Shown here: positions 1 through 64,000 of the stretch, in pieces
How positions within the stretch are numbered: position 1 is the first letter of the stretch
How the letters are laid out: every line of letters begins with the position of its first letter
Origin: Phorcus lineatus
Lineage: Eukaryota; Mollusca; Gastropoda; Trochida; Trochidae
Direction of reading: 5' to 3'
NCBI GenBank assembly: GCA_921293015.1
Contig: OV121085.1
Span: forward strand, 24,751,911-24,815,910
Length of the DNA stretch: 64,000 bases
Translations under genes and position numbers: made by a program
The notes under the pieces: model-generated
Told to the model about the DNA's origin: nothing
Databases searched by the model: none
The model's input: only the letters and a program-made list of their open reading frames with translations

Positions 1-963
1 TATGGCAGTTCTGACCTCTTCCATACTAATGTCACTATTTAACATGTCATCGCCACTTCCTGTATTCTCTGGTTGGCTGCTCTCTCCATCGTCACTTCTA
101 TCCTCTAACTTTACTTCCATTGGTATACACTTTTTTCTTTCCCAACCTACACCTACTTTCCCGATCTCTTTCCAAAAGTCTCGTTTATTACGTTTGCACA
201 AATTGTCTAGATCCTCTATCACCTGAGCGTGGGAACGTTTGGCCTTCTGCACTTTTCTATCGAATGCTTTCCGTTTCTGAACATAAAGAGCTTTAAAAAC
301 GTGTTTATTTGCTCCTCGACTCTGAGTCCAGTCCTTCTCTGCTCGACCCAGGTCCTTCCAGAGCTGGTCAAGATTCGGGGTCCACCATTGCTTACTGCGA
401 CGTCTTCGCTTGTTATTAGTAACGCTGTATTTAACACGTTTTGTTGGGAGTTGGGCGTGCATACCTTCTACAACACAATGTGCGAAACTTTCCTATGTAC
501 AGTTGATATCCTCACGTTGTATCTCTGAGGCGTCTAATTTACTGATCAAATCCAATAATATCCTTGTATTCTCTTCCGAACATAAGAAATCAGACGGAAT
601 ACTAGATGTCTCACACTTTTCGAACATTACTTGCTCCTGAACAGTCTGTGGATTTTGCTCCGCCCTCACGCCACCGGTGTAGGTATGAACATTAACATCC
701 CAGGCAAGGAAAGAATGATCAACTTTCAATATAGCAGATGGATCTACCACACCGACACAACTGGACCTGTTTGCAAATACACTTGGAGTTAAAACTTCAA
801 AATTATTGAAACAATTTAAACTTTCATATGGACATAGACAATAGTCCACTACAGACACACCTCTAGTAGCTAAAAAGGTATAATCATTCTTTTTGCAATA
901 TCTATAATAAGTATAATAACGGTGCATAATTGTTGACGTTAAGTCTTTGTGGTATAATAACAA
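1..963 (-). pseudogene. LINE ORF2 remnant: end of endonuclease domain and linker toward RT
   Basis: Read leftward, the first ~155 codons (963 to about 493) contain TFLATRGVSVVDY, the conserved C-terminal part of a LINE apurinic-type endonuclease domain that nicks target DNA. Near 490 the frame shifts. It then stays open to base 1 through QWWTPNLDQLWKDL and a basic KAFDRKVQKAKRSHAQ segment, the usual linker ahead of reverse transcriptase. The RT itself would lie beyond the left window edge. The N-terminal catalytic half of the endonuclease is absent; the sequence right of ~960 no longer matches. This is a truncated, frameshifted copy. The clade is not certain; it is not obviously the same family as the CR1-like copies further right. 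Confidence 0.7.
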
Positions 964-1657
964 GCACGTAGCATTCTCGGTATAGGATCAATGCTTATGT
1001 TATTCCATGTTGATATCACATGCTTTTCACGAGCGTTAACGGTATCGCAAGCATGCCGTGCATGGTAAGGTCGTGCGGCATAACGGATAAACACATAAAC
1101 ACATGCTGCACAATGGTGAATTTCTCGTGCTTCTTATATGGCAATAATCATTTAAATTGTTGCATGCTTCCGTTTTTATCATCATGACATCATACAATAA
1201 CAAGTACTTAAAGAAAAATAAAATTCACAACACCGAAAATTATAATCTAAAGGCGACTGTGAAGTATGCGTCTCTCACGGGTTGTGTGCAGCTATGACGC
1301 TTGCATGGCACATGCTTAGATCTTTAAGTTATTCAAGAAACATTGGATGATAAGTAAATCTGAGGTACATTCCATCGTTAGCAATGTCTGTAAAGTGAAA
1401 CATTGTAATTATAGTTTGGGATTTCAAATTTCAAAATAGACATGCCAGCCACGAGTGGTATGATGCTCATATGCAATTAATTAATACAACAAAGGTACTC
1501 AAGACTGTAGGAGTTATCAATCAATTCATTTCAAAGATCTAATTACTGTTGCAAGGTCAGTATCAGTTTGAAGGATGTATTTATTATGTGTGAACCAAAT
1601 TACTAAATAAGTAAATAGCTGTCAAGAATCATTATATTCTAGTTATAGTCTACGCGT
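964..1657. other. Intergenic AT-rich sequence, no gene seen
   Basis: No open frame or recognisable motif on either strand. On the minus strand this is where an ORF2 start would be expected between the ORF1 at 1658-2599 and the endonuclease remnant at 493-963. No such coding sequence is visible, so the two need not belong to one element. Confidence 0.6.
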
Positions 1658-2599
1658 TCATTTTTTGCCGAGTGAAAAAGTCATTTTCAACCTCGTGGCC
1701 TCACAGACTTCCTGGAAGTGGGTGTCGTTGGCAACTTTCTTAACAGTGCCGTCCAAAAGTTTTATTAGAATTACACCACGTGTGACCCAAGTTCCCTCCA
1801 CTTTCTTCTCCTTTACCATTTCACGGGCCTTTCTAGCAATAGCTGCTCTGGGGCCAGTGAGATCTTCGTTAATGAAGACTTTGGGGGTTCCAGGTTTGTG
1901 AGAATGTTTCAATTTTGATCTGGATGCTAGCATAGCACGCGTGGAGGCATTACTTACCAATCTTACAAGAAGTGGGCGGGGAGGGTCCTGGGGTGTGGGT
2001 GGGCGTCTGGGAACTCGATGACTGACGTCAATATCTGCTGGATTCAAATCTACATTGATCGACTTTGCAATTTCAAGAACAAGGTTGTCAGTATTTTCTG
2101 AAGCAAGCTCAGATACACCCGAAATACGAATATTATTCCGACGTGAATATTGTTCACTACGGTTTAGCTTCTGTGATAGAGTCTCGATAACTTTGTCTTG
2201 CTCTGCGACAGTGTTTGTCAAAACAGATATCTTCTCCTCAAGAACTCTATTTTGAGCTACCAAATCTTCCATTTCCTGACGGAACATGGGCCTGACAACC
2301 TCACTTACAGCAGTGGATATTGCAATAAGGACATCTTTATTTTGAAAAGCTTTCAAAATTTCACTGACCAAAGACTCAGTTTTTGACTCACCGCATTCAG
2401 TGACACCATCACTAAGCTTCTCACTTTCCTCACTCATATCGACAAAACTATCAGAAACGTTTGCCTCAGGGTCGTTTTGACACTGACGTTTTAGATCAAA
2501 ATCTGTTTCAGAGTCAGGTGACGTGAACACTTGCTCACGATTTCGTTTACATGAAGCCGGCGTACTTGTGATAGCGTTATCCATAGATTTAATGTTCAA
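1658..2599 (-). CDS. LINE ORF1 protein (coiled coil, RRM-like and C-terminal RNA-binding domains), intact
   Basis: A 313-codon uninterrupted frame. Residues 1-75 are acidic and low complexity. Residues ~107-150 have a heptad pattern expected of a coiled coil. SRRNNIRISGV at 152-162 is the signature opening of the RRM-like domain of L1-type ORF1 proteins (Transposase_22 family). KVFINEDLT at 240-248 followed by R/A/K-rich residues is the usual C-terminal domain. Proteins of this family trimerise and coat LINE RNA as a nucleic-acid chaperone. Length is normal and there are no stops, unlike nearly every other element here, so this copy may be young. Its ORF2 is not adjacent, so I cannot say which LINE in the window it serves. 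Confidence 0.8.
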   Translation of the reverse strand: MNIKSMDNAITSTPASCKRNREQVFTSPDSETDFDLKRQCQNDPEANVSDSFVDMSEESEKLSDGVTECGESKTESLVSEILKAFQNKDVLIAISTAVSEVVRPMFRQEMEDLVAQNRVLEEKISVLTNTVAEQDKVIETLSQKLNRSEQYSRRNNIRISGVSELASENTDNLVLEIAKSINVDLNPADIDVSHRVPRRPPTPQDPPRPLLVRLVSNASTRAMLASRSKLKHSHKPGTPKVFINEDLTGPRAAIARKAREMVKEKKVEGTWVTRGVILIKLLDGTVKKVANDTHFQEVCEATRLKMTFSLGKK

Positions 2600-2934
2600 T
2601 TAGATCAAAGTTTAAATGAAAAACGCAAGTTTATAACAAGTACTCACTTTTGATATTTAATGGGTCCGAGTGTTATCCTAAGAAATCCTTAGAAATCCAG
2701 TGAATCACATCCTGAGCACATTTCACTGATTGTCGACGTGTCATGCACGAAGATGGTGTGTACCACGACTTGCACGGTCGGATTTACTTTTCTGACAATC
2801 TGGCTAATATCTTCAAAGATAAAAGTCATCTTCACATAAAATTCATCTTAAAATGACATATTGCAATGCTTAAGGTGATGATGATTGGTGCTTTAAGATG
2901 AAAATGTTAAATTTAATCCATGAATGGCTTGAGT
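2600..2934. other. Spacer between LINE pieces
   Basis: No coding signal. It may include 5' untranslated sequence of the minus-strand ORF1 to its left. Confidence 0.4.
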
Positions 2935-3480
2935 TTTTCTATCTCAGCATGAGAGCTCTCAAAACACGTCCGACCTTCATCATGACGTCACATAAACATC
3001 TGGGACTTTCTTTGCAAAGCGATGGTAACTGGAAAATGCATATAGATGATAATATTTCTAAGGTTAGTCCTATGATCAACTGCTTGAGAAATCTTAAATA
3101 TCGCCTTCAGAGAAAAACACTACATACTCTATATGGTTCATTTATTCTACCGATATTTGATTATTGTGATTATATCTGGAACAATTGTATGCAAACTCAA
3201 GAGTTACCACTAGAAAAACTTCATTTAGATGCCCTCAGAACCATATGTGGATCCGTTAGAGGAGTAAGTCATTCGAAAATCTATTTTGAAACCGGTTTTA
3301 CATATCTTCTGTATCCACGTATGAATCAAGATCATCAAACATACTTCAAGTACCTCTTTGTCGCACTGAAACGTATAACAAATCATTTTTACCATCTTCT
3401 GTGTTGGAGTGGAATATGATTGATGATAAACTAAGAAATATAGACTCAATAGGGTTGTTTAAAAAAGCAAAACGCGACTT
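2935..3480 (+). pseudogene. CR1-like LINE ORF2, C-terminal fragment after RT
   Basis: From about 2985 the frame reads SHKHLGLSLQSDGNW, then SPMINCLRNLKYRLQRKTL and FILPIFDYCDYIWNNC, closely matching the post-RT region of the LINE at 14955-16989. At ~3290 about 100 bases are missing relative to that copy and the frame shifts. It resumes as KSFLPSSVLEWN and LRNIDSIGLFKKAKRDF, the W-N-containing tail segment. It is therefore a 5'-truncated, internally deleted copy. It runs directly into the split LINE below, and the exact junction (about 3455-3490) is uncertain. Confidence 0.75.
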
Positions 3481-3551
3481 CGATACAAAAATTGACGAAA
3501 CTATCAGTAATACACATGGTACAAAGATGTGGTGGCGACTAGTTAAAAACT
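3481..3551 (+). pseudogene. Left piece of the CR1-like LINE ORF2 split by the 11.4-kb element
   Basis: The segment reads KIDETISNTHGTKMWWRLVKN. Its W-W motif and spacing match KNWWKLVNNYMK in the related copy at ~20915. The coding frame stops abruptly at 3551 where the foldback element begins. It continues in the same frame at 14962 with YMKTNSF. Removing the element and one copy of the flanking duplication gives the continuous reading LVKN-YMKT. Confidence 0.75.
3545..3551. repeat. Target-site duplication, left copy (AAAAACT)
   Basis: The same heptamer lies immediately right of the element at 14955-14961. Because neighbouring bases also match, the duplication could be read as 5 to 8 bp depending on the assumed first base of the terminal repeat. 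Seven bp gives fully symmetric ends. Confidence 0.8.
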
Positions 3552-3580
3552 AGGGTCTGTGAAGTTGGCAAACAGTTCCC
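3552..3580 (+). repeat. Left terminal inverted repeat, 29 bp
   Basis: Identical over 29 bases to the reverse complement of 14926-14954. The next base differs (G versus A) and similarity then continues through the 46-bp repeats. Confidence 0.9.
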
Positions 3581-3833
3581 GGTTCCCAGTTCCTTATTCA
3601 AATTGTGAAGTTGGCAAACAGTTCCCGGTTCCCAGTTCCTTATTCAAATTGTGAAGTTGGCAAACAGTTCCCAGTTCCCAGTTCCTTATTCAAATTGTGA
3701 AGTTAGCAAACAGTTCCCAGTTCCCAGTTCCTTATTCAAATTGTGAAGTTAGCAAACAGTTCCCAGTTCCCAGTTCCTTATTCAAATTGTGAAGTTGGCA
3801 AACAGTTCCCAGTTCCCAGTTCCTTATTCGCTG
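3558..3833 (+). repeat. Left array of six 46-bp tandem repeats
   Basis: Units start at 3558, 3604, 3650, 3696, 3742 and 3788, exactly 46 bp apart. Each begins TGTGAAGTTGGCAAACAG (or AGTTAGCAAAC) followed by a triple CAGTTCC-type motif and TTATTCAAAT. The start of each unit equals both the terminal repeat and the first ~22 bp of each 191-bp monomer deeper in the arm. This suggests that one protein-binding site has been multiplied. Confidence 0.9.
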
Positions 3834-6800
3834 ACGGACTCACTGTAATTTATCCCTATATTATCCCTTTAAGATGGATACATGTAAATGGAATAAGTAT
3901 ATGTTAGGGCTGCCAAAACTGTTCGTATACACAAAAGATCACTGTCGTACACGCTCGCATAGCTAAATACTGAGTTATCATAGGCGTTTTGAACTGTATG
4001 CTGAATGTGTGATGTTGGAGTCCAGTTCCCTATTCGACTTTGCTCTCGCTAACTCCCGTTTCAGAATAGATAAGTTTATCAGGGAATAAGTATATTATAG
4101 GACTGCCTTAAGTCTACCTATAACCAAAAGATCACTGTCATAACCGCTCGCATAGCAATACACTGACCCCATTAATTATGGCGTTTTGAACTGTTTGCTG
4201 AATGTGTGAAGTTAGCATACAGTTCCCTATTCGATTTTGAACTCTCTAATGCCCGTTTCAGAACAGATAAGTTTATCTTGAAATATGTATATGTTAGGTC
4301 TGTCTGAAATCTACCTATAACCAAAAGATCACTGACATAAGCGCTCGCATAGCAACACACGGAGCTCAGTATAGGCGTTTTGAATTTTACTGTGAAGTTG
4401 GCAAACAGTTCCTTATTCGACCTTGCTCTCGCTAACTCCCGTTTCAGAATAGATAAGTTTATCAGGGAATAAGTATATTATAGGACTGCCTAAAGTCTAC
4501 CTATAGCCAAAAGATCACTGTCATAACCGCTCGCATAGCTACATTCTGAGCTTATTATTTATGGCGTTTTGAACTGTTTGCTGAATGTGTGAAGTTAGCA
4601 TACAGTTCCCTATTCGATTTTGCACTCGCTAACGCCCGTTTTAGAAAAGATAAGTTTATCATGGAATAAGTATATTGTAGGTCTGCCTAAAGTCTACCAA
4701 TACACAAAATATCACTGTCATAAACGCTCGCATAGCTATATACTGAGCTCATTATAGGCGGCTTGAATTTTACTGTGAAGTTGGCAAACAGTTCCTTATT
4801 CGACCTTGCACTCGCTAACGCCCGTTTCAGAACGGATACGTTTATCAGGGAATAAGTATATTATAGGACTGCCTAAAGTCTACCTATAACCAAAAGATCA
4901 CTGTCATAACCGCTCGCATAGCAATACACTGACCCCATTATTTATGGCGTTTTGAACTGTTTGCTGAATGTGTGAAGTTAGCATACAGTTCCCTATTCGA
5001 TTTTGCACTCTCTAATGCCCGTTTCAGAACAGATAAGTTTATCTTGAAATATGTATATGTTAGGTCTGTCTGAAATCTACCTATAACCAAAAGATCACTG
5101 ACATAAGCGCTCGCATAGCAACACACGGAGCTCAGTATAGGCGTTTTGAATTTTACTGTGAAGTTGGCAAACAGTTCCTTATTCGACCTTGCTCTCGCTA
5201 ACTCCCGTTTCAGAATAGATAAGTTTATCAGGGAATAAGTATATTATAGGACTGCCTAAAGTCTACCTATAACCAAAAGATCACTGTCATAACCGCTCGC
5301 ATAGCAATACACTGACCCCATTATTTATGGCGTTTTGAACTGTTTGCTGAATGTGTGAAGTTAGCATACAGTTCCCTATTCGATTTTGCACTCTCTAATG
5401 CCCGTTTCAGAACAGATAAGTTTATCTTGAAATATGTATATGTTAGGTCTGTCTGAAATCTACCTATAACCAAAAGATCACTGACATAAGCGCTCGCATA
5501 GCAACACACGGAGCTCAGTATAGGCGTTTTGAATTTTACTGTGAAGTTGGCAAACAGTTCCTTATTCGACCTTGCTCTCGCTAACTCCCGTTTCAGAATA
5601 GATAAGTTTATCAGGGAATAAGTATATTATAGGACTGTCTAAAGTCTACCTATAACCAAAAGATCACTGTCATAACCGCTCGCATAGCTACATTCTGAGC
5701 TTATTATTTATGGCGTTTTGAACTGTTTGCTGAATGTGTGAAGTTAGCATACAGTTCCCTATTCGATTTTGCACTCGCTAACGCCCGTTTTAGAAAAGAT
5801 AAGTTTATCATGGAATAAGTATATTGTAGGTCTGCCTAAAGTCTACCAATACACAAAATATCACTGTCATAAACGCTCGCATAGCTATATACTGAGCTCA
5901 TTATAGGCGGCTTGAATTTTACTGTGAAGTTGGCAAACAGTTCCTTATTCGACCTTGCACTCGCTAACGCCCGTTTCAGAACGGATACGTTTATCAGGGA
6001 ATAAGTATATTATAGGACTGCCTAAAGTCTACCTATAACCAAAAGATCACTGTCATAACCGCTCGCATAGCAATACACTGACCCCATTATTTATGGCGTT
6101 TTGAACTGTTTGCTGAATGTGTGAAGTTAGCATACAGTTCCCTATTCGATTTTGCACTCTCTAATGCCCGTTTCAGAACAGATAAGTTTATCTTGAAATA
6201 TGTATATGTTAGGTCTGTCTGAAATCTACCTATAACCAAAAGATCACTGACATAAGCGCTCGCATAGCAACACACGGAGCTCAGTATAGGCGTTTTGAAT
6301 TTTACTGTGAAGTTGGCAAACAGTTCCTTATTCGACCTTGCTCTCGCTAACTCCCGTTTCAGAATAGATAAGTTTATCAGGGAATAAGTATATTATAGGA
6401 CTGTCTAAAGTCTACCTATAACCAAAAGATCACTGTCATAACCGCTCGCATAGCTACATTCTGAGCTTATTATTTATGGCGTTTTGAACTGTTTGCTGAA
6501 TGTGTGAAGTTAGCATACAGTTCCCTATTCGATTTTGCACTCGCTAACGCCCGTTTTAGAAAAGATAAGTTTATCATGGAATAAGTATATTGTAGGTCTG
6601 CCTAAAGTCTACCAATACACAAAATATCACTGTCATAAACGCTCGCATAGCTATATACTGAGCTCATTATAGGCGGCTTGAATTTTACTGTGAAGTTGGC
6701 AAACAGTTCCTTATTCGACCTTGCACTCGCTAACGCCCGTTTCAGAACGGATAAGTTTATCAGGGAATAAATATATTATAGGACTGCCTAAAGTCTACCT

Positions 6801-7150
6801 ATAACCAAAAGATCACTGTCATAAACACTCGCATAGCTATATATTGAGCTCATTAAAGGCGTTTTGAATTTTACTGTGAAGTTGGCAACCAGTTCCTTAT
6901 TCGAGTGTGCACTCGCTAACACCGGTTTCAGAATAGGTAGGTTTATTTTGGGATAAGTATATTGTAGGTCTGTCTGAAGTCTACCTATAACCAAAAGATC
7001 ACTGACATAAACGCTCGCATAGCTATTTACTTATTTACTTAAAGGAATTTTACTGTGAAGTTGGCAACCAGTTCCCTATTCGAATTTGCTCTGTCTAACA
7101 ACCGTTTCAGAATAGTTAAGTTGATCATGGAATAAATCTATGTTAGATCT
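3834..7150 (+). repeat. Left arm: ~17 tandem ~191-bp monomers with higher-order structure
   Basis: Each monomer runs TGTGAAGTTRGCA...CAGTTCC...CGTTTCAGAA...GATAAGTTTATC...GTCTACCTATAACCAAAAG...CGCTCGCATAGC. Two monomer types alternate to give 383-bp dimers. Landmarks recur at 4172, 4938, 5321 and 6087, giving periods of 766 and 1149 bp, i.e. two and three dimers. This is higher-order amplification as in centromeric satellites. The short minus-strand open frames in the monomers are by-products of the repeat. The innermost monomers (6850-7150) are the most diverged. Confidence 0.9.
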
Positions 7151-7581
7151 TTCTCATCTCACCAAAATAAAAGGGTAAATAAACGTTGGTGTGGTTATAA
7201 GACATCATTTTGGATGTTTGAATTTGTTGCTGTCTTTTTCTCGCTGCAAGTTCATTATCATTCTCTCCGAACAAAGTTAGAACCTTCATAAATTCCTATA
7301 TCATCTTTGTCATGATACGAATGTTATCGGCCAATATATGTAGAAACCTGGTTTGAAGGTTTCAAAGTTAGTTGTGCAATCAGCGACGTCGTTTCAAAAT
7401 GTATCATTCAAAGTGTGTAATTAAGTTATTTCCGTACTCATGCGAAAAGCTAAACCTGATTTCAATATACACTTGCACTTTGTGTCTTTTTTTACAGAAA
7501 ACATTCGCCTCAATTAGCAACATCCTGCTACATCAGCGTATTTTTCTTTGCCTAGCTCCATCATATACCCTGATATCCTTT

Positions 7582-7720
7582 GGCCTTAAACGCTCGTATC
7601 GCTAAATATAACAAGCCAATGCAATAGCGGCACCACCCGGATTAGAATTCTAACAAATGTCAATGTAGGCGATAAATAGCCGTGAATAGACAGCCGTAAG
7701 CGATACGAACGTTTTAGGTC
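7582..7720. repeat. Small MITE-like hairpin element
   Basis: The ends are inverted copies: AAACGCTCGTATCGCT at 7588-7603 and AGCGATACGAACGTTT at 7699-7714 match with one mismatch. Weaker pairing extends outward to 7582 and 7720. The ~95 bp between the arms has no coding signal. No clear target duplication was found. Confidence 0.55.
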
Positions 7721-8014
7721 GAGGATAGCAGGGTTTATGAAGGAGCTAGGCGGAGACAAATAGCAGGATGATCTAGCAATTTCATAATTGCATAGGCCTG
7801 TTTGACAACACATACATTTTTCAAACATTTGGTGTTTTCTTAGACTGTTCTAGGCAAAGTAGTTTAAAGAGAGGTAATTAAGTGACTGGTTTCGTACTAT
7901 TAACAGGTCTGTGTTTCTTTCACTTTGCAAGCTCACACTTTCTTTACAACTTTCAGTAACATTATATACATATTTGTTACCTTTTCCTGTAATTTTACAT
8001 GGAAATTGTTAATT

Positions 8015-8110
8015 CTAAAACGTCCGATATATTGGATATGTTCGGAAGAACGTATCGTGGTGTTCCTGTATTGCAATATACCGATATACCAATAATACTG
8101 CACCCTTACT
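8015..8110 (-). repeat. Short dispersed repeat, copy 1
   Basis: The reverse complement contains AAGGGTGCAGTATTATTGG, ATCGGTATATTGCAATACAG and CCAATATA. The same elements occur in the same order on the plus strand at about 30985-31095. It is non-coding and may be a SINE or MITE fragment. Confidence 0.55.
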
Positions 8111-11028
8111 ATATACCCCGGTCTTAAAGCTATCCCCGCCTTCCTCCCTTAGGCTGTAAGGCAGGGGTATGATAATCAGCCATTTGGTCTTTTTAGACTT
8201 ACCATTTGCGCCATGAAATTGAAACCTGTTAAGACGAGTTAGGTATATCATTGAATAACCATACGTTATGTTTGTCCAAGGTTTATATAGACTGGAAAAC
8301 AGTTTCCTTTTCAAATAAAATACTCGCTGGAACATTACAGAAATAACATATATTTGGTCTGTTTAAATTAAAATGTACACCAAATCAATATATAGGTCAA
8401 TGTATGGGTTTTTGCATTGGTTTTGTTTGACTTACTGGTTAACCAAACAATCTTTATAACCATAAAAATGCAAAAAAAAATAAAAAATAGTGTGGGTGAC
8501 CAATTTGTTTATTCAGTGTGCCTCTAACATATGTTATGAAACATATGAAAATTGAGCCGTCCTTGTAAATCACAATTCTTAGTATCGTTCATACACAAGG
8601 TGATATTTAACTACTGAAACTGTGAACGTATAAGTACATTAGACAATATGTCATGTCACAAAATTTGAGGAAAATTGATAAAACCATATCATATTCCTTA
8701 AATAAAAAAGGTAAATAAAAAACATAATGCAGGTTACTTTTTAAAAACAACAACACATATGTAGCATTAACGGTTTCTTGAAAATAGAACAATGAAGATT
8801 TGAGGGTGGACACCATGCCATGGCCATATGGAGTTAAAGATGAAAACTAATTCCTGCAGACGACACCAGACAATGGACAACCAGATCTGATGGGTCAAGG
8901 AAAAATTTCTACATTTGATAATTTGTTCAGTGATCAACATGTTTATTTAACACATGGTTTTCAACATCATTTACATCTTGTAATAAAGGAAACAACTTAT
9001 CTTATCATATTGTTTCAAAAATGAATTTTCTCCTCAAGGCTAAACAATATCATTTAAGATAGATTCTTTAGCTCATTTATTTTGTCTGCATTTTTCCTCA
9101 GATTGAAATAATTCAACATGTAAATGAATTTTTATTAGAAATTTATGACCATATATTTCAATTAGAGAATTGATGCATGATGTACGGGATTTAATCTGGG
9201 ACAAAGATAAACTTACTGCGTGATTTCCCTACAACTACAGTTGTTGATCATGTTATCATAATACACAATCAGATTGAATTATGAACTTGACCAAAAAAGA
9301 TACAATTAAATATTTTGAAATAAAATCTAATCATGACGGACCTTCATGTAATTATGAATTTATATACATAAGTTGAATTAAATCAGATGATTTCTTTATA
9401 AATTAAAAGTGAGGCCTGACCGGAAGATGTTTACTAACACAGTAATGAGTCTTACCAAGAAATGCAAATTTCGAAAATTACGAAATGTTATATAAGACAC
9501 AGCTTCATATTTTTGTCTATAAAGTTGATCACAATTAAATGAGCAGTTTAGAAGATGAGAGCCAGACAGGCTTTAAAAACAGTGATCATTTTTTTGTAAA
9601 AAAGAGCTAACTTTTACAAAAATGTTTTCAAAATTTGTTTACCTTTGTGCTATTATGAATCTCAGTTCCAAATGGGACACAAATTTAAAAAAAAAATTAC
9701 AGGAAAGGCGTTGGACAAGATTTGATATAGTTCCTTGACAGTGTCCCAAATATTTTTTGACGAATGCCAAATGTACCAAAATAATTGTCTTAATTGTTAA
9801 TTAGATCACATCCTTACGTTATTATGCATGTATCACCAAATTTGATAAAACTTGGATGTTTAGGTTAGAGATTAAGAGCTGCACTGGACTTGTTAACTAG
9901 TTGTTGGACTAGTTTTCTTACTAATTGCCCAAAATATATATTTTCAGAGTAGTTAATGAGCCTAACACGATATTTAACAGACATGACAAAGTTTATCAAC
10001 AGACTGGTAAATGATAAATAAGCAACCTGAAAACACATTGTGTAACACAAACTGCGGCAGTAGTCAAGTTAATCACTGGATTAAGATAGCTGCTGTCGTT
10101 TTTGCCCTCCAGGCTGTCAGCAAAATTTGAACATTTCCGATTATATCGTAGTTCTTAATATACTTCCGATGTTTTGAAATCAACTTTATAACCTGAATAC
10201 GTTCATTTTGTTAAATAACTTACAAGGTAGATTTACTGAGTGAGGATCGTTAGTAATGTCGATATAATATGCATGATCTTTGCAGGCATTCGTTGTATGT
10301 AGGAAATATTGCGTGCGCTAGTTATTTTGATATAAATGTCTCTGAAACGATGTTATAAAGTCGTCAATGATATCCTTTCTTTTCGAACCTTTCATTTTCA
10401 AGAATTTCTTATGATTGCGGTTGATAGATAGGATCATTGAAAATAATCTTTTGGCACAGGTCTTTATAAAAAAAATATAAATTGTAAAATTAACACGAAG
10501 AGTTCTGCTTAAGGGAAACAAATGATTATAAATTTAGCAGGCTAGCAAAATTCAAATGTTAATAAGAAACTGTGGTACAAAGACCACAAGTTAAAACAAA
10601 GTTACTTCAACAGAGCACACTTCGATTTACAAAATATGATAATGAGCAAAATGCAAGCGTAAATTGCATTCTTAAGTAAATTCCACGATTAAGTTGGATA
10701 TGAAGCTGAAGATGGAAATACGGTAAATAAACGACTCTTAACCCCATAAGTAAAGGTCATGTATTGGTGACATTTCTCTTTTTTTGTGGAAATAGAAGTT
10801 ACACAAACTTCAACTGTATTGTAACTTCACACAGTCTGCAAACCTAAAAGAGCCCCGAATATAGATATGCGAGCGACAAATACACTTGTTTGCATGAGTA
10901 GATTTCAAGCAGATTTATTTACCATCTCCATTATACACTTATGATGAACCCCTCCAAAATATGCTTTAATTGATGACATTAAATAATAAATTTCATGCGA
11001 AGAGGTAGGCAAGCGACCCTTCATCAAT

Positions 11029-11042
11029 CCCCCCCCCCCCCC
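11029..11042 (+). repeat. Poly-C run of 14
   Basis: Uninterrupted C tract in otherwise AT-rich sequence; a likely site of sequencing length error. Confidence 0.9.
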
Positions 11043-11459
11043 TTTAAAAATGTGCAAATTTATGCAGACATGGGAATATGGGAATACATCAGATAAAAGA
11101 AGACAGTGAGTGTCAAACAGTGCATGGTAGTCCGGTAAAGGGTTCTGTGTATTAAGGTATTGCTGGCGATTCTAGTGATGTGTTGTCGGCGTCAAACAAG
11201 TATACTCCTGGCGGTGAACCATAACGGGTCTCCGTGTATGTCAGTGTAACGTTACACTCTCGCTCTGCGGTTGCGCAATCCAATTATGCATCATAGCTCT
11301 GCGAAGTTTCTCCCTCCTCGAGGTCGAGTGGACTTTGATGTCGCCGGCTGGAATCTCTGTGCTCTGTCTCACGTTATTGCGATCGAGGCCATCTGCACGT
11401 CGCGTATGAACTCCCTTTTTGCATGTCTAAGGACACAGGCCATGGTTCTGGGAAACAAG

Positions 11460-14400
11460 AGCCAAGTCGAATAGGGAACTGGTCACTAGCTTCACACATT
11501 AAGCATACAGTTCAATACAGCAATAATAAGCTCAGAATGTATACGAGCGTATATGACAGTAACCTTTTGTTTTTAGGTAGGCTATAGGCAGATCTAAAAA
11601 ATACTTATTCCATGATAAACCTATCCATCCAGAAACTAGTGATAGCGATTGCAAAGTCGAATAAGGAACTGTTTGCCAACTTCACAGTAAAATTCAAAAC
11701 GCCTATAATGAGCTCCGTGTGTTGCTATGCGAGCGCTTATGTCAGTGATCTTTTGGTTATAGGTAGACTTTAGGCAGACCTATAATATACATATACCAAG
11801 ATAAACTTATCTGTTCTGAAACGGGCGTTAGCGAGAGCAAAGTCGAATAGGGAACTGTATGCTAACTTCACAGTAAAATTCAAGCCGCCTATAATGAGCT
11901 CCGTGTGTTGCTATGCGAGCGCTTATGTCAGTGATCTTTTGGTTATAGGTAGACTTTAGGCAGACCTATAATATACATATACCAAGATAAACTTATCTGT
12001 TCTGAAACGGGCGTTAGCGAGAGCAAAGTCGAATAGGGAACTGTATGCTAACTTCACAGTAAAATTCAAGCCGCCTATACTGAGCTCCGTGTGTTGCTAT
12101 GCGAGCGCTTATGTCAGTGATCTTTTGGTTATAGGTAGACTTTAGGCAGACCTATAATATACATATACCAAGATAAACTTATCTGTTCTGAAACGGGCGT
12201 TAGCGAGAGCAAAATCGAATAGGGAACTGTATGCTAACTTCACACATTCAGCAAACAGTTCAAAACGCCATAAATAATGGGGTCAGTGTATTGCTATGCG
12301 AGCGGTTATGACAGTGATCTTTTGGTTAAAGGTAGACTTTAGGCAGACCTACAATATACTTATTCCCTGATAAACTTATCTATTCTGAAACGGGAGTTAG
12401 CGAGAGCAAGGTCGAATAAGGAACTGTTTGCCAACTTCACAGTAAAATTCAAGCCGCCTATAATGAGCTCCGTGTGTTGCTATGCGAGCGCTTATGTCAG
12501 TGATCTTTTGGTTATAGGTAGACTTTAGGCAGACCTATAATATACATATACCAAGATAAACTTATCTGTTCTGAAACGGGCGTTAGAGAGTGCAAAATCG
12601 AATAGGGAACTGTATGCTAACTTCACACATTCAGCAAACAGTTCAAAACGCCATAGATAATGGGGTCAGTGTATTGCTATGCGAGCGGTTATGACAGTGA
12701 TCTTTTGGTTATAGGTAGACTTTAGGCAGTCCTTTAATATACTTATTCCCTGATTAACTTATCTATTCTGAAACGGGAGTTAGCGAGTGCAAGGTCGAAC
12801 AAGGAACTGTTTGCCAACTTCACAGTAAAATTCAAGCCGCCTATAATGAGCTCCGTGTGTTGCTATGCGAGCGCTTATGTCAGTGATCTTTTGGTTATAG
12901 GTAGACTTTAGGCAGACCTATAATATACATATACCAAGATAAACTTATCTGTTCTGAAACGGGCGTTAGCGAGGGCAAAGTCGAATAGGGAACTGTATGC
13001 TAACTTCACACATTCAGCAAACAGTTCAAAACGCCATAAGTAATGAGGTCAGTGTATTGCTATGCGAGCAGTTATGACAGTGATCTTTTGGTTATAGGTA
13101 GACTTTAGGCAGTCCTATAATATACTTATTCCCTGATAAACTTATCTATTCTGAAACGGGAGTTAGCGAGAGCAAAGTCGAATAAGGAACTGTTTGCCAA
13201 CTTCACAGTAAACTTCAAAACGCCTATAATGAGCTCCGTGTGTTGCTATGCGAGCGCTTATGTCAGTGATCTTTTGGTTATAGGTAGACTTTAGGCAGAC
13301 CTATAATATACATATACCAAGATAAACTTATCTGTTCTGAAACGGGCGTTAGCGAGAGCAAAATCGAATAGGGAACTGTATGCTAACTTCACACATTCAG
13401 CAAACAGTTCAAAACGCCATAAATAATGGGGTCAGTGTATTGCTATGCGAGCGGTTATGACAGTGATCTTTTGGTTAAAGGTAGACTTTAGGCAGACCTA
13501 CAATATACTTATTCCCTGATAAACTTATCTATTCTGAAACGGGAGTTAGCGAGAGCAAGGTCGAATAAGGAACTGTTTGCCAACTTCACAGTAAAATTCA
13601 AGCCGCCTATAATGAGCTCCGTGTGTTGCTATGCGAGCGCTTATGTCAGTGATCTTTTGGTTATAGGTAGACTTTAGGCAGACCTATAATATACATATAC
13701 CAAGATAAACTTATCTGTTCTGAAACGGGCGTTAGAGAGTGCAAAATCGAATAGGGAACTGTATGCTAACTTCACACATTCAGCAAAGAGTTCAAAACGC
13801 CATAAATAATGGGGTCAGTGTATTGCTATGCGAGCGGTTATGACAGTGACCTTTTGGTTATAGGTAGACTTTAGGCAGTCCTATAATATACTTATTCCCT
13901 GATAAACTTATCTATTCTGAAACGGGCGTTAGCGAGTGCAAAGTCGAATAAGGAACTGTTTGCCAACTTCACAGTAAAATTCAAAACGCCTATAATGAGC
14001 TCCGTGTGTTGCTATGCGAGCGCTTATGTCAGTGATCTTTTGGTTATAGGTAGACTTTAGGCAGACCTATAATATACATATACCAAGATAAACTTATCTG
14101 TTCTGAAACGGGCGTTAGAGAGTGCAAAATCGAATAGGGAACTGTATGCTAACTTCACACATTCAGCAAACAGTTCAAAACGCCATAAATAATGAGGTCA
14201 GTGTATTGCTATGCGAGCGGTTATGACAGTGATCTTTTGGTTATAGGTAGACTTTAGGCAGTCCTATAATATACTTATTCCCTGATAAACTTATCTATTC
14301 TGAAACGGGAGTTAGCGAGAGCAAAGTCGAATAAGGAACTGTTTGCCAACTTCACAGTAAAATTCAAAACGCCTATAATGAGCTCCGTGTGTTGCTATGC

Positions 14401-14721
14401 GAGCGCTTATGTCAGTGATCTTTTGGTTATAGGTAGACTTTAGGCAGACCTATGATATACATATACCAAGATAAACTTATCTGTTCTGAAACGGGCGTTA
14501 GAGAGTGCAAAATCGAATAGGGAACTGTATGCTAACTTCACACATTCAGCAAACAGTTCAAAATCGCCTATAATAACTCAGTATTTAGCTATGCGAGTGT
14601 GTACGACAGTGATCTTTTGTGTATACGAGGAGTTTTGGCAGACCTAACATATACTTATTCCATTTACATCAATCCATTCTGAAAGGGATAATACAGGGAT
14701 AAATTACAGTTAGTCCGTCAG
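11460..14721 (-). repeat. Right arm: ~17 inverted ~191-bp monomers in 383-bp dimers
   Basis: This arm is the reverse complement of the left arm. The landmark GAGCTCCGTGTGTTGC recurs at about 12464, 12847, 13230, 13613, 13996 and 14379, i.e. every 383 bp, preceded by a 190-bp step at 11891-12081. The number of monomers matches the left arm, but the copies differ in order, so the arms have been homogenised or amplified separately. Confidence 0.9.
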
Positions 14722-14948
14722 CGAATAAGGAACTGGGAACTGGGAACTGGTTGCCAACTTCACAATTTGAATAAGGAACTGGGAACTGGGAACTGGTTGC
14801 CAACTTCACAATTTGAATAAGGAACTGGGAACTGGGAACTGTTTGCCAACTTCACAATTTGAATAAGGAACTGGGAACTGGGAACTGTTTGCCAACTTCA
14901 CAATTTGAATAAGGAACTGGGAACTGGGAACTGTTTGCCAACTTCACA
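14722..14948 (-). repeat. Right array of five 46-bp repeats
   Basis: Five reverse-complement copies of the 46-bp unit seen at 3558-3833, each ending GCCAACTTCACA. The two outermost-arm units nearest the arm have GGTTGCC rather than GTTTGCC. One unit fewer than on the left. Confidence 0.9.
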
Positions 14949-14954
14949 GACCCT
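14926..14954 (-). repeat. Right terminal inverted repeat, 29 bp
   Basis: Perfect inverted match to 3552-3580. Followed directly by the second AAAAACT at 14955-14961. Confidence 0.9.
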
Positions 14955-16989
14955 AAAAACTATATGAAAACAAATTCTTTCAAATCATGTTTCCCGTCGA
15001 TTGTCTCAAATGATATAGTTTACAACAACGCCCAAGATATTGCAGATGTTATCAACACGTTTTTTACAGATCAATCAAAAGTTAGTGATCCAAACGCGGA
15101 CTTGCCTTATATCGCGCCGCGTGATATCGACCACCCTATGACATCTATAATAATTAGTAATGAAGATGTTAAGGACATTCTTCTGAGTTTAGATACTACA
15201 AAAGCGTCGGGACCTGATGGCATTGGCAATACTGTTCTTAAACTATGTTCTACATCCATAACCCCCCTGTTAGCAGAGTTATTTAATATCTCTCTCCGTA
15301 ATAAAACGTTCCCGTCGACTTGGAAGCTAGCTTCTGTAATTCCATTATATAAAAAAGGTAATGAACATGAATGTTCAAATTATAGACCAGTTGCTTTAAC
15401 TAGCTGTGTTGCAAAAGTTTTCGAAAAGTGTATATTCAAATATGTTTTTAATTTTCTAAGGGACAACAATGTTTTATCAAATTTGCAATCTGGATTTATG
15501 CCAGGCGATTCCACGGTAAATCAATTGACATATCTTTATAATTTCATCGCAAGTGCAGTCGACAGAGGAAAAGAAATAAGAGCCGTTTTTTGTGACGTAA
15601 GTAAAGCCTTTAATAAAGTTTGGCACAGGGGTATCATCCATAAACTTCATGCCTGTGGCATCCGAGGTGAACTCTTGGAATGGTTTCAAAGCTACTTACA
15701 CAACAGACTGCAAAAAGTTGTAATTAATGGGTATAGTTCAGAATATAAATCTGTAGAAGCTGGTGTCCTAGGACTCCTTCTTTTTATCATTTATATAAAT
15801 GATATTGAAGACGGGATAGATAGTAACATCCGTCTGTTTGCCGACGATACATCGATTTATGTAATAGTAGATGATCATTTTACAGCAGCCGCTACTATAA
15901 ATAACGACTTGGCTAAAATTTCAGACTGGGCAAGAAAATGGCAAGTTGATTTTAATCCTAGTAAAACCGAAAGTATTACATTCACAAGAAAAATGCATAA
16001 AATTGCTAAACCAAATTTAACTATGAATTGTGAAATTATTAAAGAAGTTGAAAGTCATAAACACCTAGGTATAACCCTTCAAAACGATTGTTCATGGAAA
16101 GTACATATCAATCACATGATAAAGAAAATCAGTCCAATGATCAATTGTCTGAGAAGTTTAAAATATCGTCTATCTCGAAAAACGCTTGATACATTATATA
16201 CGTCGTTTATCCTTCCCCTATTTGATTACTGCTGTCATATATGGGACAACTGCACATTTGAACAAGCCGTTATATTTGAAAACTTACATTTAGACGCGTT
16301 GCGAACTATTTGCGGCGCGGTACGCGGCACTAGTCATGATAAAATATATAAGGAAACATACCACAACCCTCTTAAGGATAGAAGGCGACGCTTTAAACTC
16401 ATTACTTTTTATAAAATGTATCATAATCTGGTACCAGACTACCTAAGTGATCTTATACCAGGACGAGTATTCGAACAAAGCAGCTACAATCTTAGAAATA
16501 GTTCCTCCATTCAAGCAATTAATTGTAGAACACAGAGATATGCTCAATCTTTCTTACCAAGTACTATTATGCTATGGAATTCCCTACCACATGAAATCAT
16601 CCACGCCCCTTCCATGAATCAGTTCAAAACAATGATAAATGAAACGGTTACAAAGAATAATTACAATTTAAGTTCAGGGTCTAGATTCTGTCAAGTCATC
16701 CATTGCCGCCTCAAGCTTGGCTGTACATAGCGATTTAAATGCGCAGAGATATCTTAGACACATATCCGAAAACCCCGGGTGCTCATGTGGCCACTCTTAT
16801 AAAGACGTGATTCACTATCTGTTTATTTGTCGGAAATATCAAAATTTAAGAATCAATATGTATTTTTATATTCATGGATTTGACATAATGACAGTTTTAT
16901 ACGGCAACGGTAATCTGACTATCCTGGAAAATAACAATATTCTTGAATCATTACACCATTTTATCAACACGAGTAAAATATTTTCTTAA
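14955..16989 (+). pseudogene. CR1-like LINE ORF2: reverse transcriptase and C-terminal Cys/His domain (right piece of split copy)
   Basis: The main open frame covers 14964-16730. It has the RT finger motif KASGPDGIGN, NYRPVALTS, QSGFMPGDSTVNQL, the first catalytic segment FCDVSKAFNKVWH and the second, LFADDTSIYV. After AGV it goes straight to LG: compared with AGVPQGSVLGP in the copy at 21720, five codons (PQGSV) are deleted in frame at ~15767. This likely kills the enzyme. The post-RT domain is present. Near 16725 a 4-bp insertion shifts the frame into 16717-16989, which carries the C-terminal CSCGHSYKDVIHYLFIC Cys/His motif typical of these LINEs. The 5' part lies left of the foldback element. 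Confidence 0.85.
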
Positions 16990-17031
16990 CATTCTGCAAT
17001 TATCTATAACTATCTTAACTTTACTTTGTTA

Positions 17032-17095
17032 ATTTTCTTGCCCAGTCTGAAATTTTAGCCAAGTCGTTATCTATAGTAGCGGCTGCTGTAAAATG
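17032..17095 (-). repeat. Antisense 64-bp copy of the LINE's own RT region
   Basis: The reverse complement matches 15875-15939 with a single difference seen by eye (T versus C). The source lies just downstream of the catalytic ADD codons. It was probably captured by template switching or an inversion. Confidence 0.85.
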
Positions 17096-17271
17096 ACTTT
17101 ACTTTGTTTCGTGCGGAGGCTGCAGCAGATTTCAATACTAGGCATATACCAGGCAATATTTCAAATCCTATTACGTAACAACATTACACATTGTTTCTTT
17201 GCTTTTGATGTTTTATATTTTCTTGTGTTTGTTCCAGCTTTATGTATCATGTAAAAGAGCGGCGTTCAAAT

Positions 17272-17286
17272 AAGCTATTTTAGCTT
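17272..17286 (+). promoter_or_regulatory. LINE 3'-end stem-loop (copy 1)
   Basis: AAGCTA, loop TTT, TAGCTT form a perfect 6-bp stem just upstream of TGTTCGCCAATC. The same arrangement with different stem bases occurs at 17788-17800 and 23125-23138. It is inferred to be the RNA feature the LINE reverse transcriptase recognises. Confidence 0.6.
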
Positions 17287-17384
17287 GTTCGCCAATCTTT
17301 GTTTCATTTTTGGAAATAAAAATATGTTTAAACCAAAAAACACCTTGATCGAAATATAGCATGTAATGTACATCATATTATAAG

Positions 17385-17690
17385 AAACTTTGGAAGGAGA
17401 TACAACCAAATTATTCACTGTAAACGAAGACTTGGCTGTAACGATCTAAACGGTCATAAATTTGATAGATTTTTACAAAATACGTCAAGCTGCCCTTGTA
17501 GTCACCATTATGAAGATGCCATTTGTCCAAATTTTGCTCGTTTTCGACCAGAGTGTTTCTATTACGTTAATAATTATGATATTCAAACTGTTTTATTTGG
17601 TAATTATTCCTTTTCTGACGTAATCAATGTAAAGTTTGTTAAATCTGTTCATTTATATTTTACCCTTACTAAACGTTTTTCTGTTTAATC
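17385..17690 (+). pseudogene. Second CR1-like LINE, extreme C-terminus of ORF2
   Basis: The frame reads NQIIHCKRRLGCNDLNGHKF, then the Cys/His motif CPCSHHYEDAIC and VLFGNYSFSDV, ending in KRFSV and a stop at ~17687. It is the same domain as in the neighbouring copies but a separate, strongly 5'-truncated insertion. The final conserved F-x-C segment after EDAIC is altered. The open frame is short but clearly homologous. Confidence 0.75.
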
Positions 17691-17847
17691 TATAAGTATT
17701 TATCATAAAGTCTGCTAACTTCTGTGATGATGAATTAAGATATGGTGTATAAATGTATATATGTATGTTTGGGAGAGGTATTCAGATAGGCTGCTAGCCT
17801 GTTTACCAATCCCTTTCTCTTTTCTGAAATAAATATTGTTTAAACCA
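17691..17847 (+). other. 3' UTR of the second LINE with stem-loop
   Basis: AGGCT, loop GCT, AGCCT at 17788-17800 is followed by GTTTACCAATCCC and AAATAAATATTGTTTAAACC. The layout matches the ends at 17333 and 23190. Confidence 0.65.
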
Positions 17848-18539
17848 AATACCACTATATATATCTAAATAATGGCAACCGCAGCCAATTCGTAAATCCA
17901 ACTCTTTATTTCCAAAATTCGGCCAAAAAACGCGCGCGTACATCTTCAAACACCAACACTCAATCCAACACCTCTCAAAACTCACCACTCACCAAAAACA
18001 CCACCTCACTTCAAACACACACTACAAACAACCAAACACCAACCCACGCACATGCTACTCACCCCACAAGCCACAACTCACACAATACTCACACGCATGA
18101 CACACACCCCTCAAACATAACATCACAAGCTAAGCTACTTACACCAAAAACAACAACACACGCACACAAGACAACCCAATACATGACATCTCTCTAAATT
18201 TCTACATATTCGCTGCTGCGGTAGGACAGCACTAATCCGCATTGCTCAGCCGTGAAAGGATCGGCTCCATCCTCCACAGCAGAGGATACTCATATACACG
18301 CCTCAAGGAAAGCGGCAAAGGCTACTTTGTTACATTTAAAACTCAACACACCGCAAAAACATGCATATTTACTCTCCAAACCATCGCAGGAACCGCAGTA
18401 AAGTTTCACACTCCACTTTGGTTCACGGAGTCCCGTGGGGTCATAAGTTTCTCTCAAAAGAGAACAGTCTTAAACAGTATCTCGACGAGGCCAATACCTT
18501 AAATCAAACCCAAATACTCTTTGCTAAACGCATAACTAA

Positions 18540-18666
18540 AATTCTGGCCTCGGGTACTCAAACAAATACCCCAAAAGTAATATTAACATTTAACACTAGT
18601 AAACTACCAACCAACCTTCTTCGGCGCCAGCTCACGACCAGTTGAGCCCGTCCCACAGTTTGCACA
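18540..18666 (+). repeat. Long flanking duplication, left copy (~127 bp)
   Basis: Begins AATTCTGGCCTCGGG and ends CAGTTTGCACA. It is repeated at 18954-19082 with three small differences. The two copies bracket the 287-bp insertion exactly, so it behaves like an unusually long target-site duplication. Confidence 0.85.
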
Positions 18667-18953
18667 GACAGACAGACAGACAGATAGTTTATTCAGTCTC
18701 ACCTCTTATATACATAAAAATATCTAAACAATTATACATTCTTAAAATACATGAGCCACCCAAAAATATAAAACAGGTTTATGAGAGACTAATTGTCGAT
18801 AAAAGATTCGTAAAAAAGAACAACAATTTATAAATACATAAGATAAAGTATAAAAGTACATATGGATTAAAGTACTATAAAATGATAAACGTGCTAGAAA
18901 AGTACACATATTAGAAAATAGAAATATGATACATTAAATTACAGTTAAATGGG
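18667..18953 (-). mobile_element. 287-bp retroelement tail with (CTGT)n end
   Basis: On the minus strand it runs from CCCATTTAACTG to GAATAAACTATCTGTCTGTC, ending in a short CTGT microsatellite. That end is typical of LINEs and SINEs that terminate in a simple repeat instead of poly(A). No coding domain remains, so it is either a truncated LINE 3' UTR or a SINE. Confidence 0.6.
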
Positions 18954-19082
18954 AATTCTAGCCTCGGGTACTCAAACAAATACCCCAAAAGTAATATTAA
19001 CATTTAACACTAGTAAACTACCAACCAGCATCTTCTTCGGCGCCAGCTCACGCCCAGTTGAGCCCGTCCCACAGTTTGCACA
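18954..19082 (+). repeat. Long flanking duplication, right copy (~129 bp)
   Basis: Second copy of 18540-18666. ORF1 coding sequence continues from its right end into the zinc knuckle, which confirms that the duplication arose from the host LINE's own ORF1. Confidence 0.85.
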
Positions 19083-19308
19083 AACTGCTTAAAATACAAA
19101 TCTCACTCCACACAACAATGCAGGGGTAAAAGAAGCTGCAGGACTTGCGGCATGCAGGACTGTAACGGGCCGGATGAAACAGACACTGCATACACTGCAA
19201 ATCAACCGCCCATCCCTCCCTCCATTACTCTTGCCCAACATATAAACAACACAAACAACTCGCAAACCCCAACAAACAATACACACAGCGCAACAAAAAC
19301 CCACACAA

Positions 19309-19317
19309 CACACACGC
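19309..19317 (+). repeat. Target-site duplication of the CR1-like LINE, left copy (CACACACGC)
   Basis: Matches 23191-23199 immediately after the LINE's GTTTAAAC end. The local AC richness makes a chance match possible. Confidence 0.55.
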
Positions 19318-19689
19318 AATCGCACTCGAAAAACACAATTTTTCTACAAAATGCAAACATTTTTATCACCAAATTTGGAATTCCACCATAGTATTTTCCG
19401 ACCATCTCATCGAAATGATGTCATGGATTTTTCTTGTTTTATTTTTTATTTATTCTTTCTCTTTTCTTCAAGTTTGTAAATACAGTTTCCTACGGGTACG
19501 TTCTGGTGAAGGATCACATTTTTTCTATATTCAAATGCGAACCAAGATATACATATATGACTTATCTATGTTATTTTCCTTACAATATTATATGCCTGAT
19601 GCATTGCTAAGTTGTGATGATGAACAATTCCTCTATGATGGTTGTGATACATTTACCCACTGCATATATTGTAATATTTGAAGGTATAG

Positions 19690-22600
19690 ATGTCGGTTGA
19701 TATAAGTCAGTACAGACTGGCAGTGGGGGTATTTGCAGTCAGGCTTCATTCCTTCGCAGTTTGTAAGCTAAAATTTTACATTTTCCTTTTCCGACAGCTT
19801 TGTATTTACAACTTGTCTGTCAGTGTCATTGCATCACTTCTGATATTATGTTTCGGAGACGTACAACCCAACCCTGGCCCAGTAGTAAATACGTAGAAGA
19901 TAGCCTAAGAGAAAAATTGGACGTCTTAGAAGCTGAATTTAACTCATATGACATCATCTGTATTTCAGAAACGTGGTTACATATACACATTTCAAACAAT
20001 GACATTCTAATACCAGGATTTCAACCTCCATTTCGTAAAGATCGCGGTAGCCGCGGGGGGCGGAGTAGCTATTTATATCAAAGACAGTTTGCTTGCCAAG
20101 AACATGCCTCACCTGGACATAGCTGGACTCGAAGCTGTGTGGGTTCGAGTAAAATGTAAATATCGTACCTACCTGATAGGTACTTTCTATAGAGCTGACC
20201 GTAGTGTTGCTTATTGAGATTTAATTGACCAGTCAATTGGAAACGCTGTCGTTCTTAACTTGTTCACTGTTGTTGCCGGCGATTTTAATGAAGATATTTT
20301 AAACGAAAGAAAGCGTAAAATTGAACTGCTAGAATCTGTACATGGGCTAACTCAAATAATAGATAAACCGACTCGAATCACCCCACAATCAAGTACTCTA
20401 ATTGATCTTATATTTGTGTCCTCTATTCAGAATGTACGCGATAGCGGGGTGTTAGATCCTATTTGTAGTGACCATTGTCCGACCTATGTTGATATCAAAT
20501 TCAATAGACCAAAGTGTAATACCTTTAAACGTAAAATATATGATTATCAACAAATGGACATTGACGGTATATTTTTGGATATCGATAACATTGATACTGA
20601 AGATATGTTCTCTAACAACAACGTGGATGATATTGCAAATAAGTTAACGGCCACAATAAAGAATGCATGCAACAAGAATATTCCAAACAAAACTGTTACC
20701 ATTCGACCATAAGATCTACTTTGGATGAACAATCAAATTCGATCACTGATACGCACACGTATTAGACATCATAAACAAGCTAAGTTTAGAAATTCAGCTA
20801 TTGTTTGGACTCGATTTCGTCAAAGTAGAAATAAAGTTATCTCAGCAGTCAGATCGGCAAAAAAAGAATATGCGAATAAACTGGATAAGATGTTTAATCA
20901 ATCAACCTCTGACAAAAATTGGTGGAAATTAGTTAATAATTACATGAAGAGAAATAAAAATAATTTTACGTTTCCTCCTTTAATCCATGATAATGTAGTC
21001 AGTGACGACTTACAAGATATAACTAAAACTTTAAATGATTATTTCACTAGGCAGTCGCAAGTAGAAAATCCCGAGTCACAACCCCCTAATATCAAACAAA
21101 AGTCAGTTAACAGTTTATCGGAAATTAGCCTTGATAACAGCGAAGTATACGACATCTTAATGTGTGTTAACACTACAAAAGCTTTCTGCCCAGATGGAAT
21201 TGGTAATAGAATTCTAAAATTAATCGCGCGCAGTATTTCCCCCGTTTTAACACAACTTTTTAATTTTTCACTTCAACGAATGACATTTCCGGCATCGTGG
21301 AAAGAGGCAAGCGTTGTACCAATTCATAAAAAGGTTAGTGTCAATGACTGTTCAAACTATCGACCAGTTGCTCTTACAAGTTGCGTAGCTAAAATATTTG
21401 AGCGATGTATCTTTAAACATGTTTTTAATTATCTAAGAGATAATGATATTTTATCCAACTTACAATCGGGGTTTATACCTGGTGATTCTTGTGTTAATCA
21501 ACTTACTTATTTGTATAATTTCATTGCGAAGGCTATGGACTATGTATTCTGCGATATTAGCAAAGCCTTTGATCGAGTGTGGCACAAAGGTCTCTTGCAT
21601 AAATTACATTCTTGTGGAATTAATGGCCCATTATTACAATGGTTTAAAAGTTATTTAGAAAATAGATCCCAGCGTGTAGTTATAAATGGCTACAGCTCGA
21701 ATGTAATGTCAGTAATGGCGGGCGTCCCGCAGGGCTCTGTTTAGGACCACTTTTGTTTTTGGTTTACATAAATGATATTGTTGAAGGCATCGATAGCAAC
21801 ATAAGATTATTTGCCGATGATACTTCCATCTATGTAATAATTGATGATCCTGACGCAGCGGCATATTGTCTCAACAACGACTTGATAAAAATAGCAAACT
21901 GGGCAAAAACATGGAAAGTTGATTTTAACCCTTCCAAAACTAAAACAATCTTATTTAGCAGAAAATCTAATCAAAATCCACATCCAGGCTTGTTCTTTAA
22001 TGACGTTGGAATAGAAGAAACCTCATGTCATAAACACTTAGATATCACTCTTCAAAATAACTGTTCATGGGATAACCATGTAGACGACATCGTTAAAAAG
22101 GTAAGCTCTATGACCAATTGTTTAAGAAGTTTTAAATATAGGTTAACCAGAAACACCTTAAATCGTATGTATACGTCATTTATTCTTCCAATATTCGACT
22201 ACTGTAGCCATATATATGATAATTGTTCCAAAACGCAGGCAAATATCCTAGAAAAACTGCAATTAGACGCTTTGCAGACGATATGTGGTGCTGTCCGCGG
22301 CACCAGTCATACCAAACTTTAAAGCGAAACCTCGACTATCTCGCTTTCCGAAAGAAGAAGAATTGCAAATCTAGTTATTTTCTTTAAAATGTAAAATAAC
22401 AGATTACCCGTCTATCTTAACGAACTCATCCCTCCCTTCGTCTCTCAAGCTAGCAGTTACCCATTAAGAAATGCATCACATTTGCAAAATATACAATGCC
22501 GTACAGTTTTATATAAAAACTCATTTTTACCCGATTCTGTAACCCTTTGGAATGCTTTACCCGAACATGTTAAATCACTAACTGACGTCAATGATTTCAA

Positions 22601-22958
22601 ATCTGCATTAATCTCAAAAACTAAGAATATTCACTTTGACCTAAATTTAGGCTCAAGGCGTTGTCAAATCCTTCACTGTCGTCTGCGGTTGGAGTGTAGC
22701 GATCTCAATGCTGATAAATTTAACAGACATACATTTGACAAAGCAGATTGTTCTTGTGGCCATGCCACTGAGGACGCACTTCATTTCTTTTTCGTCTGTT
22801 CAAAATTCGATTCCATTTGATCGAAAAAAAATTATTATACAAATGGCTTTTCATTAGAAACAATCTTATATGGCCACCCATCTTTGGACTTTGTTACCAA
22901 ATCTGAAATTCTAAAATCAGTACATCAATTTGTAATTGAAACTAAACGTTTTGACTAA
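19690..22958 (+). pseudogene. CR1-like LINE ORF2: 2A-like leader, endonuclease, reverse transcriptase, Cys/His tail
   Basis: The N-terminus is hydrophobic and ends with a 2A-like motif (19855-19881). The endonuclease follows in shifted frames: CISETWL, AGDFNEDIL, KPTRITPQSSTLIDLIFVSS and SDHCPTYVDI. The linker has NWWKLVNNYMK. RT shows NYRPVALTS, QSGFIPGDS, FCDISKAFDRVWH, GVPQGSV and LFADDTSIYV. The tail has CSCGHATEDALHFFFVC and ends KRFD-stop. Lesions: a frame change after the 2A motif, another near 20055, a stop just before WMNNQI at ~20710, loss of about six codons before FCDISKAFD, a one-base T deletion at ~21741 within GSVLGP, and stops near 22320 and 22394. The product can no longer be made as one protein. 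Confidence 0.85.
19855..19881 (+). other. 2A-like ribosome-skipping motif (GDVQPNPGP) near the ORF2 N-terminus
   Basis: The canonical motif is D-V/I-E-x-N-P-G-P. Here Q replaces E; the rest, including the upstream hydrophobic LLILCF stretch, is conserved. 2A-like peptides at ORF2 N-termini are known in some CR1-like LINEs of marine invertebrates, where they separate the leader from the enzyme or affect its localisation. Activity with Q is untested here. Confidence 0.7.
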
Positions 22959-23124
22959 GCAAATATGATACTGACTGCAGATATCAAAAATGTATTTAGC
23001 CATCATCTCCAACTAATTTATTTAATAATATTATCATTCTTAGACATGTTCACTATATGTTGTTCTTGTCATGATTACGTTCATATATTTATGTTGCTGG
23101 AGCGGTCCTACATAAGCTCACACT

Positions 23125-23138
23125 AGCTCACAGGAGCT
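23125..23138 (+). promoter_or_regulatory. LINE 3'-end stem-loop (copy 3)
   Basis: AGCTC, loop ACAG, GAGCT form a perfect 5-bp stem, followed by TTGTTGACCAATCC and AAATAAATACGTTTAAACC. See 17272-17286 and 17788-17800. Confidence 0.6.
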
Positions 23139-23190
23139 TGTTGACCAATCCATTTCATGTCTCTTTTTCATGAAATAAATACGTTTAAAC

Positions 23191-23199
23191 CACACACGC
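23191..23199 (+). repeat. Target-site duplication of the CR1-like LINE, right copy
   Basis: CACACACGC again, after which C/A-rich I-type ORF1 sequence resumes. Confidence 0.55.
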
Positions 23200-23992
23200 C
23201 TGGACCCGCCCCCGCAACCCATTCCCGCAGTCACCCCTTCCGCCAAGCGCCCACCCCTCCTACCTGACCCCCCGCCCGTGTCCATAACCGCCCCTCAACC
23301 ACCTCATCTGCTCCCCCCTCTCTTCTCCACCATACCCGCTGCACAACTTAACCTGGGAGTCGATTTTATCGACAACCAACCCCCTCTCTCTAACCAAAGC
23401 CATAACCAACCCGAGTCCGTAGACACGGAACTCATCCCCGCTAACCGCCTCCTCCCTCACATCCCTCCACCCACAACCTCCCAGCATGAACCCTCTACCA
23501 CTCAAACAACCTCTCCCTCAACTAACACCATCCCCTCCTCCACAACATCCCAGCGTGACCCCCCTAACACTCAACCCACCTCTCTTCCTACTGACAACAA
23601 CCCCCCTCCCTCCACCATCCAGCATAAACCCCCTGACACTAAGCCCACCATTCTCCCAACTGACACCGCCCTCCCCTCCACCTACCCATGCCTCCTCGCA
23701 GGACACTAAACCTCACCTCTATCCCTACTTCCTTCTCCAAATCCACCCTGCCCAAAACCTCCCACTCTAACTTTAATTTCGCCCAAACCCAGTCCCGCCG
23801 TAAATGTACTTCCACCCCCCTCCCAAACGCCAACCCAACCAACAGGGAACCATTCATACACTATTCACCCTCTTCGTGGCAATAGTTACAACACCCAACA
23901 TCAACACCAGAAAAATACACAGCATGGCCTTTAAAGCCAACCTAACAAATCAACTTCACTGCAACAACTCCGTAAACAAACTTAAATCCTAA
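23200..23992 (+). pseudogene. I-type LINE ORF1, proline/threonine-rich C-terminal part
   Basis: An open frame continues from just after the duplication through 23709. It encodes a Pro/Thr/Ser-rich stretch with imperfect repeats of the type TTSQHEPSTTQTTSP, and frames then change to ~23992. Composition and strand asymmetry match 17872-19317, so it is most simply the continuation of that ORF1. No domain can be assigned beyond low complexity. Confidence 0.5.
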
Positions 23993-24104
23993 AACCAACT
24001 CACAACACACCCCCGTAAAAACATATCTTTCCCTTAACCAACCATGCAGCATAAAAAAAATCTTTATTATTTTCTCCCTATTCTACTTTTTCCTACTTAT
24101 TCCA

Positions 24105-26037
24105 ATGGCTCAAATTCTCCAATGGAATGCCTGCGGCCTTTCAGCAAACGGCAGCGAGCTTAAAGCCCTAAATAAACTTATAAAAAAAACCTCCACATTA
24201 TCACAATTCAGGAAACCCATTTCAGCCCTCGTCCAAATTTTAATATTCCTGGGTATAAAACGCTACGGCATGACCGGCCCAAAACCAATCCCGGTCGCTC
24301 CTCAGGAGGCGTAGCAATCTTTATCCAGGAACATCTTGATTATTCTAAAGTAAAGGTAAATACTTCAAACTTAGAGGCGCAGGCCATAACCATTAAACAT
24401 AAAAACCAAAACCTGAATATCTTCAATATCTATCATAGGGTATCTCATCCTTTTTAACAAGAGGACCTTAATGACCTACAAAATTCTGGCCCCGCCATTC
24501 CATGTACTTTGGTGACTTCAATTGACATCAATGTAATAATAAGGAAGACACCAGAGTCAAAGTACTTGTCGACTAGATCATAAATAAGGATCTCGTCATC
24601 CACAACAATAACTCTCCAACTAGGTACGATAGTCAGCACAATACCATGTCTGTTATAGATTTACTATCCCAGACATTGCTAGTAATACCGAATGGCAGGT
24701 ATATGATGATCCGTGGGGAAGTGATCATTTCCCCATCCTAATAACTATAAACCACTTCCTACCTCCAAATAAAGGAAACGATTGCAAATTGCCCCCAAAA
24801 CCCTTAATTTCATTACATCAAGGCTGATCTTGAAAATAACGACCCCCAAATCTTTTGCAGTAACTTCACTATGGCTATTATACATGCTGCAAAAAAATCA
24901 ATTCCATTCACTACACCTCACCCTTAGAAACCCTCAGTCCATGGTGGAATGAGGAAATTAAAAACGCGCCTAAGCAGCGTAAAGCTACACAACTACCACA
25001 CGCTAAACAACTTAAAAACCAAGTACATACACTCATTAAAAACACCAAAAAACAACACTGGGAACGCTTTTGCGAGGGGTTAAATGGCAGGGCCAACTTC
25101 ACACAAGTGTGGAAAAAACTCCGAGTCATCCATGGCGACAAATGCAGAAGCAAACTCCCACCCATAAATAACCTTAAAACACCTAAAGCTAAAGCCAATG
25201 CATTGGCAACACAATTTGCTACTGCAAGTAGCAATACCAACAATTCTCCACAATTCCAACAACACAAACACACTACACCCATCATCCCTAAACAACCCAC
25301 AAACAACCAACCCATCAACCAACCATTCACCATGGAAGAGCTTCAACATGTACTAAATAATAGAAAGAACGGAACGGCCCCAGGGCTAGACCTCACATCC
25401 TACCAAATAATTAAGAAGCTACCCCCCTTCCGCCAAACTCACATTTCTAAAACTTTATAACACCATTTGGCAATCAGGCAAACTTCCCTCAAACTTGAAG
25501 GAAGCATTAGTTACCCCTATCCCTAAACCAAATAAGCCCAATCTCCTTAACTTCCAACCTTTGTAAGGTAATGGAGGGGATGGTGAAACATCGCCTCCAG
25601 AGCAACCTAAACTTACATCCCCTAAATAACGACCAGAGTGGCTTCACTCCGGGTCGATCTACCCTAAATAATCTTGCTCGCCTCGAGCAAGAAACCAAAG
25701 TAGGCCAAATTTGCAAACAATACACTTTGGCAATATCCCTGGATTTTTCAAAAGCTTTCAACATGGTCTGGCATAACGGCCTCATCACTAAACTCATTTC
25801 CAAAGGCCTATCAGGCAACATAATTAATTACATCCAGGATTTCGTCCATAATAGGCAAATAACTGTCGGGGCCAAAAATCAGCAATCTGATAACTTTCTT
25901 TTGGAAAACGGCACCCCACAAGGCAGCATACTAAGCCCCTCCCTCTTCAACGTAATGGGAGATGACCTTTTCGAAGGCATCTCCCCCAAAATTAGCACTT
26001 CCAAATTTGCAGACGACGCTGCCCTCTGGGTACTGTT
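24105..26037 (+). pseudogene. I-type LINE ORF2: endonuclease and reverse transcriptase (5' part, broken)
   Basis: Begins MAQILQWNACGLSANGSELK, the conserved endonuclease start. Shifted frames give IQETHFSP, GYKTLRHDR and SSGGVAIFIQEHL. The RT section has GTAPGLDLTSYQI, TPIPKPNKPNL (with several codons lost where NYRPI is expected), QSGFTPGRST, ISLDFSKAFNMVWH, GTPQGSILSPSLFNVM and KFADDAALW. These variants are characteristic of I/Nimb-type LINEs. It is full of stops, frameshifts and small deletions. Coding sequence ends at 26037, where later insertions begin; the homologous sequence resumes at ~27786. Confidence 0.75.
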
Positions 26038-26226
26038 ATGAGTATGTGATTGTTCATAAGTTTAACATTGTATAGCATTGTTGTATTGTTTAGTGGGTCA
26101 CACTTGCACTTGTTTTGATAGTCTTAGCTGGCAGTGTCTAGAATCATCTATTCTAGAATGTTCTATCTATTTCTTGATTGCTTGAGTTGGACACTTCTGA
26201 TTGGAGTTTGTCATGGAACTTTAAAA
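26038..26226. other. Unassigned insertion, possibly an LTR fragment
   Basis: Non-coding sequence starting TGTTATGAGTATGTG, with a TCTAGAA...TTCTAGAA inverted motif. It is neither I-type LINE nor Penelope-like. A TG start and upstream-promoter look would fit the left part of an LTR, but there is no second copy in the window. Confidence 0.3.
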
Positions 26227-26252
26227 TATATTATATATATATATATACATAC

Positions 26253-26336
<84 letters not shown>
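26227..26336. repeat. (AT)n microsatellite, ~110 bp
   Basis: Almost pure TA dinucleotides with two short TACATA interruptions near its left end. It directly abuts the 3' end of the Penelope-like fragment. Confidence 0.95.
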
Positions 26337-26338
<2 letters not shown>

Positions 26339-26383
26339 AAAAATATGAAGTCAGAAGTAAAAACAATCCATTTTAATGGCTAG

Positions 26384-26411
26384 CGCTTTCAGCTCAACGA
26401 GCCTCTTCAGG
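26384..26411 (-). ncRNA. Hammerhead-ribozyme-like motif in Penelope-like 3' region (degenerate)
   Basis: The minus strand reads CCTGAAGAGGCTCGTTGAGC followed by TGAAAGC. This gives a CTGANGA box, a short stem (GCTC/GAGC) and a GAAA box, the order of a hammerhead core. Penelope-like elements are known to carry hammerheads in their terminal regions. The CTGAAGA box deviates from CTGATGA, so activity is doubtful. Confidence 0.4.
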
Positions 26412-26524
26412 CCATACATACAACGGATAATGCGTTGCCAAGCAACGTCATCGTGTACAACATGACGTCATTACATTAATACGTCACAATATAGGCTACA
26501 ATAGCATACGTGTACAGCAAAACA

Positions 26525-27181
26525 TTAAGTTCTAGAATTTAACCTCGGTGAAAACATTTTGATAAATCTGCTTTCTTTTGTTTCTAAAAGTTTATTGTTA
26601 TCAAAATTTAATTTATACATTGGGAAAACTGAAAATTGCCCGTTTCCACACTCAGCTAAATGTTTACTCAATGGAATTGTACGGTTTTTTGGGTGATTAA
26701 TCTGAGATCTGTGTAAATTCATGCGTAATTTTAACTTCATTTCAGTTTTTCCAATGTATTTTTCATTGCACCCAGAGCATGTGATGACATAAACAACATT
26801 TTTACTGTTACAATTAAGATTTTGTCTTACAGAAAACACTTTACTTTCATTCATATGTACAGAAGAGCCTATTATGATATTTTTACATGTAAGACAGCGT
26901 AAATCACCGCATTTAGATACAGTTGGTTCTAACTCACTTGAATCAAACTTGGAAGAAGTTAATAACTTACGAAGATTTTTAGGTTGTTTAAGACTGTTCA
27001 CAATTTTTGATTTACACAAAACTTTTTCCATTTCTTTACTTAGATGTAAAATAGGTAGGTTTTTGTCAATTATTGCAGCAGCGCTCTGATGGTTAGGGTT
27101 AAAGGTGGAAACCAACGGGACAATGTTTTTATCACACAGTTTATTAGATTTAGGATCTCTGAGGCGACTTTGATCTAACAC
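26525..27181 (-). pseudogene. Penelope-like retroelement, C-terminal linker and GIY-YIG endonuclease
   Basis: A 218-codon open frame. Residues ~20-85 contain PLVSTFNP and LRKLLTSS, the linker seen after RT in Penelope-like elements. CGDLRCLTCKN is a Cys-rich segment. VVYVITCSGCNEKYIGKTE is the catalytic GIY-YIG-type opening, followed by R-x-N-L-H-R-S and PLSKHLAECGNGQF. The endonuclease makes the target nick. The RT domain that should precede it is missing, so the copy is 5'-truncated, although the remaining frame is undamaged. It lies inside the I-type LINE gap (26038-27785). Confidence 0.8.
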
Positions 27182-27328
27182 AGCGGCTTTCTATACACTG
27201 TCTTGTACTAGACTTTCAGTTCAGTTCACTGGGGCTTATTACCTATTGTTTGGAAAAAGCCGTATTTAAGTTTTTAGAAATTTAAATTAAAGTCTGTGGG
27301 AAATTCGATAACATTTTAATGAATTGCC

Positions 27329-27358
27329 AAAGTTTGTTTTTTTTTTTTTTTTTTTTTT
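27329..27358 (-). repeat. Poly(T) run, the poly(A) tail of a minus-strand L1-like insertion
   Basis: About 30 T residues mark the 3' end of the fragment to the right. Confidence 0.7.
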
Positions 27359-27785
27359 ATTTTATTCCATTTCATATCATACATTTTACATGAAAAGGCA
27401 TTGTACATATCACTGAGCTTTTTTAGCTCTTACTGAATCAGGAGTACAAAAAAAAGTTCATGTTCATCACAGAAAATGTTTTGATAATGTTGATACATAT
27501 AATTGTGTACGGTTGGATAAGATAAGAATGCAGGCAGTGAGATATTAATATTTTACGAGTGCTTCAATTAATTATAGCAGGTAGTTGATTCCACTTCTTA
27601 TCTAAAGCTTCTATCCTATTATTTTTTCTAGCTATAAATTTTTCAATATTGTATGTCATCCTAAGACATTTAACAAATCCCTCAAAAGAAAGAACATGTT
27701 GTTTAATACTTGAAACATAAATAAATCGTTTGGCCAAAAGTATGACATGGTTAAATAATTTATTGTGTGACAAAAGTCAAAAGAG
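27359..27785 (-). pseudogene. L1-like LINE, ORF2 C-terminus and 3' UTR
   Basis: The frame at 27773-27564 has LLAKRFIYVSSIKQ, LSFEGFVKCL and KKWNQLPAIIN, the pattern ending ORF2 of L1/Tx1-type LINEs (aKrfIY...E...a..N...kW). It is followed by ~200 bp of untranslated sequence and the poly(A) tract at 27329-27358. A 5'-truncated insertion. Confidence 0.65.
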
Positions 27786-28213
27786 AGATAATAAAAATGC
27801 GCCCTATATCCACCAACTTATACCTTAAAACTAATAACATAAATTTCCATGGATAACTAAATTTCTAGGGCTAATCTTTGACGAGCATCTCTCCTGGGAT
27901 GCCCACGTCAAAGATCTAATACGTAAGTGAACAAAGGACCCTAATGTCAAGCTAGGGTGCAAATAAACAAACACTTCTCTATATGTCCCTAATAATGTCT
28001 AAATTGAACTACAGCGCTCACATTTATAACACTAAATACCAACCTTACTGCTAAAATTAATTCCATACACGGCAAAACTTATGGCCATATAAATAGCAAC
28101 ACTCTAAAATCCTAATCTTTTCAGACTCACTCAATCAGCTGGAAACACTTTAAAAAAATAAGTCAACTAAAAACCGATGAGGCTTCATTTCACAAACATT
28201 ATACAACTAAGGC
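27786..28213 (+). pseudogene. I-type LINE ORF2, post-RT and RNase H-like remnant (3' part)
   Basis: FLGLIFDEHLSWDAHVKDLI near 27870-27925 is the conserved segment after the RT palm. ILIFSDSLNQLETL near 28108-28150 resembles the conserved strand and Asp of a retroelement RNase H domain. Both fit the continuation of the ORF2 that stops at 26037. Riddled with stops. A C-terminal RNase H supports assignment to the I group. Confidence 0.6.
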
Positions 28214-28420
28214 GGAGGGGGCGGGACGTTTCACCAATGTAACTTTGCCCACAGTCACAAGGAATGTGGTAGACGACGCCGGTGGGGTCTTCCTTCACGG
28301 TGGATGTTGGTTTGCCATTGGCATGGAGTAGGTTTTGGATTGATTTACCCTTTTTAAAGACGACATCTATGTTGGCTTGTTGTTTAAGAAGGCGGCGGAT
28401 GTGATGGCTGACGAATCTGA
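28214..28420 (-). pseudogene. Penelope-like element, GIY-YIG start, inverted piece
   Basis: On the minus strand the frame gives FKKGKSIQNLLHANGKPTST, then GVVYHIPCDCGQSYIGETSR, the linker and GIY-YIG opening of a second Penelope-like family. It stops at the right edge, where the other half appears on the opposite strand. Confidence 0.75.
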
Positions 28421-28644
28421 CCTATGGGAGGCTGATGAGGCTACTAAGACATCAAGGAAGGGTTGTTGACCACCGCATCCTTTGAAACAACATCAGCATC
28501 CTAGAAGCCAACTATCCAGATTACAAGATTACAAAAACACTTGAAGCGATTAATATCAAACGGCTTAATCCCTCTTTAAATAGAGATCAAGGATACTTTA
28601 TACCGCCAGCTTATCATCATCTCATAAACATCAATCAGCAGTAA
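28421..28644 (+). pseudogene. Penelope-like element, C-terminal end of GIY-YIG domain
   Basis: The plus strand reads SILEANYPDYKITKTLEAIN, then KRLNPSLNRDQGYFIPPAYH, and stops at 28642-28644. This is the catalytic Glu (LEAI) and Asn-containing end of the same domain whose start is on the minus strand at 28214-28420. The element is therefore broken into two pieces joined in opposite orientations. Confidence 0.75.
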
Positions 28645-28822
28645 TCCATTACTTTATATCTGTTTACTCAACCTATCATATCATGTACATCAACCTTGTA
28701 TAAACTACTTTCCACTGTAAACACTCCTTATCAAAACAATATGTACATCACACCATTTAATTGTCAAAACATCATCTCATTTATGTATATATTTGCCTTC
28801 ATCGAATCATATGTATCACTTG

Positions 28823-28854
28823 CTTGATAACGGTGTTAGTAACTACACCGAAAC
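28823..28854 (+). ncRNA. Hammerhead-ribozyme-like motif in Penelope-like 3' UTR
   Basis: TTGATAAC, then a stem GGTGT (28832-28836) / ACACC (28845-28849), then GAAACGTC. Against a hammerhead core (CTGATGA-stem-GAAA) the first box has two changes. Its position downstream of the GIY-YIG stop is where Penelope-like terminal hammerheads are found. Confidence 0.5.
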
Positions 28855-28890
28855 GTCGCAATTCCTGCAATAAAGAAGTTGACTATCCAT

Positions 28891-31554
28891 AAGAAATTAC
28901 TCGTTCTTCTTCATGTCATCAATACACAAGGATCATACACTCGCTATTGACTTACATGTAAAACTGGTTTACACTATTCTTAAGGCCGCAATGTTACCTT
29001 TTAAGATAGTCTCATTCTGTTTTATTGACCGATCTAACAGCTATGGCAATAGTTGTCTTCATTGCGCTAATGCTGAAAAAGACACTGTTTGGAATTCAGT
29101 CTACAGAGTCAGTAAAATGTACAGCAATCTACTTATTGTTGTCAATTTTGTCAAGTCGACACACCCATATTACCACCAATTTATACGTCTCTATAATCAG
29201 GAATACATATGGTTTACGTGTATTTGTTAAACTTTAGTTTAAATTCTGGTTTCGCTTAACTTATTGTTCTGAGTATATATGACATTGTATCCCGTTCATT
29301 AAAAACTTTTGAGTCAGTTTTAAAACATTTAAGGGGATTTCAGCTGGTGTATTTCAAATTCCATGTCATTAACATGTTTCTTAAGCTATACTGAAAATGC
29401 CTTTGCGTTCTATAAGTAAGAACTTGAATAGAATGGCTTACACCGTAAAAGTTATTTTGTTCGAATACTCTTTTTCATATAAGTTCGCTAAACTTATATT
29501 AAATTAAAAAATCTAAGTATGTAGTGTTGAAAGAAGAATCATTTATATATATATTCCTATCTCATCCTGTTTGTTGATAAATGTTCCTTGATTTTGAAGG
29601 AAATGGTGAATTGTTCATTTCATGTGTTTTGGGGAATTGGAATGTTAATCAAATCAATGTTTGTGTTGATTATACTAGATTTTATTGCACTTAACTGTTT
29701 CTGCTGACATACAGTGCATCTGATCATATTGATATTTTCCTATCATCTAGCCAACTTAATGGTTGTGTTTTAGAGTTTCGCTGTTCTGAGTATATGCCAA
29801 ACAATTATGTTACATTATTATTAGTTGCTGCATCAGAGAACATAGAACCTGCTTTTGCGGGTATTACTCTTTTTTCCTTTTTTAAAATTCTTTTGCTTAA
29901 TACGAACAAGGTTAATATGCTGTTTATTGCGACAACTTAAATCCTTTTGATGAGGACAGGTCAATTACAATGAATTGATTTACTATGGGTTGGGTCCTTA
30001 AACTGGAGCAAATATATAAGGCGCCCCTCCTTCCCCAGATAAACCACATAACACAAGCAAACAAGAAAAGCCTTTAAAAAGGCAAAGTTAGAGGCACCCT
30101 AGGCTAGGAAATATTGCGAAATAATAGGGTACAAATAGGATAGGATTTGCATGAAGGCAAATGAGTACATTAAGGCCAACAAAAGAACAAACTACCTACA
30201 AGCTATCCTCTATTTAGAAAAGGTTATATTATCATTTGTTCATTGCATCAAAGAAAATAGAATGGTGAGGCAAATATGCTGTTATATATAAACAGTTCCG
30301 TTTTAAACAACACTCAACAGTCAGTCACCGATTTATCCATTGGAGAAAGGCGAAAGGGATCTATTTTTAGGATATAGGTCACAATTGATAACGTCCAGCA
30401 CCGCCCAAGATGTTCGGTGGTTTTGCAAATTAATATGTCCACATGCATCAGTTAATTGTTTCTAAACTTTCAAGGATTGCCAGGACAAGATATACTGAAG
30501 TATTATCTGAAGCGTATTTTACTACTTCTGTCTTTGTCACTTAGTGATATCACACTAGTTGACTCGCCTAATCACATTCTCTACTTATCGACTTGTAGCT
30601 ACTTGTTTCTCGCGTGTACCGTTGTAAAGGAAGGGTTGTACTAATATTGAATCGATGTTTCAAACATTTCATGAGAAATCTATGTGTCTAATTTAGTTCA
30701 CGTGCAGTCATGAAGAATTGTACTGCCGTTTTGACTCTTAAACACCACTGATTGCCCTTCACTTATTTGCATAAACAATCGTTTTTCGTGTTAAAGGTTG
30801 CCAATTTTTTCGGAATACCCACATGGTCACGTGGTTCTAAATTTAATACAGATGTGTTCATTGGTTATACGATATTGCCAAAATACAATGAGGCTAAGTA
30901 TGATTGGTTTAAAGTTCCTGTGAAAATTCCAAGTGTAATATAGAGAGACATATCAGCTGTTAAGACGGCCTTTGGGCCTCCAACCAATAAGGGTGCACAG
31001 TATTATTGGTGTATCGGTATATTGCAATACAGAAACAACACGATATGTACCGGTACACTCTTTTGAAACTATCCAATATGATATATTGGAAGTTAACATT
31101 TTAACAAGGACGTGTATAGGCTATATAAATCCTTGATTTTAACAAATAAAAACGAGATTTTACTGAAAGTTATTAAAGTGTGAACTCGCAAAATGAAAAT
31201 AGCACAGACATGTTAAAAGTCAGTCAGTGAATTATCTCTCTTTACAAAACGACAGGCCAGTTGAGCATGAATTACCGAGTCAAAGGAGCATGGAAAAACT
31301 AAAATGTTAAAAGTACCACTATTGCAATACGGAAATGAGGAGCGATACTCATCCTTTTAAGCAAACCTTAAACACATCACTACTACAAAACAACATCATA
31401 CAATACCTCAACTACAGCGCATAATCCTTCACCTCACCAAAATCACAAACGTAATTCTGCACACGCTAAAACAACAACACTACTATATATACATGAGACA
31501 ACTGGCCAAATTGTAGCTGAGTAAACTTAGCTTGATTACGTTCTCTCTAGTCTC
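28891..31554. other. AT-rich region without a recognised gene
   Basis: Short open frames at 28913-29237, 30456-30644 and 30752-30943 have no motif I can name and no splice context I trust. A short dispersed repeat lies at 30985-31095. Nothing else is evident. Confidence 0.55.
30985..31095 (+). repeat. Short dispersed repeat, copy 2
   Basis: Contains AAGGGTGCACAGTATTATTGG, ATCGGTATATTGCAATACAG and CCAATATGATATATTGG in the same order as the reverse complement of 8015-8110. Confidence 0.55.
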
Positions 31555-31830
31555 TCCACTACATCAGAGCTAAGACGCACCCCTATAGACGGCAGTGGAG
31601 GAAATCCTTTGTCGCACTTTCGCGCATCTTTTACGACTTTCGCGCACAAAAAAACTACATCAACGCTTTCTTTACACTTATACCTAAGTGTTCGCATGTT
31701 TTTTGTAATAAAAAGTTCAGAGAAAAGTATTTATTAGCAGTCAAACAACTCAGTCGATCTCTCGCGATCGGTCGCCGCCATTTTGAGTCACGTGACCTAT
31801 GACACATCGGGGATTCCTTCCCCAAAATAG
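31555..31830 (-). repeat. Promoter-like repeat unit A (copy 1)
   Basis: Runs from CCCTATAGACGGCAGTGG to GGGGATTCCTTCCCC. It is near-identical to 49560-49810 and to the reverse complement of 42800-43080. It contains GCCGCCATTTTG (a YY1-type site) next to CACGTG (E-box, 31789-31794), and repeated TTTCGCGC motifs. In the copy at 42.8-43.1 kb the same block lies directly upstream of a DDE-integrase gene on the opposite strand. Confidence 0.7.
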
Positions 31831-32917
31831 TGACACACGTGCGATGGCTCCGATGCTTGTTTACAAATTGTTTCCCTGGTTGTTTAGTTTAGTTTTCATG
31901 GGTGCAAACATTCTCAGCCAATAAACGCAGTGGTATGGAGAGATTTCAATCCGAAATTGACTGACTGACAACCTCTGCTCATTCCAATCAAGATTTCAAA
32001 GGAAAAACAGGTGAGTTTTCAATGCTCTCAAGGTCAGGCCCCCCTAAGTAATTGAAGGAAATGCATCAAATTTAAAGGAAAACAGTGCCTAATAGTAGGA
32101 AAAAGTTTCCATAATGGAAGGAAACCAGCTTAATCGCGAAACAAACACGTCAACATCGGTGAAAAACGGTAATAACAGAGATTTTTAGTCCCTAACGGAA
32201 GCAACATCGTCCCACTTTTGAAGGAAATCGGTAGACTTCGGAAGGAACATCGGTAATATCCGTGAATTCTCGGTCGACAGCGGAAGCAAACGCATCTAAA
32301 AATAGTTTGGATTGAGCAGTCTCCAGCTTTGGTGAGTGTTGTTTTTTATGTTTAATGTGCGATTTCTAATTGTATTTAGTTGTACATGCTTGCATTGAAA
32401 GCGTAATTGGACAAGGAAACGATGGGGTTGTAGAGTTTTGTTATGAAATTGAGTAGTTACGGCGTAATTCGCATAGAGTCCGGGTTTGTTTTCAGTCAGT
32501 CATCATCAGTCAGACGAAGCCGCATCGCTAATGCTATATGATTATCTTGATTATCGAACTGCCTCATATATTGTTATGGTAAAGTTTAAAAAGTATCGAG
32601 CAAATCCATCTCAATTATCCCAACAAATTCTTTTTGTTTTTATGAAATATATTTTAATTCTTTTAATTTTTATAATGGTCTTTACATTCATATAAACTTT
32701 AATTAAGATGCTAGAGATTTGTTTGTTTTGAAATAAACCAGTCTTCCTTTTATGCACATTTTATTAATGTATTTGGCTAGGAAGATATTATCAGATATTG
32801 TCATTGAACAATGTCCAGTTCGAAAGACACAAGACAGAAGGTCAGATACAACATGCAATGTAAGATAACTCTTCATTTCTATAAAATGATCAATTTGTTG
32901 TACATCATGTCAATATT
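31831..32917. other. Region with possible untranslated exons, no gene recognised
   Basis: Two strong 5' splice-site-like sequences are visible, CAG|GTGAGT at ~32009 and TTG|GTGAGT at ~32330, downstream of the promoter-like unit. No coding frame links them to anything, so a host transcription unit is only a guess. Confidence 0.25.
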
Positions 32918-33547
32918 CTTCATATTTCCTCAAAGCTGATGAGACATATAAGAGGTAACAATTACAAGGGGTTGTGTAAAGTCATACACAATTGTCTTAA
33001 GAACATGTAAAAACTATATTTTACTAGGCCGAGAGTGAATAATAATGTATTTGGAATTTCTACCATATCCAATAAAGTTTGTGACAATACAAATGTCAGG
33101 GACTTCCCTAACCAAGTGCCAAGAATGCCCATGGAGTCCTTGTTTGAGCATTACTCATCTTTTAAATCAAATTCCATATCAAACAGAAATAGTAGTTTAA
33201 CCTTGTCCATTCTATCTGCAATTTAAGATGGTTTAAAATTCCTTTAAATGTGTACTAAGAATGACTAAACAACTCACTAATGTTGTGATGTTTGACATAA
33301 ACATAAGCATAATTTATCATTTAAAAAAATTAGAAAAGTCTGTTTGCCATATCACATATTGATAGATTTTTTTCAAGTCTTGCTATTACCTTCTACTTCC
33401 AGACATTAAGAATGATGTTATATATTTGTCAATAATTTTAGTATTAGTGACATTGTTGCCCAAAAATGATTGTAATTTTTATTTTGAGAAAGTATCACAA
33501 TTCTAAAATTCATAGGCAATTTCATTATAAACAGTTAGCAGTTCTAA
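32918..33547 (+). repeat. Dispersed repeat unit C (copy 1)
   Basis: About 630 bp, nearly identical to the reverse complement of 50060-50690. It ends at GCAGTTCTAA, exactly where unit B-A begins in the other copies. Both copies keep a 63-codon open frame differing at one residue (D/E), but the DNA as a whole is equally conserved, so this is not evidence for coding. Confidence 0.75.
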
Positions 33548-33897
33548 TTTTTTTTTATCACTTTATATCTTTTCTGAGGGTACCGTACATAGTCATTTCA
33601 CATACATTGTCAGTATTTACAATGGATATTTTCAGATAGGTATGACTGGATTTATATAGTATATATATTCATCAATATATTATAAACGTTATATGGCATA
33701 TATCTACAACTGTGAACGGTGTCAGAATTACATACTTGATCTAACATGTTATACATTTTCTTTTTAAGCACACAAAAAAGGAAACGAACAGAGGAACTTT
33801 TCAGGAATCATTCTATGTAAAAAGACTGTGGCAAGAAGACCAAAATGACATGAATTTTTCATACCTACATTCAGTATAGAGTATCTGCTTACTGACG

Positions 33898-35605
33898 TTA
33901 TAAGTTTCTTGAAGAACTGTTTTCAAACCGTTGAAATACGGAGTTAGTTTTTTTGCATTTACAGCTGTATATGAAGTGTTTGGTTACAATAAAGATCAGA
34001 TTTAGAACGTCATTTCTTTTTTCTTTGTATCCAAACAATATGTAGGTTATATTTGGTTCCAAAGTTATGTCAGTTTTACATCTGATCCATTCACACAGGT
34101 GATGCCACAGACTTCTTACATGTTCACAATCAAATAACAAATGTTTGATAGTTTCATTTGAGCTATTACGGAATGTACATCTCGGAGAATTCTGTAGTGT
34201 ATATATAAATGCACTTTTAATCGTTGTTAGTATTCTATGAATTATTCTGTATTGAAACCATCTTAACTTATTACTAACTGTACATCGAAAAGGGATATTG
34301 TTGTATATTTTGCACTCTATTTAATCTATTTGCGACCCAATGTCAATTTCCCATTTTCTTTCGCTACTGCCTAGATTGTTTGGCGAATCTGATTTTATCA
34401 GGTTCATATAATAGTTTTTACATCCTTTAGTTTACTTTTCATTTAGTTTCTTTTCGATACTCCATTCATTGTTCTGAATGTATTTCCTTATACAATGAAT
34501 TAAACCTGTATATTCCAAGAAGTTTGTTTTCAGGTGGTATATTTCTTGAAATTCAGGAAAAACTGAGAAATGTGCCATCTGTTTTCAAAAAGTCATTTAA
34601 GAATCTTATATTTGCTGTCAGATAGTGTTTACGCAAAACCGGTTTTTGGTCTATCAATAGATTGTCATGAGTCCAGAGATACTCATTTCGCGCATCGTTT
34701 ACAGTTATTCTACTTTTTAATTTTGTCCATGCATCGAACACATCTTTACAGAAAGCATTTCTTATATTTGGTATAATGTATCTTCTAAGATAATTTGATC
34801 CTATCTCTATTGGATTTAAAGCAGTAGCTGGTAAAAAACATTTAGCAAGATGATTCAACTTACTATTCTTAGTATACAATCTTCGAATCCAGGAGATTTT
34901 TTGGGATAGTATGGTTTCTAATATTAATGGTGCCTTTAATCCCCCGTTTTCATAGTTTTGTATGATCAATTTTCTTTTTACTTGATCGGGTTTACCTCTC
35001 CAGATGAATAAGAAACATTTCTGTTGTAATTTATTGATCAAGTCTACCTTTGGGTTGGGAATTGATGTAAAGAGATGGTTAAGTGTTGGTAATATAAGAC
35101 TTTTAAGTACAGTTATTCTACCCATAGGCGTGAGATCCCTCCGAGATCATTGTGTCATTTGGCTATCTACCTTCTTAAGCTTATCTTTGTAATTTCTTTC
35201 TACCATTTCTGCCACATTGTGTTGAAATTGAATACCGAGAAGGGTGAACGGACGTTGTGTCCAATCCATGCCAAGTGAGTCACAATATTTTGTTGATGAG
35301 TATTTCATTGATCCAATCCATATCACTTTGGTTTTTTCTATGTTCATTTTGAGGCCAGAAAAAGATGCATATTCATTTAGTATGTCTATCGTCTCCCTAA
35401 AACATTTTTCAGTTCCGTCAAGAATAATTGTTGTATCGTCGGCAAGAGGTATTCAAGATCAAGCATTACAATACCTTTGATATTTTTATTTGTTGGTAAC
35501 ATATGTGCGAGTATTTCAGCGCAAATTAAGAATATGTAAGGTGATAGAGGGTTGCCTTGTCTGCAACCTCATGTAATTTTGAAAAAAAATTGATGCGAAT
35601 CCGTT
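33898..35605 (-). pseudogene. L1-like LINE ORF2, second half: RT palm end to C-terminus
   Basis: Reading leftward from 35605: INGFAS, then CRQGNPLSPYIFLICAEIL, the catalytic LADDTTIILDG, GLKMNIEKTKVIWIG (primer-grip region), RPFTLLGIQFQ, GRITVLKSLILPTLNHLF, FLFIWRGKPDQVKRK and GGLKAPL. The C-terminal HVRSLWHHLCEWI follows, ending at 33898. This order is diagnostic for L1/Tx1-type LINEs. Several frameshifts break it (for example at ~35570, 35450 and 35140). The first half lies at 38458-40888, separated by two DNA transposons. Confidence 0.85.
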
Positions 35606-35610
35606 AATTA

Positions 35611-38456
35611 CACTGCAAAATTGGTGTTTGGATATTAAACACAAACCCAAACACATATCTTGTCCTGTTTTTTAAACACATGGAATTTCAAAACATGTTT
35701 AAATCCCAAACACGTTCCGTAAGGTGTTTAATATCAAAACACATTTTGGTTAGAACATGTTGTAGAAAGTGTTTTGATTTTAAACATGTTGTGAAAGTGT
35801 TTTGATTTTAAACATGTTGTAAAAAGTGTTTTGGTATTAAACATGTTGTGAAAAGTGTTCTGGTATTAAACATGTTGTGAAATGTGTTTTAATTTAAAAC
35901 ATGTTGTGACAAGTGTTTTGGTATAAACCATGTTGTAAGCTATTAAACTAAATATTTTAACTAAAGATATTCAAGACCTTAAACGAAAAAGAGATGTAAT
36001 CTTTAGCAAACAGACAACAATCACAAACGGCAATGAATTGAATATTAGTTTTGCAAGTTTTTCTTTAGTTCATAAATAACCTTCTAGCACCTCACCATAT
36101 GATAGAAAGAATATTAATACATTTTGATGAAATAAGTTCTTTTAACACCTTAAATACTTGATAATTTTATGAATAATATAAAATTTGATTGTGTTACAAA
36201 AGGAATCTAAAGTTGATTAAAAACATTATGCAACACAATATGAAGTAACTTGCAAATGTGTAAATATGCTAAAAACAAAGTTAAAATGAAAAGATAAGAC
36301 ATATGATAGGTTCACAATATTTATTTGTTTTACGGCCAAATTTGACCTGTTCAAAATTTTAAAAATTACAGATGGATAGCGACATGATTACATGATGATC
36401 AAAATAGGTGAGGGACTTGTTGGTGATAATCAGTAGTCTGTGTGCTTCCTTGTGGCAGCTGGTCAGGTCATCACTCTTCAACTAAAAAGAAAAGTGAGAA
36501 ATGCTACACTAACTGTTCTACTGAATTTAAGTGAAGAACTTCAAATAAGGAATCTCATACAAGTGTCTTCTGCTATCAAACATAATTATGACAGCAGCAA
36601 TTGATCAAAAAATTAATTATCTGAGGGGTTTTTGGTAGCTAGTTTGGTAATAACTTTTCCACACAAAAATGGAAGTTTAAATATAATTCCAAAGCCGCAT
36701 ACGATTCAATAAGTATATATATAAAGTTGTTGCCAATGCTTTGGTTATGACCCCATAAAAATGCAATCAGCAAACGAAACCTTAAAAATTAAATTGAACA
36801 CTCATGTTTGGTGGTATTGTCCGTTTTCAGTGTATATAACAAAACGTATGAAACAAAGTAACAACTTCGCGCAATAATTATAATCAAGGGGCAAATAACT
36901 CTAATTGAACGCTGAATTCCTTTGTTCTGAACCACGTGTAATACGTTTGAAACAAAGAGAACTGAAACTTTACTTTTGTTTCCTATCATACACCCAAGCT
37001 TTATCTTGTTTACATATATTTATTTAAAATCAATTTATGGGGTGCAATGTGAAAAAAAAATTGGTAACATTTCAACGAGTAGTAGTAAACTTAGATTTTT
37101 TAAAAGTACACTGGAGTAACCTGTTTTCGTGGTATTTACAATTATGTCTGTTGTCTCAAACCCCTTACCGCTCCAAGCCAGTTAACGCTTATTTTATTGA
37201 CCAGTTCTGAAAATCATTGACATTTCGTGCTTGTTTTTTTAACGTTTATTGTTAATCTAAAACATTTATACGTATTTTTTGCGAAATTGTTTTCCAGTTG
37301 ACCACTGTTATTCTAATCCTGTTCGAATCACCTGACTTTTGAATGTAATACCTGTTCAATTGATAGATATGAAAGATATGAGAGTATAGAATTGTTGAGT
37401 CTTATTCATTTTTTGCTATTTTGTATGACTTTCCGGTGCAAGGAAAATAATATATATTTTTTTTTAACAGTTTGCTTTGCTTGCTCATCTTTAATCTTTA
37501 AGTTGACGAAATTCAAGGTGTTTGGTGACAAAAAGCTCTTCTGATACAATAAATAAACTCTAAGCAGCCGAATGATTTTAAACACATATCAACATCAATT
37601 TAAATGCTAAACGTACACTATCGATCTGTGTTTTTTTTAAAAAACATTAACAATTTGAAGTTGTGGCATGTGTTGTATTGTCATAAATTAAATTTATAGA
37701 AATAAAATGAAAACGGGTGACACCAAATACAATGGTGAAAAATGTCATCTGTTTTTAAAATGTCAACAAGATTTAACAAAAGAATATAACAACTGTTTAT
37801 TTATCATGAATCAGTGAAAAGATATGTACTTTATCACTTTATACTGTTCAGGATGTATGTGATAATCGGCAATAACACTAATAGAAGTGTAGTTCTTTAT
37901 ACCCTTAACAGGTAACAAGAGGGTAATTTATTCTGTTGATTCTTCGGGTGGTAATAATAATGATGAAATTGATAATGATGATAACAATAACGACAACAAA
38001 AACAATGATAATAATATGATCATCATCGTCGTCGTCAACTTTGATATAAATGTAACTCCTACTGATATAATCACATTGTGTTTTTTTTCTATGAAAACAA
38101 ACATTATAGCAACATGTATACGCATTCAACATGTTATCACGACTACATGGTTTCTTATACTTAACTAATAAGAGAATAATTTGTGGGTAGTACAATGTGT
38201 TTATATTTGAAACATGTTTTGATGTGTTTAGCATTTAAACACATTTCGCAACATGTTATGTGTGGAACATGTACGCAACATGTTTAAAATCACAACGCCA
38301 CTTTTGAAGTAAAGTGCAACGTGTTTATATTTGAAACATGTTTTGATATACAACACATGATAATGTATGTGTTTAGCATTTAAACACATTTCGCAACATG
38401 TTTTGAGTAAAACACGTACGCAACATGTTTAAAATCAAAACGCCATTTTTGCAGTG
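35611..38456. mobile_element. 2.85-kb non-autonomous DNA transposon, TA target duplication
   Basis: The ends are inverted repeats, CACTGCAAAAtTGGtGTTT against CACTGCAAAAATGGCGTTTT. They are flanked by TA (35609-35610 and 38457-38458). It splits the L1-like RT; removing it and one TA gives the continuous frame SSVL-INGFAS. Inside each end are tandem repeats built from AACATGTTGTGAAAAGTG and relatives (35640-35940; ~100-bp duplicated units 38190-38450). The ~2.2-kb middle is AT-rich with no transposase. A TA duplication fits the Tc1/mariner superfamily. Confidence 0.8.
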
Positions 38457-38457
38457 T

Positions 38458-38502
38458 AAAACACTTGAGGTTATGGCTTTGTAAAAGGTTTTTATCCATT
38501 GT
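38458..38502 (-). pseudogene. L1-like ORF2 sliver between the two inserted transposons
   Basis: The minus strand reads KQWIKTFYKAITSSVL, the RT segment expected between FNFGPSL and INGFAS. Forty-odd bases of host LINE survive between two independent insertions. Confidence 0.8.
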
Positions 38503-38506
38503 TTAA

Positions 38507-38976
38507 AGAGCCACTCCGTGATTTTCATAACATATTATTTACCTTTGATACGAATCTAAATGTCATCTGTGGTGATATAAAATCAAAACATCCTAACTTT
38601 TCATGTCCAAAAGACATATATATGAGAAATACTGGTTTTCCATGAAAATCTAAAAACAGCCTTATAAATGCACATAGGTGTAGATATTACGTCCAATATA
38701 CATGGATACTAGTTATATAACATAACAAACGCTATCAACTCCTAACTGCTCTCCTGCCTGTTTTAGATAAGTCTCCAAAATTACGTTTGACTATTTGGCG
38801 CGCGCCACTGTCCAGTTTTCGATCATTATTGCGACGTTCAACCTTCATATTGTCACTGTAAAAAAACAATAAGCTTTAAGATGTTTTTTTTTTGGTAACA
38901 GTCGATACTTCGCGATTAAATGACACCATTGATTAAGTTTGGCATATATGACTCAAACAACTCACGGAGTGGCTCT
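38507..38976. mobile_element. 470-bp MITE with TTAA target duplication
   Basis: Perfect 15-bp terminal inverted repeats (AGAGCCACTCCGTGA) flanked by TTAA at 38503-38506 and 38977-38980. No coding sequence. TTAA duplication is typical of piggyBac- and Kolobok-type transposons. Excision restores GPSLKQW in the host LINE. Confidence 0.85.
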
Positions 38977-40888
38977 TTAAGAGATGGTCCAAAATTGAAA
39001 AAATCCAGGCAGCTATCGATAAATTTCCATTCTACTGAATTGAATGCTTTTTCAAAATCAATAGGTATTAGAATTTCTGGTTTGTTTACAAAGTCTGTAT
39101 ATTCCATAATATCTTGTACGAGTCTTGTACATTCTCCTATGTACATGTGTATCTGCCCTTCATAAAAACCCTTTGGTCTTCACTAATGACTTTCGGTAAA
39201 ACTTTTTTTTATACAAGCAGCTATCGTTGCTGATGCTATCTTATATGACGTATTAAGTGAAGATATTGGTCGATAGTTTTTAATGAATTCTTTTGACTTT
39301 TCCTTTTTGGGTATGCATGTGATTAGTCCTTGTTTCTGACTAACTGATAGTTCACCTTTTTTAAAGGAAACATTTAGTGATTTTATCAAAAAAGAGTGTA
39401 TGTTCTTCCAGAAAAACTTATAAAATTCGGTTGTGAATCCGGATGGGCGAGGACTTTTTTCATTTTTCATATTCCTAAGGGCGTTAAGAACCTCCGTATA
39501 TTGGAGTTCCCCTTCTAGGTTATTTGAGTCTTCCTTAGATAATTTTGGAATATCTTTATTTTTTAATAGCATTTCAAGATTTGCATCTTTTACATATTTA
39601 CTTGTATATATATTTTCATAGTGGGATTTCACATGTTGTATTAATCCGTTTGTATCAGTAATCAATTTGTCCTCAGTTTCTAGTTTAGTGATAGCTTTTT
39701 TTAGAAAAAAATTCTAATGACAGAAAGTATTTAGTTGGTTTCTCTCCCTTTTCAACACATGATGCCTTCGATCTTAATATTACGCCGTCTGTCTTTATTT
39801 TACTTAATTCAAGTTTTCTAGATTTTATTTCGTCTATTTTAGTTATCTGTTCAGTCTTGTCGTCGTCAATGCAATTGTCCAACTCGTGTTCTAAATTCTC
39901 AAGTGTTTTTTCTATTTCAATTTCTTCATTTAATCTTTCCTTTTTTTTTTGTTGAAGAATATTTTATTGAGTAACCTCTTATATTGCATAATCAATTCAA
40001 AGAATAGTTGTTCATCTATTTTCAATCGTTTTTCACCATTAATATTTTTAGTGTGGTATTGTTCAACTGTTTCCCCGACCAACTGTTTAACCCCAGATAC
40101 ATATATCTTATCGTGTAACAGACTGTTATTAAATTTCCAGAAACCTCGACCCCTTTCTAGTTTAGTGAATTCTATTTCTGGTGAAATGATAGAGTTATCG
40201 GATCTGTAACTTGTTGTTATTGCTATTGCCTTAATTGACTTTTCTAAATCTCTACTAGTTAAGAAGAAATCTAGTAGTGCCTGTTTTAAAGGTTTGGGTT
40301 TACTCCAAGTGAATCGTTTCAGATCAATATTTGCTTCTCTCTAAGGGTCATATAGATTAAGGTCCTCTATCATGTCATGCACCATTTGCCTCGAATTTGG
40401 ATTATTGATATGCTTGTAGTTAAACGAATCCTTTTGTTGATCTTGTACTAGGTTAAAGTCCCCGCAAATGATATTTGTTTCTGTTTCAAGACGTTTTATT
40501 ATTTTCTTGATATTACCATAGAAATCCGGATTATCTGTGTTAGGACCATATATACTAGATAGACTGAATATAACGTTGTCTATTTTCAGTTTCAATATAA
40601 GGTAATTTCCATTTTCATTGTCATTAATTTCTTCCTGGATGTTAAATTCAAAGTGATCTCTAAATAGAATAGCTACACCTCTTGACTGGCTAGTAAATGA
40701 ACTAAATCTTGTTTCTGATGAACCCCATTCCATTTTGATTTTTTGCTCTAAGTCTTTAGTAAAGTGAGTGTCTTGTATACAGTAATATCTCCCTTTTTCT
40801 TCTTTAAATTTTCAAATACATCAATTCTTTTCTTATGATTATTAAGACCCTGGCAATTTGAACAAATAATCTTTAGTTTTCCTGGCAT
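38977..40888 (-). pseudogene. L1-like LINE ORF2, first half: endonuclease and RT fingers/palm
   Basis: The start ATG is at 40886-40888 (MPGKLKIICSNCQGLNN). The endonuclease has CIQDTHF (QETH variant), GVAILFRDHF, LSSIYGPNTDNPDF and NIICGDFNLV. Next come GVILRSKASCVEKGEKPTKYFL and the RT with NEKSPRPSGFTTEFYKFFW, ITCIPKKEKSKEFIKNYRPIS and the catalytic IPIDFEKAFNSVEW. Breaks include a frameshift at ~40780 and others near 40330 and 39680. Together with 33898-35605 this is one full-length L1-like ORF2, inactive. Confidence 0.85.
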
Positions 40889-41686
40889 AATATCTTCAGA
40901 ATGCCTACCTGATGTTCAGCATATAGTATACACTTGAAAAAAGCGGTACCCAGTTTTGACATGTATGTTGTTGACAAAGCATGACATTCAAGATCAAAAG
41001 TGATTTTGTAGGGGAAAAAAGCAAGAACAAACATAACTATATTAATAACGACCCCAGTCGTCATGGGAAAATTTCACAGAACAACCGCTATTTCATTTCC
41101 CCTCCATTAAAGAACATCTATTTAAGTAAAAGTTCTAGTAACACATTTTTTATGCATATCAAAATCTGGATAAATCTCCCTCATCAATCTTTCCCTAGTG
41201 TCAGATGCATTAATGCGTCATGACAGGTATCGTCTAGCAAAATACAGAAATATACTTACAGGTTTGTGTCATTCGTAATCCATGTAATTCCATTTTGAAT
41301 TCCTTATGAATGATTAAAACACAAATCACTCAATACACACAAGTGAAAATTAAACTAAGTAATATGGTCATCAGGACTCGGATATCGCGTCTAACTACCG
41401 ACCTTATTCAACCACGTGGCGTGTTCCCGCTCACGAAATGCACGTGTATCTACAGATGGTATGGACAGACAACTTGTTATCAAAAAGGAGATATATTAAT
41501 ACACTGCGACAATAATGCGTGTTATCACTGTTGATAAGTGTGATTTTGAAGGATGATTTCTGTTGATATCTGTCTATTTAAAATGGTTGAGAAAAATGCT
41601 TAATTATAATGGTTCATTCATTTTCAGTACTTGTTGGTATGTTAATTGTCTTTTATGTAAACAGAAGCGTTTTAGTCATATTTCTT
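40889..41686 (-). other. Interval between ORF1 and ORF2 of the L1-like element
   Basis: No conserved coding motif seen. Longer than a usual inter-ORF spacer, so it may contain another insertion. Confidence 0.4.
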
Positions 41687-42417
41687 TCATGGAGAAGATG
41701 GATTGTGTGGTTCCTTTACTTCTAGAACAAGGTCTGTACCTACAACGCGAACTCTTGTCCACAGTTTCTTTTCTTCTCGGATCAGGTTTGCTTGGCGACT
41801 CAGGATAGCTCTGCGCTTCTTCATAAGTGCAGGTAGATCTGTCTGGATACTTATTCCGGTTCCCTTCAGCAACTTTTTTGCCTCAAATATGTCGTCTCTG
41901 TCGGACATCTTAATGAAGGTGGCAATGATACTTGTCGGTGCAGATGGGCGATGTTCTCGTTGGTATTCTGATTTCGGAAGTCGGTGAGCCGAGATTCAGA
42001 CAATCGGAGTTTATCCTTGAAGAAATCTTTCTATACATCCTCTGTCTTTTCACGGGGCGTTTCCGAAATTCCGTAGAAAAGTAGATTTGGCTTGCGGTTG
42101 TGGATATCCTTGAGGATGAATTGCCTTTACAACGTTGTGTATGAATTCTTTATTTCCGCCATTTTGGAGCGAAGGCTTGCAATGTCATTACCGTGTCCCG
42201 CTACGTCGTGTTCAACACTATCAACTTTGGTTTTGAGTTCGGTAATTTCTGACTTGACCTCACTTATTGACACTTTTAGTTCGTCTCTGACACTGAACAT
42301 CAAATCAGAGATTCTTTTCTCTGATGCTTTAACAACCTCCTCCACGCTGAGGATCGGGTCGAAGTCATGATTACAGTTATAAATAATCTTAATTGTAAAT
42401 ATTTTGTAAATTGGCAC
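41687..42417 (-). pseudogene. L1-like LINE ORF1 (coiled coil, RRM-like, C-terminal domain), broken
   Basis: At 42417-42127 a K/E/S-rich heptad segment (ISEVKSEITELKTKVDSVEHD) forms a coiled coil. A frame change leads to NRKPNLLFYGISETPREKTE, the RRM-like opening, with a stop after EDV. At 41908-41687, AKKLLKGTGISIQTDLPALM and KKRRAILSRQ match the C-terminal domain of L1 ORF1p. Order and strand place it as ORF1 of the L1-like element to its left, 800 bp before the ORF2 start. Confidence 0.7.
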
Positions 42418-42566
42418 CTGTTTGTGAAGTTATTAACCTGTACTTCCCTGAGCAAAGTTGCTATATTTTCATCTAGAATTCCAGATTAATTTCGATTTGG
42501 TGAGGGGAAAAGCGGGAGCTCGATCTCAACGTGTCTTGTGGTTTTCCATGCGCAACCGGAACCGCA

Positions 42567-43095
42567 GTTCTAAATGCTCTGTGTTGGGTTATTTGGGAGT
42601 TGGTGTTTGAAATTTAATCAAACCTGATATAATAGTCCCTGAACACAAGAATTTACATTTTCTTGTGAGAATGAAATAAAAATATTATTAATATAAATCT
42701 CGTTTAATTGTCAACCAGATCAATTACGTTTTAAATCTACAATCTATATTACTATTTACAGAAAAGGTAAAAGGACACATACAGTGATCTGTTACATAGA
42801 GCGGACCTGGAGAGCATTGAAAGCTTGCCAGTATTTTGTGGAGGGAATCCCCGATGTGTTATTGGTCACGTGATTCAAAATGGCGGCGACCAATCGCGAG
42901 AGACCGAGTGAGTTGTTTGACTGCTTATAAATACTTATGTCTGATTTTTTTTTTTTTAAAAAAGGTGCGATCATGTAGATATAAGTGTAAAGAAAGCATT
43001 GATGTAGTCTTTTCGTGCGTGAAAGTCTTAACAGAAGCGCGAAAGTGCGAAAAAGGATTTCCTCCACTGCCGTCTATAGAGGTGATCCATAGCCC
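42567..43095 (+). repeat. Dispersed repeat unit B-A (copy 2)
   Basis: Starts GCAGTTCTAAATGCT and ends at TATCTTAGCTAA. It is an inverted near-copy of 49545-50064. Its right half (unit A) is also present at 31555-31830. Confidence 0.8.
42867..42887 (+). promoter_or_regulatory. Paired E-box (CACGTG) and YY1-like (CAAAATGGCGGC) sites
   Basis: The two sites lie 9 bp apart start to start, ~250 bp upstream of the DDE-integrase reading frame and in the same orientation. The pair is conserved in the other two copies of unit A (around 31774-31794 and 49764-49784). Both sites are common in TATA-less metazoan promoters. Function is inferred. Confidence 0.45.
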
Positions 43096-43136
43096 TGCTG
43101 TGTCGGGGCTATGTATCTTAGCTAATACGTACGTGC

Positions 43137-45091
43137 GTGATAATAACAGCATGTAAGGAAAAAGTATATCTAAACTTGGAGAGGGACATACTTGTTCGAC
43201 TCTACTTCAATCAGGGTTTTAACCAGACTGAAACGCTTTATTTCCTAGCTGCAAAACACCGGATAGTAGTAAGCAATAGACATCTGAAACGCATTTTAAA
43301 AGGACTACGTCTGTATCGACGTAAGCATTCAGATATTGTGGAGGTGGCCATTTTCCTTTTAGACAATTTACGAACTTCATGTCAATTACATGACTATCGT
43401 TGGATGCATTCCCAATGCTTTGCTAATGGATTTAGAGTCTCAAAACACTCAGCCCGTCTATTATTATAACTTCTTGATAAGGATGCAGTAAACAAGCGAC
43501 GTCCGCGGCGACTTCAAAGAAGAACATACAGAGGTGTTGGTACAAACTTCACCTGGCATATTGATTCCTACGATTAACTAAAAACCGTATGGTATTTCTA
43601 TTAATGGCTGCATTGACAGATTTTCGCGGAAAATAATATGCCTGCAAGCCCATCATACGAACAGCTATCCAAATCTGATTGGAGGATACTTTATGAAAGT
43701 TGTATTAGAAGAAGAAGGTTGTCCATGTCGCGGACGTGCAGACAGAGGGACAGAAAATGGAACGGTGAAAGATCTGCAGACGTTTTTGAGACGCAATCAC
43801 CAAGATGACTTGGCAGACATAAAGAGCTTTGTGTATGGACGTAGTATTGCAAATCAACGCATAGAAGCTTGGTGGGGCATCCCTCAGAAAGGAATTTACA
43901 CATTTTTGGATGAATAGGTTTGCAGAACTAAAAGATACTGACAAGTTCAGTGGCGATTTTCTGGACAAAAATCTAATCCAGTTCTGCTTTGTGGCTATAC
44001 AACAGATGATGTGATGTGATTTATTTATAACAAAATATGTGAGTGTTATATATGTTAAATACAAAAGAAAGATAAAAACTGTACATAACCAATCATCTAC
44101 TTGATCATTTGTCTCTTGCTTGTATTCAAATGAAATATAATGTAAAGTAAACCATCATTAGTCATAAGTGAAACAATTATTATATATCCACCTGTTCGAA
44201 ATAACTGACTCGACATTTGTTTGGTTTACACCTCAGGCATTCCCCCTTCCCCCTCGCATTTTGATTGCCAAATTTTATTAAATAAGATTTCAACTCTGAC
44301 TAATTTTCCTGATATTGCTAATACTTTCCCTGTCTTTTGCTTTGTCTTTAACTTAAATTTACCCATGGTTATACTTTCCTAGTGAATGATTGTCTATTGT
44401 GCATCTAATGAATTTGCAGAGGCGGAGAAAATGAAGTTTTTTCCCAACAGATGATATCCAAAATTGGCTGTAGAACATTTCGTTGAAGTACTAAACTTTT
44501 CAATCTAAGACAATGCCTAACAATAGAACTATCTTTTGTTTCATTACGATCCTTTTAAAAGATACATTGTATGAACAAAATTGTTCATCTTGTAATCTTG
44601 TTTTACTTATAATCATGTTCTTATTAATTCATCTCTTCAATTAGTTAATTCTATACAAGAAATTACTATAGCATATAATTTAATTGATTTCTGATTTATG
44701 ATGGATTTAAATGGTGATAGATGATTAATCTTTCCTAAACATTTCTTTGTGTGTGTGTACAGAAGGAGATGAATAATGTTGTGAATACAGGGGACTGTCA
44801 TCGCCTGCAGCAGCATCGAAACATGGTGGAACCATCTGGCAAACCAATCATCATGTATACATCTCCAGAGTTGTACCACACAGAGAACAAGCTTGTTTCA
44901 GTGAATGCTCTTGATGCTGAAGTGTGTATCGACCAATGTGTTTTCAAAGACGGGCGTTCATGCGGCGACTCTACATTTTTTTAGCTCTGTTGTGACTTAA
45001 TGGTGGAACATGGCCTAGGCGTTCAATTAGGTGTACAGGAAGCTGTGATTCTCTATAACACTCTCCGTGAGGCTATCTATCGAGAACTGTA
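43137..45091 (+). pseudogene. DDE-integrase (rve-type) gene, decayed, with a probable intron
   Basis: The N-terminus (43137-43469) has a helix-turn-helix-like QTETLYFLAAKHRI...RHLKRILKGLRLYRRK. The core follows: WHIDSYD (first Asp), INGCIDRFSRKI, RADRGTENGTVKDLQ (second Asp) and SIANQRIEAWWGI (Glu), giving a full D-D-E triad. After a non-coding stretch (43990-44760) ending in a pyrimidine-rich GTGTGTGTACAG acceptor, the C-terminal PSGKPIIMYTSPELY and VCIDQCVFKDGRSCGDSTFF continue to ~45091. Lesions: stops at ~43470 and ~43574, one-base insertions near 43580 and 43888, and a stop at ~44983. It resembles integrase-core genes of invertebrate DNA transposons (possibly IS3EU-like); a domesticated origin is not excluded. 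Confidence 0.75.
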
Positions 45092-45308
45092 AATTTTAAT
45101 ACAGAATGAGAAATCGTAACAATTTGCAAACTTGTTTATTTGAACGAACTTCGAATTCGAAGCTAATATAAAAAACTCAGAAACCCTAAATATGTGGGTG
45201 AAATTGAGACATTTCATGAAAAGTTACGAAGCAGAAATAAACAAAGGTAGATGGAAGCTTCTCTTAACCACGTCATGAAGTGAGAAACTAATATAATGTT
45301 AAAATAAC

Positions 45309-45404
45309 GCCTCTGGGCAATGTTATAAAATAAAATGATTATTGGTTCTTGCTTAAAGTAAAACCATATTACTTCATCTTAGGAAAGTAACATTGCCCAG
45401 AGGC
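45309..45404. repeat. 96-bp hairpin element
   Basis: GCCTCTGGGCAATGTTA (45309-45325) and its exact reverse complement (45388-45404) enclose 62 bp. A minimal MITE or a structured RNA element; no duplication recognised. Confidence 0.7.
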
Positions 45405-45686
45405 AATGAGAGAAGTAATGATCTGACTATAAAGAGAAAATATTGAAAAATTAGTACGATAGGGGAACGTTACCATGACATGACGTTTTGATAAAGTAAA
45501 ATAATCAAAACCTGTTATGGGGTGTTCACAACCTTATGTTGTTGAATACTTGAACATTACATATTATGAGAAAATTAGATGAGGTATAAAACCAAGTGAA
45601 AGTTCCTAACATCCCACAGAGCTATTGGATGTGGTGTACTCAATGTTCCAATTTCAAAATCGTGTTACTTTCTGTAATCGTGTCAT

Positions 45687-47815
45687 AGACCCTTTTTCGC
45701 GCGCTCATTTACATACGGCCTTGACCTCATTAACATAACAGCTGATCGTGGTGGAGGCAAAACATGGCGGCGAGCGGACTGGCGGCTGACTAACATTTTA
45801 TACTAATTCAAAGTTTTATTTCCATTTCTTGGCGTTATGTTTTGCCGTTCTCTCACGTTTACTTCATTACATTGACAGGTCAGATAAATGTAACCTAGCT
45901 TTACCTATATATACCTCTATATCTTACCCAAATAGTTGGCCATGGTGATAGGATTTCTTCACTTTCTCTTAGAGTAATTTTTTCATAGTAACATTGATAA
46001 CTGGGAGTCTCAATGTGAACATCTAAATACAGAGCCTTTCGTCAAGCAACAGAAATTGAAGAAACTATTTTTTTAGTAAAATCTACTTGGTAAAATGCCC
46101 AGATATTAATCAATATACATATATTTTAATTATCTGCATTAATTTTCCCTTTCTGACAACCTTAGTGTGTCAGGCAAAGATTGGACTGTCAATCATAAAT
46201 AGTTTTCCCAAGGTATTTCATTTTCATCATTAAATTGAATGTATTGACTTCAAATACAATAACATCCTAAATATGAAATAAACTAGATGAGATAAGTTGG
46301 GCTTATTGGAATTTTATTTTTAATATTGTTCCAATTTATCAGTAATTAAATAAATCATAGTTCATAATTGAAAAAGTTACAGATATCCTTAACTTTTTGT
46401 CTTGTTTATGAATCTAAATCTTACTAATAAAAGTAAATGATGTATTAAGTGAAAAAATAACTGTTCATCAATTATATCTCAAATAATTCCTTAGATGAAT
46501 TTGTGAATATCAATAAGAATAGGTAAAGCTGTAGCCCATTTATAGTAAAAGAGAATTGAAAATGTTCAAATTTCAACTAATTTCTCTGGTTACATGTTTT
46601 TTTATAAGTAAAATATATTTGAAACTTTCAAACCTGTATTTAGCATAATAAACATCTTACTATTTATCAAACAATATATGCAACAACAAATGCAAATATA
46701 AAAACAGACTGTCTACTAGCAGTGATAAATATTTTTTCAATATTGAAACATGCATTTCACTTGAGATAGGATAAGGAGGAGGGGACTATCAACATTCTTG
46801 ATTCCCGTCCAGACTTTTGATTATTTTCTGGTGAAATACTCTAAATATATTTAAATTTTGTTAATTAAATGGTAAATGGTTGTATTTCAATGTCTCTTTT
46901 GGTGAAAAAAGCAAAGCTCCATTGCTAAACATTCTAGAAAAAAAATCACATTGCTTGTGTTACTCATTGTGAAATACTTCATCATTTCAAAATAATATCT
47001 ATATATATTAATTTGCATATATTGTGTTGCCTCTGAAATTAGAAAATAATATCTATAGGATATAGGCAATTACATAAATGTCTTACATTACCTTTATTAA
47101 TTGACTCTCCATTAAAACAAAGATAGTTAATTGGAACGTTTTATGAAAGTAAATTTCTTCTATCTTTGTACTAAAAAAATAATCTACAAATCGAATAGAT
47201 ACAAGATATAGAGCCTTTATTGATGTACGGGTGGGATTTATCACTATGTCTGTTTCACATTCTTTGAAATATTAATTAGTAAAAAATCCTGTGGATATAA
47301 CATAATAAACCAATGTCAGCAAATCATAGGCCTATCACTAGACTGGGTCTGGATCAATGAGACAAAGTTCTTCCCTTTTTAAGGGGACCGGTGTACTATT
47401 TTAGAGTCTTATTTAATCATATTTATGTCAGATGTGTGATTTTGTATCAAAATACGAATTAAATATTGTTTTACAAGACCTATAATGTGTCTGTGGATTT
47501 AATTTATTTGCTGATACATCGGTATTTCAATGTTTGTAAACAAGCTACAAAGGCGTCGTCACTTGACAATCTACATCCCGTCTAAAAATAATTGAAAGAT
47601 AGGTTTGGTGAAATATACATTTAAATACGAAATATTTACGACCAATTCTTGCTAATAATGCTATGTTTATGGTGGAAGTACTTCAAAACATTTGAAAACT
47701 ACGCGCTGTAAATGTTGAGGCGAGTGCAGGCACGCTACGGAGCTTCCGGTCTTTCTGCCTCCACTAAATATTCATGAGCTAGCCGTCGCATGATTTTTCC
47801 CGGGAAAAAGGGTCT
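45687..47815. mobile_element. 2.1-kb terminal-inverted-repeat element, non-autonomous
   Basis: AGACCCTTTTTC at 45687-45698 is inverted at 47804-47815. Similarity continues inside both ends (ATG-GGC, CTCAT-AA, GTGGAGGCAAAA-like blocks). The left end includes AACATGGCGGCGAGCGG, another YY1-like site. The interior is AT-rich with no coding signal. No clear target duplication, so the exact ends are uncertain. Confidence 0.55.
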
Positions 47816-47939
47816 GTAGCAGGTTTGTCACCTGTTGCAAGATATGCCTTCTATCGGGTAACAAAATACAGCCAAGAAAAAACAAAGAACGATATATTAT
47901 ACATAGATACATATTTTACATTCCCGAAAAAGTGTTCAT

Positions 47940-48690
47940 CACAGTGCAAGAGCAGGTCGGACACATGAATTGTTGCAAGAGATGTCTTGTTGTTGGGCAC
48001 TCTGATGGCTCATAGCTGAGGCAGGGATCAAGCAGTGAAAGATTGCAGCTTTCCAACAGTGTTGGCATTTTCTTCTCCTGCATGCCTTGCCGAATGTATA
48101 TGACATGTCCTTCTTACTGATTCTGGAGATTCCAAGCATCTCTCTTGCAAAACCACTCAAGTAGGGTTATTCCAAGGGACCAGATATCTGACAATACTGT
48201 TCCCTTTTTGCCTGAGAGAAGCGCCCTGGACACATATACTCTGGTGTTCCAACAGCATGGACTCCACTGGTGGTTGAAGACACATTAAATGACCTGACTC
48301 TTGCCAGACCAAGGTCACAGATCTTTGGCGAAAGGTGTTTGTCGAGAAGAATATTTGCAGGCTTTATATCCTGGTGGATAATCTGTGGTTCATGCTCATG
48401 CAAGTAGGCAATTCTTTCAAGCACACCAATGGCAACACTAATTTGCTTGTGTGGCATATCGACTTCGTCATCATTAAGGTAAATTCAGTCTTCCATGTTT
48501 GGTCCATCTAACAGCTCAGTGACTACGGAGACACAATTCTGATTCATATATGTACCAATAAACCTGACAATATTCTTGTGAGCAATTTGTTGATGTACGC
48601 TTGCCTCGTTTAGAATGAATTTGTCAGGACGCAGACTCAATATCCTTGACGTAAGATACGTTCAGTGGTTCGTTAGACACACAGACCCCG
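47940..48690 (-). pseudogene. Serine/threonine-type protein kinase domain, degenerate
   Basis: Reading leftward: FILNEASVHQQIAHKNIVRFIGTY (helix C Glu and following strand), VVTELLDGPNMED, a TGA stop (48485-48487), then MPHKQISVAIGVLERIAYLH, IIHQDIKPANILLD (catalytic loop), ICDLGLARV (DFG position), GTPEYMCP, a frameshift at ~48215, LSDIWSLGITLLEWF, and a third frame with LLDPCLSYEPSECPT at ~47980. The HRD Arg is Gln and DFG is DLG. The glycine loop and the usual VAVK are not seen. A kinase copy without introns and with three lesions, probably a retrocopy or dead paralogue. Confidence 0.75.
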
Positions 48691-48722
48691 CCTTCTAGAA
48701 CAGGTTAGAGCCCATTTGATGT

Positions 48723-49187
48723 TCAATTATCAGGAGGAACGTTTGAGGGAGGTGGTAACATATCTTCTTTTGACTTTGGAGGTTTTGCAACAATCTGCTT
48801 ATCAGGTTGTGTGGCAGGAGAATCCTTTTCAGGGGTCGGTGTGGCACGTTTTTCATTCCCAATCATTGTACTTGTTTCTGGTTGTTCAGATAATGGTATC
48901 TTTAAGTTTTCGCTGGGATTAACGTTATTGTATTTTGGTTGATCGTTAACCTTTTTTTCTGTCCCTGCTGACGAGGATAATGGTTCTGGTGGATTTGCTT
49001 TACTTGAAGAATACTTCAGCATAGTAGATGAGTACCATCTCTTAATGCCCGCAGGCCTTTCTTTCTCGTAGGCTTCTCCGACAGTTTGGGTCTGCGAGGC
49101 CTTATTCGAAGGGTTATGGCTTAAAAAACGGCATCTAACTGCTTTGGCGAAAATGGAACCAAGACATATACCAACTGTTTCGATGCT
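48723..49187 (-). CDS. Unrecognised proline/lysine-rich coding exon (possible last exon)
   Basis: An open frame of ~154 codons follows a CTTTTTTTTAG acceptor-like sequence at ~49188. It begins with a hydrophobic IETVGICLGSIFAKAV stretch, then basic RCRFLSH and KRWYSSTMLKYSS, and a long disordered Pro/Ser/Lys tail ending PPPSNVPPDN-stop. I do not recognise a family. It could be the end of a small membrane-anchored protein gene; upstream exons were not found. The kinase pseudogene begins ~35 bp downstream in the same direction and may once have been joined to it. Confidence 0.35.
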   Translation of the reverse strand, partial: SIETVGICLGSIFAKAVRCRFLSHNPSNKASQTQTVGEAYEKERPAGIKRWYSSTMLKYSSSKANPPEPLSSSAGTEKKVNDQPKYNNVNPSENLKIPLSEQPETSTMIGNEKRATPTPEKDSPATQPDKQIVAKPPKSKEDMLPPPSNVPPDN

Positions 49188-49544
49188 AAAAAAAAGAAAT
49201 AAAGAATTGAAGAAAGTGGATTGATTTATATTGTATAATAATATGTCATGAATGAATTGGTTATACAAAAATATAATGGTAAATAGTGACATCGAAATGA
49301 TTAGTAAGTAGTAAAGGATGAACTCTCATGGCTCAAAAGTAACTCAGTGTAAGAGTTACAAAGTGTATCAAATGAAAGCGTTTTCCATCAAATACAATGT
49401 CTTACGATGTCTACGTGTGTGTTGTGCAGCAGAACAGTACGAAGAAACCAACTTGCCGTTTCCTGTAATAAATGTGACCAGCTTACGCACGGTGAATGCG
49501 ATATCGACATAAATACGACTGAGAGCAGAGGTGCAGTTAGCTAA

Positions 49545-50064
49545 GATACATAGCCCCGCTATGAATCACCTCTATAGACGATAGTGGAGGAAATCCTTTG
49601 TCGCACTTTCGCGCATCTGTTACGACTTTCGCGCACGAAAAAACTACATCAATGCTTTCTTTACACTTATATCTACATGTTCGCACCTTTTTTAAAATTA
49701 AAAAAATCAGACAGAAATATTTATAAGCAGTCAAACAACTCAGTCGATGTCTCGCGATCGGTCGCCGCCATTTTGAATCACGTGACCAATCGGTGGATTC
49801 CCTCCCCAAAATACTGGCGAAGTCAGCTCTATGTAATAGATCACTGTATGTGTCCTTTTACCTTTTCTGTAAATAGTAATATAGATTGTAAATTTAAAAC
49901 ATAATTGATCTGGTTGACAAATTAACGAGATTTATATTAATAATATTTTTATTTCATTCTCACAAGAAAATGTAAATTCTTGTGTTCAGGGACTATTATA
50001 TCAGGTTTGATTAAATTTCAAACACCAACTCCCAAATAACCCAACACACAGCATTTAGAACTGC
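49545..50064 (-). repeat. Dispersed repeat unit B-A (copy 3)
   Basis: Inverted relative to 42567-43095 and nearly identical, including the E-box/YY1-like pair and the CTATAGACGATAGTGGAGG end. It joins unit C at 50060. Confidence 0.8.
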
Positions 50065-50690
50065 TAACTGTTTATAATGAAATTGCCTATGAATTTTAGA
50101 ATTGTGATACTTTCTCAAAATAAAAATTACAATCATTTTTGGGGAACAATGTCACTAATACTAAAATTATTGATAAATATATAACATCATTCTTAATGTC
50201 TGGAAGTAGAAGGTAATAGCAAGACTTGAAAAAAATCTATCAATATGTGATATGGCAAACAGACTTTTCTTATTTTTTTAATGATAAATTATTCTTATGT
50301 TTATGTCAAAAAATGTCATCACAACATTAGTGAGTTGTTTAGTCATTCTTATTACACATTTAAAGGAATTTTAAACCATCTTAAATTGCAGATAGAATGG
50401 ACAAGGTTAAACTACTATTTCTGTTTGATATGGAATTTGATTTAAAAGATGAGTAATGCTCAAACAAGGACTCCATGGGCATTCTTGGCACTTGGTTAGG
50501 GAATTCCCTGACATTTGTATTGTCACAAACTTTATTGGATATGGTAGATATTCCAAATACATTATTATTCACTCTCGGCCTAGTAAAATATAGTTTTTAC
50601 ATGTTCTTAAGACAATTGTGTATGACTTTACACAACCTCTTGCAATTGTTACCTCTTATATGTCTCATCAGCTTTGAGGAAATATGAAGA
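50060..50690 (-). repeat. Dispersed repeat unit C (copy 2)
   Basis: Reverse-complement near-copy of 32918-33547. Here C and B-A are contiguous (about 1.15 kb together), whereas the other copies carry only one of them. Confidence 0.8.
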
Positions 50691-50764
50691 ATGAAGAGTA
50701 CGTATTAGCTTACTACGTTCGCACGTGTTATCATTACGTACGTACGTGTTATAATTACGTACGT

Positions 50765-51347
50765 ACGTAAAAATATTTGTTTTACCATGTCCCTTCTGGA
50801 GCTTCGTACATTCGCAACAAGGACAATCTCGAAATCTATTCTAAATGGGAAATTCTTTTCAATGACTGTAAATTTGATTGGCCTAATGTCTTTAGTTGTT
50901 ACAGGCATGGCTTGAAAGATGTAAAATCCTTGATTTTCAGTAAATTGCATATAATTATATATACAAAAAGAGAACTGTTAAAAATGAATTCCTTTGACAA
51001 TGATATGTGCAGTTTCTGTAAAGATTCCTCAGAGAGTGTTCGCCATGTTTATTGGGATTGCAGTGAAACCGTAAAATTCTGGAATGATTTAGAACTATGG
51101 ATAAATAAGCACTTATTTAATTTTTTTTATTTGGTTTGGTACACTACATAAGGATGTATTACTAAATCAAATAAAACGTCTTTGTCTAATATTAAAAACT
51201 CTATTCCAAATTTCAATAACTACAAAATTGTACTTAAAGACATAATGTTTTTAGAAAGATTCAATTGTATGAAAAACAATGATATTGCAAAATTCAATTT
51301 AAAAAATGGAAATCACTTATCCCAATTTTCAGCAACTGATTAGGGTG
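50765..51347 (+). pseudogene. L1-like LINE ORF2, C-terminal Cys domain fragment
   Basis: WEILFNDCKFDWPNVF, FSKLHIIIYTKRELLK and CSFCKDSSESVRHVYWDCSETVKFW are the zinc-finger-like C-terminal region of L1/Tx1-type ORF2. After frameshifts it ends with FLERFNCMKNNDIAKFNLKNGN. Separate from, and in opposite orientation to, the L1-like element at 34-42 kb. Confidence 0.75.
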
Positions 51348-51729
51348 GAATATCAATATCAATGTTTTGATATTTAGAATGTAACTCTTATATATTTGCC
51401 TGGGAGATATGGATGGATGTCTGACTCTGTAAAACTGGGAACTAATTAAATAAAACAAATGGTATTAAAGGTCGACAAATACATCACTTCCAACAGAAAA
51501 TAATGTTAATGGGTTTTTTACCTTCCCTTTGCATGACGAATTACGTTTTTCACTGTTCTTTTATCAACATTGATTTGGCATACATTCAATATTACATGGT
51601 AATTCTAATGTTGACTCTGAGACTACTAAAGAAATAATTTCCACAGTTCATTATTCAAATTATAAGCGTTTGATACAACCTAAAAGCTTATTATACAATT
51701 ATTCGAAGTTCAACACTCATATACCATGT

Positions 51730-54095
51730 AAAGTATAGTATAGATCCCCCCTCTTACTTTATATAAGTATGTACATCAAACCTATAATAGACCCCCCTCT
51801 TACTTAATATAAGTATGTACATCAAACCCATGATAGACCCCCCTCTTACTTAATATATGTATGTACATCAAACCCAGTATAGATTCGCCCCCTATTAACA
51901 TGTACATAAAAAACCCAGTAAAGATCCCCCTCCTTACTTTATATAGGTATGTACATCAAACACATTATAGAATCGCCCCCGATAAGCGTATACATCAAAC
52001 CCAGTATAGATCTCCCCTATTACTTTATATAGGTATGTATATCAAACACATTAGAGATTCGCACCCTTTTAGCATGTACATCAAACCGAGTAGAGATCCC
52101 CCTTTTACTTTACAATGTATATAATTATGTAAATGAAGCCCTTTATAGCTTCGCCCCCTATGAGCATGTTCATCAAACCTACTATAGATCTCCCTCTTAC
52201 TTTATATAGGTATGTACATCAATTGTAGATTCGCCCCCTATGAGCATTTACATAATACCCAGTATAGAGCACCCCTCTTATTATATATACGAATGTACAT
52301 CAAACCCAGTATAGATTAGCCTCCTATGAGCATGTACATCAAACCAAGTAATGATCCCCCCTCTTACTTTATTTAGGTCTGTACATCAAACCCAATAGAG
52401 ATCCCCTTTCTTACTTTATATAGGTATGTACATCAAACCCATTAACATTCGCCCCCTAGGAGCATGTACATCAAACCCAGCATAGATACCCCTCTTACTT
52501 TATATAGGTATGTACATCAAACCCTTTATAGATTCGCCCCATATGAGCATGTACATCAAACCAAGGACAGAGCCCCCTCTTACTTTATATAGGTATGTAC
52601 ATCAAACCTAGTATAGATCCCCCATCTAACTTTATATAGTTATGTACATCAAAGCCAGTATAGATCCCTCCTCTTACATTATATAAATATGTACATCAAA
52701 ACCAGTATAGATTAACATGTACATCATGCAAACCCAGTAAAGATCCCCCTTCTTACTTCATATAAATATGTACATTAAACCTATTACAGATTCACCCCCT
52801 ATAAACATGTACATCAAACCCAGTAGAGATCCCCCCTCTTACTTTGTATAAGTATGTACATCAAACCCAGTATAGATCCCCCGCTTACTTTATATTTTAC
52901 TTTACTTGATATAGGTATTTACATCAAACCTTTCATAGATTCGCCCCCTATGTGCATGTACATCAAACCCAGTATAGATCCCCCTTTTACTTTATAAAGG
53001 TATGTAAATCAAACCTAGTATTGATCCCCAATCTAACTTTATATAGTTATGTACATCAAACCCATTAGATCCCCGCTCTTACTTTATATAAATATGTACA
53101 TCAAACCCAGTATAGATCACCCTTTTACTTTACAATGTATATAGTTATGTAAATGAAACCCTTTATAGATTCGCCCCATATGAGCATGTTCATCAAACCT
53201 TCTATAGATCTCCCTCTTACTTTATATAGGTATGTACATAAAACCTTTTATAGATTCGCCCCCTATGAGCATGTACATCAAACCGAGTAGAGATCCCCCT
53301 TTTACTTTACAATGTATATAGTTATGTAAATGAAGCCCTTTATAGCTTCGCCCCCCTATGAGCATGTTCATCAAACCTACTATAGATCTCCCTCTTACTT
53401 TATATAGGTATGTACATCAAACCCAGTATAGATCACCCTTTTACTTTACAATGTATATAGTTATGTAAATGAAACCCTTTATAGATTCGCCCCATATGAG
53501 CATGTTCATCAAACCTTCTATAGATCTCCCTCTTACTTTATATAGGTATGTACATAAAACCTTTTATAGCTTCGCCCCCCTATGAGCATGTTCATCAAAC
53601 CTACTATAGATCTCCCTCTTACTTTATATAGGTATGTACATAAAACCTTTTATAGATTCGCCCCCTATGAGCATGTACATCAAACCCAGTATAGATCCCC
53701 CTTTTACTTTACAATGTATATAGTTATGTAAATGAAGCCCTTTATAGCTTCGCCCCCCTATGAGCATGTTCATCAAACCTACTATAGATCTCCCTCTTAC
53801 TTTATATAGGTATGTACATCTAACCAATTGTAGATTCGCCCCCTATGAGCATTTACATAATACCCAGTATAGAGCCCCCCTCTTATTATATATACGAATG
53901 TACATCAAACCCAGTATAGATTCGCCCCCTATGAGCATGTACATCAAACCGAGTAGAGATCCCCCTTTTACTTTACAATGTATATAGTTATGTAAATGAA
54001 GCCCTTTATAGATTCGCCCCCTATGAGCATGTTCATCAAACCTACTATAGATCTCCCTCTTACTTTATATAGGTATGTACCAGTATAGATTCGCC
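51730..54095 (+). repeat. Satellite array, ~44-bp monomer, about 54 copies
   Basis: Monomers share ATGTACATCAAACCC and alternate between a TATAGATCCCCCTCTTACTT type and a TAGATTCGCCCCCTATGAGC type. Landmark spacings (85, 138, 176, 178 and 264 bp) are all multiples of about 44 bp. Dimers and longer blocks are duplicated towards the right end. Open frames in it are repeat artefacts. Confidence 0.9.
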
Positions 54096-54099
54096 CACT

Positions 54100-54827
54100 A
54101 TTAACTTACTCCTGTCTTAGGAAAATTATTTGAACGAATTATTCTAAATCGAAAAGACAAATGGGCTACTGAAGTCAAGTGTTTTCCACATCCGCTTCAA
54201 TTTGGTTTCAGGAAAGGTCAGGTGCTTAGATGGCGGCACTCACACTCTTAGAAATAGTAGCATATTATAACGAGAGAGAAAACCCCGTTTAATGTGTTTT
54301 TACAGATAATGAAAAGGCATTCAACAGAGTTTGGCTTAACATAACTTTGGACTTACAGGTAAAAATATGGAGAATACTTCGTATTTTGTCATCTCCAATG
54401 CAGTCATGTGTTAGTATGGGGGGTCATACTTCAGAACTATTTCCTATTCAGCAGAACGTTGGTCAAGGACGTGTTCCATCAGCGTGGTTATTCACCCTTT
54501 ATATTAATGACCTCCTATATGATATTGACAAATCTGGTAGAGGGTTACAACTTCCGTGGGGTAGCACATCAGGTATATTACTGTCGGATGATACAACACT
54601 GTCGAGTTGTACGCCTGATGGTATCCAATGTCAACTTCATGCCATCCATTAATATGCTCAAACCTGGCATCTCCAAGTTTAATGCTAGCAAAAGCGTTCT
54701 TCTCTTGTCCGATTCTACATACAAACATACATGCCCTCAATTATCTCTTGGTGAGCAACAGGTAACTAAAAAAGTGACGTTGTTTATGCTGGTTTATATC
54801 TTAATACGGCCAAGTCAACCCAGTTGA
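54100..54827 (+). pseudogene. LINE-type reverse transcriptase fragment (GQGRVPSAW family)
   Basis: Motifs in order: LGKLFERIILNRKD, LQFGFRKGQ, LLEIVAYYNERENP, a VFTDNEKAFNRVW catalytic segment, QNVGQGRVPSAWLFTLYINDLL, then ILLSDDTTL in place of the ADD box, with S for A. The frame changes at least three times. The GQGRV-x-S-A-W box differs from both the CR1-like (GVPQGSV) and L1-like (GCRQGNPLSP) copies, so this is a fourth RT lineage. It starts directly at the edge of the satellite. Confidence 0.7.
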
Positions 54828-57521
54828 GTCGAGGAGCAGCATTACTGAATGATTTCTGTCCACAACTGGTATGAGTATAGTTTGGTATCTTGAGAAAATT
54901 CAAATTCTGTGATCGAAGAGTTTTTGCAGGGATATAAGTCATGTATATTTATAACGCTGTAGTCAGCCTTGGCGGTGTCCGGATAGCGGAGTTAGAATTT
55001 CATCATTAAGTAATTAACCCTATTAAACCGTGTAGCGAACTACAGAGGAAGATTGTACTGGAGTAGTGTCAGTTCAACACTTGTATTTATGATCCAGCTC
55101 TCGCTAGCCCGCCGAATTTTTTTCGTTGGTCTAAGTAATAAGGGAATATGTCTTGAAAGTTTTAAAGAAATTGATCATGTCTATCATACCGAAAATATTA
55201 GTAACAAACACTAAATTTTCCCCCACTGGCCGTCGCGCCTGCTATAGGCGCCTGTGAGTTATTGCTCCGGTAGGTAGCACAAGAGCTCATAGTGCCACAC
55301 GTTTTTGTTTCCTCAGGTGTGTGCATTACACCAAAAGCACACCTTCCTATCGCACGCCTTATGATTTGAACCCTTTGGTGGACATCAATACAGGTGGGAT
55401 CATTTAAAAAAGAAGAAAATGTTCTTTACTTCGATAATAAGTAGGTATCTGCGTTGCTTGAAATGAAGACACAGTAAGTGCTGCACAATAGGTGAATTTC
55501 AGGTATTTTTACCTTCATTCCTTTTTTCACACAATATTTCTCATCATAAGGTCGACAATTATTATACCACAAGAAACAGAAAAGTATTGTCTTTTATTCC
55601 ATGTAAAATATGTACATGCGTAAAAATACATAGACACAGCAAGCGCCACAAAAAACTTTATTCATCTATCCACATCATATGAACTGAAGGGCAATTATGT
55701 CATGAACCTTTCTTTCAGTCATGTTTTCTCAATAGCTTGGCTCAATTTGAAATTGATTACATAGCGATAGAGAGGAAAAGGTGATTTTTTTTATTCTTAA
55801 GTGTTTTACATTTTTTGCATTTTATATCACGTAAACTCTTTGACATACTTTGAAATTTTACATATCATAATAAAGAAATTGGAGAGTCTTCATTTTCATA
55901 TAAAAAAAATTATGTGTACGAAAATCAATTAAAACTCAGTAAGCATCGCACGACCAGGCAGTCTCACTATTCATATCTTGTGAACTGCGAAACGATTAAA
56001 TCATCTATCTTTCTTTTACACTTTCTATCTATATAACCGCAGCACACACTTTTAAAATTTTTTTATCAAAATAAAGAGGAAGTATAAAATGGCTTCAATT
56101 CCATATATTAGTTGCTTATGTACTGAGCAAATAACAAAATTTATAAAGTTGGAAAAATAGACAATTTTCATCCTGTGCGAGTGAATTTTTTCAGCAAGGA
56201 TATCACTGAGCGTGTGCGTCAGGCCCGGTGCATGCACCTTCAGAATTCATGGAGTTAGGGCGTCCGAATTAAAAACAAGTTTACTTCAGCTATAGACACC
56301 ATTCTAGAGATGGTAGAATTTCCATTCACAGTGACCAATAAGTATCATCCATTTGTACTACGGGATTCGCTGACTAGTTTTGTAAACAACGATAATTACG
56401 TCCGGATTGGCTATGTAAACACACACCATATACTTTGAAAACAGTTGCATCTGCGATGGAAAATTCAGCCACTGGTGCCAATTACGTATCAGTGGTAGCT
56501 AGATGAGTGCTGGAAAATTCAGCTATGGGGGCAAAATCGGTCATGATAATATTCAGCAAATTAGGGATTGAAACACACAAAATATACATGAACACATCAA
56601 AGTGCTGACCTATGTCATGTTTCATGACATTCTAATAATCAGTATCTGAGTTATGAAAAGAACAATTTACAATTTGATGGAAGAACTGAAAAAATTGCAT
56701 AAATTGAGTAATTTAGGGACTGAAAAAAACAAAATGTAAGGCTACACATCATCGCGATTCAATATGTCATGTTTCTTTAAGTTCCAACAATTAGTACCTG
56801 AGCTAGGAAGAACTTTTTTTTTTTGACAAATGCCCTTTTTTACACCTGTAAAATGTATTGCAACGCCTGTTTTTGACTGTCAGGTTACAAAATATTGAAA
56901 TCCAATTAAAAAGGATCAATTTCATATAAAAGTCTTCCTTTCAGAATGTTTTAAAACCAATGAAATCTTTGGTAATTACCAATTTCAAAATAGTCAGTGG
57001 ATGGTGACATTGACTGACTTCAACTGATTGCTAAAGACAAAGAATGTCTAACGAGTAACGGTCTAATCTTTTTCTGAACAGGACACTGATGGCCAATGAG
57101 GCTGTTGGTTCCATTCTGTTTTGGTAATGTATTTGCCAGAAGAGTTCTGAAAATCACTGAAAACAAATAATTATTCAGCTTCTGGAAAAGTTGAAAGTAG
57201 ATTTTTAGGGGGTGGTTCTTGTTAGGCGGTCACAGAGTCAACAAATTTATAAATTAGAATCCCACTCAGCCATGGAATCTGTACACAAGGTATCAGCTTT
57301 TTAGGCCTCTTGCTTCCAGAGAAGATGAAAGTAGCCCTTAATGGTGTAGTCCCTGTGGTCCTTATTAGGTTCAGGGGGGTCACCAAATCTATAAATCAGA
57401 ATTCCCATCAGCTAAGGTATCATTAAGTACATTAAGTTTCAGATTTCTTCGCCTCTTGCTTCTGGAGAAGAAGATGAAAATATGTTGTGGTCCTTATTAG
57501 ACTTTACAGACTGCTATCTTT
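54828..57521. other. AT-rich sequence without a gene; two degenerate repeats
   Basis: No coding motif. A diverged tandem pair is visible at 56558-56670 and 56713-56813, sharing TTAGGGA-TGAAA, TATGTCATGTTTC and GTA-CTGAG blocks. Segments at 57230-57340 and 57370-57480 share CACCAAAT-TATAAAT-AGAAT and CCTCTTGCTTC-GGAGAAGA blocks, and a weaker third copy lies at 58200-58290. Confidence 0.5.
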
Positions 57522-58076
57522 TTATGGGTCTGTATCAACATGATTTCGGATATGTTTCTTTAAACTTTCTTTGCTTTTGAATGTCTTAGAGCATTCTCCA
57601 CAAGAATACATTCTCACCGCATGGTGGCGATTCATGTGAGTGCGCATGTTTGCCCTTTGGCTAAAACACTTGCCACATACAGTGCACAGGTAGGGCTGTT
57701 CACCTGTGTGTGTTTTCTTATGTTCACCTAGGCTGCCCCTGTCACTAAAGCTTTTACTACATTGTTCACACTTGAAAGGGCGCACACCAAGATGTCGCCT
57801 TACATGTGTCTCCATGTTACTTTTTTGTGCAAAAGATCTTGCACAAATAAAACACTGGTGTGGTTTTTCTCCTGAATGGAGGCGCATGTGAACTTTCATT
57901 GTTATCTTTTGAACAAAAGCCTTGCTGCAGACTGGACATGTGTATGGCCTAACGAGATTGTGAATCCTCAGGTGTCTCTTGAGTGTGCGTTCAGTGCTAT
58001 AGAACTCCAGGCACACTGGACACTGGGCCGCTGCCAGACCCTTCTTCCTCCCCCTGCCATCCTGCACCTTGCCTAA
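57522..58076 (-). CDS. C2H2 zinc-finger protein, last coding exon with six fingers
   Basis: The exon begins after TTTTGTTTTAG at 58077 with GKVQDGRGRKKGLAAAQ and ends at a stop near 57522. Six C2H2 fingers run from residue ~16 to ~176: CPVCLEFYSTERTLKRHLRIH and five more, joined by canonical linkers such as HSGEKPHQC and HTGEQPYLC. All metal ligands are present and there is no stop or frameshift. It is probably a sequence-specific DNA-binding regulator. Upstream exons lie further right and were not identified. No clear AATAAA was found downstream. This is the best candidate for a functional host gene in the window. Confidence 0.85.
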   Translation of the reverse strand, partial: LGKVQDGRGRKKGLAAAQCPVCLEFYSTERTLKRHLRIHNLVRPYTCPVCSKAFVQKITMKVHMRLHSGEKPHQCFICARSFAQKSNMETHVRRHLGVRPFKCEQCSKSFSDRGSLGEHKKTHTGEQPYLCTVCGKCFSQRANMRTHMNRHHAVRMYSCGECSKTFKSKESLKKHIRNHVDTDP

Positions 58077-59799
58077 AACAAAAAACGTGCATTAACTAAA
58101 CAGGCTTTGAATGTTTACATGTTGAAAATATAGATTCAAACAAAATGCATGGATGGTTATCATGAAAGCTCACTCTGCCTTTTACTCCTGGCAAAGATCA
58201 AGAAATAAGGGGCCACATAGTCAAAAAATTAAATATTTAGTCAAGGAGTCCGTACACAAGATTTAAGATTTTTAGGCCTTTTTAATTTTTTAACAAGTGT
58301 TAAAACAACCTATAGGGGCCGTTATTAGGGTCCTCATTATATTTCAAGGGTTTAAAGACGTTATTCTTTCAAAGTGAACACAGTGTGATACATGCGTTTT
58401 AAACTGAATTTTGGTGCCAAAAATTAATTTCAACCTAGCGAAAACATTGTTCTGACGAATATGTGAAATTGGTTTTAATGTCTCTATTACCCTCTATGTC
58501 GTCTTTTCGGAGAAATTTGATGCAAAGGTTTATGAAATGTAATTTAACATGATTTTGAAGTGCTGTTTGACCTTGAAAATTATTTCAAAGTCAAAATACT
58601 TGGCTATTGCATGCCTAATCCCTAATGTAGGCTGTTCCTAAATTTGAAGACATTGGGTGCAATAGCTCAGGTGATAATGCATTCACAAGCATTTGAATAT
58701 CTGTCAAAGTGCAGGGGTGAATGGATGAAAGGAGAGTCAATCACGCCATCACTTGTAATTCATTTCGTTGGTGTTCCTGCATCATCCCAACTCTTGATCC
58801 ATCCTATCTAAAGATTGGGACTGGAGTTATCAAATCATGCTAATCATATTTTCATTCAAATATGAGTTTATTAATGAAATATGTGTTTGATTCATTTAGG
58901 TATATACTTTTCGTACCTAAATAGAAAATTCAACTTCATATTCGTTTACTTGACCTACTGGCTCGTTTTTATCTTTCATCGTCTACAAGACTTTGAACAT
59001 AAAATGCAGTGCATACAAAAACTGATTTAAACGTACATATGATGAATAATTGAATTAAGTTAGTACCGCATTATATCACAAAATTTAAAAATTTAAAATT
59101 ATTGTTTTCTGCATTTTTAAAGTGTTAAACAACCATAGAAATTGAATCGATGTAAACAGAGGAAAAACCCTCATCGGTTATCTTAAGCATTCGTTGTTAG
59201 AGGACAAACATTTTTAATAACAATGCTGAAACAATACAAAGTGTACATATATATTCAGCTAACATTTGTTTTTTTAAAAAAAGGATGAATATTGACCGAG
59301 TTCAAGATTAAAGTAAAAGAGATTCGAGTTAAAAATACTATTGAAACATTGTTTCTTAAAAGCTGGAAAATGAATAACTAGCAAAACAACATATATTGAT
59401 ACCAGATAAGTTCATGTTGTATAAACAGACGTTATTTAGTTATCTACTATCTAAGTTGATTGAATGAAATATTTATAACTTTAAACTTTTTTAGATTGTT
59501 GTAATGTTGGTGACCCAAATTTGTAATATTTAGCATAAGTGAACAGCTGGGACATAACTCTGCCTCAGTACTCATAATATACATTTTCTTAAAATACATG
59601 ACGTCACCGACACACCACAGTAAATCGCTGCGAGGAGCTTCAATTGTAATCTCCGAACATCTTCATTTGGTGGAATTTACCACCAAAAACTAGACTTAGT
59701 GGACTTGCTGTGTGTAAACGCTGCGCACAATAGAAAAACTATTCGTTCGATCTCAAAGTTATGGCTTTCAATTTATAGTACATGTCCATGTCTACCTCC
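58077..59799. other. Intronic or intergenic sequence of the zinc-finger gene
   Basis: No exon or element recognised. By position it should include the intron preceding the zinc-finger exon. Confidence 0.5.
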
Positions 59800-60105
59800 A
59801 ACGATGTTGTGAATAGATTTTCTTGGTTTTCTTGACTTTTTCTTTAGAACCGGTGACAAGACTGAATTTTTCTGATGATATCTTGTATGCTACTGAGTCT
59901 CTGGAACCAACTATTTTTGGTGCCATGTGTGTATATGGTTGATACCCTTTTCATCTACATCATAAATAGCCACAGGTCTGGTTGTGAAATTGTATTTCTT
60001 GAAAATAGCGCCTAGTTTATCAAAATACTTGTTTACACATTCTTCTGAACTAGCCTTAGCACAAAGTTCTGTGAGAGATTTCTGGTTTCTGACTTTAATT
60101 TTGTA
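59800..60105 (-). pseudogene. pogo/CENP-B-type transposase fragment
   Basis: The minus strand reads QKSLTELCAKASSEECVNKYF, DKLGAIFKKYNF and VAIYDVDEKGIN, resembling the central F..L..V...Y.....I.N.DE.G segment of pogo/jerky-type DDE transposases, which includes a catalytic Asp. A one-base shift then gives HMAPKIVGSRDSVAYK. The flanks carry no further domain. A short, frameshifted relic. Confidence 0.5.
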
Positions 60106-60541
60106 TTAGTGATCTAGGATCTATTTTAAGTATGTTTGACAATTTATATGTGATAACTTACGTGTAGTGGATCAATTCAGAACATTTTGGTCAGCAAAGC
60201 GTGGGAGCTACTGCGATCATCCACGAATCAAGGTAATCCACGATTTTAGATAACGTTACTGTATTTTATCATTCAACGCTAGTTTGTCACGAATAAGGAA
60301 GCAGCTAAATATCGATAATCCATAAGGGTTATTGTTGATTTTATGTACTCTTCAGTAGGGTTTAAGAGTAATTGTTTTAGCGGCAATCATTAATTGATAT
60401 AGTGTTATCCCCCTTTTATGTCTCTAACGGAAGTTGTTCGACGAGTGGCATGTTGTGCGCCATTATTCAAATGTGTATAAGTTAGAACATTAAATCTTCT
60501 ATATCCCAATATTGGATGCCTCTGTCGTTCATACAAGCAAG
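60106..60541. other. Region upstream of the copia gag, possible 5' LTR/leader
   Basis: Non-coding. The right LTR would lie outside the window, so LTR limits cannot be set. TGTAGTGGATCA near 60175 to a CA near 60528 would be one reading, but no primer-binding site is obvious. Confidence 0.25.
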
Positions 60542-61424
60542 ATGTCAACAGGTTATGGGCCCAGGCAACGCCTGATGTTCGACGGAGATGAAGCGAAGTA
60601 CGAGTGCGTTAGCAGAAATTATATAATGTCATGCTGCCGCCTGCAGATTCAGAAGGCCCCTCAGCAAGCAAGAATGCAGATGCTTTTGCTGAATTAGTAC
60701 AGTGCTTAGATGACAAGAACCGAATCCTTGTGATGAGGGATGCGAAAGACGATGGGAAGAGAGCTTTGCAGATTTTGAGAGAGCACTATCTTGGAAGTGG
60801 GAAACCACGTGTTATTGCACTTTACACGGACGTTACCTCGTTGAAGATGGGAAGTGAGTGCATTACGGATCATGTGATAAAAGCGGAAACTGTTGCAAAT
60901 TCTTTGAATTAGTAGGTGAGACAATTAGTGACAGTTTATTATTTGTGATGGTACTAAAAGGCCTGCCCCCTACGTTCAAAACCTTTGGTATAGTAGTATA
61001 GTAGTAGAAGGATAACCAAATGACATTTTGTGAATTTAAAGTAGCACTCCGCAGCTATGAAGAAACTGAGAAAAAAAAGCTACAGGAAAGGGTTAAGACA
61101 GTATTATGACTTTCAAGTGTTATTCATGTGGAAAGCCAGGACACAAAGCATCAGAGTGTAGAAACAAGAATGGACAACATGCACAAGGCCCAAAGAAGTA
61201 TTTCTCACAAAAGAAACAAAGTAGATGGTGTGACATATGCAAGAACTCAAACCATGACACAAGAATTTGATTTAAGCGAGATACTGCCAAAGGTGTGAGT
61301 AATAAACAGGAAATTCCTGAACAAGAACATTAATATTTTGCACTCAAGGTTAGTGTGAAAGCTGAAAGTGTGGATTTTGTGAACCAGCTTCTTGTTGACT
61401 GTGAAGCTACAATGCATATTATCA
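60542..61424 (+). pseudogene. Ty1/copia element: gag with CCHC knuckle and protease start
   Basis: MSTGYGPRQRLMFDGDEAKYE is the gag start (F-G-x-x-K-Y-E). A deletion and frame change lead to CLDDKNRILVMRDAKDDGKR, LQILREHYLGSGKPRVIALY, KGLPPTFKTF and LRSYEETE, the gag core. CYSCGKPGHKASEC (~61116-61160) is the nucleocapsid CCHC knuckle, followed by a second WCDICKNSNHDT. Near 61397, LLVDCEATMHI marks the protease region, where DCEAT stands in for the usual D-S/C-G-A-T. Several stops and frameshifts are present. The polyprotein is interrupted at 61425 by a DNA transposon. Confidence 0.8.
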
Positions 61425-62342
61425 CAGAGCTGCCAACCTAAAATGTTTTGTATGAACGAGATTTAGTGAAGCCGAAAAAGGATTTTGCACTTTTAAAACA
61501 CTTTTGGAGACTGGAGAATAGAGATAAAAATATTCACAACAGGGACACATTTTGAAAGTTTTAATGCAGATCATAACAGTTTTGATCACTTGTCATGAAT
61601 ATCAGTGGCAATTATCAATAATTTAAATCCACTTCAGTATATAAACTGGTAGAATTGTTACTTAAAAATACAAAAACATGCCTTTAAGTTAAATTTTTCA
61701 AATAAAAGAGTCACTTTCCTTTCCCTACACGTTGTATAAAGCCTCTTAACCACTTACAAAAAACTTGGTAAATATATTTGAGACAGTTTGGGGTTTATCC
61801 TTCATATATATATATATATCGAGTGTTTCATTTTGCGCTATCGCACGTTTAAATTGCTGATCGTCGCTTCAATGATGCTATTTCGTGACTTTTCGATGCG
61901 ATATTGTGATGCGATTTCGTCTGTTAATGTGGCCGTTTCGCTGCTTCCCGTTGCGATTCGATTTTTTCTTTGGTAGGCCTGTATATGTAAGTGTCGCTCA
62001 TCTTGTTTGTTTTTCTCTCTATGAAACCCGGGTGAAGGGTATTCCCGTTTCTGAACAATGGTAATGAAACAAATAATGCCATTGGCTGAGCTAATCCATT
62101 CAGCCAATCAGTAGCGTCGTACTTAAAACTTGCCGGAAAAGACCGACTCAACATTCGGATTAGATCGTGTTTGAATAATTGTATCTTCATCTGAATGTAA
62201 CTCGTGCGTGGAGAACCTTTATATTTCATTTTTATACTATGATTTTAAAAATGCGTGAGATTTCACTATGTGCTCGTGAGAGCATGATTTTGATCAAAAA
62301 TGCGTGATTCTCACGCCAAATGCGTGACAGTTGGCAGGTATG
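61425..62342. mobile_element. 918-bp non-autonomous DNA transposon inside the copia element
   Basis: The ends CAGAGCTGCCAAC and (inverted) CATACCTGCCAAC match at 11 of 13 bases. They are flanked by TTATCA at 61419-61424 and 62343-62348. Removing it restores MHIITDKDN in the copia frame. The right end contains inverted TCACGCATTTGGCGTGAG-type hairpins. No transposase; the 6-bp duplication leaves the superfamily open. Confidence 0.8.
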
Positions 62343-64000
62343 TTATCACTGACAAAGACAATTTTGTGAATTTTGATGAAACTTTCCGCCCATCTGAACA
62401 TTATATCTGAACATTATATCGAGTTTGCTGATGGAAGCAGGACAAATGGAATTGTTCAAGGCAAGGGTGAAGCTTGTATGTCTTTGTGTGATGTCAGTGG
62501 TAAACAACACAAAGTGATGCTAGAGAATGCATTATATGTTCCCTCGTTTAACCAGGACATTTTGTCAGTGCAAGCAGCAACAAACAAGGGAGCAACCATC
62601 AACTTCAATCCAGACAGTGCTTGTCTGATAGCTCAAGATGGTACTACATTCAACATCACAAATCATGGTAAACTTTATTATTTGAACAACACTGTTACAT
62701 CAAAATGTGTGACCCACTCAGCTCAGGATTGGCACAGAATTCTTGGACATTGCAACATGAATGACGTCATGAAGTTGGAAGATACAGTCAATGGCATGAA
62801 GTTTTCAGGGAAAACACAGAGTGACTTATGTGAAACTTGTGCTAAAGGGAAGATGTTTAGATGGTTTGATAGGGACCCTGATAAACGAGCGACAAAGATT
62901 TTAGAGATGGTTCACTGTGACTTGGCAGGACCAATTGAGCTGTTAGCCCATGGTGATTTTTTGTCATTTTCTGTCATTCGTAGATGATTATTCAGGCATC
63001 GTCATGTTGTATCTCTTGAAACAGAAGAGTGACACACCAGCAGCTACTGAAAAGTTCTTCGCAGACATTTCACCGTTTGGAAAAGTTGTCACAATGAGAA
63101 CAGACAATGGGACTGAGTTCACCAGCGAAAGTTCAGGAAGATCCTTATCAGAAACAAGATACATCAACAGATGTCAGCCCCTTATTCACCTCACCAGAAA
63201 GGCACAGTTGAAAGGGCTTGGCGTTCTCTATTTGACATGGCGAGATGTCTCATCATTGAAGCAAAGTTACTAAAGACTCTCTGGTCATATGTCATCATGA
63301 CATCAGCTTACATCAGAAACCGTTGTTACAACAAGAGGCTTGAGATGACGCCATTCGAGACTATGACAGGCCAGAAGTCGAACCTATCAAAAATGCATGT
63401 TTTCGGAACAGCTTGTTTTGCATATGTTCAAGGGGCAAAGAAACTTGACAATCGCAGTGAGAAGGGGATTTTTGTCGGATATGATCGTGAAAGTCCAGCC
63501 CATTTCCCTCAACAGCATGAAGTCAAAAGACTGAGATGTGTCAAATTCACTGAAAAATTTACAGAAACTGTAAGTAAACCTGACTATGAGGAAGACGTGA
63601 CAGTGTACAAGAGATCTGAGGCTGAGGAAACCACAGAACAGGAAGTAGAAAATCGGCAAGCCGGTAACCAAGTTTTGGCTGAAGAAAATCAAAAACAGGG
63701 AGAAGTGACAACTCGAAGATACTCGAGACGTGAAACAGTAAGACCGAAGCGCATGGAAGACTATGTTAGTGGAGCAGACTTGTCTGAATCTGAGGTGGAG
63801 GATAGTGCAATGTATATTGTCCACTACTGCTACAAGGTTGCAAGAATCCCAACTACATATGAATCATCGCTTGATGCAGACAAGTGGTCTCATGCTATGG
63901 AAGAAGAAATGACAGCATTACAGGATAATGAGACATTTGAAATCACTAACCAACCCGCAGACAGAACAACAGTAGGCGGAAGATGGGTATTTGACATTAA
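62343..64000 (+). pseudogene. Ty1/copia element: protease end, integrase and start of RT (runs off window)
   Basis: YIEFADGSRTNGIVQGKGEA and LENALYVPSFNQDILSV are the protease-integrase linker. WHRILGHCNMNDVMKL with CETCAKGKM is the HHCC zinc domain of integrase. The catalytic residues appear as MVHCDLAGP, MRTDNGTEF and KGTVERAW. Frame changes occur near 62955 and 63130. From 63132 the frame is open to the window end and passes GIFVGYDRESP into KWSHAMEEEMTALQDNETFE and GRWVFDI, the start of the copia-type RT. The gag-PR-IN-RT order identifies Ty1/copia. The rest of RT, RNase H and the right LTR lie beyond 64000. Confidence 0.85.

Follow-up and report, generated by a model that had tools for sequence, protein, structure and literature searches.

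Tandem repeats are known to arise from foldback elements. As far as the cited sections of its description go, a close precedent for the element reported here is Tetris of Drosophila virilis, a non-autonomous foldback element that was tied to a satellite, whose ends consist of an outer domain and tandem repeats of about 220 bp, with 37 bp of the outer domain recurring in the repeats (about 80%); it is flanked by 8–10-bp duplications, and its authors suggested a Mutator affiliation (PMC4079207). Tm1 of root-knot nematodes, in the parts of its description drawn on here, has composite repetitive ends of variable length and 8–10-bp (mostly 9-bp) duplications, and it comprises both MITE-like members and, in one group, members with a FLYWCH-MULE (Phantom) transposase (PMC3169594). 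Galileo of Drosophila likewise has long, repetitive inverted ends and arms of variable length, and in one of its subfamilies the transposase-binding sites are repeated inside tandem repeats, according to the cited portions of two reports (PMC3688188, PMC3573991).

We analyzed a 64,000-nt stretch of the Phorcus lineatus genome (the window; GCA_921293015.1, OV121085.1, 24,751,911–24,815,910; all positions below are in window numbering) that contains an element at 3553–14953 with the following features.

3544–3552, no strand: left target site duplication TAAAAACTA, 9 bp
3553–3580, plus strand: left terminal inverted repeat, 28 bp, perfect, GGGTCTGTGAAGTTGGCAAACAGTTCCC
3558–3829, plus strand: outer array of six 46-bp repeats, with the tip motif at the start of each
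3834–7135, plus strand: left arm, 17 units of 174–197 bp (L00–L16), mostly alternating 197/186; innermost motif at 7054
7136–11457, no strand: core, without coding evidence
10812–10843, minus strand: degenerate monomer junction in the core (87.5% over 32 bp)
11458–14718, minus strand: right arm, 17 inverted units (R00–R16); innermost motif, with 6 mismatches, ends at 11496
14723–14948, minus strand: outer array of five 46-bp repeats
14926–14953, minus strand: right terminal inverted repeat, 28 bp, perfect
14954–14962, no strand: right target site duplication TAAAAACTA, 9 bp
14964–16730, plus strand: interrupted host LINE reverse transcriptase frame, downstream part (RVT_1, E 1.2e-25)
Tip form of the element family: GGGTCTGTGAAGTTGGC

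The tips form a perfect 28-bp inverted repeat starting GGGTCTGTGAAG..., and the copy in the window is bounded by the 9-bp duplication TAAAAACTA. A preliminary description had read perfect inverted ends of 29 bp and a 7-bp duplication. The ends are indeed perfect and inverted, but their outermost A belongs to the duplication, and the 7 bp are the middle of the 9; we dropped both lengths after comparison with other copies, because 22 of 29 tip pairs across the genome carry a perfect 9-bp duplication. The same description held that a LINE frame is continuous across the empty site, and this is confirmed: when the flanks are joined the frame stays open over 676 codons, and another LINE copy within the window is collinear across the joint (tblastx query 1398–1670, joint at 1500, 33% identity). 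Its other structural counts also hold, namely six 46-bp repeats inside the left end and five inside the right, about 17 monomers per arm in inverted orientation (17 units each when edge units are included) and a 4.3-kb core.

The tip recurs across the genome, with 78 matches at two mismatches or fewer and none for the reversed tip used as a control. Paired by eye, the matches yield 29 inverted pairs, 23 with AAAC tips (spanning 8.4–43.7 kb) and six with AACC tips (93 bp to 10.3 kb), which answers the call of the preliminary description for other copies sharing both ends. Most of them are flanked by duplications of about 9 bp that follow no fixed sequence, as in Mutator-like elements: these are perfect in 22 of the 29 pairs and match at eight of nine positions in three, while two pairs lack a match and another two show one only on the assumption that the tip has changed. 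The window core is whole in two same-tip copies, C19 (99.4%) and C11 (98%), and two AACC-type copies carry parts of it (long pieces at 87–92%), so that all or part of one core is common to the five copies read whole. An old, degenerate 2.95-kb tip pair at C19:42.80 Mb retains monomer remains at 70–76%; it has no matching duplication, and 901 bases from its interior gave no Pfam match over the cut-off. Sampling of 160 kb at arbitrary places found no tip, arm or LINE match, and core-repeat fragments in five stretches. The tip and monomer had no match in viral, prokaryote and phage collections, the window had none in Rfam at gathering thresholds, and the tip strings turned up in six open papers whose listing points to unrelated subjects. 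The element family is real, mobile and dispersed, and the reading of the locus as a foldback transposon, which the preliminary description had proposed, is strongly supported by the 29 pairs and their 22 perfect duplications.

These observations also bear on whether a host inverted satellite, a segmental duplication or an assembly artefact could mimic a transposon. Exact 765-bp duplications in the arms are of a kind that assemblers can create, and arm length rests on the assembly. Against such an origin stand the 29 tip pairs, 22 of them with perfect 9-bp duplications of differing sequence, and the LINE frame restored at the empty site. We regard this explanation as refuted for the element, with exact arm lengths still dependent on the assembly, and give it next to no credence.

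A second alternative is that the element belongs to the P superfamily, as a foldback element of Galileo type whose target duplication measures 7 bp. Galileo ends are long and internally repetitive, and their repeats contain THAP binding sites (PMC3688188); Galileo duplications measure 7 bp in the portion of the report cited (PMC3573991), and the window copy alone can be read as having a 7-bp duplication. However, 22 of the 29 pairs are identical over 9 bp, of which the 7 bp are only the middle part, and the tips start with GGG. We therefore rejected P/Galileo membership on duplication length, 9 versus 7 bp, and consider it very improbable. As to a THAP/P transposase, the core of this one copy gave no Pfam match.

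The 9-bp duplication together with the GGG tips argues against P/Galileo and fits Mutator/Foldback. The preliminary description had been unable to match the termini to a superfamily, partly as a result of its 7-bp reading; the corrected ends now point to Mutator/Foldback. Taken as a whole, the element is probably a non-autonomous DNA transposon of Mutator-like, Foldback type that moves by cut and paste. On their own, duplication length and GG tips are also compatible with another superfamily that makes 8–9-bp duplications, such as Merlin. We judge such a non-Mutator affiliation improbable: foldback elements with 8–10-bp duplications have been assigned to Mutator, in the sections cited (PMC3169594, PMC4079207), and MULE transposases are plentiful in this genome, MULE being the sole transposase family searched genome-wide. 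In its favor, no autonomous copy was found.

The search for coding capacity covered both the copies and the genome. Translated in six frames, the core of the window copy matched nothing in Pfam at E ≤ 0.1; one 87-aa core frame, when scanned by itself, had a weak ArsD match (E 0.0042) that stayed below the cut-off. In the other four full copies, C11, C19, C16 and C2, stop-free frames do not exceed 127 aa, and none of the five copies read whole has a long open frame. The genome contains at least 150 MULE domains that pass the Pfam cut-off, often within open frames, and by eye none of the 150 scored (of 521 candidates) lies between these tips, so the autonomous relative envisaged by the preliminary description, with a transposase between the same inverted repeats, did not appear among them. 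One 470-aa frame combines FLYWCH and MULE domains, the make-up reported for Phantom/Tm1 transposases in the part of the report cited (PMC3169594). We rejected it as a relative, because the 32-bp inverted repeat that encloses it differs in sequence; a 364-aa MULE frame was likewise set aside, its longest surrounding inverted repeat being 18 bp and also of another sequence. Neither of the two MULE elements read has an evident 9-bp duplication at its ends. Tm1, as described in the sections cited, has a transposase-bearing member, whereas none was found for the window family. The absent transposase bars a firm MULE assignment without excluding it, because non-autonomous copies lack a transposase by definition. 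Under the Mutator-like reading, a MULE transposase encoded elsewhere would bind the tip motif and mobilize the element in trans.

The tip motif also heads nearly every arm monomer, a feature that the preliminary description had overlooked. A 22-bp pattern allowing three mismatches or fewer has 43 matches, 22 on the plus strand in the left arm and 21 on the minus strand in the right, and none in the rest of the window or in 100 shuffles. The motif is missing from units L00 and R00 and has six mismatches in L01. We infer that the arms may have been born from repeated duplication of a tip-proximal segment and that they could now offer dozens of candidate binding sites, presented in one orientation from each end. 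In the passages cited, Galileo has two extra sites in a 1.2-kb end, whereas each window arm holds more than 20 motif copies as putative sites; the redundant motif of Tm1 is about 14 bp, whereas the window family repeats monomers of about 190 bp in higher-order units. The family makes the idea that repeated tip motifs serve as transposase-binding arrays concretely testable.

Conversely, the arms could be passive passengers, that is, tandem arrays grown by host recombination on a transposon that needs its tips only. A 93-bp AACC-type pair (L030) consists of one motif per end, without arms, and is flanked by a perfect 9-bp duplication, so the arms may be dispensable, although this copy may have arisen by deletion after insertion. 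All 23 AAAC pairs span at least 8.4 kb, and no tip-only AAAC pair was found genome-wide at two mismatches or fewer. Selection on the motif in all monomers was not supported, as its conservation relative to the rest of the monomer is not significant: variable sites number 3/30 in the motif versus 38/156 elsewhere in A-type monomers (P 0.06) and 7/30 versus 26/167 in B-type monomers (P 0.90). In the two innermost, degenerate units, however, the motif is spared (1/60 versus 64/336, in a post hoc test). Finally, 47 of 72 monomers in copy C11 are closest only to monomers of their own arm, which indicates local expansion. On balance, we take passive arms to be a serious possibility but lean somewhat against it.

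Monomers of 186 and 197 bp mostly alternate in the window copy and form a 383-bp dimer. Ungapped identity at lags of 383, 766 and 1149 bp is.910,.945 and.958 in the left arm and.913,.902 and.895 in the right. The strong 766/1149-bp periodicity of the left arm stems from blocks of 765 and 748 bp that are duplicated exactly; exact duplications in this arm stand at lags 766 and 1149, and the right arm has a 558-bp one at lag 1149. The periodicity of 383, 766 and 1149 bp in the preliminary description therefore stands for 383 bp in both arms and for the longer periods, as a strong signal, in the left arm only, with clean 766-bp units present in other copies. Outer-arm sequences of L020, L021 and L024 reach ungapped identities of.995,.990 and.997 at lag 766 (584 positions) and lower ones at lag 383 (.886,.895 and.886), and in two of these copies near-equal dimer matches lie exactly 766 bp apart, at C37:25.49 (four) and C7:4.22 (three). 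The tetramer pattern is not general across copies: in L022, and in C11 over its complete arms, identity is lower at lag 766 than at 383, and in L017 and L019 it is low at both, in ungapped comparisons in which indels lower identity. Higher-order repeat structure is supported as a 383-bp dimer in the window copy and a 766-bp tetramer in the outer arms of three other copies. The claim of satellite-like, higher-order arms is borne out accordingly, by the dimer here and by tetramers in at least two other copies.

Arm length varies widely among the three same-tip copies read whole. Counted as spacings of 180–205 bp, the two arms hold 6 and 10 monomers in C19, 15 and 16 in the window copy and 33 and 39 in C11, where they reach about 6.8 and 8 kb. 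The arms may lengthen and shorten in multiples of the 383-bp dimer through unequal exchange or repair-coupled copying, and recent growth or shrinkage mostly within one arm would produce the 766- and 1149-bp higher-order patterns. In the cited parts of its description (PMC4079207), Tetris has inverted repeats of up to 1.7 kb and three structurally complete copies, in contrast to the 23 large tip pairs of one genome here, and we found there no mention of higher-order dimers or tetramers. These three copies have cores of 98–99.4% identity and between 6 and 39 monomers per arm, and comparison of copies reveals different stages of higher-order build-up, namely dimer, tetramer and mixed 766/1149 spacing. 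Because the insertions are independent replicates of one another, the way in which higher-order satellite structure arises and grows could be traced stepwise.

Copies at C1:35.41 and C1:38.07 differ in their duplications and flanks, yet each has 13 listed left-arm dimer matches with equal tip offsets and bit scores over about 6 kb. Because array positions are shared despite the different flanks, the long arrays travelled: whole satellite-like arrays appear to have moved around the genome with the element, and they would be carried to new sites because they belong to it. By eye, the dimer matches listed lie inside tip-bounded elements, with no free-standing array among them (29 of 78 candidate places scored), and the earlier suggestion of a seed for satellite DNA finds no support in these places. 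Tetris repeats, in the cited account, also form free satellite arrays, whereas none was seen among the matches listed here; its authors thought that large arrays may have disrupted transposition, whereas the long arrays of this family appear to have moved. Higher-order structure and the movement of very long arms are what is new relative to Tetris as described in those sections, and the latter suggests that an element can move in spite of very long arms.

These features allow a further, tentative reading that we consider possible but rather doubtful: the arms would be mobile higher-order satellites, in which arrays of transposase-recognition monomers become organized into dimers and tetramers within a transposon, probably by transposition-coupled gap repair and unequal exchange, and spread as finished multi-kilobase arrays. 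If so, neither a centromere nor a constant place on a chromosome would be required for higher-order satellite structure.

Relationships among monomers differ between copies. In a nearest-neighbor test that omits C19.r (10 monomers) and L017 (7), which are one and the same locus, 24 of the 31 window monomers are nearest or tied to a monomer of another copy and 7 only to their own arm. All 43 monomers of L019–L024 are nearest or tied to another copy, a result favored by the use of the outer part of one arm only. Within the window, a profile search found no monomer match outside the arms, and one weak blast match lies in the core.

The longest exact match between the two window arms is 129 bp, as against 765, 748 and 558 bp within arms, and recent gene conversion between the arms of this copy is accordingly unsupported. 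An older exchange is possible, given that B monomers have no fixed difference between arms and A monomers have one. The spacing at the ends of C11 is equal at both ends, which is also compatible with an older exchange between arms.

The foldback element is flanked by a target duplication and comprises a core between two mirror-image arms, with the following features.

Features of the window element
3553-14953: the element
Both ends: perfect inverted terminal repeat of 28 bp, GGGTCTGTGAAGTTGGCAAACAGTTCCC
Abutting both ends: target duplication, TAAAAACTA
Just inside the tips: 46-bp repeats, six at the left end and five at the right end
Internal to the 46-bp repeats: arm units, 17 per arm, mainly of 197 and 186 bp in alternation, in mirror-image order
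Between the arms: core of 4.3 kb, without coding evidence

Joining the flanks restores a 676-codon LINE frame; another LINE copy in the window aligns collinearly over the joint of the empty site at 33% identity. At 7539-7762 and 7865-8108 the core contains an inverted pair of ~65 bp (83%), which may be a small nested element, and a repeat that recurs at 31244-30988 of the window (68%).

We searched the entire assembly (957.8 Mb, 74 contigs) for a 27-bp tip with at most two mismatches and obtained 40 forward and 38 reverse matches, versus none for the reversed control. Pairing by eye gave 29 inverted pairs, all read at both ends, and 20 unpaired tips; other copies therefore share both ends, in line with the preliminary description of the element as possibly mobile. 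That description gave the duplication as 7 bp. In the window copy alone, the base adjoining GGG can be assigned to either the tip or the duplication, and the flanks of the other copies settle the length at 9 bp instead. The 9-bp flanks are identical in 22 of 29 pairs and match at eight of nine positions in three more, and the duplicated sequence varies by site. The pair at C2:37.86 (contig:Mb) has a 9-bp duplication only when its tip is read with an additional base, and that at C5:1.04 has a partial duplication next to a mutated tip. The compared flanks of the remaining two pairs, C7:25.39 and C29:15.09, contain no matching duplication, which recombination between copies could explain.

The family includes two tip types. 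AAAC-tip pairs (n = 23), with which the window copy groups, range in length from 8.4 to 43.7 kb (median, 13.5 kb; sum, 342 kb), and AACC-tip pairs (n = 6) from 93 bp to 10.3 kb. We read five copies in full (window, C19, C11, C16 and C2:7.41). The window core is present in C19 (8.4 kb) at 99.4% and in C11 (21.9 kb) at 98%; the AACC-type copies C16 (5.6 kb) and C2:7.41 (7.6 kb) contain it in parts, with long pieces at 87-92% and one core segment in repeated copies about 61-64 bp apart. This segment, ~49 bp long and single in the window core, recurs every 61-64 bp in the AACC-type stretches L028 and L029 (cores) and L076. No stop-free frame exceeds 127 aa in C11, C19, C16 or C2. Relative to the window copy, the C11 core (L025-L027) carries an insert of ~2.6 kb, with no frame above 72 aa. 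The longest pair (G000:C13:13179517-13223204; 43.7 kb, AAAC tip) has a perfect 9-bp duplication; of two 2-kb samples of its interior, one resembles an AACC-type core (86.6% over 1.8 kb) and the other has no match among the five whole-read copies; the pair could enclose the missing transposase or a nested insertion. At the other extreme, L030 (G000:C2:15569030-15569230) is a 93-bp element consisting of two tips alone, with a perfect 9-bp duplication.

Members of the family have inserted independently with 9-bp duplications and common ends; their arms vary in length, and different insertions have array positions in common. The copies at C1:35.41 and C1:38.07 differ in flanks and duplications, and their lengths are 767 bp apart; among the matches listed, each has 13 left-arm dimer matches at identical tip distances (702 to 6068 bp) and with identical bit scores. 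The outer 2 kb of five of seven other arms (L017, L020, L021, L023 and L024) is 97.8-99.4% identical to the window copy (L019, 95.6%; L022, 95.1%), and four of the seven alignments are gap-free. In nearest-neighbour counts, which leave out two rows from one locus, 24 of 31 window monomers are at least as close to another copy as to their own arm, and 47 of 72 C11 monomers have only own-arm monomers as closest. Thus, on sequence comparison, the arrays seem both to travel and to grow locally. A search with the 383-bp dimer (at least 375 matches; 29 of 78 candidate places scored) placed none of the listed matches, checked by eye, outside tip-bounded elements.

Higher-order units differ among copies. 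At lag 766 the left arm of the window copy has an exact duplication of 765 bp, and at lag 1149 its left and right arms have exact duplications of 748 and 558 bp, respectively; exact matches between arms reach at most 129 bp. Over 584 positions, the ungapped identity of the L020, L021 and L024 outer arms is.995,.990 and.997 at lag 766, versus.886,.895 and.886 at lag 383. The two lags (383 and 766) are nearly equal in the window copy (.929,.942) and L023 (.923,.932); identity drops from.919 to.887 in L022 and is low at both lags in L017 and L019. Among the matches listed, dimers recur at 766-bp intervals in C37:25.49 (four matches, 673-682 bits) and C7:4.22 (three, 669-682 bits), and their spacing in C1:35.41 mixes 766 and 1149. 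The C11 left arm contains a series of exact duplications (765, 643 and 550 bp) at lag 766, and its overall ungapped identity declines as lag grows.

Each 46-bp repeat begins with the tip motif, as does every monomer unit except the numbered units L00 and R00, where the motif is absent, and L01, where it has six mismatches. At three or fewer mismatches it occurs 43 times (left arm, 22 on +; right arm, 21 on -), versus none in 100 shuffles. The 46-bp repeat corresponds to approximately the first 28 bp of the B monomer plus two 7-bp steps. The arms therefore resemble the end of the element itself, copied repeatedly.

We consider it likely that the arms would serve as transposase-binding arrays. 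Galileo provides a measured precedent, in which its THAP domain binds sites in tandem repeats that lie within its long ends (PMC3688188), and Tetris has a 37-bp stretch common to the outer domain and the 220-bp repeats (PMC4079207). Conservation of the motif shows no significant excess over the remainder of the monomer; the motif is preserved in the two inner units with the most divergence, which were picked post hoc. The 93-bp two-tip element has a perfect 9-bp duplication, so arms may not be needed.

We propose that a MULE would mobilise the element in trans. At least 150 MULE domains in the genome exceed the Pfam cut-off (150 of 521 candidates scored), and many of those listed lie in open frames. 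None of the listed domains, as judged by eye, lies between the element's tips or within 100 kb of unpaired tips. An exact 13-base tip search gave at least 104 matches, versus 13 in the reversed control, and no listed match is close to a listed domain by eye. Separately, L078 (G000:C7:59221600-59226100) contains a 470-aa transposase frame with FLYWCH and MULE domains inside a 32-bp perfect inverted repeat. An identical score of 53.0 bits in 25 of the listed domains suggests a recently amplified autonomous MULE family. As a same-tip relative this frame was rejected, its 32-bp ends being of different sequence, as was a second MULE frame, whose ends also differ.

Foldback ends built with tandem repeats are of a known kind, represented by Tetris, Tm1 and Galileo; Tetris and Tm1 have duplications of 8-10 bp, and Galileo has binding sites located in its repeats. 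In the open-access literature searched, including passages of PMC8268682, we found no description of a foldback or inverted-repeat transposon with higher-order arms.

Elsewhere, the window contains a complex tandem array at 51737-54080, with units of ~46 and ~86 bp plus longer periods (GTACATCAAACCC), and two remains of mobile elements: a frame with a GIY-YIG domain at 26525-27181 (-) and a frame with gag_pre-integrase and Pol_BBD domains at 62373-62987 (+).
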